Shown here: piece by piece, positions 1 to 58,648 of the stretch
Layout: every line of letters starts with the position of its first letter
Numbering within the stretch: position 1 is the stretch's first letter
NCBI GenBank assembly: GCA_013314855.1
Contig: JABUEW010000008.1
Location: 1-58,648, forward strand
Length of the DNA stretch: 58,648 nucleotides
Direction of reading: 5' to 3'
From: Bacillota bacterium
GTDB taxonomy: Bacteria > Bacillota > Clostridia > Acetivibrionales > DUMC01
Position numbers and translations under genes: made by a program
Notes under the pieces: model-generated
Told to the model about the DNA's origin: nothing
What the model saw: the letters and a program-made list of their open reading frames with translations, nothing else
The model's database searches: none

Positions 1-17
1 ATTGCCTAAAAAAATTG

Positions 18-46
18 TTGACAAGGACCAGACTCTATGTTAAAAT
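18..46 (+). promoter_or_regulatory. Sigma-A type promoter upstream of rpoB
   Basis: TTGACA at 18-23 and TAAAAT at 41-46 are separated by exactly 17 bp. No gene lies between this promoter and rpoB, so it probably drives rpoBC with an untranslated leader of more than 400 nt. Confidence 0.6.
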
Positions 47-483
47 TTTATTCTGTGTTATTATAAAAAAGGAATAATATGCAATTTTATAATTTTTTTA
101 TTAAGGAATGATTTTATGGGTACATTTACCTATTATAATTATAACATAGAAGAATAAATAAAACAATAAGTGTTAATAATAATTTAATAGTATTATAAAT
201 AAGCAGGACAGAATAAGTAGAACAGTATATTATTTAACTGTTATTTAAATTAGGTATTTATTTGATATACTTCAAATATATACTTACTTTTATATTAAAA
301 AAATTATAAATGTGAATTTCATTGTTTTTTATAATTAAAAATATATAATGGTAATATATGGTATATGGGAAATATTATCTATTACAATTCTTTAACTTAA
401 AAATAAAATAATAAAGTTTATACTTTGATGTTGAAAGAATAGGATTTCTGTCTAAAACACAAAAAACTATGAGGTGATTTTTA
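47..483 (+). other. Long AT-rich leader of rpoB with two mini-ORFs
   Basis: No sizeable gene is visible in this stretch. Two very short ORFs follow Shine-Dalgarno-like runs: 79-111 (10 codons plus stop, preceded by AAAAAAGGA) and 116-157 (13 codons plus stop, preceded by AAGGAATG inside the end of the first). The rest is low-complexity A/T sequence. GAGGTG at 471-476 is the rpoB ribosome binding site. I see no classical L10 leader or riboswitch fold, and the mini-ORFs may be chance. Confidence 0.35.
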
Positions 484-3400
484 ATGGTGCATCCCGTGTC
501 TGTGGGAAATAAAAAAAGAATGAGCTATTCAAGAATTGAAGAAATCTTGGAAATACCCGACCTTATTGAAGTCCAGAAAAATTCTTACAAATATTTTTTA
601 GAAGAAGGCCTTATGGAGGTACTAAGGGACGTTTCTCCAATTACTGATTATACAGGGAATTTAATAATGGAGTTTGTGGGCTATTCACTTGAAGAGAAAC
701 CTAAATATTCTGTTGAAGAGTGTAAGGAAAGAGATACTACCTATGCAGCTCCTTTAAAAGTAAAAGCTCGTTTGATAAATAAAGAAACAGGCGAAGTTAA
801 GGAACAGGAAATATTTATGGGCGATTTCCCGTTAATGACAGAGAACGGTACCTTTGTAATTAACGGGGCAGAGAGAGTTATAGTCAGTCAGTTGGTACGG
901 TCACCCGGAGTTTATTATGACATGAAAATAGATAAGACAGGCAAGAAACTCTACTCAGCTACAATAATTCCCAATAGAGGAGCTTGGCTTGAATATGAGA
1001 CTGATTCAAGCGATGTTTTATATGTCAGGATAGATAGAACAAGGAAATTACCTGTTACTGTATTAGTTAGGGCTTTAGGATATGGTGTTGACCTTGATAT
1101 TGTGGAGTTGCTTGGGGATAATGAAAGGGTACTTGCTACAATACAAAAAGACAGCGCAAAAACAGAAGAGGAAGGTCTATTGGAAATTTACAAAAGATTG
1201 AGACCGGGAGAACCACCTACTGTAGAGAGTGCCCAGCAACTGATAAACAACCTCTTCTTTGAACCAAAAAGATATGACCTCGCCAGATTTGGAAGATTTA
1301 AATTCAACAAAAAGCTTTCATTGGCTGCCAGAATTAACGGTTTTGTTGCAGCAGAAGATGTTATTGACCCCAGAACTGGAGAAATTATAGTAGGAGAAGA
1401 TGAAATTATAGATAAAAAGAAGGCTAAATCCATACAAAATGCGGGAATAAATTCGGTTTATGTAAGTATCGGAGAAAAAAAAGTTAGGGTTATTGGAAAT
1501 AATACCGTTGATCTTGGCGAATATGTTGATTTTGATGTAAAAGATCTTGGTATAGATGAAAAAGTTTACCTGGTTGTTTTAAATAAAATACTTGAAGAAA
1601 ATAAAACTCCTGAGGATATAAAGAGGGCCATAAGATTAAATAGGGATAGCCTCATACCTAAGAATATAACACCTGATGATATTTTAGCGTCAATAAATTA
1701 TCTTGTTAATTTAAGTTATGGAATAGGAGATACTGATGATATTGATCATCTGGGTAACAGAAGGCTTCGTTCTGTGGGCGAATTGCTTCAAAACCAGTTC
1801 AGGATAGGGCTTGCCAGAATGGAGAGAGTAGTCAGGGAAAGGATGACAATCCAGGATATAGACATAGTTACGCCTCAGACATTAATTAATATAAGGCCTG
1901 TTGCAGCGGCTATAAAGGAGTTTTTCGGTAGCAGCCAGCTTTCCCAGTTTATGGACCAGACCAACCCACTTGCGGAATTAACACATAAAAGAAGGTTAAG
2001 CGCATTGGGCCCGGGAGGGCTAAGCAGGGAAAGAGCGGGGTTTGAAGTTAGAGATGTCCACCATTCCCATTACGGAAGAGTGTGCCCGATAGAGACGCCT
2101 GAAGGTCCTAATATCGGACTTATAGGGTCACTCAGTACTTATGCAAGAGTAAACAGCTATGGCTTTATTGAGGCTCCATATAGAAGAGTTGATAAAGAAA
2201 AGGGGATAATTACGGATGAAATTGTGTATTTGTCTGCCGACGAAGAAGATGAGTATATAATAGCCCAGGCTAACGAGCCCTTGGACGAGGAAGGGCGGTT
2301 TATTAATGAGAAGGTTACTGTGAGGTTTAAAAATGATATATTCCAGGTAGAAAATAATAAGGTTGATTTTATAGACGTTTCACCCAAGCAACTTGTATCT
2401 GTTGCAACGGCATTAATACCTTTTTTGGAAAATGATGACGCAAGCCGTGCTTTGATGGGTTCAAATATGCAACGCCAGGCTGTGCCGCTTATAAAAACCG
2501 AAGCGCCGATAATTGGTACAGGAATAGAATATAAGGCAGCCAGGGATTCAGGTGTTGTTGTCATTGCAAAAAATGGCGGTGTTGTCGAAAAAATCAGTGC
2601 CAATGAAATAATTGTCAGAAGAAAAGACGGAATAAGAGATACTTACAAACTTTTAAAATACATGCGTTCTAACCAGGGTACCTGTATAAACCAAAGGCCA
2701 CTGGTTAAAAAAGGAGATGTAGTAAAGGCAGGGGATGTTATTGCAGATGGACCTTCAACGAGTATGGGAGAACTGGCCCTGGGTAAGAATGTGCTTGTAG
2801 GATTTATGCCCTGGGAAGGTTATAATTATGAGGATGCCATACTTATTAGTGAAAAATTAGTGAAAGATGACACCTTTACGTCAATCCATATAGAAGAATA
2901 TGAAGCAGAGGCAAGGGATACCAAGCTTGGTCCTGAGGAAATAACGAGAGATATACCGAATGTAAGCGAAGAATCATTAAAAGATTTGGATGATAGAGGA
3001 ATAATTAGAATTGGTGCCGAAGTGAGAGCGGGAGATATTCTTGTGGGCAAGGTTACTCCTAAAGGTGAAACAGAGCTTACAGCTGAAGAAAGGCTTTTAA
3101 GGGCGATTTTCGGTGAAAAGGCGAGGGAGGTGCGAGATACGTCCCTAAGAGTCCCTCATGGGGAACAGGGAATAGTTGTTGATGTTAAAGTATTTTCAAG
3201 AGAAACCGGAGATGAACTTCCTCCTGGTGTAAATCAGATGGTTATGGTATATGTTGCCCAAAAGCGGAAAATATCCGTAGGAGATAAAATTGCGGGAAGG
3301 CATGGAAACAAGGGTGTAATTTCCAGGATTTTGCCTGAAGAAGATATGCCCTTTCTACCAGACGGGACTCCATTGGAAATAATTCTTAATCCTCTTGGAG

Positions 3401-4398
3401 TGCCTTCAAGAATGAATGTAGGTCAGATCCTTGAAGTACATCTTGGATATGCCGCTAAGGCATTGGGCTGGGAAATTGCTACGCCTGTCTTTGATGGGGC
3501 CAACGAGATGGATATTATAGAAACTTTAAAGATGGCAAATCTTCCTGAAGATGGGAAAAGCATACTGTATGACGGAAGAACGGGTGAACCTTTTGATAAC
3601 CGGGTTACCATAGGATATATGTATATTCTAAAACTTGCTCATTTAGTTGATGATAAGATACATGCCCGTTCTACAGGACCTTACTCTCTTGTAACCCAAC
3701 AGCCTTTGGGAGGTAAAGCGCAGTTTGGAGGCCAAAGGTTTGGGGAAATGGAAGTTTGGGCACTGGAGGCATACGGCGCTGCCTATACACTGCAGGAAAT
3801 ACTTACTGTTAAATCTGATGACGTTGTAGGCAGAGTTAAGACGTATGAAGCAATAGTCAAGGGAGAAAATGTCCCGGAACCTGGTATTCCTGAATCATTC
3901 AAGGTCCTTATAAAGGAACTTCAGAGCCTGGCATTGGATGTTAAGGTCTATTCTGAGGAAAATGAAGAAATATCAATTAAAGAGTCTACAGATGATGACA
4001 TTGAAGACCTTAATGTAAACATAGAGGGAAGGGAAGATGAAGAGCCATTTAGTGGTTATGATGAGGAGGAAGAAGATATTTTGGATGAAGACGACCTTGC
4101 ATTAGATGACCTTGATCTGGATAATATAGTTTCTTCTGAAGCTCCTACAGAACATGATATTATAAAAAATCTGTTTATTGACACCAACAATTTTGACAGT
4201 GATATTGACGATGAAATTAATATTGATGGTGAACTGGATATTGATGAAGAAATTGATATTGATAGTGAATTGGATGATTTAGACCTGGATGAATTGGGTG
4301 ATTTAGGAGATTTTGACAGTGAACTTGTTGATGAATTCGATGATGAATTAAATCATGATCTGGATGAACTGGATGATGATGATGAAGATGATTTGTAA
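484..4398 (+). CDS. rpoB: DNA-directed RNA polymerase subunit beta
   Basis: RpoB is the beta subunit of RNA polymerase and forms the catalytic centre together with beta prime. The ATG at 484 follows GAGGTG with 7 bp spacing, and the N-terminus ([17 protein letters not shown]) is the clostridial type. The rifampicin region is intact, around the [20 protein letters not shown] segment near residue 490, as is the C-terminal [20 protein letters not shown] block. At 1304 residues the protein is longer than most firmicute homologues. The excess is a tail of roughly 145 residues after about residue 1158, made largely of Asp, Glu, Leu and Ile. rpoC follows 81 bp downstream on the same transcript. Confidence 0.98.
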
Positions 4399-4479
4399 GG
4401 AATTTGTATCTATGTTTATGTCGAAAATTTAGCGATATATGAATATGCATAAGAAAGTTATGGAAAGGGGTTAAAAGCT

Positions 4480-7400
4480 GTGCTTGAACTCACTAATTTT
4501 GATGCAATTAGAATTGGACTTGCTTCACCGGAAAAGATCAGGGAATGGTCCAGGGGAGAAGTTAAAAAGCCGGAAACCATTAATTATAGGACTTTAAAAC
4601 CTGAAAGGGATGGGCTTTTTTGTGAAAGAATATTCGGGCCTACAAAAGATTGGGAGTGCCATTGTGGGAAATATAAAAGAATACGATATAAGGGTATTGT
4701 GTGCGACAGATGTGGAGTTGAAGTAACCAAGCAGAAAGTTAGACGGGAAAGAATGGGGCATATTGAGTTGGCTGCTCCCGTATCACATATTTGGTATTTC
4801 AAGGGGATACCCAGTCGCATGGGTTTAATTCTTGATATGTCCCCTCGTTCATTGGAAAAGGTATTATACTTTGCTTCTTATGTAGTTTTGGACCCAGGAC
4901 AGACACCTTTGTTTAAAAAGCAAATTCTGTCTGAAAAAGAATATAGAGACAGTGTAGAAAAATTTGGTAATAAGTTTAGAGCCGGTATGGGAGCAGAAGC
5001 TATAAAAGAGCTATTGGCTGAAATTGACCTTGAAAAACTTTCAAAAGAACTTAGGGCTGAACTTGAGGAGATATCGGGACAAAAAAGAATGAGGGCTATA
5101 AAAAGACTGGAAGTTGTTGAGGCATTCAGATTATCGGGAAACAGGCCGGAATGGATGATTCTGGATGTTATACCGGTAATCCCTCCGGAGCTTAGGCCTA
5201 TGGTACAGTTAGACGGTGGAAGGTTTGCTACTTCAGACTTGAATGACTTATATAGAAGGGTTATAAACAGGAATAACCGTTTAAAGAGGTTGCTGGATCT
5301 TGGCGCTCCTGATATAATAGTCAGGAATGAAAAAAGAATGCTCCAGGAAGCTGTAGATGCACTTATAGACAATGGAAGAAGAGGCAGACCCGTAACCGGT
5401 CCGGGTAACAGGCCTTTGAAATCTTTATCTGATATGCTTAAGGGTAAACAGGGGCGTTTCCGTCAAAACCTGCTTGGTAAGAGAGTAGACTATTCGGGAC
5501 GTTCCGTTATTGTAATAGGCCCGGAACTCAAGATATACCAGTGTGGATTACCTAAGGAAATGGCATTGGAACTGTTTAAGCCCTTTGTAATGAAAAAGCT
5601 GGTAAATGATGGATTAGCACATAATATAAAAAGTGCAAAAAGAATGGTAGAAAGAGTAAAAGATGAAGTATGGGATGTTCTGGAAGAAGTTATTAAGGAG
5701 CACCCTGTACTTCTGAATAGGGCTCCTACACTGCACAGGTTGGGAATTCAAGCTTTTGAACCCGTCCTTGTAGAGGGAAGAGCTATAAAACTCCATCCTT
5801 TGGTATGCACTGCCTATAATGCCGACTTTGACGGAGACCAAATGGCAGTTCATGTCCCCTTGTCTGCCGAAGCCCAGGCTGAGGCTAGGTTTTTAATGTT
5901 ATCGGCAAATAACCTTTTAAAACCCCAGGATGGAAGACCTGTAACCGTCCCTACACAGGATATGGTTTTGGGTACCTACTATTTAACTATAGAAAAGGAA
6001 GGGGATAGAGGAGAAGGGAAAATATTTTCATCTCCTGAAGAAGCGTATATGGCTTATAATGAAGGAGAAATAAGCCTTCATTCCATTATAAAGGTCAGAA
6101 TTACTAAAACAATTAATAATAAAAAAGCTTCAAAAATTATTACTACAACTGTCGGGAAGCTGATATTTAATGAAGCAATTCCCCAGGACCTTGGTTTTGT
6201 AGACAGGGCAGATCCGGAAAGGATGTTTGATCCGGAAATAAACTTTCTTGTTGATAGAAAGAGCCTTCAGAAAATAATTGACAGGTGCATAAAAGTCCAT
6301 GGCACTACTAAAACTGCTGTTGTTCTGGATAAAATTAAAACTCTCGGATTCAGGTACTCTACCAAAGGGGCCATCACAATTGGCATAACGGATATGATAA
6401 TTCCTGAAATCAAGAAACGTTATGTAGCTGAGGCTGAAAGTAAAATTGACAATATAATGAATCAGTATAAGAGGGGACTTATATCCGAACAAGAGCGTTA
6501 TAACGCGGTTATTTCAGCCTGGACCGAAACCGGTGAAAATATAACTAACGCTCTTATGGAGAACCTTGATAAGTTAAACCCTCTTTATATGATGTCAACA
6601 TCAGGTGCAAGAGGTAATGTAAACCAGATTAAACAGCTGGCTGGGATGAGAGGATTAATGGCAGATACCCAGGGAAAGACTATAGAGATACCCATAAAAT
6701 CGAATTTCCGTGAGGGACTTAATGTGCTGGAGTATTTTATATCTACCCATGGTACCAGGAAAGGACTTGCTGATACAGCATTAAGGACTGCAGATTCGGG
6801 TTATCTGACACGCCGGCTTGTTGATGTAAGCCAGGATGTTATTGTTAGAGAGGTGGATTGCGGTACAGACAATGGTTTTGAGGTTACTGAAATTAAAGAT
6901 GGAGACCAAATAATTGAAAACCTATCGGAGAGGATAGTGGGTAGATACACTGTAGAACCTGTAATCAACCCTAAAACAGGTGAAGTAATTGTGGAAAAGG
7001 ATAAGATGATAACTGATAGTGATGCAGAAAATATTGAAAAAGCAGGGGTAGGGAAAGTAAAAATCAGGTCTATTCTTACTTGTCGCTCGGAATATGGAGT
7101 GTGTGCAAAGTGTTATGGTTCCAATCTGGCCACGGGTGGAGAAGTAAATGTGGGTGAAGCGGTAGGTATTATAGCTGCCCAATCCATAGGAGAACCCGGG
7201 ACCCAGTTGACGATGAGGACATTCCATACGGGCGGTGTTGCAGGAGAGGATATAACACAGGGGTTGCCCCGTGTAGAAGAGCTGTTTGAAGCGCGTAAAC
7301 CCAAAGGATTAGCTATAATTTCCGAAATTCATGGTGTTGTAACAATAAATGAGACCAAGAAGCGAAGAGAGATAGTTATAACTTCGGATACGGGAGAATC

Positions 7401-7977
7401 CAAGAGTTACTTGATACCTTACGGCTCAAGAATAAAAGTGATGGATGGGGATTATGTAGAAGCTGGGGATGAGCTGACTGAAGGTTCTGTAAATCCTCAT
7501 GATATTCTGAAAATAAAGGGAGTAAAAGGAGTCCAATCTTATCTTTTGCAGGAAGTACAAAAGGTTTACAGGTTGCAAGGTGTAGATATAAATGATAAAC
7601 ATATTGAGATAATTATCAGGCAAATGTTGAGAAAGGTGAAAGTAGAAGATCCGGGAGATACAAATATGCTGCCTGGCGGTTTGATAGATATGTTTGAATT
7701 TGAAAAAGAAAATAAGAAAGCTTTGGAAAAAGGCCTTAAACCTGCAACAGGAAGGTATACCCTGCTTGGTATTACCAAGGCTTCATTAGCTACAGAGTCT
7801 TTTCTTTCTGCTGCGTCATTCCAGGAGACTACGAGGGTATTGACCGACGCTGCAATAAAGGGTAAAACTGACCCACTGGTGGGGTTGAAAGAAAATGTAA
7901 TTATTGGTAAGCTTATACCTGCAGGTACAGGAATGAAAAGGTATAGGGATATATCCGTGAAAATTGTAGAGGGTTGA
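4480..7977 (+). CDS. rpoC: DNA-directed RNA polymerase subunit beta'
   Basis: RpoC is the catalytic beta prime subunit. The GTG start at 4480 follows GGAAAGGGG. The N-terminal zinc ribbon is visible ([13 protein letters not shown]...CDRCGVE, near residues 58-80). The magnesium-binding [12 protein letters not shown] motif lies near residue 449, and the second zinc cluster ([13 protein letters not shown]) near residue 870. The length of 1165 residues is normal for Clostridia, and no insertion or truncation is evident. It is co-directional with rpoB and almost certainly co-transcribed with it. Confidence 0.98.
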
Positions 7978-8001
7978 AAAAAGGTAATAGTTAATTTTTT
8001 G

Positions 8002-8031
8002 TTGACAAATAAGGCTTTACGGTGGTAGAAT
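8002..8031 (+). promoter_or_regulatory. Promoter ahead of the L7Ae-rpsL-rpsG-fusA string
   Basis: TTGACA at 8002-8007 and TAGAAT at 8026-8031 are separated by 18 bp, just after the rpoC stop codon. It probably adds transcription for the downstream ribosomal operon. Confidence 0.55.
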
Positions 8032-8083
8032 AATTCAGTATGTAAAATAATAGACTGCTGTCTTTTATAGGAGGGTAAATGAA

Positions 8084-8326
8084 GTGCTGGAACTTCTAAA
8101 AAACAGCAAAAAAACTGTGGGGTTAAAACAGTCATTAAAGGCCTTGCAAAATGGTCAGGTAAAAACTGTTATAATTGCTAGGGATGCTGATGAAAAAGTT
8201 GTTAAAGAAGTTAAGGCTATCTGTGAGAAGAACTCTATAGAAGTGTTTTACGTAGATGAAATGAAGAAACTGGGCATGGCATGTAATATTGATGTCGGAG
8301 CTTCGGTTGTGTGTATTTTAAAATAG
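8084..8326 (+). CDS. Ribosomal L7Ae-family RNA-binding protein (YbxF/L7Ae-like)
   Basis: This 80-residue protein belongs to the L7Ae/L30e/S12e/Gadd45 fold family, whose members bind kink-turn RNA. Its position between rpoC and rpsL matches Bacillus subtilis YbxF. The GTG start at 8084 lies 9 bp after GGAGG; an ATG at 8079 is in another frame and is followed directly by a stop. The family signature is readable in the segments [25 protein letters not shown] and [14 protein letters not shown]. Its cellular role in this organism is inferred: it may bind the ribosome or regulatory RNA rather than act as a core ribosomal protein. Confidence 0.88.
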
Positions 8327-8349
8327 TATTAGTGGAAGGAGGTGTATGG

Positions 8350-8778
8350 ATGCCTACGTTTAATCAACTGGTCAGGAAAGGTAGAAAAGCTGTTGAGAAA
8401 AAGTCAGCATCACCTGCATTACAGAGAGGTTTTAATTCTCTTAAAAAGAAGCCGATTGATATAAGCTGTCCCCAAAAAAGAGGTGTTTGTACTGTTGTAA
8501 AGACAACTACGCCTAAGAAGCCTAATTCTGCTTTAAGAAAGGTTGCGAGGGTAAGATTGACAAACGGTATAGAGGTTACAGCATATATACCGGGAATAGG
8601 TCATAATCTGCAGGAACACAGTGTTGTGCTTATTAGGGGAGGGAGAGTAAAGGACCTTCCCGGGGTAAGATATCATATTATTAGAGGGACACTTGATGCA
8701 GCAGGAGTTGCAAATAGAATGCAGGGACGTTCTAAGTATGGTGCCAAGAGACCTAAGAGTGTAGCAGGCAAAAAGTAA
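8350..8778 (+). CDS. rpsL: 30S ribosomal protein S12
   Basis: S12 sits at the decoding centre of the small subunit. I chose the ATG at 8350 ([13 protein letters not shown]) over an upstream in-frame start at 8311, because GGAGG lies directly before it and the homologous N-terminus begins here. The product is 142 residues. The [10 protein letters not shown] loop and the [13 protein letters not shown] loop, which carry the classical streptomycin-resistance lysines, read as wild type. It is the first gene of the str-type group rpsL-rpsG-fusA-tuf. Confidence 0.97.
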
Positions 8779-8815
8779 TTATGAGAAAACAGTAAAGGCA
8801 CGACGTTGGTTATAA

Positions 8816-9331
<516 letters not shown>

Positions 9332-9422
9332 AAATTATCGGCGTAAAAACACTAATGACAAAACGTGAATGCAAAATAAGTGAAATAAAAATAAACTATC
9401 GTGAAGTGAAAGGAGGATAGGA

Positions 9423-11489
9423 ATGCCCAGGCGGTTTAGTTTGGAAGATACAAGGAATATAGGAATAATGGCACATATAGATGCAGGTAAAACTACTACA
9501 ACTGAGCGAATATTGTTCTATGCAGGGAGACTTCATAAAATGGGTGAAGTCCACGAAGGCACAGCAACTATGGATTGGATGGAACAAGAGCAGGAGAGAG
9601 GTATAACAATTACTTCCGCCGCAACTACTGCCGAATGGAAAGGAAAAAGGGTTAATATTATAGATACGCCGGGGCACGTTGATTTCACGGTCGAGGTGGA
9701 GAGGTCACTTCGCGTTCTCGATGGTTCAGTAACACTTTTTTGTGCAAAGGGAGGAGTTGAGCCACAAACTGAAACTGTGTGGAGGCAGGCAGATAAATAC
9801 CATGTCCCACGCATTGCTTATGTAAATAAAATGGACATCAGCGGTGCAGATTTCTTCCGTTGTGTCCAGATGATTAAAGACAAATTAAAGGCCAACCCTG
9901 TTCCTATAGAATTACCGATAGGCAAAGAAGATGAATTTAAGGGTGTTGTGGACCTTATAGAGTTAAAAGCATTCTATTATAAGGACGACTTAGGTAAAGA
10001 GATAGAAGAAGCACCCGTCCCTGAAGATATGGTTGATATAGTACAAAAATACAGGGAGAAACTAATTGAAGCTGTTGCTGAACAAGATGAAGCTATTTTA
10101 GAAAAGTACCTGGAGGGAAAAGAAATAACTATAGAAGAGTTACGTGCATGTATAAGGAAAGCCACAATTAATGTAAAAATTATACCGGTTACATGTGGTT
10201 CGTCCTATAAGAATAAAGGTGTACAAAAATTGCTTGACGCAATTGTTGACTACTTGCCTTCACCTCTTGATATTCCTCCAGTTAAAGGAATATCGCCGGA
10301 TGGTGAAAAAGAAGAAGAACGGGTTGCTAATGATGATGCTCCTTTTTCAGCACTGGCTTTTAAGATTATGACCGACCCTTATGTTGGAAAGCTGTGTTTT
10401 TTTAGAGTATATTCGGGCAAAATATCAACAGGAGAACATGTACTAAACTCAACGAAGGGCAAAAGGGAGAGAATGGGAAGAATATTGTTGATGCATGCAA
10501 ATCACAGGGAAGAGATTGACACGGTTTATACCGGGGACATTGCTGCAGTTGTGGGGCTTAAAGATACTACTACAGGTGATACTTTATGTGACGAAGCTAA
10601 CCCAATAGTGCTCGAATCCATGGATTTCCCTGAACCGGTTATTTCAGTGGCTATAGAACCAAAAACAAAAGCAGGCCAGGAAAAATTAATTTCGGCTTTG
10701 CAAAAATTATCGGACGAAGACCCTACATTTAAGACCAGTTTTAATCCTGAAACAGGCCAAACAATAATATCGGGAATGGGGGAATTACATCTTGAAATTA
10801 TAGTTGACAGGCTTTTAAGGGAGTTTAAGGTTGAAGCGAATGTAGGTAAACCTCAGGTAGCGTATAAAGAAACTATACGGAGAGCTGTAAAATCAGAAGG
10901 AAAATTCGTGCGTCAGACAGGAGGACGCGGACAATACGGCCATTGTGTTATTGAAATTGAACCCCAGCCACCAGGTAGTGGATATACCTTTGTCAATAAA
11001 ATAACAGGCGGAGTTATACCAAAAGAGTATATAGGTGCAATAGACGCTGGTATACAGGATGCCATGAACAGTGGTGTATTAGGTGGATATCAGGTTCTCG
11101 ATGTGAAAGTAACTTTGTGTGATGGTTCTTACCACGAAGTGGACTCATCAGAAATGGCCTTTAAGATAGCAGGCTCAATAGCATTTAAGGATGGATGCCG
11201 TAAAGCAGATCCTGTATTAATGGAACCTATTATGAGGGTTGACGTAATTGTTCCTGATGATTATCTTGGGGATGTAATTGGAGAGTTGAATTCGAGACGG
11301 GGGAAGATAGAGGGGATGGAAGCCCGGGAAGGGTTCCATGTTGTTACTGCTTATGTTCCTCTTGCAGAAATGTTTGGATATGCAACAGAACTAAGGTCAA
11401 AAACCCAAGGAAGAGGGACATTTACTATGCAATTTGACCACTATGAAGAGGTTCCGAAAAATATACAAGATGAAATTATTAAGTACTAA
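9423..11489 (+). CDS. fusA: Elongation factor G
   Basis: EF-G is the GTPase that drives ribosomal translocation and, with RRF, ribosome recycling. The ATG at 9423 follows AGGAGG. The G1 motif [13 protein letters not shown], the G3 motif DTPGHVDF and the G4 motif NKMD are all present. Domains II to V follow in normal order, giving 688 residues. The segment [15 protein letters not shown] of domain III is clear. The gene forms the str group with rpsL and rpsG upstream and tuf 151 bp downstream. Confidence 0.98.
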
Positions 11490-11512
11490 AATATTTAAGT
11501 GCTAAAATATTT
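11481..11512 (+). repeat. 16-bp tandem duplication at the fusA stop codon
   Basis: AAGTACTAAAATATTT (11481-11496) is followed directly by AAGTGCTAAAATATTT (11497-11512), with a single mismatch. The first copy contains the last codons and stop of fusA. It looks like a slippage duplication, with no function evident. Confidence 0.7.
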
Positions 11513-11640
11513 AGTATTTAGCCAGTAATGTATTTCCTGGGAACTGAAAAATTTGCAGGTCCCGGGTAAAGATATATTAACAATAAAATATTAAATTACA
11601 CTACCGGTTGAATATACCGGAAAGAAGGAGGAGTTGTTAA

Positions 11641-12843
11641 ATGGCAAAAGCTAAATTTGAAAGAACTAAACCACATGTTAATGTTGGTACAATTGGTCAT
11701 GTTGACCACGGCAAAACTACTTTAACAGCAGCTATAACAAAAGTACTTGGTTTCTTAGGTAAAGCACAATTTACTGCATATGATCAGATTGATAAAGCTC
11801 CGGAAGAGAAGGAAAGAGGTATTACAATTTCTACCGCTCATGTTGAGTATGAAACTGATAAACGGCATTATGCTCATGTCGACTGCCCTGGACACGCAGA
11901 CTATGTTAAGAATATGATCACAGGTGCAGCCCAGATGGACGGAGCAATTCTTGTAGTATCTGCAGCAGACGGTCCAATGCCTCAAACGAGGGAGCATATT
12001 CTCCTTGCCAGACAGGTTGGCGTACCTTACATTGTTGTATTCCTAAATAAAGTAGATATGGTTGATGACGAAGAACTTATTGAATTAGTTGAAATGGAAG
12101 TCAGGGAGCTTCTCAGTTCTTATGAATTCCCGGGGGATGACATTCCCATAGTCAGAGGTTCTGCTCTGAAAGCTCTTGAATCTGCATCTACAGATCCTAA
12201 TGCCCCTGAATACAAGTGCATATTGGAACTTATGGATGCAGTTGACCAGTATGTTCCTACTCCACAGAGAGAAGTTGACAAGCCTTTCCTTATGCCTATT
12301 GAAGATGTATTTTCAATTACCGGACGTGGTACAGTTGCAACAGGGAGAGTTGAAAGAGGTACTCTGAAAGTTGGGGATGAAGTTGAAATTGTTGGGTTAG
12401 CAGATGCACCAAGAAAAACTGTTGTTACCGGGGTGGAAATGTTCAGGAAGCTCCTTGACCAGGCAGTTGCCGGTGATAATATTGGTGCTCTTCTTAGGGG
12501 TATACAGAGAGATGAAGTTGAAAGGGGACAGGTACTTGCAAAGCCTGGTTCAATTAAGCCTCATACCCATTTTAAGGCTCAAGTTTATGTATTAACTAAA
12601 GAAGAGGGCGGAAGACATACTCCATTCTTCAATGGCTACAGACCTCAGTTCTATTTTAGAACAACAGACGTTACCGGTGTTGTAGAACTTCCGGAAGGTG
12701 TTGAAATGTGTATGCCCGGTGATCATATAAATATGACCATTAAACTTATTACTCCAATAGCAATGGAGGAAGGTTTGAGATTTGCTATCCGTGAAGGCGG
12801 AAGGACTGTCGGTGCAGGAACCGTAACTGAGATAATTGAATAA
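11641..12843 (+). CDS. tuf: Elongation factor Tu
   Basis: EF-Tu delivers aminoacyl-tRNA to the ribosomal A site as a GTP complex. The ATG at 11641 follows AAGGAGGAG. The G1 motif [14 protein letters not shown], the switch region around EKERGITI, the DCPGHADY motif and NKVD are intact. The 400-residue length is normal. It is the last gene of the operon: a strong hairpin with a short T run follows 17 bp after its stop. Confidence 0.98.
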
Positions 12844-12860
12844 TTGAATAGGTAACAATA

Positions 12861-12896
12861 AAACAGCTTCCCTCAATAAGAAGGGAAGCTGTTTTA
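12861..12896 (+). terminator. Rho-independent terminator of the rpo/str operon
   Basis: A 13-bp perfect stem (arms 12861-12873 and 12882-12894, sequence AAACAGCTTCCCT and its complement) with an 8-nt loop is followed by T residues. The A-rich left flank means it could also serve bioY, which converges from the other side. Confidence 0.9.
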
Positions 12897-12913
12897 ATTA
12901 ACTTGAGTTTATG

Positions 12914-13480
12914 TCAATTTAAACCTCTTTGATGGTAAAGAAGGTTTGACCTTATTAAAGCCAGCCTAATCTCATAACCTAAGAAAGAAGAGATAGTTAC
13001 TTTCAAAATGTCTAGGGGAAGATACCATCCAACTCCCATTGCCAACGCTTCAAAAAAGCCCAGCTTTAGTATAAAGGCAAGCCATAATGTGCCAAAAGAA
13101 TAACACACCAAAAGACCGGCAGCCATTGCAAATCCTATAGAAACCCTGGTAATGTATTTATGTTTTTCAATAATATAGCCAATTAAAAATGCAACAAACG
13201 GAAAACTTATTATGTAGCCTCCTGTTGGGCCAAGTATAGCGCTAAAGCCTGAATTGAAACCGGAAAAAACGGGAAAACCGCATGCACCTAAGATTACATA
13301 AACAATTTGGGACAAAGTGCCGCATTTTTTCCCCAACACAACTGCAGCCAGACAAACTGAGAGTACCTGCATTGTAATAGGTACCGGGGAGAAGGGTATT
13401 TTAATTGATACCTGAGCCAGCACTGAAGTTAATGCTGTAAAAATAGCGGTAAGTATCATTTCTTTTATGCTGAGTTTCAT
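12914..13480 (-). CDS. bioY: Biotin transporter S component (BioY family)
   Basis: BioY is the substrate-binding membrane subunit of an ECF-type biotin transporter. The start was placed at 13480 (MKLSIKEMILTAIFTALTSV), because AAGGAGG lies 9 bp before it, giving 188 residues; an upstream in-frame ATG lacks such a site. The family features are visible: an N-terminal helix with AIFTALTSVLAQVSIKIPFSPVPITMQ, then GGYIISFPFVAFLIGY and a final hydrophobic region ending near LPLDILK. No ECF ATPase genes are in the window, so it either shares an energizing module encoded elsewhere or works alone. It is transcribed alone and converges on tuf. Confidence 0.92.
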   Translation of the reverse strand: MKLSIKEMILTAIFTALTSVLAQVSIKIPFSPVPITMQVLSVCLAAVVLGKKCGTLSQIVYVILGACGFPVFSGFNSGFSAILGPTGGYIISFPFVAFLIGYIIEKHKYITRVSIGFAMAAGLLVCYSFGTLWLAFILKLGFFEALAMGVGWYLPLDILKVTISSFLGYEIRLALIRSNLLYHQRGLN

Positions 13481-13506
13481 GTTACATCGCCTCCTTTTCA
13501 TGATTT

Positions 13507-13535
13507 AATGTAACATATAGATTCAGGACTGTCAA
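13507..13535 (-). promoter_or_regulatory. bioY promoter, possibly overlapped by a repressor site
   Basis: On the minus strand TTGACA (13535-13530) and TACATT (13512-13507) are spaced by 17 bp. A GTTACAT / ATGTAAC inverted pair (13481-13487 and 13508-13514) covers the -10 region and the start codon. A BirA-type biotin operator would be expected here, but the match to its consensus is poor. Confidence 0.5.
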
Positions 13536-13552
13536 CTGCACCCTTGCCGTAT

Positions 13553-13586
13553 GGGTGCATTTTCTTCATAAAAATAAAATGCGCCC
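13553..13586. repeat. Inverted repeat between bioY and the membrane protein gene
   Basis: GGGTGCATTTT (13553-13563) pairs with AAAATGCGCCC (13576-13586) through one G-U wobble and a 12-nt loop. No T tract follows on either strand, so it is not a typical terminator. It lies in the divergent intergenic region. Confidence 0.5.
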
Positions 13587-13713
13587 TGCCGTATTGCCGT
13601 ATAAAATCGGATTTTTATGTATAATCTAAAATTATGTGTTATAATAATATTTACATGGGTAAATTCGATTTGCTAATAAAGTTAAATTTATGGGAAATGG
13701 AAGGATCAGACCT

Positions 13714-14331
13714 ATGGATGTTGATATGGATATAAGTATGGACATGGTTATGGAAAAAGACAAGGAAATAAAGCAGATTATATTAGTCGTATTTACATTA
13801 ATTTATATTATAATTACCATACTATTCATGGTTAATAAAGAAATATCTTATGTAGCAGAATCTATAGCAATATATTCCGCATATCTATTTTATATTAATC
13901 TTGAGAAAAAAGGGAAGCTGTTTATTAGATGGTCCATTGTAGTCCTTGGATTGATTACTTCAGTTATACACAGCTTTCTGGGCCATTACATGAAACTATA
14001 CGATACTTCCCCTTATTTTGATAAATTACTTCACATGTTCGGTATATTTGCATTTTCTCTTGCAGCTTACTCAATAATTGCAGGTTCGCCCAACATAAGA
14101 TGCAACTCAAAGTTGTGGGTTTTTATCATAGTAGTTTTGTGTGGAATTGCAATTGGCGCAATGTTTGAAATTGTTGAATTTACCCTGGATGTTGTATTAA
14201 AAACTCAAAGCCAAAAAGGATTATTGGATACAAACCTGGATTTGGTATCTGATGTTATCGGAGCTATAGCTGCAGGTTTGTTTGCTGCAAACAGCAGAAT
14301 GTTCAATAAAAGTAAACAAAATACCGGATAG
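13714..14331 (+). CDS. DUF2238 / YjdF-like integral membrane protein
   Basis: The function is not known. After a short Met/Asp-rich N-terminus come about six hydrophobic segments. The segments HYMKLYDTSPYFDKLLHMFG, GAMFEIVEFTLDVVL and GLLDTNLDLVSDVIGA carry the spaced His, Asp and Glu residues typical of DUF2238 (YjdF) membrane proteins. I placed the start at 13714 because GGAAGG lies 9 bp before it. An upstream in-frame ATG at 13690 has no ribosome site, but it would add only 8 residues. The gene is probably monocistronic or weakly linked to the YkgJ-type gene 26 bp downstream. Confidence 0.7.
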   Translation: MDVDMDISMDMVMEKDKEIKQIILVVFTLIYIIITILFMVNKEISYVAESIAIYSAYLFYINLEKKGKLFIRWSIVVLGLITSVIHSFLGHYMKLYDTSPYFDKLLHMFGIFAFSLAAYSIIAGSPNIRCNSKLWVFIIVVLCGIAIGAMFEIVEFTLDVVLKTQSQKGLLDTNLDLVSDVIGAIAAGLFAANSRMFNKSKQNTG

Positions 14332-14357
14332 AAGGTAAATACGAAGAGGGGGTCCAT

Positions 14358-15035
14358 ATGGTAAAGTTGGTTTTGGAAGAGGATAAAATTGAACTTAAGG
14401 AATATTCGGAAGACGCAACATTACAAGAACTGTCAGATGAAGTTGAATCTTTCCGCCTTACTAATGGCTTAAAAACCCGTTACTGCAAAGGGTGTGGTGA
14501 ATGCTGCAATCAACCGATCCCTGTTATGGGATTGGATATTATTGTAATTCAAAAAAAGACAGGTTTGAATTTAGACGAAATAATTGAAAAGTATATAGTA
14601 CTTCCTCAAAAACCTGACATTAATTCAAGGCATGTCGGTATTAAGGAGTTTATGAATACGTGTAATCTTTCTAAAATTGAAGCTGCTATGCTTTATGAGT
14701 ATAACCAGTGTGAACCTTTAATATTACCGCGAAAAGGGGACGGCACCTGTTCATTCCTTGATAACGCAACGGGCCTTTGTACTGTATATGGCCAAGAGTT
14801 CAGACCTTTTACCTGTAGCCTTTATATATGCACCATGGGAGATGAGCTATCAATGATTCAGGAAATGATTGTAAGGCAAGGTACCTGGCATGCGTACTCT
14901 TTGCTTGGTTGGATAAGTACAGGTGAAATTTCTCATAATCCTTTCCTTAATACTGACACTTATGATAAAGTATATATAAAGAATTTTAAATTCAATTCCA
15001 AAATGGCAATAGAACAATTATTTTTTTACTTTTAA
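14358..15035 (+). CDS. YkgJ-family cysteine-cluster protein
   Basis: This 225-residue soluble protein carries the YkgJ-type metal-binding cysteine cluster: CKGCGECC near residue 38, then CSFLDNATGLC and FRPFTCSLYIC near residues 130-155. The family is thought to bind zinc or an iron-sulfur cluster, but its activity is not established. The ATG at 14358 follows AGAGGGGG. It lies 34 bp before the MoxR ATPase gene and may be part of that operon. Confidence 0.8.
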   Translation: MVKLVLEEDKIELKEYSEDATLQELSDEVESFRLTNGLKTRYCKGCGECCNQPIPVMGLDIIVIQKKTGLNLDEIIEKYIVLPQKPDINSRHVGIKEFMNTCNLSKIEAAMLYEYNQCEPLILPRKGDGTCSFLDNATGLCTVYGQEFRPFTCSLYICTMGDELSMIQEMIVRQGTWHAYSLLGWISTGEISHNPFLNTDTYDKVYIKNFKFNSKMAIEQLFFYF

Positions 15036-15069
15036 ATTATTGCTAATAATAGGGGGAAAGTGTGTAATT

Positions 15070-16026
15070 ATGAATATAGATGAGATTAGGAAACTGGGAG
15101 AAAGAATAAGAGATAACATATCAAAAGTAATAGTGGGTAAGGAGGATGTAATAGAGCTTGTAATAACTACTCTTTTTTGTTCGGGACATGTATTGCTGGA
15201 AGATGTACCTGGTGTAGGAAAAACTTTACTTGCAAAGTGTTTGGCCAAATCCATAGAATGTGAGTTTAAAAGGATACAGTTTACTCCGGACTTGCTTCCT
15301 ACCGATTTGACCGGTATAAACTATTATAACCAAAAGATTGGAGAATTTGTTTTCCGGGCAGGGCCAATATTTACAAATATTGTTTTGGCTGATGAGATTA
15401 ACCGGGCTACGCCAAGGACACAATCCAGTCTATTGGAATGTATGGAAGAAGGGCAGGTTACAATAGATGGAGAAACAAAAAAATTATCCAGACCTTTTTT
15501 TGTTATAGCAACACAAAATCCGGTTGAAATCCAAGGTACTTTTCCTCTTCCCGAAGCACAGCTTGATAGGTTTTTTATGAGATTAAAGATTGGGTATCCC
15601 AATTCGGAAGAGGGAACAGCCATATTGGACAGGTTTGAAAAGTCCAGCCCTTTTCCAGCAATAACAAACGTTGCAAATGCAGAAGATATAATAGATGCCC
15701 AGGATTCCATAACCGGGGTAAAAGTGAGTAATGACCTGAAAAAATATATAATTGAAATAGTTGAAATGACAAGAAATCATGATAAAATTATTTTAGGGGT
15801 AAGTCCGCGGGGGAGTCTTGCATTAATGAAGGCTTCCCAGGCCTATGCAGCAATAAAAGGCCGGGATTTTGCAACCCCTGATGATATAAAACATGTTGCC
15901 GTGCCTGTACTTGCCCACAGAATAATTCTAAAAAGTCATGCCGTTACTTCAGGGATGGCAAATTCTGAAGCAGTGGTATCCGATATACTAAGGAAAGTAC
16001 CGGTACCCCTGGAGAGTGGTGAGTGA
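15070..16026 (+). CDS. MoxR-family AAA+ ATPase
   Basis: MoxR AAA+ proteins are chaperone-like ATPases, usually encoded with DUF58 proteins and thought to help assemble or activate membrane-associated complexes. The Walker A motif GVGKTLLAK, the Walker B motif LADEINRA, sensor 1 (ATQNP) and the FPLPEAQLDRF segment are intact. The 318-residue length is normal. I use the ATG at 15070, preceded by AGGGGGAAAG. Its stop codon abuts the DUF58 start, indicating translational coupling. Confidence 0.93.
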   Translation: MNIDEIRKLGERIRDNISKVIVGKEDVIELVITTLFCSGHVLLEDVPGVGKTLLAKCLAKSIECEFKRIQFTPDLLPTDLTGINYYNQKIGEFVFRAGPIFTNIVLADEINRATPRTQSSLLECMEEGQVTIDGETKKLSRPFFVIATQNPVEIQGTFPLPEAQLDRFFMRLKIGYPNSEEGTAILDRFEKSSPFPAITNVANAEDIIDAQDSITGVKVSNDLKKYIIEIVEMTRNHDKIILGVSPRGSLALMKASQAYAAIKGRDFATPDDIKHVAVPVLAHRIILKSHAVTSGMANSEAVVSDILRKVPVPLESGE

Positions 16027-17166
16027 ATGGAAGTATTGGCTCTGGCTGTGATTGCTGGTGTTATAATATTATTGCAGGCGTCTTTATTTAAACGTACAGC
16101 TTTTAAAAAACTGGACTATAAATGTGGATTTAGCGTTAAGGAAGCTCATGAAGGCGATGAAATATACCTTGTTGAAACCGTTTACAATAAAAAACTTATT
16201 CCGGTACCCTGGCTTAAAGTTGAAATAAATTCATCCAGGTGGTTGGAATTTGCAGAGACAAGGTCGATTATTGCCCAGGAAAACAGGCATGTGACAAGCA
16301 GTTTCTTTTTAAAGAGTTACCAGAAAGTAACCAGGCGCTGGAAGCTCAAATGCTTAAAACGAGGAGTATTCCGTATTGATAAAGTTACCCTCATTTCCGG
16401 AGATTTGCTCGGAAATGCTACCGACTCATTGCCGGTGGAAATAAATGCTGAAATCCAGGTATATCCTCAAACCATAGAACTGGAGGAAACATTTACCCCT
16501 GTCAACTACCTTCAAGGAGACACAATTGTAAAAAGATGGATAATAGAAGACCCTTTTATTGTTTCAGGCACAAGGGAGTATACAACAAGAGACCCCATGA
16601 AAAAGATCCATTGGATTTCTACTGCACGTATGGGAAGGTTAATGGTACGGCGGGAAGATTTTACTTCCAGATATGGTTTGTCGGTAATTTTAAATATACA
16701 ATCCATAGAAAATGAATACTTTGATGCAGTATACAAGGATTTTATTGAATTAGGGATAAAAGCAGCCGCCACAATATTTGACAGGGCTTTAAGAAACGGA
16801 ATTCCTGCAAGGCTTGCCACCAACGGCAGTACAATAGATGGTGGACGGCAAATGATATACACACAGGAGGCTTCCGGACGGTCTCATATTTCAAGTCTCC
16901 TAAGTATTCTGGCAAGGCTTGAATTACGTAGAATAAAGGATTTTGAGGATTATGTGAGAGATATATCGGAGGACATTACCAATTCCGAAATCATAATAAT
17001 AACTTCATATTTAACTGAAGCTATTTGCAGTGTATTAAGAAAAATGAGACTAAAGAATAATGCTATCACAATACTTGTTACAAATAAATCTATAGATCCG
17101 GCTGTATTACCGGCAGATATGAACATTTATATCCTTAAGGAGGATATTTTAAAAGATGTGGAGTAA
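16027..17166 (+). CDS. DUF58 domain-containing protein
   Basis: A hydrophobic N-terminal segment (about residues 2-18) probably anchors the protein. It is followed by a beta-rich region and the DUF58 signature near residue 195 (GTREYTTRDPMKKIHWISTA). The C-terminal third resembles a degenerate von Willebrand A fold. DUF58 proteins are standard partners of MoxR ATPases. The start abuts the MoxR stop, and the end overlaps the next gene by 11 bp, so the three genes form one transcription unit. The molecular role is unproven. Confidence 0.9.
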   Translation: MEVLALAVIAGVIILLQASLFKRTAFKKLDYKCGFSVKEAHEGDEIYLVETVYNKKLIPVPWLKVEINSSRWLEFAETRSIIAQENRHVTSSFFLKSYQKVTRRWKLKCLKRGVFRIDKVTLISGDLLGNATDSLPVEINAEIQVYPQTIELEETFTPVNYLQGDTIVKRWIIEDPFIVSGTREYTTRDPMKKIHWISTARMGRLMVRREDFTSRYGLSVILNIQSIENEYFDAVYKDFIELGIKAAATIFDRALRNGIPARLATNGSTIDGGRQMIYTQEASGRSHISSLLSILARLELRRIKDFEDYVRDISEDITNSEIIIITSYLTEAICSVLRKMRLKNNAITILVTNKSIDPAVLPADMNIYILKEDILKDVE

Positions 17167-18538
17167 ATTATGGAATATATCGAAGCGCGCAGTTTCCCTG
17201 GCGGCTAAATTTTCTTTCCTGTATCCTGTCATATTTCTGCCAAGGGCAGCTTTATTTAAGGATACAGGTGGAATAGCCGGTTTTTTAATTGGTTTGGTTA
17301 TACTGTTTTCAGGTTATATCATTACAGGGCTAATAGTAAAAAATAAGCAGGATTTTTCCCGTATGCTCCTGTCATACCTGTTGTCAATTATTCCTGCGGC
17401 AGTATTGGCATTTGTCCATATAAACCAGTTCCCGCATGGTGTATTGAGAGCTTTCTTTGAAGGGATGGCAGCCTCCTTGTTGTATTTTACAGGAGCAAGG
17501 ACAAGAGTCTTAGCCTTTGACTTAATATTAAGCAGAAAAGTTATAATTACGGGGGTAATTATTTTTCTTGTTTCAATTATTTTTGTTAATTATTATAAAG
17601 AACTGGCATATTTAAAAAACCTAATATACTATTTAGGTTACGTCTTTACAGCACTTACATTACTTATAAAGAACCAACAAAACCTTGATAGGGTCTTTAT
17701 TAAAAAACATATTGAACTCTCGACTGTACCGAAGGATATAAGGAAGTATAATTCTATTATAGTAATGGTGGTATTTCTGGTAATCTTAGCTTTATTCAAT
17801 ATAAAAACTTTGATAGACTTTATTACCGTGGTTTTGGGAAATATGCCCAAATACTTATTGAGAATAATATTCTTCATACTTTACCTTTTATCTAAGCTTC
17901 TGCCGGAAAGCGAGGGTGGAATGGAGCAGGACCAGGGAGGACCACACTTGCCTGCTTTGCCTGATGGAGAATCAAATAGTATTGTCGGCTTAATACTTAC
18001 CATTGTATTCGGTTCATTGTTCGTAGTTGTAGCAGTATTTTTATTATCAAAATTTCCCAAACTATTGCGCGCCTTTGGAGAAAAAATAAAGAAACTTTTC
18101 ATGCAAATAGCCGTAATTTTTAAAAAGCTTTTTAAATTTCAAAAAGAATATATGGACAAAGAAGAGGATTATGTTGATGAAGTGGAAATAATAAGGCCTG
18201 ACAACCCACGTAAAGGCTTTGGAAAACAAAATAGGATATTTCAAAAAATTAGCAGAAAACTAGGAAGGAACCTCACCCCTGCAGAAAAAGTGAGGAACAT
18301 GTATGCTGGTATTTTACAACATCTTAAGGCGAAGGGGATTAATTTGCTAAAATCTGATACAACCCATGAAATCTATAAAAAAATCCCTCAAACAGAAAAT
18401 CTTGGAGAGATAATGGGGTATATTACTAAAGTATATGATAAAGTAAGATATGGAGAAAAGACACCTGAAAGAATCGAGTTTGAATATTATGAGGATAAGG
18501 CTAAAGAAGCTGTTGATATTTTAAGATCAAAAATATAA
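17156..18538 (+). CDS. Multi-spanning membrane protein with C-terminal DUF4129-like domain
   Basis: About seven hydrophobic segments occupy the first 240 residues, and an eighth lies near residue 285. A cytoplasmic C-terminal domain (TPAEKVRNMYAGILQHLKAKG, then THEIYKKI) resembles DUF4129. In many Firmicutes a transglutaminase-like protein with such a tail follows MoxR and DUF58; here no transglutaminase core is evident, so only the membrane and tail parts remain. The ATG at 17156 overlaps the DUF58 gene and is preceded by AAGGAGGA. It is likely the membrane scaffold of the MoxR-DUF58 module. Confidence 0.72.
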   Translation: MWSKLWNISKRAVSLAAKFSFLYPVIFLPRAALFKDTGGIAGFLIGLVILFSGYIITGLIVKNKQDFSRMLLSYLLSIIPAAVLAFVHINQFPHGVLRAFFEGMAASLLYFTGARTRVLAFDLILSRKVIITGVIIFLVSIIFVNYYKELAYLKNLIYYLGYVFTALTLLIKNQQNLDRVFIKKHIELSTVPKDIRKYNSIIVMVVFLVILALFNIKTLIDFITVVLGNMPKYLLRIIFFILYLLSKLLPESEGGMEQDQGGPHLPALPDGESNSIVGLILTIVFGSLFVVVAVFLLSKFPKLLRAFGEKIKKLFMQIAVIFKKLFKFQKEYMDKEEDYVDEVEIIRPDNPRKGFGKQNRIFQKISRKLGRNLTPAEKVRNMYAGILQHLKAKGINLLKSDTTHEIYKKIPQTENLGEIMGYITKVYDKVRYGEKTPERIEFEYYEDKAKEAVDILRSKI

Positions 18539-18591
18539 AGCAATATCTTTCCTTTAATACCATATAAAACACAATATGCCATATAAAACAA

Positions 18592-18620
18592 TTGAAATTA
18601 ATTTATTTAAAGGTTATAAT
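18592..18620 (+). promoter_or_regulatory. lon promoter
   Basis: TTGAAA at 18592-18597 and TATAAT at 18615-18620 are separated by 17 bp. Transcription would begin near 18627, about 140 bp before the lon start codon. Confidence 0.7.
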
Positions 18621-18662
18621 AGTGTCGAAAAATGTAATTACTTTATGTAAACCAAAAAAATA

Positions 18663-18704
18663 GGATATTTATAGGATATTTAGAGGATATTTATTGGATA
18701 TTTA
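18663..18704 (+). repeat. Four direct repeats of GGATATTTA with 11-bp period in the lon leader
   Basis: The nonamer GGATATTTA occurs at 18663, 18674, 18685 and 18696 with exact 11-bp periodicity and no mismatches. The 2-bp linkers vary (AT/TA, GA, TT types). The array lies between the predicted transcription start and the lon ribosome binding site. A period near one helical turn would suit a cooperatively binding regulator. Simple slippage of an AT-rich sequence is the alternative. Confidence 0.85.
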
Positions 18705-18769
18705 ATGCATAAACTTTACTCTGTAATTATTATGAAAAATATTAAATTAAACATTAGGGGTTGGTCAAA

Positions 18770-21223
18770 ATGTCCGGACAGAAAAAAACTGAAAACAAAC
18801 TGGTATTGCCACTGTTGCCTCTAAGAGGGCTTACGGTGTTTCCATATGTAATTATGCACTTTGATGTAGGGAGGTTGAAATCCATTAAGGCACTTGATGA
18901 GGCAATGGTAAATAACCAGCTTATCTTCCTTGTTGCCCAGAAGGATGCAAAAAGTGATTCACCTACTGAAGATGAAATATACCGGGTTGGCACTATATCA
19001 AAAGTAAAACAACTGGTTAAACTTCCTGGAGACACTATAAGAGTGCTGATTGAAGGCATAAGCAGAGCAGAAGTTGAGGAATTTGTACAAGTGGAGCCTT
19101 GTTTCATGGCAAGGGTTGTTGAGTATGAAATTCCAGTCGATGAAGGACTCGAAATTGAAGTTGAAGCACTAAAAAGACGAGTAATGGATGCCTTTGAAGA
19201 ATACGTAAAGCTAAGTAATAAAGTAACACCTGATATACTCTTGACCATTTCAACAGTTGAAGATGCGGGACAAATGTGCGATATGATAGCGTCCAGCATA
19301 TTTTTAAAGGTTGAGCAAAAACAAGAGATATTAAATGAGTTCAACCCTATATCCAGGCTGGAAAAACTTCTCGAAATCCTTATAAAAGAAAATGAAATCC
19401 TGGAAGTTGAAAGAAGTATAAACCTTAGAGTCCGCAAGCAGATAGACAAGATGCAGAAGGAATACTATTTAAGGGAGCAATTAAAAGCAATACAAAGCGA
19501 GTTGGGAGATAGAGAAGGAATAGTAGGAGAAGTAGAAGCTTATAAAGAGAAGATAGAAAAGGTAAACTTGCCCCGAGAGGTGGAAGAAAAAGTCAACAAA
19601 GAATTAGACAGGTTATTAAAGATGCCTCCAGGTTCTGCAGAAGGCGGGGTCATAAGGACGTATCTTGACTGGATATTGGACCTTCCTTGGAACAAAAAAA
19701 CCGAGGAAATTATTGATTTGAAGAAAGCAGAAGAAATACTTAACGAGGACCATTATGGCCTTGAAAATGTTAAAGAAAGAATAATTGAATACCTTGCCAT
19801 AAGAAAGCTGACAAATAGTCTAAAAGGGCCCATACTTTGCCTTGTAGGCCCGCCTGGAGTTGGTAAAACGTCTATTGCAAAGTCTATTGCCAGAGCATTA
19901 AACAGGAATTATGTAAGGATGTCATTGGGAGGAATCAGAGATGAAGCTGAAATAAGAGGACACAGGCGTACTTATGTAGGCGCTATGCCCGGCAGGATTA
20001 TTTCGGCAATGAAGCAGGCAGGTTCTATGAACCCGCTTATTCTACTTGATGAGATTGACAAAATGAGCAATGATTTTAGAGGTGATCCTGCGTCAGCAAT
20101 GCTTGAGGTATTAGATGGAGAACAGAATTTTGCCTTTAGAGACCATTATCTTGAGGTTCCTTTTGACCTTTCGGATGTACTTTTCCTTACAACTGCAAAC
20201 AATAGGGATACTATACCCAGGCCTCTTTTGGACAGAATGGAAGTAATTAATATATCAGGGTATACTGAAGAGGAAAAGGTGAATATTGCAATAAAGCACC
20301 TTATACCTAAGCAGATTAAAGCCCATGGCCTCAAGAAACGTAATCTGATATTTGAAGAGCAGGCAATAAGGGATATAATTGCTTACTATACCCGTGAAGC
20401 AGGAGTGAGGAACCTGGAAAGAGAGATAGCAGCTATTTGTAGAAAGGCGGCCAGACAGATTATCAGTAAAAACAGAAAGGTTATCCGGGTAACATCGGGA
20501 AATCTTGAAAAATATATAGGAGTTAAAAAATACAGGTATGATAAAGCTAGTGAAAGGGATGAGGTTGGAATTGCCAGAGGACTTGCGTGGACTCCGGTAG
20601 GAGGAGATACATTGTCAATCGAGGTAAATATAATGGAAGGCAGTGGTAAACTGGAATTGACAGGTCAACTTGGAGATGTTATGAAAGAATCTGCGCGGGC
20701 GGCTATGAGCTTCATACGTTCAAGGGCGGATGATTTTAATATTGCCAAGGATTTTCACACAAAATACGATATTCATGTCCATGTTCCTGAGGGCGCAATA
20801 CCAAAGGATGGTCCTTCAGCCGGGATAACACTTGCCACTGCGATTGTTTCGGCCCTGACCAACATTCCTGTAAAAAGAAATGTTGCTATGACAGGGGAGA
20901 TTACTTTAAGGGGAAGAGTATTACCTGTAGGAGGATTGAAAGAAAAAGTACTGGCAGCACACAGAGCGGGTATTGATATGATAATTGTACCTATTGATAA
21001 CAAGAAGGATATTGAGGAAATACCTGAAAGCATCAGAAAAAAAGTAAAAGTTGTTTTTGCTTCCGACATGGATACCGTATTGGATATAGCTCTAATAAAA
21101 AGAAGCGAAAAAGTGAAACATAAAGTAAAAAATACCCACGATGAAAAGGGGAGTATTTTACTTTCAGAAAAACAACCGGTGATAAGCAATATTGAGAACG
21201 GAACTGCAGAGCTAGAACAGTAA
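18770..21223 (+). CDS. lon: ATP-dependent protease Lon
   Basis: Lon degrades misfolded and specific regulatory proteins in the cytoplasm. Domains run in the usual order: N-terminal substrate-binding domain (residues about 10-210), coiled-coil linker, AAA+ module with Walker [10 protein letters not shown] near residue 360 and Walker [11 protein letters not shown], and the C-terminal protease with the Ser683 (PKDGPSAG) / Lys726 (GGLKEK) dyad, spaced 43 residues as in E. coli Lon. I chose the ATG at 18770, 9 bp after TTAGGGG, over an in-frame TTG at 18761. The product is 817 residues. It converges on mecA, another proteolysis gene. Confidence 0.97.
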
Positions 21224-21230
21224 ATTATAA

Positions 21231-21290
21231 GTAAGAGGTGGGAAGAGGAAAGGGGGAATCTCATCTCACCTTTTACTTCCACCTCCTCAC
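21231..21290. terminator. Imperfect bidirectional hairpin between lon and mecA
   Basis: GTAAGAGGTGGGAAG (21231-21245) can pair imperfectly with CTTCCACCTCCTCAC (about 21276-21290). The two converging genes leave only 72 bp between their stop codons. No long T tract follows, so termination efficiency is uncertain. Confidence 0.5.
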
Positions 21291-21295
21291 ATTTA

Positions 21296-21919
21296 TTAGA
21301 AATAAGTGTTGAGTACATCAATTGCACCTTTTTCGATCATCATTTCTCCGTATTCGTTAAGATAACCTTCATAGAAACTTGTATTAAAAACTTTTTTTCC
21401 GTATTCACTCAATAAAGATTCCAATTGCATGTAATTAAGAGGTTTCGTACTTTTTAAAAGCAGGTAGAATTTATTTTCAAGCTTATAAAGATAGCTTTCA
21501 CCTGAATATATAAGATATACCTTATCAACCACATTACAGATATCATCAAGGGTATCAAAACAATATATGATTCTTACAGGGTAAACTATTCTATGGCCTT
21601 TTCTCTTTATCCTGGGGTCAGCCTTTCTAAACCTGTTTTTAATATATTTTTGTAATGATTCAAAATCTGCATCTTCATCCAGCTGGGTTATTGTAATTAT
21701 AAAGCCTTCTGTCAAATCACAAACAGGTTCAAACACAATATGGGCATTTGAAAAATCAAATCCGTATTGTATTTCTGCCTGTTCCATCATATCCCAGAGC
21801 AATTCCTGTGCAGCTGTAGAATTATAGGTCAGGGATTGAAGGTCGATATTTCTTTCTTTCAGATCATTTAATGAAATGGTAACTTTAATTATATTGTCAC
21901 TTATTTTTTCAATTTTCAT
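21296..21919 (-). CDS. mecA: Adaptor protein MecA
   Basis: MecA family adaptors deliver substrates to the ClpC unfoldase. The protein begins [20 protein letters not shown], which is the family N-terminus, and has an acidic middle region and a C-terminal globular domain ending near DVLNTYF. The start at 21919 was chosen because it gives the family N-terminus and follows GGTGA at a normal distance; in-frame starts upstream add up to four residues. The length of 207 residues is typical. It faces lon tail to tail, so regulated proteolysis genes are paired here. Confidence 0.88.
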
Positions 21920-22040
21920 ATTCATCACCACAATTCATTTTTTTTTCTACCATCCTCCAACTCTATTATACTTTGTAATTTAAAAAATGAGAAGACCCAA
22001 AATTTTTATAGATTAATAAAGAAATTTACTTTCATTAATA

Positions 22041-22069
22041 TTGGAATTCCTGCATTTTTCGAGTATAAT
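22041..22069 (+). promoter_or_regulatory. Promoter for the DUF4321-maf unit
   Basis: TTGGAA at 22041-22046 and TATAAT at 22064-22069 are spaced by 17 bp. The -10 lies inside a perfect 13-bp palindrome, GAGTATAATACTC (22061-22073). Confidence 0.6.
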
Positions 22070-22113
22070 ACTCATATGTACTCTATGTACAAAAATGTTT
22101 TTTGGAGGATATT

Positions 22114-22386
22114 ATGCGCCGTTCAAGAAATCCTTTACTTTTTGTGATTTTTATATTAGTGGGCGGATTATTAGGGGGCATTCTCGGGGAAATATTATCC
22201 CAGCTGCAAGGGTTGGCATGGATAAAAATGGGGGGAGTAAATGGTTATAGAGAATTATTTTCTTTTTCTTTCGACCCCTTAATCAGCACTAATTTCTTAA
22301 ATGTTGGTTTAAGCCTTGCCGTAAGGGTTAATTTTGGCAACCTTGTGGGGATAATAATTGGAGGATTACTTTACTTAAGGACGTGA
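22114..22386 (+). CDS. DUF4321 family small membrane protein
   Basis: This 90-residue protein has two hydrophobic segments: residues about 6-27, with a GGLLGGILGE glycine zipper, and about 68-88. It resembles the clostridial DUF4321 family, whose function is unknown. The ATG at 22114 has GGAGG 5 bp upstream; longer upstream starts lack this. It sits 7 bp before maf and is probably co-transcribed with it, as is common in Clostridia. Confidence 0.75.
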   Translation: MRRSRNPLLFVIFILVGGLLGGILGEILSQLQGLAWIKMGGVNGYRELFSFSFDPLISTNFLNVGLSLAVRVNFGNLVGIIIGGLLYLRT

Positions 22387-22393
22387 ATGCTAT

Positions 22394-22966
22394 ATGGAGA
22401 AAATAATATTAGCTTCAGCATCGCCTCGCAGAAGACAACTATTAGAGCAGTGGGGTATACCTTTTACAGTTATACCCTGTGATCTTAATGAAGAAAATAT
22501 CAAATTGTCTGGGGATCCTGGAGAGAAAGTAGAAAAACTGGCATTGGTAAAAGCTGAAAATGTAGCAAAAAAAATTGGAAAAGGTTTGGTAATAGGAGCA
22601 GATACCATTGTTGTCCTGGATAATGCAATTTTTGGAAAACCTAAAAATGATCTGGATGCTTATAATATGTTGAAGAAGTTAAGCGGAAAATGTCATGAAG
22701 TGCTAACGGGTGTTGCCGTAGTAAATTCAGAAAACGGTGTTTATAAAACTGCTCATGAAAAGACAAAAATTTATTTTACTCATATTAGTGATATGGAAAT
22801 ATGGACATATATAAATACAGGAGAACCAAAAGATAAAGCCGGTGCATATGCCATACAGGGAAAGGGAGCATTATTTATTGAGAGAATTGAAGGATGCTAT
22901 ACCAATGTTGTAGGACTACCCCTTGTACTTGTTAAAAGGATGTTGAAAGAATTTGGCATAGAGTAA
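22394..22966 (+). CDS. maf: Maf-family nucleoside triphosphate pyrophosphatase
   Basis: Maf proteins hydrolyse non-canonical or specific NTPs (dTTP, UTP, modified nucleotides) to monophosphates, and overexpression affects septum formation. The opening LASASPRRRQLLEQWGIPF, the central GADTIVVLDNAIFGKP and the later YAIQGKGALFIERIEGCY are signature segments. The 190-residue length is typical. It stands upstream of radC and mreBCD, the conserved firmicute order. Confidence 0.94.
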   Translation: MEKIILASASPRRRQLLEQWGIPFTVIPCDLNEENIKLSGDPGEKVEKLALVKAENVAKKIGKGLVIGADTIVVLDNAIFGKPKNDLDAYNMLKKLSGKCHEVLTGVAVVNSENGVYKTAHEKTKIYFTHISDMEIWTYINTGEPKDKAGAYAIQGKGALFIERIEGCYTNVVGLPLVLVKRMLKEFGIE

Positions 22967-23293
22967 ATGAACTTTGGAAAGTAAAATAATTCTTGAAAAG
23001 CTAATATTGAAGATCTTCCCCGAAAAATAATGGAAATATATATCATATAATCCATATAAAATATTTTTTACAAAAAGAAGGAAATTTGAGTTATGATGTC
23101 GAATAATAAAAAAGAAAGACCGGGGAAGGATAATTAATAACAACTTGAAAAAAAGGTAAAGATAAGTTTATAATATTAATGTATATGACGTTATATAAAT
23201 AGGGTAATCCCCGGCAGGTGGAAATTTATGTCAACTTAACTTACTTAATGTGATAAAAATATAATAAAGCCTTACGGGGAGGTAAAACACAAA
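22967..23293 (+). other. Intergenic region with the radC-mre promoter and a mini-ORF
   Basis: This 327-bp stretch has no sizeable gene. TTGAAA (23144-23149) and TATAAT (23168-23173) with an 18-bp spacer form a likely promoter for radC-mreBCD. A 14-codon ORF (23093-23137, basic peptide) follows an AAGAAGGA ribosome-site-like run. CTTCCCCG (23015-23022) and CGGGGAAG (23120-23127) are inverted copies about 100 nt apart. GGGGAGG at 23277-23283 is the radC ribosome site. Confidence 0.45.
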
Positions 23294-23992
23294 ATGACAA
23301 AAAAACTAAAGGTAAAGGATTTACCATTGGATGAAAGGCCATATGAGAAGCTAGAGAAATATGGTCCGGAAATGCTTTCTAATGCAGAACTTTTGGCAAT
23401 AATTATTAAATGCGGAAGCAGGAATGAAACTTCAGTTTCTTTAGCCCAGAGGATACTTATGCAGGATGATGAGGGAAAAGGTCTAGCTTACTTGCATGAC
23501 ATTTCTCTGGAACAATTGAGAACCTTAAAAGGTATTGGGAAGGTGAAAGCGATTCAAATTAAAGCTCTCATGGAGTTTTCGAAAAGAATTGCATCAACCT
23601 TCAGTAGTAACGGCAGGGTTACAATAAGGTGTTCAAGTGATGTAAGCAGGTTATTGATGGAAGAAATGAGACATTTAAAGAAGGAGGTTTTTAAAACCAT
23701 TCTTTTAAACACGAAAAATCAGTTAATAAAACAAATAAATGTCTCGGTAGGCAGTTTGAATGCTTCTATTGTGCATCCGAGAGAAGTTTTTTCCGAAGCT
23801 GTAAAGGCAGCTGCTTCAGCAGTTTTGTTTGTGCATAATCATCCTAGCGGAGATCCTGAACCCAGTATGGAGGATATAGAAACTACAAGAAAATTGGTAA
23901 GTGCAGGAGACATATTAGGGATAAAAGTACTGGACCATATAATTATTGGTGATGGTATTTATACTAGTTTAAAAGAGAAAGGATTAGTTTAG
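23294..23992 (+). CDS. radC: RadC family JAB/MPN-domain protein
   Basis: RadC-like proteins combine an N-terminal helix-hairpin-helix part (here [21 protein letters not shown], residues about 75-95) with a C-terminal JAB/MPN metal-binding domain. The motif [11 protein letters not shown] near residue 180 supplies the zinc ligands, with an upstream Glu in the [10 protein letters not shown] segment. Despite the historic DNA-repair name, the biochemical role is unresolved. The length of 232 residues is normal. It ends 1 bp before mreB, matching the conserved radC-mreB arrangement. Confidence 0.93.
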
Positions 23993-23993
23993 T

Positions 23994-25016
23994 ATGAGTA
24001 TATTTAGTAAGGATATAGGTATTGATTTGGGTACTGCTAATACTCTTGTGCATGTAAAAGGTAAAGGTATAGTGATAAGAGAACCGTCTGTAGTAGCTAT
24101 AAATAAAAAGACAAATACAATAATTACTGTTGGTGATGCAGCCAAAAGCATGATAGGCCGCACACCTGGAGATATAGTAGCTATAAGGCCACTGAAAGAT
24201 GGTGTTATAGCAGATTTTGATATAACTCAGAGTATGCTGAAATATTTTATCAAAAAAGCAGTTAAAACTACACTTATCTCAAAGCCCAGGGTATTAATTT
24301 GTGTCCCGTCCGGTGTTACCGAAGTTGAGAAAAGGGCAGTTGAAGAGGCTACTTACCAAGCTGGAGGTAGGGAAGTGTTACTGATGGAGGAACCAATGGC
24401 AGCTGCTATTGGTGCAAATTTACCTGTAGAAGAGCCATCCGGGAGTATGGTTGTGGATATTGGAGGAGGTACAAGTGAAGTTGCCGTAATATCTTTAGGG
24501 GGAATAGTTACGAGCAGGTCTTTAAGAATTGCGGGTGATGAGTTTGACCAGAGTATTGTTAATTATATAAAAAGACAATATAATTTAATGATTGGGGAGC
24601 GCACGGCAGAAGAGATTAAAGTAACCATTGGTGCTGCCTATCCAAAACTATCGGAACAGGTTATGAATATACGTGGAAGAGATATGGTTTCGGGACTTCC
24701 AAAAAATATAAATATTACATCTTCTGAAATAACTGAAGCGTTAAGAGATCCGATTAATGCTATTATCGATGCAATAAAGTATACAATGGAGAGGACGCCG
24801 CCTGAATTAGCATCCGATATTATGGATAGAGGTATAATGCTTACGGGCGGAGGGGCACTTTTAAGCGGCTTGGATAAGGTCATTTCCAAAGAAACGGGGA
24901 TGCCGGTCCATATTGCAGAAAATCCGCTGGATTGTGTTGCATTAGGTGCTGGGAAAGTATTGGAAGGAATAGAGACAATGAGAAAGGTATTAATTTCTTC
25001 AAGAAGATTTAGATAG
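23994..25016 (+). CDS. mreB: Rod shape-determining protein MreB
   Basis: MreB is a bacterial actin that positions lateral wall synthesis. It begins with the phosphate-1 motif [13 protein letters not shown]. Phosphate 2 ([18 protein letters not shown]) and the adenosine motif ([16 protein letters not shown]) follow. The length of 340 residues is standard. The gene starts 1 bp after the radC stop codon, and mreC follows 16 bp downstream, forming mreBCD. It acts on the inner face of the membrane together with MreC, MreD and PBP2 (mrdA is at 39.8 kb here). Confidence 0.97.
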
Positions 25017-25032
25017 AAGGGAGACTTAACCA

Positions 25033-25881
25033 TTGGGGCGCCTGGCACGGTTATTTAAAAACAGGTTATTGTGGCTTGTGTTAGTTACAATTATATTGAT
25101 AGTGGTAATGGGGGTGTCTTTTTCAAATAAAGATATTTTTAAGGTTGCAAGAAATATTATAACTATTCCGTTATCACCACTACAGAAATTTTTTTTCTTA
25201 ACGGGACAAAAGGTAGAGTATTTTTTTTCCACTTTTAAAGAAATAAAAACTCTAAAAGAAGAAAATGAAAGGTTGAAGATAAGAGTAAATGAACTGGAAA
25301 AAGAAAATAGAGAACTTATTGGGTATAGAGATAAAATAGAAGAGTTGAGAGAAGCATTGAAACTGAAATCTCAATTTGAAGACTATGAGATAATAGGTGC
25401 TAATGTAATAGCAATAGATGCCGGTAATTGGTTTAATGTGTTTAAGATAGATGTTGGAACAAAAGACGGTATTGATGTTGATTACCCTGTAATTACAAGT
25501 ACAAAAGGATTGGTTGGCAGAGTTTTGAGCTCTGATTTAACTTCTTCTAAAGTTATATCCATTATTGACGAAGATAGTGTTGTAAGTTGTTGGCTTTCAA
25601 AAAGCGGGGGGGGCCATGTAATAGTTAAGGGTGACTTGACTTTGAAAGAACAAGGACTTTGCTTTATGTATAATATCCCCATTAATGTAGATGTGGCTGT
25701 TAATGATGTAGTTGAAACTTCAGGACTAGGAGGTATATACCCGAAAGGTATCCTTGTGGGAAGGGTAAAAGAAGTAAGGCAAGCTAACAGTGAACTGGAC
25801 AGATATGGGATTATAGAGCCGGAGGTGGACTTAAAAAGGCTTCAGGAAGTGTTTGTTTTGAAAAAGAAAGAAAAAAAGTAG
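25033..25881 (+). CDS. mreC: Rod shape-determining protein MreC
   Basis: MreC is a bitopic membrane protein that links MreB to the wall synthases. A short cytoplasmic N-terminus is followed by a transmembrane helix (LLWLVLVTIILIVVMGVSF), a coiled coil (residues about 70-110, KTLKEENERLKIRVNELEKE) and the beta-barrel periplasmic domain. The start is a TTG at 25033 preceded by GGGAG. The length of 282 residues is typical. It is the middle gene of mreBCD. Confidence 0.93.
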   Translation: MGRLARLFKNRLLWLVLVTIILIVVMGVSFSNKDIFKVARNIITIPLSPLQKFFFLTGQKVEYFFSTFKEIKTLKEENERLKIRVNELEKENRELIGYRDKIEELREALKLKSQFEDYEIIGANVIAIDAGNWFNVFKIDVGTKDGIDVDYPVITSTKGLVGRVLSSDLTSSKVISIIDEDSVVSCWLSKSGGGHVIVKGDLTLKEQGLCFMYNIPINVDVAVNDVVETSGLGGIYPKGILVGRVKEVRQANSELDRYGIIEPEVDLKRLQEVFVLKKKEKK

Positions 25882-25909
25882 TGGAAAAATCGGATAAGAG
25901 GAAAAATCC

Positions 25910-26428
25910 ATGAGAATGAAGGTCCTTATTTATGTAGTGAGTATTTTTGTTATCATACTTGTGCAGACAACTGTTTTGGATTATATTGAAATTAATAACA
26001 TTAAACCGAACCTGATCCTGGTATATAGTGTATGTATATCAATACTGGAAGGAAGTATGGGAGGAGCAGTTATAGGCCTTTTTGCGGGATTGGTACAGGA
26101 TATTGTGTCAGGTAAGACATTAGGATTTTATTCGCTATTGGGCATGTATCTGGGAGCAATTGCCGGTTTAGCGAGTAAAAAGCTATATAAAGACAATATC
26201 CTTGTTGTGGTGTTGTTTACTTTTTTTTTAACGATGGTTTATGAAAGTGGAGTGTATTTGCTTAGTAGATTTGGAAATTTAAGAAGCCCCGGTTTGCTTT
26301 ATATATTTAAGACAGTGGTCTTCCCCGAAGCTTTATATAATAGTGCTTTTTCAATATTAATACATTTTATGGTGATAAAAGTTAATAGTAAACTTAATTT
26401 TAGAAGTAAAGTAATAAGACGGTATTAA
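25910..26428 (+). CDS. mreD: Rod shape-determining protein MreD
   Basis: MreD is a small integral membrane protein of the elongasome. The 172-residue sequence has about five hydrophobic segments and the family pattern NNIKPNLILVYSV near residue 30, followed by GLFAGLVQDIVSGKTLGFYS, the most conserved MreD segment. The ATG at 25910 follows AAGAGGAAAA. It closes mreBCD; minC follows 45 bp downstream. Confidence 0.9.
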   Translation: MRMKVLIYVVSIFVIILVQTTVLDYIEINNIKPNLILVYSVCISILEGSMGGAVIGLFAGLVQDIVSGKTLGFYSLLGMYLGAIAGLASKKLYKDNILVVVLFTFFLTMVYESGVYLLSRFGNLRSPGLLYIFKTVVFPEALYNSAFSILIHFMVIKVNSKLNFRSKVIRRY

Positions 26429-26473
26429 TATGCTGTGCAAAGGTTAGTTTAATATTGGTGGGGGTATGAGTTT

Positions 26474-27166
26474 ATGGACGAAAATAGCAGTATAATTTTC
26501 AAAGCAACAAACAATGGCTTAATCCTTATAATGAAGGAAGAAGATGATTTTGAAAAAATATATGAACAAATAGGCAAAAAGCTTACTGCTGCCGGTAAAT
26601 TTTTTAAAGGGGCTTCTCTTGTAGTAAAGTATCGCGGTAAAAAATTACTGCAGGATGAAGCAGAAAAACTTTGCCGTTTGATGTCTGATAAAACTGAAGC
26701 AGAAATAACAGCTTTTGAAGAAGATACCGACTATGATCCCAAAATATCGGAAGATGGTGTTGAAGTTGAAGAAAACAGAGGAGCAATACCTTATGTAAAG
26801 AGTTATTATTTTGAAGGTATAGAAGAAGGAATAACAAAGTTTTACAGGGGAACAGTACGCTCAGGTCAATTAGTAAGCTTTAACGGCAACCTGGTTATTC
26901 TGGGTGATGTTAACCCAGGTGCAGAGGTACAGGCAACAGGTAATATTATTGTGATGGGTTCCCTGAGGGGGATTGTCCATGCTGGCATGGACGGTAATAA
27001 AGAAGCGATTATTGCAGCTCTTAATTTGCAGCCTGTGCAGTTAAGGATTGCAAACATTATTACTCGGCCTCCCGATGAAATAAAGGGTAAGGGCCCTATA
27101 GCACCTGAAATAGCATATATTAAAGATGAACTGGTGTATATTGAAAGTTTTTTACCCCAAAGATAG
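26474..27166 (+). CDS. minC: Septum site-determining protein MinC
   Basis: MinC inhibits FtsZ ring assembly away from midcell and is recruited to the membrane by MinD. The N-terminal domain (residues about 1-100) is followed by a short linker and the beta-helical C-terminal domain, where FYRGTVRSGQLVSFNGNLVI and the GDVNPGAEV turn are characteristic. The length of 230 residues is normal. The ATG at 26474 follows a GGGGG run. minD has its own promoter 25 bp after minC. Confidence 0.93.
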   Translation: MDENSSIIFKATNNGLILIMKEEDDFEKIYEQIGKKLTAAGKFFKGASLVVKYRGKKLLQDEAEKLCRLMSDKTEAEITAFEEDTDYDPKISEDGVEVEENRGAIPYVKSYYFEGIEEGITKFYRGTVRSGQLVSFNGNLVILGDVNPGAEVQATGNIIVMGSLRGIVHAGMDGNKEAIIAALNLQPVQLRIANIITRPPDEIKGKGPIAPEIAYIKDELVYIESFLPQR

Positions 27167-27190
27167 GACAGAAAAAATAAGCCATAATAA

Positions 27191-27219
27191 TTGACAAATT
27201 GAGAAAACAGAGATATATT
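27191..27219 (+). promoter_or_regulatory. Promoter for minDE
   Basis: TTGACA at 27191-27196 and TATATT at 27214-27219 are separated by 17 bp, immediately upstream of minD. It would allow minDE expression independent of mre-minC. Confidence 0.65.
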
Positions 27220-27257
27220 TTTCTAAGATGTATACGTATATAGGGGGTTTATATTTA

Positions 27258-28058
27258 ATGGGAGAAGTCATAGTAATTACTTCCGGAAAAGGTGGAGTAG
27301 GTAAAACAACAACTACTGCTAACGTGGGAACCGCTCTTGCTCTAAGAAATAAAAAGGTTGTTCTTGTAGATGCCGATATAGGTTTAAGAAATTTGGATCT
27401 TGTAATGGGACTAGAAAACAGGATTGTGTTTGACCTTGTGGATGTAGTGGAAGGAAGGTGCAAATTAAGGAATGCCCTTGTAAAGGACAAGCGTTTTGAG
27501 GGGCTTTTCCTTTTACCTGCTGCTCAGACCAGGGACAAGTCTGCAGTAAAGCCTGAACAAATGATTAAGCTTTGCGACGAATTAAGAAAGGAGTTCGATT
27601 ACACTATAATTGATTGTCCGGCAGGAATTGAACAGGGTTTTAACAATGCTGTTGTTGGAGCTGATAAGGCAATTGTAGTTACCACTCCTGAAGTTTCTGC
27701 CGTAAGAGATGCAGATAGGGTTATAGGACTTCTTGAATCCAAAGAATTGCGAGATCCTAAGCTCTTGATAAACAGGATAAAAATTGATATGGTAAGACGT
27801 GGTGAAATGATGAGTATAGAAGATGTTAAGGATATATTGGCTGTTAGTTTGATCGGCATAGTGCCGGATGATGAAAAAATTGTGGTATCTACCAATAGGG
27901 GAGAACCTATTGTTACAGACCAAAAGTCGCTGGCGGGACAAGCTTACAGAAATATTGCGCAAAGGATAGACGGTGAAGAAGTTCCGTTCCTTAGCCTTGA
28001 AGATGATGAAGGATTTGTATTTAAATTAAAGAAATTGTTGGGCATTAAAACTACCTGA
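27258..28058 (+). CDS. minD: Septum site-determining protein MinD
   Basis: MinD is a membrane-bound ParA-like ATPase. The deviant Walker A motif GKGGVGKTTTT near residue 11, the VDADIGLRNLD segment and Walker B (TIIDCPAGIEQG) are intact. The C-terminal amphipathic membrane-targeting helix (GFVFKLKKLLGIK) is visible. I placed the start at the ATG 27258, after AGGGGGT, which removes ten residues of an upstream in-frame extension; the product is 266 residues. It forms a unit with minE 24 bp downstream. Confidence 0.96.
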   Translation: MGEVIVITSGKGGVGKTTTTANVGTALALRNKKVVLVDADIGLRNLDLVMGLENRIVFDLVDVVEGRCKLRNALVKDKRFEGLFLLPAAQTRDKSAVKPEQMIKLCDELRKEFDYTIIDCPAGIEQGFNNAVVGADKAIVVTTPEVSAVRDADRVIGLLESKELRDPKLLINRIKIDMVRRGEMMSIEDVKDILAVSLIGIVPDDEKIVVSTNRGEPIVTDQKSLAGQAYRNIAQRIDGEEVPFLSLEDDEGFVFKLKKLLGIKTT

Positions 28059-28082
28059 AAATACCTGAAAAGGAGAAGAAAT

Positions 28083-28370
28083 ATGATTTTAGATTTTTTT
28101 AACTTTTTTACAAAACCAAAAGCATCAAAAGATGTAGCAAAGGAAAGACTGAAACTCGTATTGATTCATGACAGGGCCAATGTATCCCCTCAGTTTTTGG
28201 AAATGATAAAGAGTGAAATTATAAAAGTTATAACCAATTACATCGATATTGATGAGGAAGCCCTCGATATACAACTGACACGCACCAAAAGTGAGGATGG
28301 AGAGAGTATTGTGCCGGCATTGGTGGCCAATATTCCTATAAAAAGTGTAAAAACAAAAAAAATAACATAA
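28083..28370 (+). CDS. minE: Cell division topological specificity factor MinE
   Basis: MinE stimulates MinD ATPase activity and drives Min oscillation. The 95-residue sequence has the typical N-terminal membrane and MinD-binding segment ([20 protein letters not shown]) and the C-terminal dimerisation domain (ISP-like [20 protein letters not shown], then a short beta strand with the LTR residues). ATG at 28083 follows AAGGAGAAG. Presence of MinE indicates an oscillating Min system, as in many Clostridia, rather than the DivIVA/MinJ system alone. Confidence 0.93.
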
Positions 28371-28384
28371 TTTGGCTGATAGTT

Positions 28385-28789
28385 ATGAATATAGCACTGA
28401 TAGCACATGATAAGAAAAAAGAACTAATGGTAGATTTTTGCATAGCATACAAGTCCATACTTCAGAACCATACCTTATATGCAACGGGTACAACGGGAAC
28501 AATTATTGCTGAATCAACGGGATTAAACGTATACAAGTTTTTCCCTGGCCCCCTTGGGGGAGCTCAACAAATAGGAGCCAGGATAGCCTGCAACGAAATG
28601 GACCTGGTTATATTTTTTAGGGACCCTTTGACTGCACAGGAATATGAACCTGATGTAAATTCTATTCTTCGACTTTGTGACATCCATAATATACCTGTAG
28701 CAACAAATATTGCTACTGCAGAAATGTTAATCAAAGGTGTCGAAAGAGGGGACCTTGCATGGAGAGAATTGGTAATTAAGCAGATATAA
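28385..28789 (+). CDS. mgsA: Methylglyoxal synthase homologue with altered active-site residues
   Basis: The fold signature of methylglyoxal synthase is clear: [33 protein letters not shown] and FFRDPLTAQ. The enzyme converts dihydroxyacetone phosphate to methylglyoxal. However, the segment normally read as GPLGGDQQ is GPLGGAQQ here, replacing the catalytic base (Asp71 in E. coli numbering) with Ala. The normally PHxPDV segment reads EYEPDV, replacing the active-site His98 with Tyr. The length of 134 residues is normal. It sits 14 bp after minE. Loss or change of activity is an inference from these two substitutions. Confidence 0.85.
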
Positions 28790-29055
28790 GCTATTATAGC
28801 ACATCAATGTAATTATTTTGCTCATACAGTTGATTTGCTTATCCCTCGTCGGATTAACAGGCTCTACGAGACCTTCCGCAATGTTTCTGTCATTATATGG
28901 GTCATATATAAAAAATGCGCCCTCATTATTGTTGGTTTAAGCCATGCTGTACTACAAATTACTCGGTTCAGTGACGTTAACAGTAATAAATTCTGGACTT
29001 GGACAATATAATTTAGATGAATAAAAAATGCTACTTAAGAAAGGATGTGGGTAGT

Positions 29056-29853
29056 ATGGACGATGTTATTGTAAGGGCAAAGTACTCCCGTAATACTCCC
29101 CCTTATAGAAGAAAAAGGTTACAGGCAAAAGAAAGCAACACATTGGGGGAAATTGTAAAAAGACAAATTCTTATTTCCATACTAATATTTATTATTATTT
29201 TGAGTATTAAGAACATTAATACCTCCATAACAAATTTTATTATTGATAAGGTTAAATGGACTTTGTTGTGGAATATAGACATTAACGATATTTACAGGCA
29301 AATTAATAATATAATTGAGGGTGAAGAAAACACAGGATACGAAAATAATAGCCCAATGGAAAACGATAATCAAACTAAAAATGAAAAACAAATACAAGAT
29401 GAAAATTCCTCTGAAAATAGTGAAAGTATTGAACTTGAGTTCATATTGCCTATAGAAGGAGTGGTTTCATCATATTTTGGTGAAAGAATTGACCCCGTTA
29501 CTAATAAAATTAAGTTTCACAGCGGTATAGATATTGAAGGGGATGAAAGTTCTCAAATTAAAGCAGTTGAAGATGGTGAGGTAATAGAAATATCCGAGCA
29601 CCGTATGTATGGTAAATATGTAAAGATAAGACATTTAGGGGGAATAATAAGTTTATATGCCCATTGCTCAAGAATTCTGATAGAAGAAGGGATGAAAGCC
29701 AGTAAAGGCGATATAATAGCGGAAGTTGGAAATACCGGTGTTTCCACAGGTACTCATCTGCACTTTGAAGTGTGGAAAGATGGGAAACCTGTGGACCCCC
29801 TTGAATTTATAAAAGTGCCGATAAAAACAGATAATAAAAATGAAGTACTTTGA
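29056..29853 (+). CDS. spoIVFA: SpoIVFA-like M23 family membrane protein
   Basis: SpoIVFA holds the SpoIVFB protease inactive until forespore signalling. The protein has a basic N-terminus, a transmembrane segment (residues about 39-60), a charged Asn/Glu-rich linker and a C-terminal LytM/M23 domain. All M23 zinc ligands appear present (HSGID and HLHFE), unlike the degenerate Bacillus subtilis protein, so peptidase activity is possible. Start 29056 was chosen because AAAGGATG lies about 10 bp upstream; an in-frame ATG at 29017 is the alternative. It overlaps spoIVFB by 14 bp and follows mre-min, as in Bacillus. Confidence 0.85.
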   Translation: MDDVIVRAKYSRNTPPYRRKRLQAKESNTLGEIVKRQILISILIFIIILSIKNINTSITNFIIDKVKWTLLWNIDINDIYRQINNIIEGEENTGYENNSPMENDNQTKNEKQIQDENSSENSESIELEFILPIEGVVSSYFGERIDPVTNKIKFHSGIDIEGDESSQIKAVEDGEVIEISEHRMYGKYVKIRHLGGIISLYAHCSRILIEEGMKASKGDIIAEVGNTGVSTGTHLHFEVWKDGKPVDPLEFIKVPIKTDNKNEVL

Positions 29854-30685
29854 AAGTCTCTTATTTGCTCTTATATCAATATCACTACATGAGGCGGCCC
29901 ATATTATTACTGCTGTAATTTTGGGAATTAAAGTAAATGGTATAAGAGTTTTACCGGTTGGTTTAAACGCAATTATTGAAGAAGATTTTAGTCCCCTATG
30001 GAAGAAAGTATTGGTTTATTTAAGCGGGCCGGCAGCAAATGGAATATTGTATGTAGCAGGCATATTAGCTTTGAAATATATGTATGCAGCAAACATATAT
30101 GGATGCAAATACATAACAGTAATGTCGGCTTATAAAATTAATATAATGAATTTTATAAATGTAAATTTGTACCTTACGATATTTAACATTTTACCTGTTG
30201 TACCTCTGGACGGAAGCAGGATACTTATTAATATACTAATATCCGGAAAAGGTATTTACGTTGCTCATAAGTATATAAAGAAGTTATCTGCAGTTTTTGC
30301 TATAGTTTTTATATTTATTGGTTTTATTCAGTTATTTTATTCTTCTTTTTTCAATTATAGTTTAATAACTATAGGTATATATATAATTATTCAAATAATA
30401 TCGAAAGGGGCTGAGGCAGCTTTTATGAATATGAAACAAATAATTTTCCGACGCTCAAGACTGTTAAAAAAAGGTATATACCCAGTGAGGGATTTAGTGG
30501 CTGTAAAAACTATGCCTCTTGGGGATGTTTTGAAAAATATGGATTTCGATAGGTTTCATATTATCTATGTCTTGGACGAAAACTTCAGGATTTTGAAAAT
30601 GTATACGGAACAGGAGATAGTAGATGCAGTTATCAATTATAATTCGGAAATAACCTTTGAGGAATTTATCAGGAAAGTTCAATAG
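29840..30685 (+). CDS. spoIVFB: SpoIVFB-like site-2 (M50) membrane metalloprotease
   Basis: SpoIVFB cleaves pro-sigma-K in the mother cell during sporulation. The zinc motif HEAAH lies near residue 18 in the first membrane segment. The second metal-binding motif, ILPVVPLDGSRIL, lies near residue 125. About five membrane segments precede a C-terminal cytoplasmic CBS-like region (residues about 215-281), as is common in bacterial S2P proteins. The length of 281 residues is typical. Translational coupling to spoIVFA through a 14-bp overlap supports a functional pair. Confidence 0.88.
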   Translation: MKYFESLLFALISISLHEAAHIITAVILGIKVNGIRVLPVGLNAIIEEDFSPLWKKVLVYLSGPAANGILYVAGILALKYMYAANIYGCKYITVMSAYKINIMNFINVNLYLTIFNILPVVPLDGSRILINILISGKGIYVAHKYIKKLSAVFAIVFIFIGFIQLFYSSFFNYSLITIGIYIIIQIISKGAEAAFMNMKQIIFRRSRLLKKGIYPVRDLVAVKTMPLGDVLKNMDFDRFHIIYVLDENFRILKMYTEQEIVDAVINYNSEITFEEFIRKVQ

Positions 30686-30790
30686 ATAAAGCAAAGCATA
30701 TGGCCAAACTTTATATGAATTTTACTGTGTAGATTTTTGTAGAAATGTGATATAATAAATTAAAAATATATAATGCGAAGGATGAAATAA

Positions 30791-31849
30791 ATGGGAAAAA
30801 ACAACAAGAATAGCAAAAAGGTGAAGCTCACAAGAAATAAAATCAGACTTGTAGTAATTACTGCAGTCGTGTTTTTTATAATCGGCTTTGGTTTTTCATA
30901 TTTAGTGAGTAGTTTTAATGCAAGGAAGGATTTACCTGATGGCACGGCCAGTCCCAATGATATTGAAAGGACTCAGGATACTACTCTAAAGGATGGAGAA
31001 AATACTGGTAGAACTAATGATACGGGAAATAAACAATCGGGTGGGAAAAATAGTAAGGAAGATGAACGGGATACATCTAAAGTTGGTGAAAATTCTCATG
31101 CCCAACTACCTACCAATCCTACAACTCCAAATGTTGAAAAACTGAATATTGATGCATTGGAAAAACTTGACAACGAAAAACTTTCCTGGTGGATTAGGCT
31201 CAATAGTGAAAATAAGCCCTCAACCATACCAGATGACATAAGGAATCTCATTAGCAAATATGATGGAGTATTCCAGGGAGATACTTCAGAAAAAGTTGTT
31301 TACTTGACTTTTGATGAAGGGTATGAAAATGGTTATACTCCAAAGATATTGGATACTCTTAAGGAGAATAATGTAAAAACCATATTTTTTGTCACAGGGC
31401 CCTATATAGAAAAGAACCCTGATCTTGTAAAAAGAATGCTGGATGAAGGGCACCAGGTGGGTAGCCATACAGTTAACCATCCAAGTCTGCCTGATCTTAG
31501 CTATGAAGAATTGGAGAATGAGCTTTTAGGTCTGGAGAATAAGTTTTATGAAAAATTCGGAGTGGGGTTTAAATACATGAGACCTCCTTCAGGGGAATAT
31601 AGTGAGAGAGTGCTTGCCGCAGCGCAACAGCTTGGTTACAAAACAGTATTCTGGAGTTTTGCCTATGATGACTGGTATACAGATAAGATAAGAGGGGCAG
31701 ATTATGCTTACAACAAGGTTATGGAAAACCTGCACAATGGTGCGGTGCTGCTCCTCCATGCAGTATCGAAGGATAATGCTGATGCCTTGGACAGGATTAT
31801 AAAGGATATAAAGGCCCAAGGGTATGAGATAAAGCCTTTTGATCTATAA
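30791..31849 (+). CDS. PdaA-like polysaccharide deacetylase
   Basis: This is a carbohydrate esterase family 4 protein. After a transmembrane anchor (residues about 18-38) and a low-complexity Ser/Thr/Asn/Asp linker comes the NodB domain with LTFDEGYENGY near residue 175, GPYIEKNPDLVK, HQVGSHTVNHPS and RPPSGEYSE. The FDEGYE form and spacing match the PdaA group, which makes muramic delta-lactam in spore cortex peptidoglycan. The length is 352 residues. It stands alone on the plus strand. The PdaA assignment within the family is an inference. Confidence 0.88.
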   Translation: MGKNNKNSKKVKLTRNKIRLVVITAVVFFIIGFGFSYLVSSFNARKDLPDGTASPNDIERTQDTTLKDGENTGRTNDTGNKQSGGKNSKEDERDTSKVGENSHAQLPTNPTTPNVEKLNIDALEKLDNEKLSWWIRLNSENKPSTIPDDIRNLISKYDGVFQGDTSEKVVYLTFDEGYENGYTPKILDTLKENNVKTIFFVTGPYIEKNPDLVKRMLDEGHQVGSHTVNHPSLPDLSYEELENELLGLENKFYEKFGVGFKYMRPPSGEYSERVLAAAQQLGYKTVFWSFAYDDWYTDKIRGADYAYNKVMENLHNGAVLLLHAVSKDNADALDRIIKDIKAQGYEIKPFDL

Positions 31850-31860
31850 AATAACTTTTT

Positions 31861-32262
31861 TCAGGTATTAAGTATCTCATATATTTTAAGTACCTTATCA
31901 ACAATAACTTTACGTTCATTTTTCAACAAGGGTCTAACTATGGCAAGGGTTTCTACAAGCTTATTTTTGTTTAGTTTTCCATTCCTTGCTGAAATTAGCT
32001 GTTGTTTTAGCTTTTTATAGGTATTGATATATATGGCGCTTTTATCAACCATTTCTTTAAGACTATTTCCCCGGTAGTTGTTACTGTTAGGCAAATAGTC
32101 GGCAATTACCCTTATGACTTCTCCAAAAACGGATATGTTATTATAAGCCCTTTTCCCTGGTGTATAACTGTTTCGCGTATTTGGGTCTTTTAATATATTA
32201 CGGATTTTATCTGCGGCATAGATAGCATTGGCAATACTCTGAAGATTTTTGCGTTTATCCAC
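31861..32262 (-). CDS. Conserved-type hypothetical helical protein
   Basis: No known family is recognised. The 133-residue protein is basic and predicted helical throughout, with no signal peptide, no membrane segment and no cysteines. The start is a GTG at 32262, preceded on the minus strand by GGTTGGTGA. It converges on the deacetylase gene with an 11-bp gap. The codon use is like that of its neighbours, which supports a real gene. The regular 15-25 residue helices suggest a four-helix bundle. Confidence 0.6.
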   Translation of the reverse strand: MDKRKNLQSIANAIYAADKIRNILKDPNTRNSYTPGKRAYNNISVFGEVIRVIADYLPNSNNYRGNSLKEMVDKSAIYINTYKKLKQQLISARNGKLNKNKLVETLAIVRPLLKNERKVIVDKVLKIYEILNT

Positions 32263-32621
32263 TATATTTCACCAACCTAAATGTCTATATATTTTCTATG
32301 ATTTATTTTACGTAAGAGTAAGAATTAAAGTTACAATTGCAATGAAAAGACATACCAGGTTATAACCGAATGTAAAAAATAATCAAGGAGCGTAAAATCC
32401 GGACTTAAAAGTGGCCAAATAAGGTTGTGGAAACTTTTTTATAAATCGAAGCGAAGTTTCACAAAATTATTGAAATTAATTAAATATAGCACTATAATAT
32501 AGATAATGTAAAGTTAAGACTGCATTATCTATATTTTTGTAATTTGAATATACGCGAATATACGCCAAAAACGGTCGTCATTGTTTTAAACTAAAATTTT
32601 TGTAAAGGGACGAGGTTTAGT
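32263..32621. other. Divergent intergenic region upstream of the homocysteine cluster
   Basis: No gene is visible in these 359 bp. It contains an imperfect inverted repeat (TTGTGGAAACTT at 32425-32436 and AAGTTTCACAA at 32454-32464) and, downstream, the promoter-overlapping dyad described separately. GGGACGAGG at 32608-32616 is the ribosome site of the DUF39 gene. Confidence 0.6.
32470..32535 (+). promoter_or_regulatory. Promoter with 13-bp dyad covering the -10 and start site
   Basis: TTGAAA (32470-32475) and TATAAT (32493-32498) are spaced by 17 bp. A perfect 13-bp inverted repeat, AATATAGATAATG (32496-32508) and CATTATCTATATT (32523-32535) with a 14-nt spacer, begins inside the -10 and covers the start site. 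This suggests a repressor operator. A hairpin in the 5-prime end of the transcript, followed by TTTG, is the alternative. Confidence 0.65.
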
Positions 32622-33797
32622 ATGAGTTATAAGAGTTTTGACGAAATAAACGAGAAAATAAAAACAGGAAAGGCTGTTGTGGTTACTGCTGAAGAGATAA
32701 TTGATATAGTGGTTGAAAAAGGCGTAAAGCAAACTGCTAAGGAAGTGGATGTGGTTACAACAGCTACATTTGGACCCATGTGTTCAAGTGGGATGTTTAT
32801 AAATTTCGGGCATTCCGACCCACCCATTAAGATGAGCAAGGTATGGTTGAATGATGTCCCGGCTTATGCAGGTATAGCAGCCGTTGATGCATATATAGGA
32901 GCAACCGAACTTTCAGAATCCAAAGGCATGGAGTATGGGGGTGCCCATGTTATTGAAGATTTTATTGCCGGAAAGAATATAAGTTTATGCGCTGAGTCAT
33001 ACGGCACTCATTGCTATCCAAGGAAGGAAATATCAACCTACATAAATAAGTACAATGTTAACCAGGCATATATGTTTAATCCGAGAAATGCATACCAAAA
33101 CTATAACGCTGCTACAAATTCGTCGGACAGAATAATGTATACTTATATGGGCACGCTTTTACCCCGCTGCAATAATGTGACCTATTCCACTTCAGGGCAG
33201 TTAAGCCCCCTCCTAAATGATCCTTTTTACAGGACCATTGGCATAGGTACCAGGGTGTTTATAGGAGGAACACAGGGGTATGTAGCGTGGGAAGGGACTC
33301 AGCACAATCCCTGCCAGAAGAGGGGAGATAACGGCGTACCTATAGGTTCTGCAGGAACACTGGCGCTTATAGGCGATGCAAAGCAAATGGACAGAAGATT
33401 TATAAGGGCTGCCATATTCCAGCAATATGGAGTTACATTGTTTGTTGGTGTAGGTATTCCTATACCCATACTTGACGAAGATATGGTTGAAAAGACTGCT
33501 GTAAGGAACAGGGACATATTTACCAATGTGTTGGATTACAGTGTATCTTCCGGACCCAGGCCTATTCTAAAGCAGGTTTCATACGAAGAATTAATGAGCG
33601 GCAGTATTGAATTAAATGGAAAGAAAGTGCCTACTGCTCCATTGTCAAGTGTTAGAAAGGCCAGGGAAATTGCAGGGCTTCTCAAGGAAATGATAAAAAG
33701 AGGCGAGTTCTTTATCACGGAACCTGTGGCATTTTTGCCAAAAACAAATGTTGTAAATAAACTGGAAGTTAGGGAGAATGGAAATGAAAAAGATTAA
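32622..33797 (+). CDS. DUF39 / HcyBio homocysteine biosynthesis protein
   Basis: This 391-residue protein matches the DUF39 (COG1900) family, shown genetically in methanogens to be needed for sulfide-dependent homocysteine synthesis from aspartate semialdehyde. Recognisable segments are TTATFGPMCSSGMFINFGH with its cysteine, WLNDVPAYAG, GTHCYPRK and GGTQGYVAWEGTQHNP. The ATG at 32622 follows GGGACGAGG. It overlaps the downstream NIL-ferredoxin gene by 14 bp, the classical arrangement. It probably carries out sulfur transfer with that ferredoxin. The function in this bacterium is inferred from family and operon. Confidence 0.9.
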   Translation: MSYKSFDEINEKIKTGKAVVVTAEEIIDIVVEKGVKQTAKEVDVVTTATFGPMCSSGMFINFGHSDPPIKMSKVWLNDVPAYAGIAAVDAYIGATELSESKGMEYGGAHVIEDFIAGKNISLCAESYGTHCYPRKEISTYINKYNVNQAYMFNPRNAYQNYNAATNSSDRIMYTYMGTLLPRCNNVTYSTSGQLSPLLNDPFYRTIGIGTRVFIGGTQGYVAWEGTQHNPCQKRGDNGVPIGSAGTLALIGDAKQMDRRFIRAAIFQQYGVTLFVGVGIPIPILDEDMVEKTAVRNRDIFTNVLDYSVSSGPRPILKQVSYEELMSGSIELNGKKVPTAPLSSVRKAREIAGLLKEMIKRGEFFITEPVAFLPKTNVVNKLEVRENGNEKD

Positions 33798-34203
33798 AGT
33801 TACAATGTATTTTCCTGCAAACATAATTACTAAGCCTGTAACGTACCATCTTGTAAAAGACTATAACCTTATGGTTAATATTCTAAATGCAGATGTCAGT
33901 CTGAACAAGGTTGGGAAACTGGTTGTCGATATAGAAGGAGAAGAAAAGGATATTGAGGCAGGGTTGGAATTTGTCAAAAAAGTAGGCGCAGAGTATGAAA
34001 TATTCTCCAAAGCTATTATATGGAAGGAGGAAAGCTGTGTACATTGCGGCGCATGTACTGCTGTTTGCCCTTCCGGTGCTTTACAGATGGATAAAACCGA
34101 TTGGCGGTTGACTTTTGACAGAGAAAAGTGCCTTATGTGCGAATTATGCGTTAAAGCCTGCCCTTTGCGTGTAATGTGTATAAAAAATGGAGGACAGAGT
34201 TAG
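33784..34203 (+). CDS. NIL domain 4Fe-4S ferredoxin (homocysteine cluster)
   Basis: The N-terminal NIL domain (residues about 1-75) is followed by two 4Fe-4S motifs: CVHCGACTAVCPSGAL and CLMCELCVKACPLRV. This is the standard partner of DUF39 proteins in homocysteine biosynthesis, presumably giving electrons for thiol formation. I prefer the ATG at 33784: AGGGAG lies 7 bp before it, whereas the ATG at 33778 would sit one base from that site. The product is 139 residues. It overlaps the DUF39 gene. Confidence 0.9.
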   Translation: MKKIKVTMYFPANIITKPVTYHLVKDYNLMVNILNADVSLNKVGKLVVDIEGEEKDIEAGLEFVKKVGAEYEIFSKAIIWKEESCVHCGACTAVCPSGALQMDKTDWRLTFDREKCLMCELCVKACPLRVMCIKNGGQS

Positions 34204-34275
34204 CCGGTGAGTTTTTTCAGGTAATTTTGCAGGCTTAAGATTGGCTTGAGATTACTGGAGAGTGAGGACTATATA

Positions 34276-35007
34276 TTGAGTTCTATGTATCAAGAAAGAT
34301 TTTATAGAAACTTGTTTAAAGGTGTTAACCTGGAATTCTTCGATGTTTGTGTATATGAGACAGACTTAAGGATAGGCGCTTCTAAAAACCTATACGAGGA
34401 AGCTCTAACCGGTGTTAAAAGATATAGAAAACAAATAGAAGAATACATTAAGCAAAATCCTGACTTCTTAAAGAGCCTTGAACCTATTAAAATTGAAGAG
34501 GGGGCTCCTCTTATTGTTGAGAGAATGGGCAGGGCTGCTGAAAAAGCAGGGGTTGGGCCTATGGCAGCTGTTGCGGGCGCAATAAGTGAAATGATAGGAG
34601 TAGAGCTTTTAAAATATTCGAAAGAAGTAATAGTGGAAAACGGTGGAGACTTATTTTTAAAAACTAATGTGCCAAGAAAAGTAGGGGTTTATGCCGGAAA
34701 TTCACCTTTAAGCGGGAAAATTGCGTTAAAAATATATCCTGAACAGACTCCGCTAGGGATTTGTACTTCTTCGGGTACAGTGGGCCATTCATTAAGCTTT
34801 GGAAAAGCAGATGCAGCTGTTATTGTCTCTAAAGATACATTCTTAGCTGATGCAGCTGCTACGGCAGTATGTAACAGGGTAAAAACTCCTTCCGATATAC
34901 AAGATGCAATTGAATTTGCCACGAGGATAGGAGGCATAGAAGGTGTGTTGATTATTATAGGAGACAGGATAGGGGCATGGGGAGACATAGAACTGATTAG
35001 AATATAG
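34276..35007 (+). CDS. UPF0280 (COG2122) ApbE-like protein
   Basis: UPF0280 proteins resemble the ApbE flavin-transferase fold and are required, with DUF39 and NIL-ferredoxin, for sulfide-dependent homocysteine synthesis in methanogens. Family segments read [29 protein letters not shown] and [19 protein letters not shown]. The start is uncertain: a TTG at 34276 has GTGAGG 8 bp upstream and is preferred; an ATG at 34285 and a TTG at 34246 are alternatives. The three genes 32622-35007 look like one operon. Confidence 0.85.
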
Positions 35008-35050
35008 AGTTATAGAGCAAATAACATTTAATGGTAAATGGGGTAAAGAT

Positions 35051-35944
35051 ATGAGCATTAATACTGTTAATGATTATAATGACGCAAATGATACAAAAGA
35101 GATTTTAATTGAGCATGCAATAAGAAATTCACGCATACATTTACGGGATGCAAAAAGAATAGTGGTGAAAGTCGGAACTTCCACTATAACCTATAATACA
35201 GGGAAAATAAACTTATCTACTATAGATAAGTTATCAATGGTACTTTCGGACTTAATAAACCAGGGCAGAGAGGTTGTGCTGGTTACGTCCGGTGCTATTG
35301 GGGTTGGTATTGGTAAACTAAAACTTAAAGAGAGGCCTAAAACAATCAGAGAAAAGCAGGCTGTGGCTGCGGTAGGACAATGTGAGTTAATGCATATTTA
35401 CAGCAAGTTTTTCTCGGAATATGGTCATATTGTAGGACAGATACTCTTGACACGGGATGTTGTTGAGGATGAATACAGGAGAAATAATGTTATTAATACC
35501 TTTGAAACATTATTGGAAAAAGGGATAGTTCCTATTGTCAACGAAAATGACTCGGTTTGTGTAAAGGAGTTGGAAGGGGAAAACGGAGGAAACATAGTAT
35601 TCGGCGACAATGATACACTATCTGCTATTGTTGCAAAACTGATAAAAGCAGATTTATTAATAATATTGACCGATATAGACGGGTTTTATGATTCCGATCC
35701 CAAGAAAAACTCTTGCTCCAAAAAGCTATCGGTCATTACTGAGATAACGGCTGATATAGAGAACTGTGCAGGGGGAGTAGGTTCAAAGCAGGGGACCGGA
35801 GGTATGGTTACAAAGCTTACAGCCGCAAAAATTGTAACTTCTGCAGGTATAAATATGGTATTAGCGAATGGAAACGATCCCTCTGTTATAATGGATATAC
35901 TTAAAGGCGAAGATGTAGGAACACTGTTTGTAAGACAGGTATAA
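35051..35944 (+). CDS. proB: Glutamate 5-kinase-like amino acid kinase, no PUA domain
   Basis: ProB phosphorylates glutamate in the first step of proline synthesis. The amino-acid kinase fold is complete: VVKVGTSTI near residue 39, [49 protein letters not shown] and [13 protein letters not shown]. At 297 residues it lacks the C-terminal PUA domain found in many homologues and has about 33 extra N-terminal residues. No proA is adjacent. It follows UPF0280 by 43 bp and may be transcribed with it. Its ATG at 35051 follows GGGG. Confidence 0.88.
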
Positions 35945-35957
35945 GGATATAGTCAGT

Positions 35958-37043
35958 TTAAATATACTTCCTTTCTATATGGCTCCCTACAAGCATTGGG
36001 TTTACATCCAATATTACTTCATCCCCTACATTTGCATTAATACCTGTTAAATCTACTACAATGTTGTAAGTGCCTATCCTTCCAAGCACACGTGCATATT
36101 TGTCACCTATATTTACATATATTTTTCTATTTAGTGATTTTATATCGTTATATATATACCTCAATATATCTATTAGCCTAAAGGTATCTCTTGATTTTTC
36201 AACTCCAAATCCGTCCAGGTAACCCACCGGTATAATTCCTATTCTTGTTGCTTTTCGGGTTTTATAAGTATTGGCGTACCCAATGTTATGATTTTTGGGT
36301 AACTCTTTGGCTTCAATAATTCTTGACTTCAAATATCCTATTTTTTGAAGTTTATATGTATTTTCAATGGGAATTCTACCTAAAAACGCCGAGCCTATTC
36401 TTACAGCATCCAGGTGCATTTGAGGAAACCTTAAAAAAGCTGACGAATTACATATATGCAGCATACCGGGGTCTAATCCCTTTTGGCGGATTAATTCGAC
36501 GGCATTAATAAATCTATTGTATTGAGAATAAACATCTTTTTCTTTCCTGGAAAAAGAAAAGGAAAAATGGGAATATGTGCCTGCAACCCTAATGTTTTGC
36601 ATTGTCTGCAGAAAAGTACAGGCTTCGGAAATTTCATTGGGGAGAAACCCAAAACGCCCAAATCCTATATCAATTTTCAAGTGAAAATCTACTATTTCAT
36701 TGAGCTTTAAACCTGTATCATTCAGAGTAAGAGCTGATGTTATGGAACCTACAGAAGGTATTATTTTGCTCTTAACAATAAGCAAGGCCTCATCCTCAAT
36801 GCTGGTCGGGGTAAGAAGAAGCACTTTGCCTGAAAATCCGTTTTCTGCTAAACAGACTGCGTCTTTAATTTCAGAGACAGCAAATAAATCTATTCCATTT
36901 TCTTGTAAAAACTTTGCAAATTCCAGCATTCCAAGGCCATAACCGTTCCCTTTTAAAACTGCGATTATTTTCGAACGTGACATACTCTTTATAATGCCGA
37001 TATTTTGGCGAAGCTTGTCCTTTTCAATTATCAGCTTCTTCAT
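35958..37043 (-). CDS. Alanine racemase family protein, atypical
   Basis: The fold-type III racemase pattern is present: the PLP lysine in VLKGNGYGLG (Lys31), a GFGRFGF segment, HICNSSAFLRFP, VRIGSAFLG, and the second catalytic tyrosine in IGYANTYKT followed by GYLDGF. The usual GR(V/I)xMDQ motif is replaced by GRIGTYN, and several family positions differ. Substrate specificity may therefore not be alanine. Start 37043 follows AGGGGAG. The first 20 bp overlap the end of the FemAB gene, so the two are translationally coupled. The product is 361 residues. Confidence 0.8.
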   Translation of the reverse strand: MKKLIIEKDKLRQNIGIIKSMSRSKIIAVLKGNGYGLGMLEFAKFLQENGIDLFAVSEIKDAVCLAENGFSGKVLLLTPTSIEDEALLIVKSKIIPSVGSITSALTLNDTGLKLNEIVDFHLKIDIGFGRFGFLPNEISEACTFLQTMQNIRVAGTYSHFSFSFSRKEKDVYSQYNRFINAVELIRQKGLDPGMLHICNSSAFLRFPQMHLDAVRIGSAFLGRIPIENTYKLQKIGYLKSRIIEAKELPKNHNIGYANTYKTRKATRIGIIPVGYLDGFGVEKSRDTFRLIDILRYIYNDIKSLNRKIYVNIGDKYARVLGRIGTYNIVVDLTGINANVGDEVILDVNPMLVGSHIERKYI

Positions 37044-38109
37044 TTTGATGTTCTCCCCTTGACTCATCCTTGTTTTTAATAACAAATAACCTTCTTCTTG
37101 CTTCCCGGAATATTTTTTCTCCTTTTTCTATTGCAAAATAAATGAAAGGGTTAAATACATAGTCCAATTCTCCTATAAATTCAGTAAATTTACCTCCAAA
37201 ACCTTTTTTAAAACGATATAAACCGTATAAGGGGTTATTTTCATCAATATCTCCCGATACGCCCCTAAAATCGTATATGTCACAGCCACTCTCAAGAGCC
37301 CATTTAATCATTTCCCACTGCAAAAGATAGTTGGGCATTACATTTCTATACTCATTACTGCTTGCACCATACAAATACCAGCATTTATTACCATATACTA
37401 CGGCGATAGTACCGGCAATCATCTTTCCCTGGTAGTAGGCAAGATAGAGTCTTATATTTTCGGGACCCAAGCAGTCAAGCATTTGTTCGAAATATGAAGG
37501 GCTTCTTACAACAAATCTGTCCCTTATGCCTGTCTCAACCATTATTTTATGGAATTCGGGGATATCCTCCTTTGAGCCTATCTTTATTTCTACTCCTTTT
37601 CTGGCGGCTAAACGTATATTGTACCTTACTTTTTGATGAAAGGACATCAATAACTCTTCTTCAATCTTATTCCTTATGTCAAGCCGGAAAACAAAGCGTG
37701 GCTGAATGCCTTCAAAATCTGTTGAATCACTTTTTACCTTAAATCCGAGCTCTTTAATTATCCTTTCAAATTCCTTATCATCTTTCTCTATATCCGGGTC
37801 TAATTTCAGTACATAACTTTTATGTGCCCGGGCTACTTCTTTTGCTTTTTCTATTAGAGCCTTTATTGTCCCGAAATCATGTATATCGCATACCGGTCCG
37901 CGGGGGGAATACATTATAGTACGGTTTATAAAGGGTATCTTTCTGATAAGAAGGCTCATGGACCCCTTGATATTTCCTCCGTCGTCTTCTACCGTAACTA
38001 TTTCGTTTACCCAATTTGATTTAACTTTTGCCCACTTCACAGATTGCATGAAATGCCCTTTAGGGTGTGTTTGCAAAAACTCCTCATATTTTACTATATC
38101 AATACTCAA
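37024..38109 (-). CDS. FemAB/FemX-type peptidoglycan bridge aminoacyltransferase
   Basis: Fem proteins add amino acids from aminoacyl-tRNA to the lipid II stem peptide. The 361-residue protein has two GNAT-like halves. FMQSVKWAKVKSNW near the start and YNIRLAARKGVEI, YLLQWEMIKWALESGCDIYDFRG and YGLYRFKKGFGG are typical. The start is a TTG at 38109, 9 bp after GGAGG on the minus strand. It is coupled by overlap to an atypical racemase, suggesting that both act in wall cross-bridge chemistry. The transferred amino acid is unknown. Confidence 0.85.
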   Translation of the reverse strand: MSIDIVKYEEFLQTHPKGHFMQSVKWAKVKSNWVNEIVTVEDDGGNIKGSMSLLIRKIPFINRTIMYSPRGPVCDIHDFGTIKALIEKAKEVARAHKSYVLKLDPDIEKDDKEFERIIKELGFKVKSDSTDFEGIQPRFVFRLDIRNKIEEELLMSFHQKVRYNIRLAARKGVEIKIGSKEDIPEFHKIMVETGIRDRFVVRSPSYFEQMLDCLGPENIRLYLAYYQGKMIAGTIAVVYGNKCWYLYGASSNEYRNVMPNYLLQWEMIKWALESGCDIYDFRGVSGDIDENNPLYGLYRFKKGFGGKFTEFIGELDYVFNPFIYFAIEKGEKIFREARRRLFVIKNKDESRGEHQNEEADN

Positions 38110-38152
38110 AACTTTTATCCTCCTCTTCTTTATTCGGCCCTTAATTCAAAAC

Positions 38153-39601
38153 TCATTTCATGAAGCAACTCAAATACTGCAAAAACTCGTCAAAATATAA
38201 AATTGAAAACTTCTTTTCGTTATATATCATCTGTAATAGCTTGTAAAAATCGTCGCCCAATTTTTTATGAATACCGGCAAAATATATTGCGGCATCAATA
38301 TAAGCAAGGCGGTAGTATTCATCTTTTGATGAGTAGCTTTTTAAATCCATATCAAAAAATTTATTGTTATAAGTACTACCCAGCTTGTCTACACTTAACA
38401 TTATTGCCAAATAACTTACAATTCCTTCATCCATAAAGGGTTCATTTACCTGGTCTGTTCCAATAATTCCATAGAACCATTGGTGTAACACTTCATGATA
38501 CAAAACTCGTTTAAAATCTTCTTTATCATTATCATTGAAACAACTGTCTGCTATGAAAATCATATTGGAAAATTCCATTCCCTTCAACGGTATAGAGGCT
38601 TTTACCACAAAAAGCTTTTTATAAGGGTATGGGCCTATTTTCTTACTGGCAAACAAAAACGCTTCCTTGACATATTTTGCTGCATCTTTGGAGTTTATAA
38701 AATATATTTCTGTATTATTAACTTTTTCAACATGGATAATGTTAGCATTCAAGTTACCATTCTTAACTATAGCTGCCGGGAAATCCCGCAAATTTTTTGC
38801 AGTAAAAACTACCTTTAAACCTTGTACTTCATCATTTATACTATCCTGAATCTCCTTTTCCCCTGGGGCATATACTTCAATATTTTTGTCAATGTTAAAA
38901 ACTATACGGTAATTATTCATTTCATATATATAAGGGTCTCCAAAACTTGAGTTATATACAAGTATAGGCTTATCCTCCTTATATACTGCAGGAGTAATAA
39001 GGAAGTTTGTAAGAAGAATTTGATTATCGGAATAAGAAATAGTGCCGGGAATTTTATTCAGGATTATTTCATATTCTATATGTATGGAAATGAAGTCTTT
39101 AACCGGACTTTCAAGCAGACAATTATCCGAAGCATTAAGTGGATCCGGGGCCATTTGAATCTCCAACACCATGTCATTGGTTTTCCAATCCCTAACTGTT
39201 ATCGGTCCGGAATATTTATCTTCTACATCTATACTTTTTATAGTTGTTTTAGTAACATTTACAGAAGGTACATATAAAAAGACGGTGTCATTAAACCTAT
39301 TGCCATCCTGATAGCCGGTCTCATTAATTATATCTGTTTTATGAGTCTTATCAGTCTTATCAAGCTTTATGGTTTCTTTTACAGTAACGATATTATCAGA
39401 AAAACTTACATCAGCTTCAATATTGTATATATCGGCATTTTCTTCGTTTATATTATTATAACCGGATATCTTATAAATATCATCGGTGTTGGCCATGGTT
39501 TCATTACCCAACACATGTGTAAACAAGGCCAAAACCCCAATTATTGCTATAACTTCGCTTACTATAGCTATTGCAACCAGAGTGGCAATACGTTTTTTCA
39601 T
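38153..39601 (-). CDS. Membrane-anchored M1-like metallopeptidase
   Basis: A hydrophobic segment at residues about 5-31 acts as a signal anchor. An all-beta domain follows (residues about 55-280), then a gluzincin core with HEVLH near residue 365 and the third ligand Glu 18 residues after it (NEPFMDEGIVSY). This resembles M1 aminopeptidases of the extracellular type. The length is 482 residues, without the long C-terminal helical domain of classical M1 enzymes. The ATG at 39601 follows AAGGGG. It lies 43 bp upstream of the FemAB gene and may be in that operon. Confidence 0.82.
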   Translation of the reverse strand: MKKRIATLVAIAIVSEVIAIIGVLALFTHVLGNETMANTDDIYKISGYNNINEENADIYNIEADVSFSDNIVTVKETIKLDKTDKTHKTDIINETGYQDGNRFNDTVFLYVPSVNVTKTTIKSIDVEDKYSGPITVRDWKTNDMVLEIQMAPDPLNASDNCLLESPVKDFISIHIEYEIILNKIPGTISYSDNQILLTNFLITPAVYKEDKPILVYNSSFGDPYIYEMNNYRIVFNIDKNIEVYAPGEKEIQDSINDEVQGLKVVFTAKNLRDFPAAIVKNGNLNANIIHVEKVNNTEIYFINSKDAAKYVKEAFLFASKKIGPYPYKKLFVVKASIPLKGMEFSNMIFIADSCFNDNDKEDFKRVLYHEVLHQWFYGIIGTDQVNEPFMDEGIVSYLAIMLSVDKLGSTYNNKFFDMDLKSYSSKDEYYRLAYIDAAIYFAGIHKKLGDDFYKLLQMIYNEKKFSILYFDEFLQYLSCFMK

Positions 39602-39791
39602 TTGCCTGCAACCCCTTATATAAGTTAATAAAATTATAGCATGCTTATTTCATAAGTGTCAAAAATTATTTAATTAGGCATGCATATTGAAAAGTGAAGT
39701 TTAATTGAGTATACTTTTAATTAAGGACAAGCAGGCATAAGTGATACAAATATTACTTTAATTATATATTTTGGATTGCAATGGGGGTTCT

Positions 39792-41924
39792 ATGGAAGAT
39801 AGTGCCATTAAGAAGTTTTTTGGAGATAGGTACAATATTTTAATAATACTTATACTGTTGATAGTTTGTGCCATTATATACAAGTTGGCCAATTTGCAAA
39901 TTATTCATGGAAATGAATACTACGAACGTTCTCAGTATAAACTTTTACTTGAAAGAAGAATTATGCCTGCTAGAGGAAGTATACTTGACAGGAATGGGGT
40001 ACCTATTGCAATAAACCGTGCAGGTTATAACGTTTATATAGTCAATGCAAGGCTTAAACAAGAAGAATTAAATGAAATGCTGTTAAAATTATATAACATA
40101 TTTGAAAAAAATGGTGATATTTTTAATAAAAGCCTTAGTAAATATTTAACTTTTGACCCGGTTGATTTCGGCAGCGAGTTGAAAAAATCCGAAGACAGGC
40201 CTGAAAAATGGGCAAAAGACAATGGCATAGAGATTGATACAAAAACGCCTATTACTCCTGAAAAATTGTTTAAAACTCTAAGGGAACTCTATAATATAGA
40301 TAAAAAATACACCGATGAAGAAGCATACAAAATAATTACAATGAGGTATGAAGTAAGAGGTTTTACCTCTTATGACCCTGTTTTACTGGCAAAAGATGTT
40401 TCAATAGAAACTGTGGCGGAAATTGAAGAAAAACATCACATATTCAGGGGAGTAACAACTGAAATTGAATACTTGAGGGAATATGTAAATGCTGATTTGG
40501 CATGCCATGTAATTGGCTATGTAAGAGGTATAGATGCAGAGACGTACAACAAACTTAAGGGTGAAGGGTACGGAATTAATGATATAATCGGAAAATCCGG
40601 AATAGAGTATGCTGCTGAAAAGGAATTAAGAGGAAAACCAGGGAAAAAGAAGGTGGAGGTAGATATACGAGGTCGCTTGACAAAAGTGGTTGAGGAGACA
40701 CCTGCAATTCCCGGAAACAATATAGTACTCACCCTCGATATGAATCTTCAAAAAATAGCAGTTGAAGCCCTTGAAAGAAGAATAAAGGAAATCAGGGAAC
40801 TGAATGGGCCATATCATTATCACGATGCTTTCGCCGGAGCTGTAGTAGCCTTGGATGTAAACAGCGGGGAGATACTTGCCATGGCCAGTTACCCCGGATA
40901 TGACCCTTCCATTTTTCTAGCAGGTCCTGAAGATAAAGAAGCACAACAAGCAATCAGAGATTTGAACGATCCGGCAAAAACCCACGTTACTTCTGAATTT
41001 AACAGGGCTATAGCAGGAAGATATGCGCCAGGTTCCACATTTAAACCACTTGTCGCTATTGCAGCTCTTGAAGAAGGTGTAATTACTCCGACGACTACCA
41101 TATATGACAGGGGTTATGTATACTATGATGGTATGAGATTTACCTGCATGGATTGGCGGAATGGGTATGGCGCCCATGGGGCTATTACTTTAAGCAGGGC
41201 TTTGGCTGTTTCCTGCAATATATTTTTTCACGAAATTGGAGTAATGACAGGAATAGATAACATTGATAAATGGGCAAAACTTTTCGGACTCGGAGAAAAA
41301 ACAGGTATCGAAATTCCCGGCGAGCAGAAAGGTATCCGTTCAAATAAAGAATATAAAAAACAGGTTTCGCCTTATATATGGGGAAAGGCTGATACAGCTT
41401 CTTCATCAATAGGACAGCTTTATCATGAATATACTCCACTTCAGCTTGCAAACTATGTAGCAACTATTGCTAATGGGGGTAAAAAGTATAAACCTCACCT
41501 GATAAAATATATAACAGAATATAACGGTAAACTAATAAAAGAAACAGAAATTGAATACGAAGAAATACCTGTAAGTGATAAAACCATTGAAGCAGTAAAA
41601 ATAGGTATGATTGCTGTTGCAAATTCAGTAGATGGAACAGCAGTTCATATATTTAGGGATTTACCCTATAAAGTTGGTGCAAAAACAGGTACTGCCGAGG
41701 CTTATAAAGAAGGCCAATCAAATAATGGAGTGTTTATCTGCTACGCACCTGCCGAACTGGACAAAACACCTCAAATTGCTGTTGCAGTGGTTATTGAGCA
41801 TGGTGTATACGGTATGTATGCAGCTCCTATTGCCCGGGAAATAATTACAGAATACTTCAAACAGCAAAGCCAGGATGATAAAGGTATTAAAGCTGTGCCT
41901 GGAATACCTGTTTTTACACCATAG
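39792..41924 (+). CDS. mrdA: Penicillin-binding protein 2 (elongation transpeptidase)
   Basis: This class B PBP works with RodA and MreBCD in rod elongation. A transmembrane anchor (residues about 15-35) is followed by the pedestal domain and the transpeptidase with STFK near residue 414, SCN near 473 and KTGTA near 631. The long pre-catalytic part and the GSILDRNGVPIAINRAGYNVY segment fit PBP2. I chose the ATG at 39792 because GGGGG lies 4 bp before it; an upstream in-frame start lacks a site. The product is 710 residues. It converges on PBP1A with only 7 bp between stops. Confidence 0.93.
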   Translation: MEDSAIKKFFGDRYNILIILILLIVCAIIYKLANLQIIHGNEYYERSQYKLLLERRIMPARGSILDRNGVPIAINRAGYNVYIVNARLKQEELNEMLLKLYNIFEKNGDIFNKSLSKYLTFDPVDFGSELKKSEDRPEKWAKDNGIEIDTKTPITPEKLFKTLRELYNIDKKYTDEEAYKIITMRYEVRGFTSYDPVLLAKDVSIETVAEIEEKHHIFRGVTTEIEYLREYVNADLACHVIGYVRGIDAETYNKLKGEGYGINDIIGKSGIEYAAEKELRGKPGKKKVEVDIRGRLTKVVEETPAIPGNNIVLTLDMNLQKIAVEALERRIKEIRELNGPYHYHDAFAGAVVALDVNSGEILAMASYPGYDPSIFLAGPEDKEAQQAIRDLNDPAKTHVTSEFNRAIAGRYAPGSTFKPLVAIAALEEGVITPTTTIYDRGYVYYDGMRFTCMDWRNGYGAHGAITLSRALAVSCNIFFHEIGVMTGIDNIDKWAKLFGLGEKTGIEIPGEQKGIRSNKEYKKQVSPYIWGKADTASSSIGQLYHEYTPLQLANYVATIANGGKKYKPHLIKYITEYNGKLIKETEIEYEEIPVSDKTIEAVKIGMIAVANSVDGTAVHIFRDLPYKVGAKTGTAEAYKEGQSNNGVFICYAPAELDKTPQIAVAVVIEHGVYGMYAAPIAREIITEYFKQQSQDDKGIKAVPGIPVFTP

Positions 41925-41931
41925 GATATAT

Positions 41932-44361
41932 CTATTCCTCGTCTCCATATACGTGACCGCTGGGCCCGTGTATATTACAGTATTCACCTGCAGGCAGTTC
42001 ATAAACCCAATCCAAAGGATATGGATCCCAAGGTTTTAGAGGTCTGAAGGGTATTATCCTTTGTATGAAAATTTTTTCTATAACAGACTCAGCAGGACAG
42101 TACGGACCGGCAAGGAGGTTTCGTCCCCATATATCTTTTGCATCTTTGCAAACTTTTGCCGAAACGTGTACATCACAAGACTCAGAAGGCTCGGTACCTT
42201 TGATGAAATATTCTTCAAAAGATGCATCCCCTCTTGGGTCCTGGGTACATAAATCAGTGGCCAACTTCCCTGAATAAACACATATCCTTTTTTTTACTAT
42301 GTTGTCCGGCATAGGGAAGTCGACAGGTTCCTTATTCTGGTGAATTTTGTGCATTACCGCATTCCATATTAATGCCGCAGGGTTATCATTATTTGGAACT
42401 CCTTCTATAGGAGTAGGCTTATCGTAACCATACCACACAGCACCTACATAATAAGTAGAATAGCCGATAAACCACCTATCTTTATCATCATCGGTAGTAC
42501 CTGTTTTACCGGCTGTAGGTATAACTTGATTCTTTGAGTTTGTTATTGTTCCAAGCCTTGCAGCGGTACCACCCAATTCTCCAGGCCTTCTGCTGGGCCT
42601 GCATACATCCTTCATCATGTCGGTCATTAAAAAGGCGGTTGCTTCATCGTATACCACATTAAAATCGGGTTTCTTTTCCAGAATAATATTACCGTTTGAA
42701 TCTGTTACTTTAGTATATGAAATAGGTTCATAATACACTCCCCTGTTTGCAAAAGGCACATATGCAGCAGCCATTTGCAGGGGGCTTACGCCCTTTTCAA
42801 GGCCTCCCAGCGCTATTGAGAGATTTTTCTGATTACGCTCAATCCCAGCTTTTTTCAAATACTCTAGGGGGATATTAGGATTACCGAACTGCATGTAAAT
42901 TTTTGCAGCCGGAACATTTACCGAACGCTTTATAGCATAACGTACAGTCATTAAACCCTCAAAGCTTCTTGTGTAATTCTCAGGATATCTTGGCTTATCT
43001 TCACCTAAAAAGTATACAGGAACATCATCTAATACTGTTGCAGGAGTTATCATTCGCCTGTCTATGGCAGGAGCATACACTGCTAATGGTTTGAAACTTG
43101 AACCTGCAGGTCTTTCTATTGATGTTGCCCGATTAAGAATATTGCTTGCAGTCTTTTCTCCATAACCTCCGCGGATGGCAAGTATATGTCCGTTCGAGGG
43201 GTCCATTATTACCATGCCTGCCTGTGGATGCTGTGTTACTTTTGGATTTTCATGAAAATATTTATCATCCATGAAAACATTATCCATAACTTTCTGGATG
43301 TAAGGGTCCATTGTGGTATAAATCCTTACGCCGTAGTTATATATAGTTGTGAGGGCCATTTGCTCTGACATGCCTTTTTGTTCCATCAGGTCATTGGTGA
43401 CTTCTTTTACTACATAATCCACAAAATAGCTTTGTACAGGTATATTCTTCTCGGCATCACCTTTTTCGGCAAACTTAAGCTCCTCGTTAATAGCCTCATC
43501 ATATTCATTTTGGTCAATCCAGCCTAATTCCAACATTTTGTTCAATATTAGCTGTTGTCTTTTTATTGCGTTTTCCCTGCCTTTTTCAGTAAAAGGGTCA
43601 TATGTTGCGGGACTATTGGTAATTCCGGCAAGAAGTGCGCATTCCGCAAGAGAAAGCTCCCCTACATCCTTATTAAAATACATTTTTGATGCAGACTGGA
43701 CCCCATAGCACCCATTTCCCATATAGATAAGGTTCATATAAAGCTCCAGAATCTGCCACTTGTCAAGGCGCCTCTCAAGCTGTATGGCAAGCCATTGCTC
43801 CTGGACTTTTCTTTCGAGGCGTCTTTCTGTTCTTCCCGTAATATTCCTTATTACCTGTTGTGTAATAGTACTTCCTCCATGGGTTGGATTGCCCCTGTTT
43901 AATACAAATTCCACAATTGCACTGCCTATGCGTCTTAAGTCTACCCCAAAATGCTTAAAAAAACGCTCATCTTCAATAGAGACAAGAGCCTGCCATAGAT
44001 ACTCCGGTACATCTTTATAATATACAACCTCCCTGTTTATGTTTTCCGAACCTGTAAACCTTGCTATCTCATTGCCCTGTGAGTCATACACATAAGAGGT
44101 TTCCTTTTTAATTTCAATCTGCTCTCTTGTTATAGGTTCAGCGGTCCTGATATATCCTAGCATTGCTCCTCCAAGTACCCCTGCACCTGCACAACCTATG
44201 ACAATAACTAACAGTATAAGTGTTTTTAATGCTGTCAAAGCAAATTTACCAACAACTACGGGTTTTATATTTGTCAATTTCTTTATGATGCCACTTATTC
44301 CTTTTTTTCTTTTTTGCTTCTTTGCAGCTCCTCTTAAAGTAGCTGCTTTTTTTGGAACCAT
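41932..44361 (-). CDS. Class A penicillin-binding protein 1A
   Basis: This bifunctional wall synthase has a cytoplasmic basic N-terminus, one membrane segment (about residues 35-60) and a glycosyltransferase domain with EDERFFKHFGVD, GGSTITQQVIRN and RKVQEQWLA. The transpeptidase has SSFK near residue 418, SVN and KTGTT near residue 618. The C-terminal 90 residues carry cysteines and prolines. The start at 44361 (MVPKKAATLRG) follows AGGAGG; an in-frame upstream extension of 47 residues has no ribosome site. The product is 809 residues, transcribed away from yunB. Confidence 0.94.
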   Translation of the reverse strand: MVPKKAATLRGAAKKQKRKKGISGIIKKLTNIKPVVVGKFALTALKTLILLVIVIGCAGAGVLGGAMLGYIRTAEPITREQIEIKKETSYVYDSQGNEIARFTGSENINREVVYYKDVPEYLWQALVSIEDERFFKHFGVDLRRIGSAIVEFVLNRGNPTHGGSTITQQVIRNITGRTERRLERKVQEQWLAIQLERRLDKWQILELYMNLIYMGNGCYGVQSASKMYFNKDVGELSLAECALLAGITNSPATYDPFTEKGRENAIKRQQLILNKMLELGWIDQNEYDEAINEELKFAEKGDAEKNIPVQSYFVDYVVKEVTNDLMEQKGMSEQMALTTIYNYGVRIYTTMDPYIQKVMDNVFMDDKYFHENPKVTQHPQAGMVIMDPSNGHILAIRGGYGEKTASNILNRATSIERPAGSSFKPLAVYAPAIDRRMITPATVLDDVPVYFLGEDKPRYPENYTRSFEGLMTVRYAIKRSVNVPAAKIYMQFGNPNIPLEYLKKAGIERNQKNLSIALGGLEKGVSPLQMAAAYVPFANRGVYYEPISYTKVTDSNGNIILEKKPDFNVVYDEATAFLMTDMMKDVCRPSRRPGELGGTAARLGTITNSKNQVIPTAGKTGTTDDDKDRWFIGYSTYYVGAVWYGYDKPTPIEGVPNNDNPAALIWNAVMHKIHQNKEPVDFPMPDNIVKKRICVYSGKLATDLCTQDPRGDASFEEYFIKGTEPSESCDVHVSAKVCKDAKDIWGRNLLAGPYCPAESVIEKIFIQRIIPFRPLKPWDPYPLDWVYELPAGEYCNIHGPSGHVYGDEE

Positions 44362-44585
44362 ATCCGCCTCCTGTATATTCTCCGGTGTATTAATAATCTT
44401 GCAATAATCTTGTTTATTTCTATCTTGGTAATTACAATTATAACATAAAAATTTACTATGTAGTAATAAAATTAAGACAATACTATTACAAATTATTGAC
44501 AATATTTGCTGTGATTTATTCTAAGATGCCTTTCACAAAAATCTCTTAATATTCATATAATGATTTTTGCAGGGGGTTTATATGA

Positions 44586-45272
44586 ATGTCGATAAAAAAC
44601 ACTATGTTATATAGGCGCTTTTGGTATGTAAAAAAGCGTTATAGAGGGAAGATACATATTCACTTTTTAACAGTAGGCATAATAATTATATTCTTTATTC
44701 TTGCTAAATATACCGGTCATGTTTTTATCCCTTATATTGATGAATTTTCGGAATACAGGGTAAAATCGGTTTTAAATATTGCAATTTATGATGTTGTCAG
44801 AGAAAACTTTTTATTAGATGGGCTTGCTTTTGAAGACCTGGTAAAAATAAGCAAAGATGTTGACGGCAATATTACTGCAATTACCATGAACAGCGTGAAG
44901 GTTAATGAAATAACTGCAAAACTGTCCCGCGAAATCCAACATAGGATTAATTCAATTGGTGAAATAAGAATTAAAGTACCTTTTGGAGCTTTGTTTGGCG
45001 ATACTATTTTCTATAATATGGGACCGGATGTAAATATTAATTTAAGGCAATATGGAAACATAGAGACAGAATTTACATCCGAATTTACCGGGGCAGGTAT
45101 AAATCAGACTAAACATAGAATTGTCCTGGTTGTAAAAGTAAATTTCGGGGTGAGTGCAGCTTTTATTAAAAAAAAATGTAATATGGTTACTACTGTACCC
45201 ATAGCAGAAACTGTAATTGTTGGTAAAACTCCTTACATGTTTTTTGAAACAAAAAATGAAAATTCTCCATGA
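44586..45272 (+). CDS. yunB: Sporulation protein YunB
   Basis: YunB is a sigma-E dependent sporulation protein of unknown activity. The 228-residue sequence has one N-terminal membrane segment (residues about 26-45) and the family pattern IAIYDVVRENF, then IRIKVPFGALFGDTIFYNMGPD and GINQTKHRIVLVVKVNFGV. ATG at 44586 follows GGGGG; an ATG at 44582 is out of frame. It is divergent from PBP1A and convergent with the bactofilin gene. Confidence 0.87.
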   Translation: MSIKNTMLYRRFWYVKKRYRGKIHIHFLTVGIIIIFFILAKYTGHVFIPYIDEFSEYRVKSVLNIAIYDVVRENFLLDGLAFEDLVKISKDVDGNITAITMNSVKVNEITAKLSREIQHRINSIGEIRIKVPFGALFGDTIFYNMGPDVNINLRQYGNIETEFTSEFTGAGINQTKHRIVLVVKVNFGVSAAFIKKKCNMVTTVPIAETVIVGKTPYMFFETKNENSP

Positions 45273-45305
45273 AACGGGAAAGGGAAACTACTTGAAGTAT
45301 CGTTG

Positions 45306-45680
45306 CTAATCTTTCTGGTTACCGGACGGACTAATCATGTTACATTTGCCATTGAAAAATGCACCTTCTTCAGTAACAAAACTCATGGCTTCAACATCCC
45401 CATGCAAGCGGGCTGATGAACAAAGCCTCACCATGTATTTTGAATAAATGTTTCCATCGACTGTACCTGAAATTTGAATGTTATTTCCATAAATATTTCC
45501 GTTTACCTGAGCAGTTTCTCCTATAACAATATCTTCAGCAGCTTTTATGTCACCCTTTACCTTTCCGTCAATCCTTATTGCACCCTCACAATTAACATTG
45601 CCTTCAAACACTGAATTTTCCCCTATTAATGAATCAAAACTCCTGCTTGTGCTTGGGCCGGTAGTTTTGCCTTTAAACAT
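45306..45680 (-). CDS. Bactofilin (polymer-forming cytoskeletal protein)
   Basis: Bactofilins form nucleotide-free filaments that organise wall enzymes. The 124-residue protein opens with a short polar N-terminus, followed by the beta-helical DUF583 repeats: GENSVFEGNVNCEGAIRIDGKVKGDI, then GETAQVNGNIYGNNIQISG. Gly-rich turns occur every six or so residues. ATG at 45680 follows GAGGAG. It lies 88 bp after the M23 peptidase gene on the same strand; such pairs determine cell shape in several bacteria. Confidence 0.92.
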   Translation of the reverse strand: MFKGKTTGPSTSRSFDSLIGENSVFEGNVNCEGAIRIDGKVKGDIKAAEDIVIGETAQVNGNIYGNNIQISGTVDGNIYSKYMVRLCSSARLHGDVEAMSFVTEEGAFFNGKCNMISPSGNQKD

Positions 45681-45768
45681 TTCATACTTCTCCTCTCATT
45701 TATGTTTGTTTGGTTGCAATACTGAATTTTGATGCTGTTTACCCGGTGCTAAAATTTTTATAAAAAAA

Positions 45769-46941
45769 TCATCTGCTCAAATATTTATATGGGTCAATTG
45801 GTTCACCATTAATATGTATCTCAAAATGCAGGTGGGAGCCGGTTGTTCTACCGCTGCTGCCGACTCTTGCTATAATATCACCCTTTTTTACTGTTTGACC
45901 TTTTTTTACTAGCAATTTTGAGGCATGGCCGTATACAGTGCTGATGCCGTTACCATGGTCGATAATAACCGTTTGGCCTAACTCATTGTAATATCCGGAT
46001 AAAATAACTTTGCCGCTGGCAGAAGCTTTTATGCTTGTACCGTATGGAGCAGCAATATCAATACCGTTATGATAGGCTCTTCTAAAGGTAATTGGATCCA
46101 ACCTGTAACCGAATTTCGATGTAATATTTCCTATAACAGGCCAAAGTGTAGGGAGAGAATTAAGATATTCGGTTAATTTCTTTTCCATTTCGGTTAAATC
46201 AATAAGGTTTTCGTCTTTTTGCTTATTAATTTCGTTGAGGGCAGTTAAAATCTCATTTAATTCATTAATATCTTTTACAAATGAAGATGAACTTGCAGTG
46301 CTTGAACGACTTGCAAGTCCGGCATTTATACGCCCGGATACATAATTGTCTATAATATCTTTGAATTTTTCTATATACTCGGATATATTAATATTTGAAG
46401 AGTTTTCCTCTTTTATTAAAGCATTTATTTCTTCGATTTTCTCACTCAAAAGAGTTTCCTGCTGGCCAGTTAAAGCATAAAGCTTGTCCATACTGGATTT
46501 TAGAGCCATATTTTCGCCTACTATACTGGAAATATATAAATAGAAATAAATGGTAAAAGCTGCTAATAATACAATAATTATTACTGCAATTTTTGTGTAC
46601 ACACGTGAAATCCTGATTGTTTTTACTTTGTCGGATGAATGAGGCACCAGCATGATTGTAAAGTATTTTTTTTGTTCTTTCATGTTCTTGTCTGATTTTA
46701 GAACCCTGCTTTTCTTCAAAACCCAATGAAGTTTTATTGTCCTGTTTAACTCAATCAGTCCGATTTTTACTTTTTTCATTAAGTTATGTATTATTTTAAC
46801 ACAATATTTAAAATGATTCTTAGATGATTTTATCAATGGACCTATTAATGATTTTACTGTAAATACCAGGTCTTTATTTTGTTTTTTGTTGGCATTAGGT
46901 TTAGCCGGCAATTTATTTTCATGAGTAACTTTATATATCAT
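45769..46941 (-). CDS. Membrane-anchored M23 peptidase with long basic N-terminus
   Basis: A LytM-type zinc endopeptidase domain occupies residues about 270-390, with HNGID and HLHFEIH ligands intact. One membrane helix (about residues 107-132) is preceded by an unusually long Lys-rich cytoplasmic segment of about 100 residues and followed by a coiled coil. The start at 46941 follows AAGGATG; an internal ATG at 46683 (MKEQKKYFTIMLVP), where the typical family N-terminus begins, lacks a ribosome site. It probably cuts peptidoglycan under control of the downstream bactofilin. Confidence 0.87.
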   Translation of the reverse strand: MIYKVTHENKLPAKPNANKKQNKDLVFTVKSLIGPLIKSSKNHFKYCVKIIHNLMKKVKIGLIELNRTIKLHWVLKKSRVLKSDKNMKEQKKYFTIMLVPHSSDKVKTIRISRVYTKIAVIIIVLLAAFTIYFYLYISSIVGENMALKSSMDKLYALTGQQETLLSEKIEEINALIKEENSSNINISEYIEKFKDIIDNYVSGRINAGLASRSSTASSSSFVKDINELNEILTALNEINKQKDENLIDLTEMEKKLTEYLNSLPTLWPVIGNITSKFGYRLDPITFRRAYHNGIDIAAPYGTSIKASASGKVILSGYYNELGQTVIIDHGNGISTVYGHASKLLVKKGQTVKKGDIIARVGSSGRTTGSHLHFEIHINGEPIDPYKYLSR

Positions 46942-47270
46942 TTTACACATCCTTAAGTGTTTATTATTTATTATTTATGTAGCAATTTATTTTTTTATTT
47001 ATATGCTTTAATTTATGTCATTTAATTGCTTATTATTTAAATATGTCATATAAAAGTATTTTTTTGTAATATTAAGATTATATTTCATTTATATTACCTT
47101 ACTATATTTTACACAAATTAAGATAATAATTCCATAGGAAATTTAAAAAATTTTTTTAATTTGTGTTAAAATATTTAAGCAAAGTATTGAAAATAAGAGA
47201 ATTGACAACAAAAAGTATGAAAAACAAAAGAATCAACAACAAAATTGGGAAATTATATTGAGGTGTGTAA
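46942..47270. other. AT-rich divergent intergenic region
   Basis: No gene is seen. An 11-bp inverted repeat, ACACAAATTAA (47111-47121) and TTAATTTGTGT (47156-47166), is the only notable structure; it lies upstream of rlmD. Further on are A-rich imperfect direct repeats containing GACAACAAAAAG and CAACAACAAAAT. GAGGTG before 47271 is the rlmD ribosome site. Confidence 0.4.
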
Positions 47271-48644
47271 ATGACAGTTGTAGAAAAAAATGAGGATTAT
47301 GTTTTGGAAATTACGGATGTTAATCATGAAGGACAGGGAGTAGGACATATTAACGGTTTTGCTGTTTTTGTGGATGGAGCGCTCATTGGAGAAAAAGTAA
47401 AGATTAAAATTATAAAAGTACTGAAGAATTACGGGGTAGGAAAACTTCTGGAGATTCAACGTCCCAGCCCTGTGAGAACAAAACCGTTTTGTCCGGTCTA
47501 TAAACGCTGTGGAGGCTGCAGCCTGCAGCATATGGATTATAATGCGCAGCTGGAATTCAAGACAAAGCTGGTTAAAGAAACACTCAAAAGAATAGGAAAG
47601 ATTAATAATGCTGATGTTTTAGTCCAGGATACCATAGGGATGAAATATCCGCTTAAATACAGGAATAAGGCACAGTACCCGGTGGGAATGAAAAATGGGA
47701 GACCGGTGATAGGTTTCTATGCCAAAAGAAGCCATGATATTATTGATGGGGGGAATTGCGACATTCAGGAGCCTGTCGGGAATATAATACGGGAAATATT
47801 TAGAAGGTTTATTGAAGAGAATAAAATAAGTGTATATGATGAAATAAGTCATAAAGGGTTAATAAGGCATTTAATGATCAGGTCAGGATTCAGGACAGGA
47901 GAAATAATGGTGGTAATAGTGATAAATGGAACCGACCTTCCCCAAAAGAGAAACCTGGTTAATTCCCTGTTGACTGGAGTTCCGGCAATAGAGAGTATAG
48001 TATTAAATATTAACACTTCAAAAACAAATGTAATACTTGGAGAGAAAAATATAAAAATATACGGTAAAGACACTATTACGGATTATATAGGGAATTTTAA
48101 ATTCCATATATCACCGCTGTCTTTTTTCCAGGTAAACCCTGTCCAGACAGAAGTGTTATATAACAAGGCTTTGGAGTTTGCATCCCTTTCAGGATCCGAG
48201 ACAGTCTTTGATTTATATTGCGGAACAGGTACAATTGCTTTATTTATGGCCCAGAAGGCTAAAAAAGTATACGGCGTAGAAGTGGTGGAGGAGGCTGTTG
48301 CTGATGCGCGTAATAATGCATGTGCTAATGGGGTGCATAATGTAGAATTTATAGCCGGGGAGGTTGAAAAGGTGATTCCCGAACTTTATGAAAATGGGGT
48401 AAGGGCCGATGTCGTGGTGGTGGACCCGCCAAGGAAGGGATGCGATGCTTCTTTGCTGGAGACTATAGTGCATATGGGGCCTGAAAGGATAGTATATGTA
48501 TCATGTAATCCGGCAACGCTGGCAAGGGATTTGATGTACCTGGAGGAGAGGGGGTATAGGATGGGCGAAGTGCAACCGGTGGATATGTTTCCATGGACGG
48601 TGCATACAGAAAGCGTTGCGAGAATTGAGAGGGCGACAGGCTGA
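47271..48644 (+). CDS. rlmD: 23S rRNA (uracil-5-)-methyltransferase, RlmD/RlmCD type
   Basis: This is a SAM-dependent m5U methyltransferase of 23S rRNA. An N-terminal TRAM domain (residues about 1-60) is followed by the iron-sulfur cysteines (CPVYKRCGGC plus a later GGNCDIQ), the SAM motif VFDLYCGTGTIALF and the catalytic SCNPATLARD with the general-base segment HTESVARIER. The length of 457 residues is typical. It is the last recognisable housekeeping gene before the accessory region begins. Confidence 0.95.
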   Translation: MTVVEKNEDYVLEITDVNHEGQGVGHINGFAVFVDGALIGEKVKIKIIKVLKNYGVGKLLEIQRPSPVRTKPFCPVYKRCGGCSLQHMDYNAQLEFKTKLVKETLKRIGKINNADVLVQDTIGMKYPLKYRNKAQYPVGMKNGRPVIGFYAKRSHDIIDGGNCDIQEPVGNIIREIFRRFIEENKISVYDEISHKGLIRHLMIRSGFRTGEIMVVIVINGTDLPQKRNLVNSLLTGVPAIESIVLNINTSKTNVILGEKNIKIYGKDTITDYIGNFKFHISPLSFFQVNPVQTEVLYNKALEFASLSGSETVFDLYCGTGTIALFMAQKAKKVYGVEVVEEAVADARNNACANGVHNVEFIAGEVEKVIPELYENGVRADVVVVDPPRKGCDASLLETIVHMGPERIVYVSCNPATLARDLMYLEERGYRMGEVQPVDMFPWTVHTESVARIERATG

Positions 48645-48688
48645 TGAATAAAGGGTTACAGGCGATTTGCAAAGTTGCAGGTTTTGGG

Positions 48689-48714
48689 TAACCCTTGAGT
48701 GTATAAAAAAGATA
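48689..48714 (+). repeat. 26-bp direct repeat, left copy, before the AbiE operon
   Basis: This copy matches 50528-50553 with two mismatches (TAACCCTTGAGTG, then TAT versus CAC, then AAAAAAGATA). Weaker similarity (AAGTTG...TTTT) extends upstream of both copies. The pair brackets the AbiE operon and the methyltransferase remnant. The left part also forms an inverted pair with GGGTTAC at 48653-48659. Confidence 0.8.
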
Positions 48715-48802
48715 TCATTCCCAAATCCAATAAACGAAATAAAAAAGGTAATTTTATTAAGCACAAGTATTATTGGCGGGCTCAGATAAATCTCATTTTC
48801 CA

Positions 48803-48848
48803 TTTACAAGTATGCTGTTCTTGATTATAATAATAGCATACTTGTAAA
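48803..48848 (+). promoter_or_regulatory. AbiE promoter overlapped by a 14-bp palindromic operator
   Basis: TTTACA (48803-48808) and TATAAT (48826-48831) are spaced by 17 bp. Perfect inverted arms TTTACAAGTATGCT (48803-48816) and its complement (48835-48848) cover the -35 and the start site, with the -10 between them. AbiEi antitoxins are known to repress their own operon through inverted repeats, and this layout fits that. Confidence 0.8.
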
Positions 48849-48863
48849 AGGCAGGTGCCACAA

Positions 48864-49457
48864 TTGGATTACTCAAAACAACTGGAAGAATTAATTTTAA
48901 AAAATGATGGTATTGTTTTTACTAAGACCGTGAGTGAGGCAGGTATCCCAAGAACTTATCTTTCTGAATTTGTAAAACGAGGAAGTTTAGAAAGATTGGA
49001 ACGTGGTGTGTATATTTTAAAAGATTGTCATGATGATGAAATGTACCGTTTGCAGGGCAAATTTACACAAGCTGTTTTTTCTCATGAAACAGCCTTGTTT
49101 TTGCATGATTTGACCGATAGAGACCCGCTCCAATACTCAGTAACTGTCAAGGCAGGATACAATGCGAAAAATATAAAGGATAGCGGAGTAAAGGTCTATT
49201 CTATCAAAAAGGATTTATACGATTTAGGGCTTATCACTGCAAAGACCCCATTTAATCGTTTAGTGAAAACCTATAATATGGAGAGGACAATTTGTGATAT
49301 TATTCGAAGCCGGAGTCAAATGGATATTGAAATTTTAACAGACGCTTTAAAAAGATATACAAAACGCAAAGACAAGAACCTTCCACAGCTTATGCGTTAT
49401 GCAGATAAATTTAGGATCACCATTGTTTTGCGAAAATACCTGGAGGTGCTGCTATGA
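48864..49457 (+). CDS. abiEi: AbiEi-type antitoxin / autorepressor
   Basis: AbiEi is the antitoxin of a type IV toxin-antitoxin system and an autorepressor. The N-terminal winged-helix segment (KNDGIVFTKTVSEAGIPRTYL, then GSLERLERGVY) and the C-terminal domain with FSHETALFLHDL and TICDIIRSR are typical. I prefer a TTG start at 48864 (MDYSKQLEELI), which gives the family N-terminus and follows AGGTG by 6 bp; a GTG at 48855 is the alternative. The product is 197 residues. It overlaps AbiEii by 4 bp (ATGA). Confidence 0.88.
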   Translation: MDYSKQLEELILKNDGIVFTKTVSEAGIPRTYLSEFVKRGSLERLERGVYILKDCHDDEMYRLQGKFTQAVFSHETALFLHDLTDRDPLQYSVTVKAGYNAKNIKDSGVKVYSIKKDLYDLGLITAKTPFNRLVKTYNMERTICDIIRSRSQMDIEILTDALKRYTKRKDKNLPQLMRYADKFRITIVLRKYLEVLL

Positions 49458-50293
49458 AATCATCAACGCAGCTAAAAGCACTGATTCGCAATTTGGCAAA
49501 AGAGAAGAACATCAATGCCCAGATTTTGATGCGCAACTATATGTTTGAAAGACTGTTGGAACGCATCTCATTATCAAAGTATCGTTCCAAGTTTGTGTTA
49601 AAAGGGGGGATGCTTGTTGCAGCTATGGTGGGACTCGATGCCCGTTCTACTATGGACATGGATGCAACAATCAAAGGCTATCCCCTTTCAGAAGAAACTA
49701 TTAAAGAAGTTTTTGAAAATATCCTGGCTGTGCCGATTGATGATGGTACACAGATGAGAATTAAGGGTATTGAGGCGATTCGTGACGAAGCAGATTACAA
49801 TGGCTTGCGAGTATCCATAGAAGCCCTGTTTGATGGGATTCATACACCTCTAAAGATTGATATAACGGCAGGAGATAAAATAACACCGAGAGAAATATTA
49901 TACCGATTTAACCTCATGTTCGAAGAACGCCAGATCGATATTTTTGCTTATAACCTTGAAACAGTGCTTGCAGAAAAATTGGAAACGATTATTTCCCGCG
50001 GCACAACCAACACTCGCATGAGGGATTTCTACGATATATACATATTGCAAAAAATGCATTCGGAAATCTTGGATAAAGAACTGCTTGCGAAAGCTCTTGT
50101 GTCAACCTCAATAAACCGTGGCACATATGGTGTTCTGGCAGAGGGCCAAACTATTATAAATGAAGTTTCAAAAGATATTTTCATGCAAAAGTTATGGGAG
50201 AATTATCGCAAGAAATACAGCTATGCAGAAGATATTCGCTGGGATGAAGTTATAGTAGCGGTTAATGAAATTTGGCAAGTCGCAAAGGTTTAG
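49454..50293 (+). CDS. abiEii: AbiEii-type nucleotidyltransferase toxin
   Basis: AbiEii toxins are DNA polymerase beta-like nucleotidyltransferases that stop growth upon phage infection, probably by modifying tRNA. The conserved motifs are readable: KGGMLVAAMVGLDARSTMDMD (motif I, near residues 49-69), LKIDITAGD (motif II) and ETVLAEKLETIISRG with TRMRDFYDIYIL (motifs III-IV). The length is 279 residues, intact. Overlap with AbiEi indicates translational coupling. Confidence 0.9.
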   Translation: MKSSTQLKALIRNLAKEKNINAQILMRNYMFERLLERISLSKYRSKFVLKGGMLVAAMVGLDARSTMDMDATIKGYPLSEETIKEVFENILAVPIDDGTQMRIKGIEAIRDEADYNGLRVSIEALFDGIHTPLKIDITAGDKITPREILYRFNLMFEERQIDIFAYNLETVLAEKLETIISRGTTNTRMRDFYDIYILQKMHSEILDKELLAKALVSTSINRGTYGVLAEGQTIINEVSKDIFMQKLWENYRKKYSYAEDIRWDEVIVAVNEIWQVAKV

Positions 50294-50356
50294 AGGCCTG
50301 GCTGATAACCAGAAATACCAAGAAAAGTCTTTATGGAATGAAGGCAGGAGGAGTGT

Positions 50357-50520
50357 ATGACGCATAAATTCGAACCAAAACTTTTGCCCTTCTGGTCAAT
50401 GTGCTTCATGAGATTGAAGATAGAATGAAATTTATTGCAGAAGTTAAACGGGTATTAAAGCCGGAAGGTAAAGTAGCAACTATTAATTGGGAAAAAATGA
50501 AAATGAGGCCACCAAGTTGA
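50357..50520 (+). pseudogene. Class I SAM methyltransferase remnant with internal deletion
   Basis: An ATG at 50357 with AGGAGGAG just upstream begins a reading frame MTHKFEPKLLP that resembles the N-terminus of small SAM methyltransferases (MxHKFDPK). From 50383 the next part continues in another frame: VNVLHEIEDRMKFIAEVKR, then VLKPEGKVATINW, ending RPPS at 50520. That is the C-terminal portion of the same family. The SAM-binding core between them is missing. It is a clear relic, too short to be active. Confidence 0.75.
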
Positions 50521-50527
50521 TTTTAGA

Positions 50528-50553
50528 TAACCCTTGAGTGCACAAAAAAGATA
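50528..50553 (+). repeat. 26-bp direct repeat, right copy, after the methyltransferase remnant
   Basis: This is the partner of 48689-48714, with 24 of 26 bases identical and in the same orientation. It begins 7 bp after the remnant's stop codon. The pair could mark the ends of an inserted cassette of about 1.84 kb. Confidence 0.8.
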
Positions 50554-50722
50554 ATTAAATAAGAAATAAGAATCAAAATGAAGAATAACATTTCCTTGCA
50601 TAATTTTGGACAAGAGGATAAAATGGTAGTAACTATATTTTAACAAATAGTATAGGCATTATGGGTATTTTGAATTGGGTGGATTGGTTCAAGAAAAAAT
50701 GGGTATTGGGAAGTAACGAAAG

Positions 50723-53647
50723 ATGGAATATAATGAGCTTTTTGAAAAATACCGGAGGCTGCTGGAGGAAAATCAAAGGTTATTGGCTGAAAATGAAAAC
50801 TTAAGAAAACAGCTTGGATTATCATTACCGGTACCCTGTACTGAAAATGATGTTGAAGCCTCAATAGAGGTAAATGACATCCAGACAGTTGAGGCAGTCA
50901 AACCAGGACATGTAACCAATAGTAGCACCCCGGAGGATAAAATTAACCTGTTTATGTCGTTGTTTAGAGGCAGGGATGATGTCTATGCAAAAAGGTGGCA
51001 AAGCAAAGAGGGTAAATCGGGGTATTCTCCCGTATGTTTGAATGAGTGGGCAAGAGGAATTTGCAATAAGCCAAAGATTAAATGCTCCGAATGCAATAAT
51101 AAAAACTATGCAGCTTTGGACTTTGCAGCAATAGATAAGCATCTCAGGGGCAAAGATGTTTTTGGCATATATCCTATGTTGCCTGATGAAACCTGCTATC
51201 TCCTTGCTATCGATTTCGATGATGAAGGCTGGGAAAAAGATATATCAGCTTTAAGGGATATCTGTGCAGAAAAAAATATTCCAATTGCAGTTGAACGTTC
51301 TCGTTCAGGGAATGGAGCGCATGTATGGTTCTTTTTTAATGACAAGGTAAATGCTGCATCGGCCAGAAAATTTGGTACGGCACTTCTTACGCATGCAATG
51401 GCCAAAAGACATGAAATTAAATTTACTTCATACGACCGCTTGTTTCCAAACCAGGATACACTTCCTAAAGGCGGTCTTGGGAATCTTATCGCATTACCTT
51501 TACAATTAAATGCACGCAGAAACAACAACAGTGTTTTTATAGATGAAAATCTCCGGCCCTATGAGGATCAGTGGAATTTTTTGAGCAGTATTCGAAAGCT
51601 CAGTGAAAGTGAAATTGACTTATACATTTCTCAACTATGCAGTGGCAGTGAATTGGGTGATTTAAGACAGAATGAAGATGAAGAATGCAAGCCATGGGAG
51701 AGAAGCAAGACAAATTATAAATTAAGCAAGTCCGATTTCCCAGTCACTGTTTATATAACCAAAGCAAATATGCTTTACATTAGTAAAAATCGCTTTTCAC
51801 ATAAAGCATTGAATATTATTAAACGTCTGGCAGCCTTTAAAAACTCTGACTTTTATAAGGCTCAAGCTATGAGATTGCCGACTTTTGATAAGCCCAGAAT
51901 TATTTCCTTATCTGACGAGACGCCTGAGTACTTGTGTCTTCCAAGGGGATGTGAGCTTGATCTGATAAACCTGTTTAATGCTCACAAGGTGGATGTTAAA
52001 TGGGTTGATAAAAGCTATTCAGGAAAACGGATTGACGTTGAATTCAACGGCCGGCTTCGTGATGAGCAGGAAGATGCTGTTAATTCCATGATACAATATG
52101 ACATCGGTGTATTATCGGCAACAACTGCATTTGGTAAAACCGTTATTGGAGCGAAAATTATATCAGTAAAAAAGGTAAATACTCTTATACTTGTTCATAC
52201 TCAGCAATTATTAGAGCAGTGGAAGGAACGTTTGAACCAGTTTCTTGTAATCAACGAAGATCTTCCTTCTGATGAGATTAAGAAAAGAGGCAGGAAAAAG
52301 AGCAGAAGTCTTATTGGTCAGCTAGGGGGAGGAAAAAACAATCTAAGTGGCATTATTGATATCGCTATTATGCAGTCATTGGTAAAGGGAGATGAGGTTA
52401 AGGACTTTATCCGCAACTACGGCATGGTGATAGTAGATGAATGCCATCATGTTCCCGCATTTAGTTTCGAACAGATATTGAAAAACGTAGATAGCAAATA
52501 TGTTTACGGATTAACTGCAACTCCGGTAAGGCAGGATGGACACCACCCCATCATATTCATGCATTGCGGTCCGGTCAGGTATAAAGTGGATGCTAGAAAG
52601 CAAGCTGAAAAAAGACCTTTTGAGCATTATGTCATTCCGCGCTTTACTCCTTTCAGAAAGCCTATCAGCCAGGATGAAAAGGAATGGTCTATTGGACAAA
52701 TTTATGCTGAAATCAGCACCAGTCAAATCCGTAACAAATTAATTGTTGATGATGTTATTAAAAGCGTAAATGAGGGTCGCAATCCCATTGTTCTAACTGA
52801 AAGAACTGCACATGTTGAGGTGATTGTAAACGCTTTAAAGGAAGCACTTCCAAATGTTATTACATTAACCGGAGGCATGTCTGCAAAGGAAAGAAAAGCT
52901 GCACTTGAAAGACTTTCAAGTATACCAGCAGAGAGTAATTTTGTCATAGTTGCAACCGGTAAATTTGTTGGCGAGGGTTTTGATGAACCAAGACTTGATA
53001 CTTTGTTTCTTGCGATGCCTGTAGCTTGGAAGGGTACAGTTCAACAGTACGCGGGCAGGCTCCACAGATTATATCAAAATAAGAGTGAAGTTCAGATTTA
53101 TGATTATGTGGATGTTCATGTAGGCGTACTTGAAAGAATGTATCAAAAAAGATTGAAGGGCTACGCCTCTATCGGATACTCAGCCAGAGGAGACTGCAAA
53201 CCTTTTGAGTCTATTAATGCAATTTTTGACAATAAAAACTTCCTGACAGTTTTCAGCAATGATATTTCGTCTGCTAAATCAGACATTGTCATTGTCAGTC
53301 CTTATATCACCAAAAAGCGTTTAAGCCAGATGTTAAGTATTCTTATGACCGGGATTAACAATGGTGCAAAGCTTACCGTCATTACCCGCCCTGAAACGGA
53401 TTATAAGGAAAGGGACAGGCTTACGTTTGAGGAGATGATTAGTTCCATAAAGAATACGGGAGCCAGTATTATTTTTAAATCAAATATACATCAAAAGTTT
53501 GCAGTAATTGATCAAAGAATTGTTTGGTATGGCAGCATAAATCTTTTGAGCTTCGGAAATTCCGAGGAGAGCATCATGAGGTTGGATAGCCTGAATATTG
53601 CAAATGAATTAATAGGTACGATTGAAGAAATATTAAACGAGAATTAA
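50723..53647 (+). CDS. TOTE-type primase / SF2 helicase / PLD nuclease protein
   Basis: This 974-residue protein appears intact. Order: an N-terminal coiled coil (residues 1-35); a CxxC-like cluster near residue 110 (GICNKPKIKCSEC); an archaeo-eukaryotic primase-like domain with LAIDFDDEGWEKD near 163 and SGNGAHVWFFF near 197; an SF2 helicase with AFGKT (Walker A, near 470), VDECHH (near 573) and QYAGRLHR (motif VI); and a C-terminal phospholipase D nuclease half-domain with HQKFAVID near 923. This architecture matches the TOTE conflict-system family. The radical SAM gene follows 16 bp downstream. The start at 50723 has no strong ribosome site. Confidence 0.85.
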   Translation: MEYNELFEKYRRLLEENQRLLAENENLRKQLGLSLPVPCTENDVEASIEVNDIQTVEAVKPGHVTNSSTPEDKINLFMSLFRGRDDVYAKRWQSKEGKSGYSPVCLNEWARGICNKPKIKCSECNNKNYAALDFAAIDKHLRGKDVFGIYPMLPDETCYLLAIDFDDEGWEKDISALRDICAEKNIPIAVERSRSGNGAHVWFFFNDKVNAASARKFGTALLTHAMAKRHEIKFTSYDRLFPNQDTLPKGGLGNLIALPLQLNARRNNNSVFIDENLRPYEDQWNFLSSIRKLSESEIDLYISQLCSGSELGDLRQNEDEECKPWERSKTNYKLSKSDFPVTVYITKANMLYISKNRFSHKALNIIKRLAAFKNSDFYKAQAMRLPTFDKPRIISLSDETPEYLCLPRGCELDLINLFNAHKVDVKWVDKSYSGKRIDVEFNGRLRDEQEDAVNSMIQYDIGVLSATTAFGKTVIGAKIISVKKVNTLILVHTQQLLEQWKERLNQFLVINEDLPSDEIKKRGRKKSRSLIGQLGGGKNNLSGIIDIAIMQSLVKGDEVKDFIRNYGMVIVDECHHVPAFSFEQILKNVDSKYVYGLTATPVRQDGHHPIIFMHCGPVRYKVDARKQAEKRPFEHYVIPRFTPFRKPISQDEKEWSIGQIYAEISTSQIRNKLIVDDVIKSVNEGRNPIVLTERTAHVEVIVNALKEALPNVITLTGGMSAKERKAALERLSSIPAESNFVIVATGKFVGEGFDEPRLDTLFLAMPVAWKGTVQQYAGRLHRLYQNKSEVQIYDYVDVHVGVLERMYQKRLKGYASIGYSARGDCKPFESINAIFDNKNFLTVFSNDISSAKSDIVIVSPYITKKRLSQMLSILMTGINNGAKLTVITRPETDYKERDRLTFEEMISSIKNTGASIIFKSNIHQKFAVIDQRIVWYGSINLLSFGNSEESIMRLDSLNIANELIGTIEEILNEN

Positions 53648-53663
53648 AAAGGATAGCGAAAAT

Positions 53664-55172
53664 ATGAAATCTAATTTGCTAAAGCTTTCAAACAGAGTCA
53701 TAATAAGAAAAGAATATTTTGGCGGGATTCTTTTCAACAGGGATACCGGTGATGTTATCGAGGTTGATCGGGAAGCTTTTACCGTAGTTTCAATAATAAA
53801 AGATATTGAAGTTGTTTATATGAAAACCTTGTTGGATCTGCCGATATCCTATAAAGGGAGAAGAATTGATAGAGAAAGAATAAAAGGTGTTATATCAAGG
53901 CTTAAGGCTATGGGTATTATCAATGTAATGCCAAATGGAGTCCTGTCTGAAAATTATAGAAAGATGCTTGAAGAAAAAAGCCTTATAAAAATCAAGTGGC
54001 CGACTTATGAACATTTAAGTGCTCCTGAAACAGTTCACTGGGCAGTGACCTTTAAATGCGGTGAATCATGTCCTGATTGTTATATTGCACGTCACAAAAG
54101 ATTGTTTGCATATGAACTTGATACTCAGGATGCACTTAAACTTATAAGTAAAATAGCAGATAGTGGTGTTTTCCAGCTTGCAATCGGTGGATGAGAACCC
54201 TTTATAAGAAATGATCTGGAGAACATCGTCCATAATACATCGGAAAAAGGCTTGATTGTTCATATTACAACTGGAAAATATGAAATCGAGCGGAATCGGC
54301 TTGATGCCATGGCAGGACATATAAAGACCCTTCAAATCGGGATAAGAACCGATGAGCTTTTGCTCAAAGGCACATGTGTTGTAGAAAAGCTTAGAGCATT
54401 AGTAACGCAGTTGAATGAACGTGACATAATTACCGGCGCAAATTTAATTATGACAAGGTCCTCCATATATAATTTCGATAAAATAGTTGAAATGCTTATA
54501 AGCAGTGGCTTTAAGCGGTATACTCTGCTTAGGTACAAGCCTCCTGGAAGTGTGAAACGGTGGCTTCAAGAGAAGCCGAATAAGCATGATCTGGATCTTT
54601 TAGAGGAAAGATTGACAGTGATGCAGGAAATGCATACAGATATACTTTTCCGGATTGATTGTGCCCTTTCTTTCCTGGAACGGAGATTGAATCCGCAGAC
54701 AGCCTTATATTCAGGAATCAGAGGATGTATTGCAGGGGAAAGGATAGTATCTGTCGCGCCTGATGGTTCTGTTTACCCTTGTTCACAGCTTGTTGGGAAT
54801 ATTTTTAACGCAGGTAACTTGCTGAATGAGAATTTTGAATCTATTTGGAATAGGAGCAATGTAGTTAAAAAATACAGGGACTTCAGAGGAAAAAAGAGTT
54901 TTAAAAACGGCAGCTGTGGAAAATGTCAGGCAAAAGCTTTTTGCGGTGGATGCAGAGTCTTTGCAGAGGATGCAATCGGTTCTGATCCCGGATGTCCTGG
55001 ACCTTTATATGAAGGTAAACATACTGATGATGAATATGATGTCATAGCTGATATACAGGATACCATAGGCTATACTGACGCAGGCTTTCCATATGCAACC
55101 CGTGAAGGAATTGAGGAATGGCTAGAAAAGGGTAATAATAGAAATTATCCGTCTTGGATCAATAATATATAA
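53664..55172 (+). pseudogene. PqqD-like / radical SAM / SPASM enzyme with in-frame UGA in GGGEP motif
   Basis: Read through one UGA at 54192-54194 (codon 177), this is a 502-residue protein. The N-terminal 100 residues look like a PqqD/RRE-type peptide-recognition domain. The cluster motif CGESCPDC (Cys132, 136, 139) begins the radical SAM barrel. The UGA replaces the third glycine of GGGEP (IGG-stop-EPFIRND). A SPASM domain with a dense cysteine array follows (CIAG...CSQL...CGKCQAKAFCGGC...CPGPL). A one-base change GGA to TGA would produce it, so a pseudogene is the default; selenocysteine insertion is the alternative. The gene lies 16 bp after the TOTE gene. Confidence 0.75.
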
Positions 55173-55198
55173 TGATGAACTTACAGGAGGTAATTGAA

Positions 55199-55584
55199 AT
55201 GAGGATAATAAGTATCAGAAAAGGCTTTACTTCAGACCATAGTTCAACATCCTATGAATTCTTAGCCGTAGATAAGGCACTTGGCAAGAAAGAGAAAGCA
55301 GAGGTAGTTTCTCTTTCCAGAAGGGCTAACCCTACATCAAGAAGAGTCAGCTTTATTTACCATGTTGATGGGTATGATATACCCGGCGGATGGGAGAATT
55401 TGATGAAGAAATATTATGATGTGATGTACCGCTTATAAATGGGGATTACAGGACTTTATATGCCGTATGGGAAAAATATGGAGGTTTTGATGATGAGGAG
55501 GAAGATGAATTTGACATTCCAATCCCTCAAGATAAAAAGGCAGGTAAGAATATAGTAGAACAATTCAGGAATATTTTGGACTAA
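55199..55584 (+). pseudogene. Small HSSTSYEF-type protein, frameshifted or internally deleted
   Basis: An ATG at 55199 preceded by CAGGAGG opens MRIISIRKGFTSDHSSTSYEF and runs 79 codons to a stop at 55436-55438. The plus-strand frame beginning at 55438 continues without a start codon as NGDYRTLYAVWEKYGG and an acidic tail (FDDEEEDEFDIP), ending 55584. The two parts look like one gene broken by a frame change, probably with loss of a middle segment. I know no function. It lies 26 bp after the radical SAM gene and could be its substrate or partner. Confidence 0.55.
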
Positions 55585-55838
55585 TCACTTTGTATTTTAC
55601 CTAAATAAAATTATCTTTTTCATACCATCAAGGCATGTGGAGACCATGACAGTGCTATATAGGAGGTAAAGCGTTCATACAGCAGGGTTTGAGCAATATG
55701 AGTATGTTTTAATACATTCAAAAAATGCGTATACCTTAAAGTAGATGACATAATGAAAATGTATTTATGACATAGAGAAAAGCTTCGTTTTGTTATAACA
55801 AAGCTTTTAATCAGTGAATGTAATAAGGTGATTGATAA
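55585..55838. other. Gene-free stretch with a hairpin and short coding debris
   Basis: No intact gene is seen. Short ORF fragments without starts (for example about 55670-55745) suggest debris. A hairpin at 55778-55808 (AAAAGC ... GCTTTT with an inner TTTGT/ACAAA stem) followed by TTTT resembles a terminator just before the next gene. Confidence 0.4.
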
Positions 55839-56351
55839 ATGGAAACTTATAGAGAAAACCTTGAAATTTCAACTCGGCAATGGCTTGGACTTTTACAGGA
55901 CAGCAGCGTTTTCAAAGATGATGATATTGCTCTTATGAAAACACTTTACAATTGCAGGGACTGCCGCGAAAAAGCTTCGGTACTTGCTGCGATTCTTGGC
56001 GTTTCAGGCCATCCAGTTTTGAATCTTCAAATCGGCAGACTGGGGAAAAGAATAATTAACAAGCTACCAAGTGTTAAATTTCCAATGAGGGAAGACGGAA
56101 CTGTACGTTACTGGCATATTCCGTTTTGGGGCGAAGATGCTGAAGTGAAAGAGCAATACTATTGGCAACTACGTCCGGAATTAAAGGAAGCTCTTGAAAT
56201 ACTGTTGAATGCAAATAAATCTCTAAAAGAGTTTGAGGAAAATGTTTTAATAGCAGAGGAAATACCGGAAGAAAAATTAAAGGATTTGTTTGAAGGCGCA
56301 AAAAAGCAAATTACCGTAAATGCATTAGTATATAGGGGGGTCTTTTATTAG
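55839..56351 (+). CDS. N-terminal part of an HNH-endonuclease-like protein, truncated
   Basis: The 170-residue product resembles the N-terminal region of proteins whose C-terminus is an HNH nuclease: ISTRQWLGLLQD, the helical segment with LAAILGVSG, LNLQIGRLGKRI and RYWHIPFWGED, followed by a helix and GAKKQITVNA. In such proteins the HNH domain would start right after this point. Here the reading frame diverges (LVYRGVFY) and stops, so the nuclease domain is absent. ATG at 55839 follows AAGGTG. It is probably a gene fragment and its activity is doubtful. Confidence 0.6.
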   Translation: METYRENLEISTRQWLGLLQDSSVFKDDDIALMKTLYNCRDCREKASVLAAILGVSGHPVLNLQIGRLGKRIINKLPSVKFPMREDGTVRYWHIPFWGEDAEVKEQYYWQLRPELKEALEILLNANKSLKEFEENVLIAEEIPEEKLKDLFEGAKKQITVNALVYRGVFY

Positions 56352-56435
56352 CTTTAATACAACTTAACTATAGCTTTTTTTCCCAACAGTCTCAAAAAGA
56401 GTGATTTTTTTATTCCCAAAGAGAGTGACTGCTAA

Positions 56436-58130
56436 CAGCAAAAACGGCTGCTTGAAGAACAGATTGCGGAAATCACTAACGGCATCCGGGAGCTAAAAGA
56501 GGAACGCGGCGAGCGTTACGCCATCAAGCAGCTTGAAAAGACTAAAAAGACCTTGAAACTTAAGCTGGATAAGCTCAACGACACCAGCCGCAAGGACGAT
56601 GTGGTGACCTTTGAGGAACTGGGCGTTGACCGGCTGTTTGTGGATGAAGCGGATTTTTACAAAAACCTCTTTCTTTACACAAAAATGCGCAATGTGGCGG
56701 GCTTATCCCAGACTGAGGCACAGAAGTCCTCCGACATGTTTGCCAAATGCCGGTATCTGGATGAATTAACCGAAGGGCGCGGCGTCATCTTTGCAACAGA
56801 AACGCCCATTTCCAACTCCATCACCGAGATGTACACCATGCAGCGGTATCTGCAATATGAAACCCTGCGCAAAAACGGGCTCCAGCACTTTGACTGCTGG
56901 GCCTCCACCTTTGGGGAAACCGTAACCGCCATCGAGCTTGCGCCGGAGGGCACAGGTTACCGGGCTAAAACAAGGTTCGCACGGTTCTACAACCTGCCGA
57001 AACTGATGAATATGTTCAAGGAAATCGCGGACATCAAGACGGCGGATATGCTGAACCTTCCTGTGCCCAAAGCGAACTACCACAATGTGGCGGTGAAGCC
57101 GAGCAAATTTCAGCAGGACATGGTGGTCGAACTTGCGGAGCGTGCCGAACGGGTGCGCGCCAGGCTGGTGGAACCGTATGAGGATAACATGCTCACAATC
57201 ACCAACGACGGTCGGAAGCTGGCCCTTGACCAGCGGCTGATGAGCTCCATGCTTCCCGACAATGAAGAAAGCAAGGTAAATGCCTGCGTGGAAAATGTGT
57301 TCCGCCTCTGGCAGGAAAACAGCGATAAGAAGCTGACGCAGCTTGTGTTCTGCGACCTGTCCATTCCAAAGAACGATGGGAATTTCAATGTGTATGACGA
57401 CATACGCCAAAAGCTTATTGCCCGCGGCGTTCCCGCCGATGAAGTTGCTTTCATCCACGATACCGACACAGAGATCAAGAAAAAGGAACTGTTTGCCAAG
57501 GTACGCAAGGGACAGGTGCGAATTCTGCTGGGCTCCACCTTTAAAATGGGGGCCGGAACCAATGTCCAGGACCTTTTGATTGCCCTCCATGACCTGGACT
57601 GCCCGTGGCGGCCCCGGGATCTGGAACAGCGCAGTGGAAGAATTGTCCGTCAGGGCAATAAAAACGATGAGGTGCATATCTTCCGGTATGTGACGGAAAA
57701 CACCTTTGACGCTTATCTCTACCAGATACTTGAGAACAAGCAGCGTTTTATTTCGCAGATTATGACCAGCAAATCCCCTGTGAGAAGCGCCATTGATTTA
57801 TTGTCCTATGGCACGTTGGAGCTGCTTTCCGGCAGGGACTGGCGGCAGGATAATTGTTTGTCACTTGCGGGCATCTATATGCCCAAGAAGATTATTGAGG
57901 AAAGTACACTACCCGCCGCGCTCACGCAATACTTAAAAGACTTCCCGAAAATTGGTGAAATAGCCCTGCATTTGGATAACGATACGGCTGGTTGGCTGGC
58001 AGCAAAAACTATAAAGACTATTCTTCCTCTCCCCTATACCGTTTTAGATGAGCCGCCAAAGTACGGGAAGGATTATAATGATTATTTAAAAATCGCTTTA
58101 AAGATGCGACAACCGCCTGAACGCGAATAA
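56436..58130 (+). pseudogene. Fusion of two integrative-element gene fragments (SNF2/DEAD helicase and DUF3991-TOPRIM)
   Basis: Frame-open sequence from a stop at 56433 to 58130 encodes an N-terminally truncated helicase of Tn1549-like elements (EELGVDRLFVDEADFYKN, then FATETPISNS, LLGSTFKMGAGTN, RDLEQRSGRIVRQGN). At about residue 450 the sequence switches from the helicase (MTSKSPVRSA) to the C-terminal half of a DUF3991/TOPRIM protein (IDLLSYGTLE, HLDNDTAG, GKDYNDYL). The helicase half is visibly richer in G+C than the flanks. The motif normally ATGTP reads ATETP. No start codon or ribosome site fits; the product is likely non-functional. Confidence 0.8.
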
Positions 58131-58290
58131 GCTACAAATTTTATCTACGCTTACACTTTAAAATTTTCAAAAATACCTTTGCAAATAGAGAATAACGTGA
58201 TATATTTAAAGCAATAATATAATTGTTTAAAATTTGCTTGAAAACCTTTATAATCAAAGAAAATATAGCTCTATTTAAAGAGGTGATTAC

Positions 58291-58648
58291 ATGGTTGGAT
58301 ATGCAGAGCTTTCAAAAATGAATACTTTTACTTTGAATGATGTATGCAATCTTGTAGGCAATAAAAAAACTGCTTCCTCTCTTGTGTTAAGACTTTCTAA
58401 AAAGGGGTTTGTAAAAAAAATCAGAAACAATCTTTATACTTGTGTTAACTTAGCTGACGGACAGGTTATAGCTACAAAGTATCATATTGCCTGTGCAATA
58501 AATGAAACTGCTTATATATCACATCATTCTGCTTTCGAATATATGGGAATATCCAATCAGGTGTTTTACGAAATATATGTATCCTCTTCGAAAAGATTTT
58601 CTGATTTTGAATTTGAAGGTATAACTTATAAATATGTTCCTTCAAAAT
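58291..58648 (+). CDS. Second AbiEi-type antitoxin, cut by window end
   Basis: An ATG at 58291 preceded by AGAGGTG opens a frame with no stop to the end of the window (119 codons). The winged-helix-like start (MNTFTLNDVCNLVGNKKTASSLVLRLSKKGF) and YISHHSAFEYMGI are typical of AbiEi-family antitoxins. TATAAT at 58248-58253 may be its -10. It differs from the AbiEi at 48.9 kb. An AbiEii toxin would be expected beyond the window. Confidence 0.75.
   Translation, partial: MVGYAELSKMNTFTLNDVCNLVGNKKTASSLVLRLSKKGFVKKIRNNLYTCVNLADGQVIATKYHIACAINETAYISHHSAFEYMGISNQVFYEIYVSSSKRFSDFEFEGITYKYVPSK

Follow-up and report, generated by a model that had tools for sequence, protein, structure and literature searches.

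The locus analysed here raises the question of why a gene for a radical SAM enzyme should carry a UGA codon inside its SAM-binding motif. In the window, that is, the whole stretch of 58,648 nucleotides under analysis, the reading frame runs from ATG 53664 to a terminal TAA at 55170-55172. It holds a single internal stop, a TGA at codon 177, with 176 codons upstream and 325 downstream and no other in-frame stop, as the first-pass annotation had counted. The features in question are as follows.

53664..55172, forward strand: interrupted radical SAM/SPASM gene (PF04055, PF13186; 77% identity with L022:3239-4777)
54057..54080, forward strand: CxxxCxxC [4Fe-4S] cluster motif, residues 132-139, intact (motif and alignment)
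54192..54194, forward strand: in-frame TGA, codon 177, at the otherwise invariant Gly of GGGEP (alignment with relatives)

When the UGA is ignored, the product is a radical SAM/SPASM protein of 502 residues that scores over the cut-offs for PF04055 (37.3 bits) and PF13186 (40.9 bits). The assignment to a radical SAM enzyme, in which the usual GGGEP reads IGG-UGA-EP, was thus borne out. The read-through product keeps the cluster cysteines C132, C136 and C139, all three invariant in the alignment of relatives. Furthermore, the open frame across the stop is far beyond chance, as the read-through protein shares 77% identity from end to end with an intact protein of 512 residues. With the TGA at codon 177, the gene is not a complete open reading frame.

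The closest relative, found in a species-level genome collection, is L022 (MAG Bacillota Soudan_17), with 77% identity over its full length. A profile search across the phylum, covering 398 genomes, added seven relatives (G159, G463, G438, G452, G219, G494 and G156) and recovered the Soudan_17 contig again, as G225; these seven and L022/G225 are the eight other genomes counted here. A repeat search with a larger alignment returned the same genomes and no additional ones. The position of the UGA is Gly in all eight, the column being invariant, and the motif region has no internal stop. The Gly codon was read directly in seven relatives (GGA three times, GGT twice, GGC and GGG once each); in L036/G438, where the motif reads IGGGEA, Gly was assigned by alignment. 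Neither Cys nor UGA occupies the position in any of the eight. This comparison, which had been proposed earlier as a means of telling a mutation from selenocysteine, favours a mutation, and intact relatives without the stop are what a nonsense pseudogene should have.

An in-frame UGA with conserved coding sequence on both sides is also what a selenoprotein gene would display, and the first-pass annotation had offered selenocysteine, inserted into the SAM-binding motif, as its alternative. The in-frame UGA itself is the sole support for that reading. In a genome that is 96.6% complete, the search for SelA gave no match, and the matches to SelD were below threshold (83 bits, with the cut-off at 125). 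SelB was matched only below the cut-off of 242 bits, the best score (191.6 bits) belonging to the EF-Tu gene inside the window. No match to tRNA-Sec in the genome reached the gathering score, and the ones inspected were ordinary Gly, Arg, Ser, Leu, Met or Trp tRNAs. Consequently, the suggested check of selA, selB, selC and selD ended with no match over the cut-off for any of them. The sequence following the UGA was equally unsupportive.

54195..54245, forward strand: putative SECIS region 3' of the UGA, without stable structure (folding z = +1.4; Rfam)

Starting at the UGA, a stretch of 54 nt has a folding energy of -3.7 kcal/mol, which 191 of 200 shuffled sequences equal or surpass in stability, in line with the earlier judgement that the weak downstream stem was too poor for a SECIS. 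There was no Rfam match to a SECIS after the UGA at E values up to 10; matches near the site to the histone 3' stem-loop and HAV CRE models did not reach their gathering scores and were put down to chance. The Rfam model SECIS_1 (RF00031) had no match in the whole genome, and since 14 controls were equally silent this is no proof of absence. In radical SAM enzymes the GGEP motif contacts SAM via its backbone, and the position has no redox role, which also argues against selenocysteine at codon 177. With Gly, and not Cys, in all relatives and no machinery over the cut-offs, we consider the selenocysteine reading refuted.

The gene directly after the radical SAM gene (55199-55578) tells more about the state of this locus. 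It encodes a partner that forms a conserved two-gene unit with the radical SAM gene: the partner gene comes directly after it in seven of the eight other genomes, and the contig of G219 ends at that point. Partner proteins are mostly about 216-260 residues long, with a near-invariant N-terminus, IISxRxGFxSDHSSTSYEFLAxD, in which F is followed by T or A and then by S or A. In the window, the partner is present as two pieces in different frames.

55199..55432, forward strand: 5' partner remnant with the GFTSDHSSTSYEF motif (residues 1-78 of the 227-residue L022 relative, 91% identity)
55429..55578, forward strand: 3' partner remnant in the other frame (residues 177-226 of the L022 relative, 80% identity)
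L022:4804-5487; L043:4944-5597; L044:7068-7859; L045:4617-5267; L046:4807-5538; L049:4526-4981: partner copies in relatives, directly after the radical SAM gene (conserved N-terminus)

The 5' remnant runs into a TAA at 55436-55438. Alignment with the intact L022 copy indicates that about 298 bp are missing between the remnants, a length that is not a multiple of three. A base-call error cannot account for this deletion, a lesion independent of the UGA; thus, the two-gene unit is inactivated. Separately, the G156 partner (L049:4526-4981) is short, at 151 residues, and is possibly another broken copy.

The broken partner also bears on whether the UGA might be read as another amino acid, through a code change or a suppressor tRNA, or be passed by programmed read-through that yields enzyme at a low level. 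In favour of this, the frame downstream of the UGA stays open throughout and keeps its conserved character. However, UGA ends ordinary genes in the window, such as those for MinD and RlmD, the tRNA-Trp found carries the anticodon CCA, and the partner gene is broken as well; we therefore regard recoding or read-through as very improbable. Since UGA is a normal stop here, with a CCA tRNA-Trp and neither Sec machinery nor SECIS, both the selenoprotein and the code-change readings are unsupported. A second in-frame TGA (16024-16026), which joins two long frames, was also checked and proved to lie between two adjacent genes, a MoxR-like AAA ATPase and an otherwise unmatched open frame that is DUF58-like by eye.

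The age of the lesion was approached by assigning substitutions to the window and L022 branches with L034 as the outgroup. The window branch carries 49 nonsynonymous and 56 synonymous substitutions, and the L022 branch 49 and 46, respectively (Fisher p 0.57). The share of the window branch that was neutral is at most about 11% (upper bound, 95% interval; pairwise dN/dS about 0.21), assuming that the L022 copy was functional throughout. The comparison has one close relative behind it, at 77% identity, which we counted against our preferred explanation. Constraint was thus unrelaxed on the window branch, so the gene was under selection until recently and the stop is young.

Normal constraint before the stop is equally expected if the base is wrong and the enzyme intact. 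An error in sequencing or assembly, or a minority variant entering the metagenome consensus, would need one substitution only in a genome of 252 contigs, and the remainder of the gene is under normal constraint. However, such an error could not produce the separate deletion of about 298 bp in the partner, and another nearby gene is a relic, so that decay is expected at this locus. We consider it improbable, though the least so of the alternatives, that the real gene is intact. A base-call error at 54192 would in any case leave the two-gene unit broken and would not change this conclusion.

We therefore conclude that the UGA is very probably a recent nonsense mutation causing loss of function, in a two-gene unit that is out of use. 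The first-pass annotation had likewise held a fresh nonsense mutation to be likeliest, and this is supported by the independent lesion in the partner gene and by the unrelaxed constraint before the stop. In radical SAM enzymes, the methionine end of SAM is bound by the GGEP motif. Under the proposed sequence of events, the Gly codon of the SAM-binding GGGEP in the radical SAM/SPASM gene would have become UGA, and translation would end after 176 residues and leave no functional enzyme. The stop removes the remaining barrel and the SPASM domain, so the predicted 176-residue product would not be active. A predicted restart at TTG 54252 would yield a protein without CxxxCxxC, and presumably no read-through product is made. 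With the downstream partner destroyed by the frameshifting deletion of about 298 bp, the entire unit is out of use.

The surroundings of the unit in the window are those listed below.

48855-50293: toxin-antitoxin pair of the AbiEi/AbiEii type, ahead of the TOTE gene
50723..53647, forward strand: TOTE-type primase/helicase/PLD protein, open (PF22548, E 2.6e-107)
56436..58127, forward strand: relic, consisting of an internal part of a giant DarB-like (antirestriction) helicase/methylase of mobile elements, then a Toprim-like segment (phrog_10089)

The TOTE-type gene is the upstream neighbour and ends 16 bases ahead of the radical SAM gene; the relic covers profile positions 2476-2980 of the 4647 in phrog_10089. 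On our best reading, the unit is unneeded and lies beside other relics of mobile-element cargo. Genomes of the same genus and the same family gave no match to the radical SAM gene, and the closest relative, L022/G225, belongs to another family of the phylum; we thus infer that the unit was acquired horizontally and later decayed or was discarded. Viral contigs and plasmids yielded no close relative, and a single phage record matched partially, at 22%. Depending on the genome, the neighbours of the unit include TOTE, AbiE, type III restriction and GmrSD genes. These neighbours prompted us to consider a defence role, which is not claimed: PADLOC gave weak viperin-model matches for the enzyme (E about 1e-10), reflecting generic radical SAM similarity, and no match for the partner. 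In two genomes, the unit has beside it a protein whose sequence begins with SYKEFMDxx and spans about 550-570 residues (L043:3040-4749 and L049:6645-8300); relatives of it occur elsewhere in the genome of the window, as pieces on other contigs, and it is a possible third member of the unit.

These results remove a false lead, namely a selenoprotein with Sec in its SAM-binding motif, and the residual interest lies in the intact unit, a radical SAM/SPASM enzyme with a "GFxSDHSSTSYEF" protein, rather than in the UGA. The partner copies tested fall in no Pfam, NCBIfam or PHROGs family, the exact partner motif was not found in viral contigs, and SSTSYEF is absent from the literature searched. The predicted structure of the partner is weak (pLDDT 65), and its model had no convincing PDB match (best E 0.04). 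The first 19 residues have pLDDT under 50 in the AlphaFold model, which would fit a flexible, modified tail and proves nothing. A distant homologue on a plasmid of Nostoc sp. C052 (L054:4983-6101, YYEFQALDRPL..., 27% identity) begins with the SYEF-like strand; the GFxSDHSST extension is missing, and no radical SAM gene is annotated within about 5 kb of it. Thus, judging from this one outside sequence, the extension may be specific to the pairing with a radical SAM enzyme. Tentatively, and with more doubt than confidence, we suggest that in the intact unit a radical SAM/SPASM enzyme not yet described modifies the adjacent partner at the near-invariant N-terminal stretch IISxRxGFxSDHSST(SYEF), which would be a new kind of protein maturation scattered among Bacillota. 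If this is true, the pair would be a new modification system in which a radical SAM enzyme acts on a protein.

Compared with known systems, the interrupted gene does not differ from ordinary bacterial nonsense pseudogenes, which show the same single premature stop, intact relatives and broken neighbour. It resembles the Sec-containing radical SAM proteins listed in PMC13188914 (TIGR04167 rSAM_SeCys, with the motif GxxU, and NF045646 TrsS) in being a radical SAM protein with an in-frame UGA. However, their one listed Sec motif is GxxU and not GGGEP, and the gene here has no Sec machinery, SECIS or Cys relative. The best matches of the enzyme are to the PqqE, mycofactocin MftC and NirJ-like group (NCBIfam TIGR02109, TIGR03962 and TIGR04055; E about 1e-24 to 1e-27), with which it has CxxxCxxC, GGGEP and the C-terminal SPASM cysteines in common. 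The copy here differs in being interrupted by a stop, and the enzyme scores 85-94 bits where the curated cut-offs are 265-500, which places it in none of these families. At the curated NCBIfam cut-offs, the enzyme falls far short of all the specific families listed (equivalog or exception), and the SPASM domain model TIGR04085 is the only one listed that it passes.
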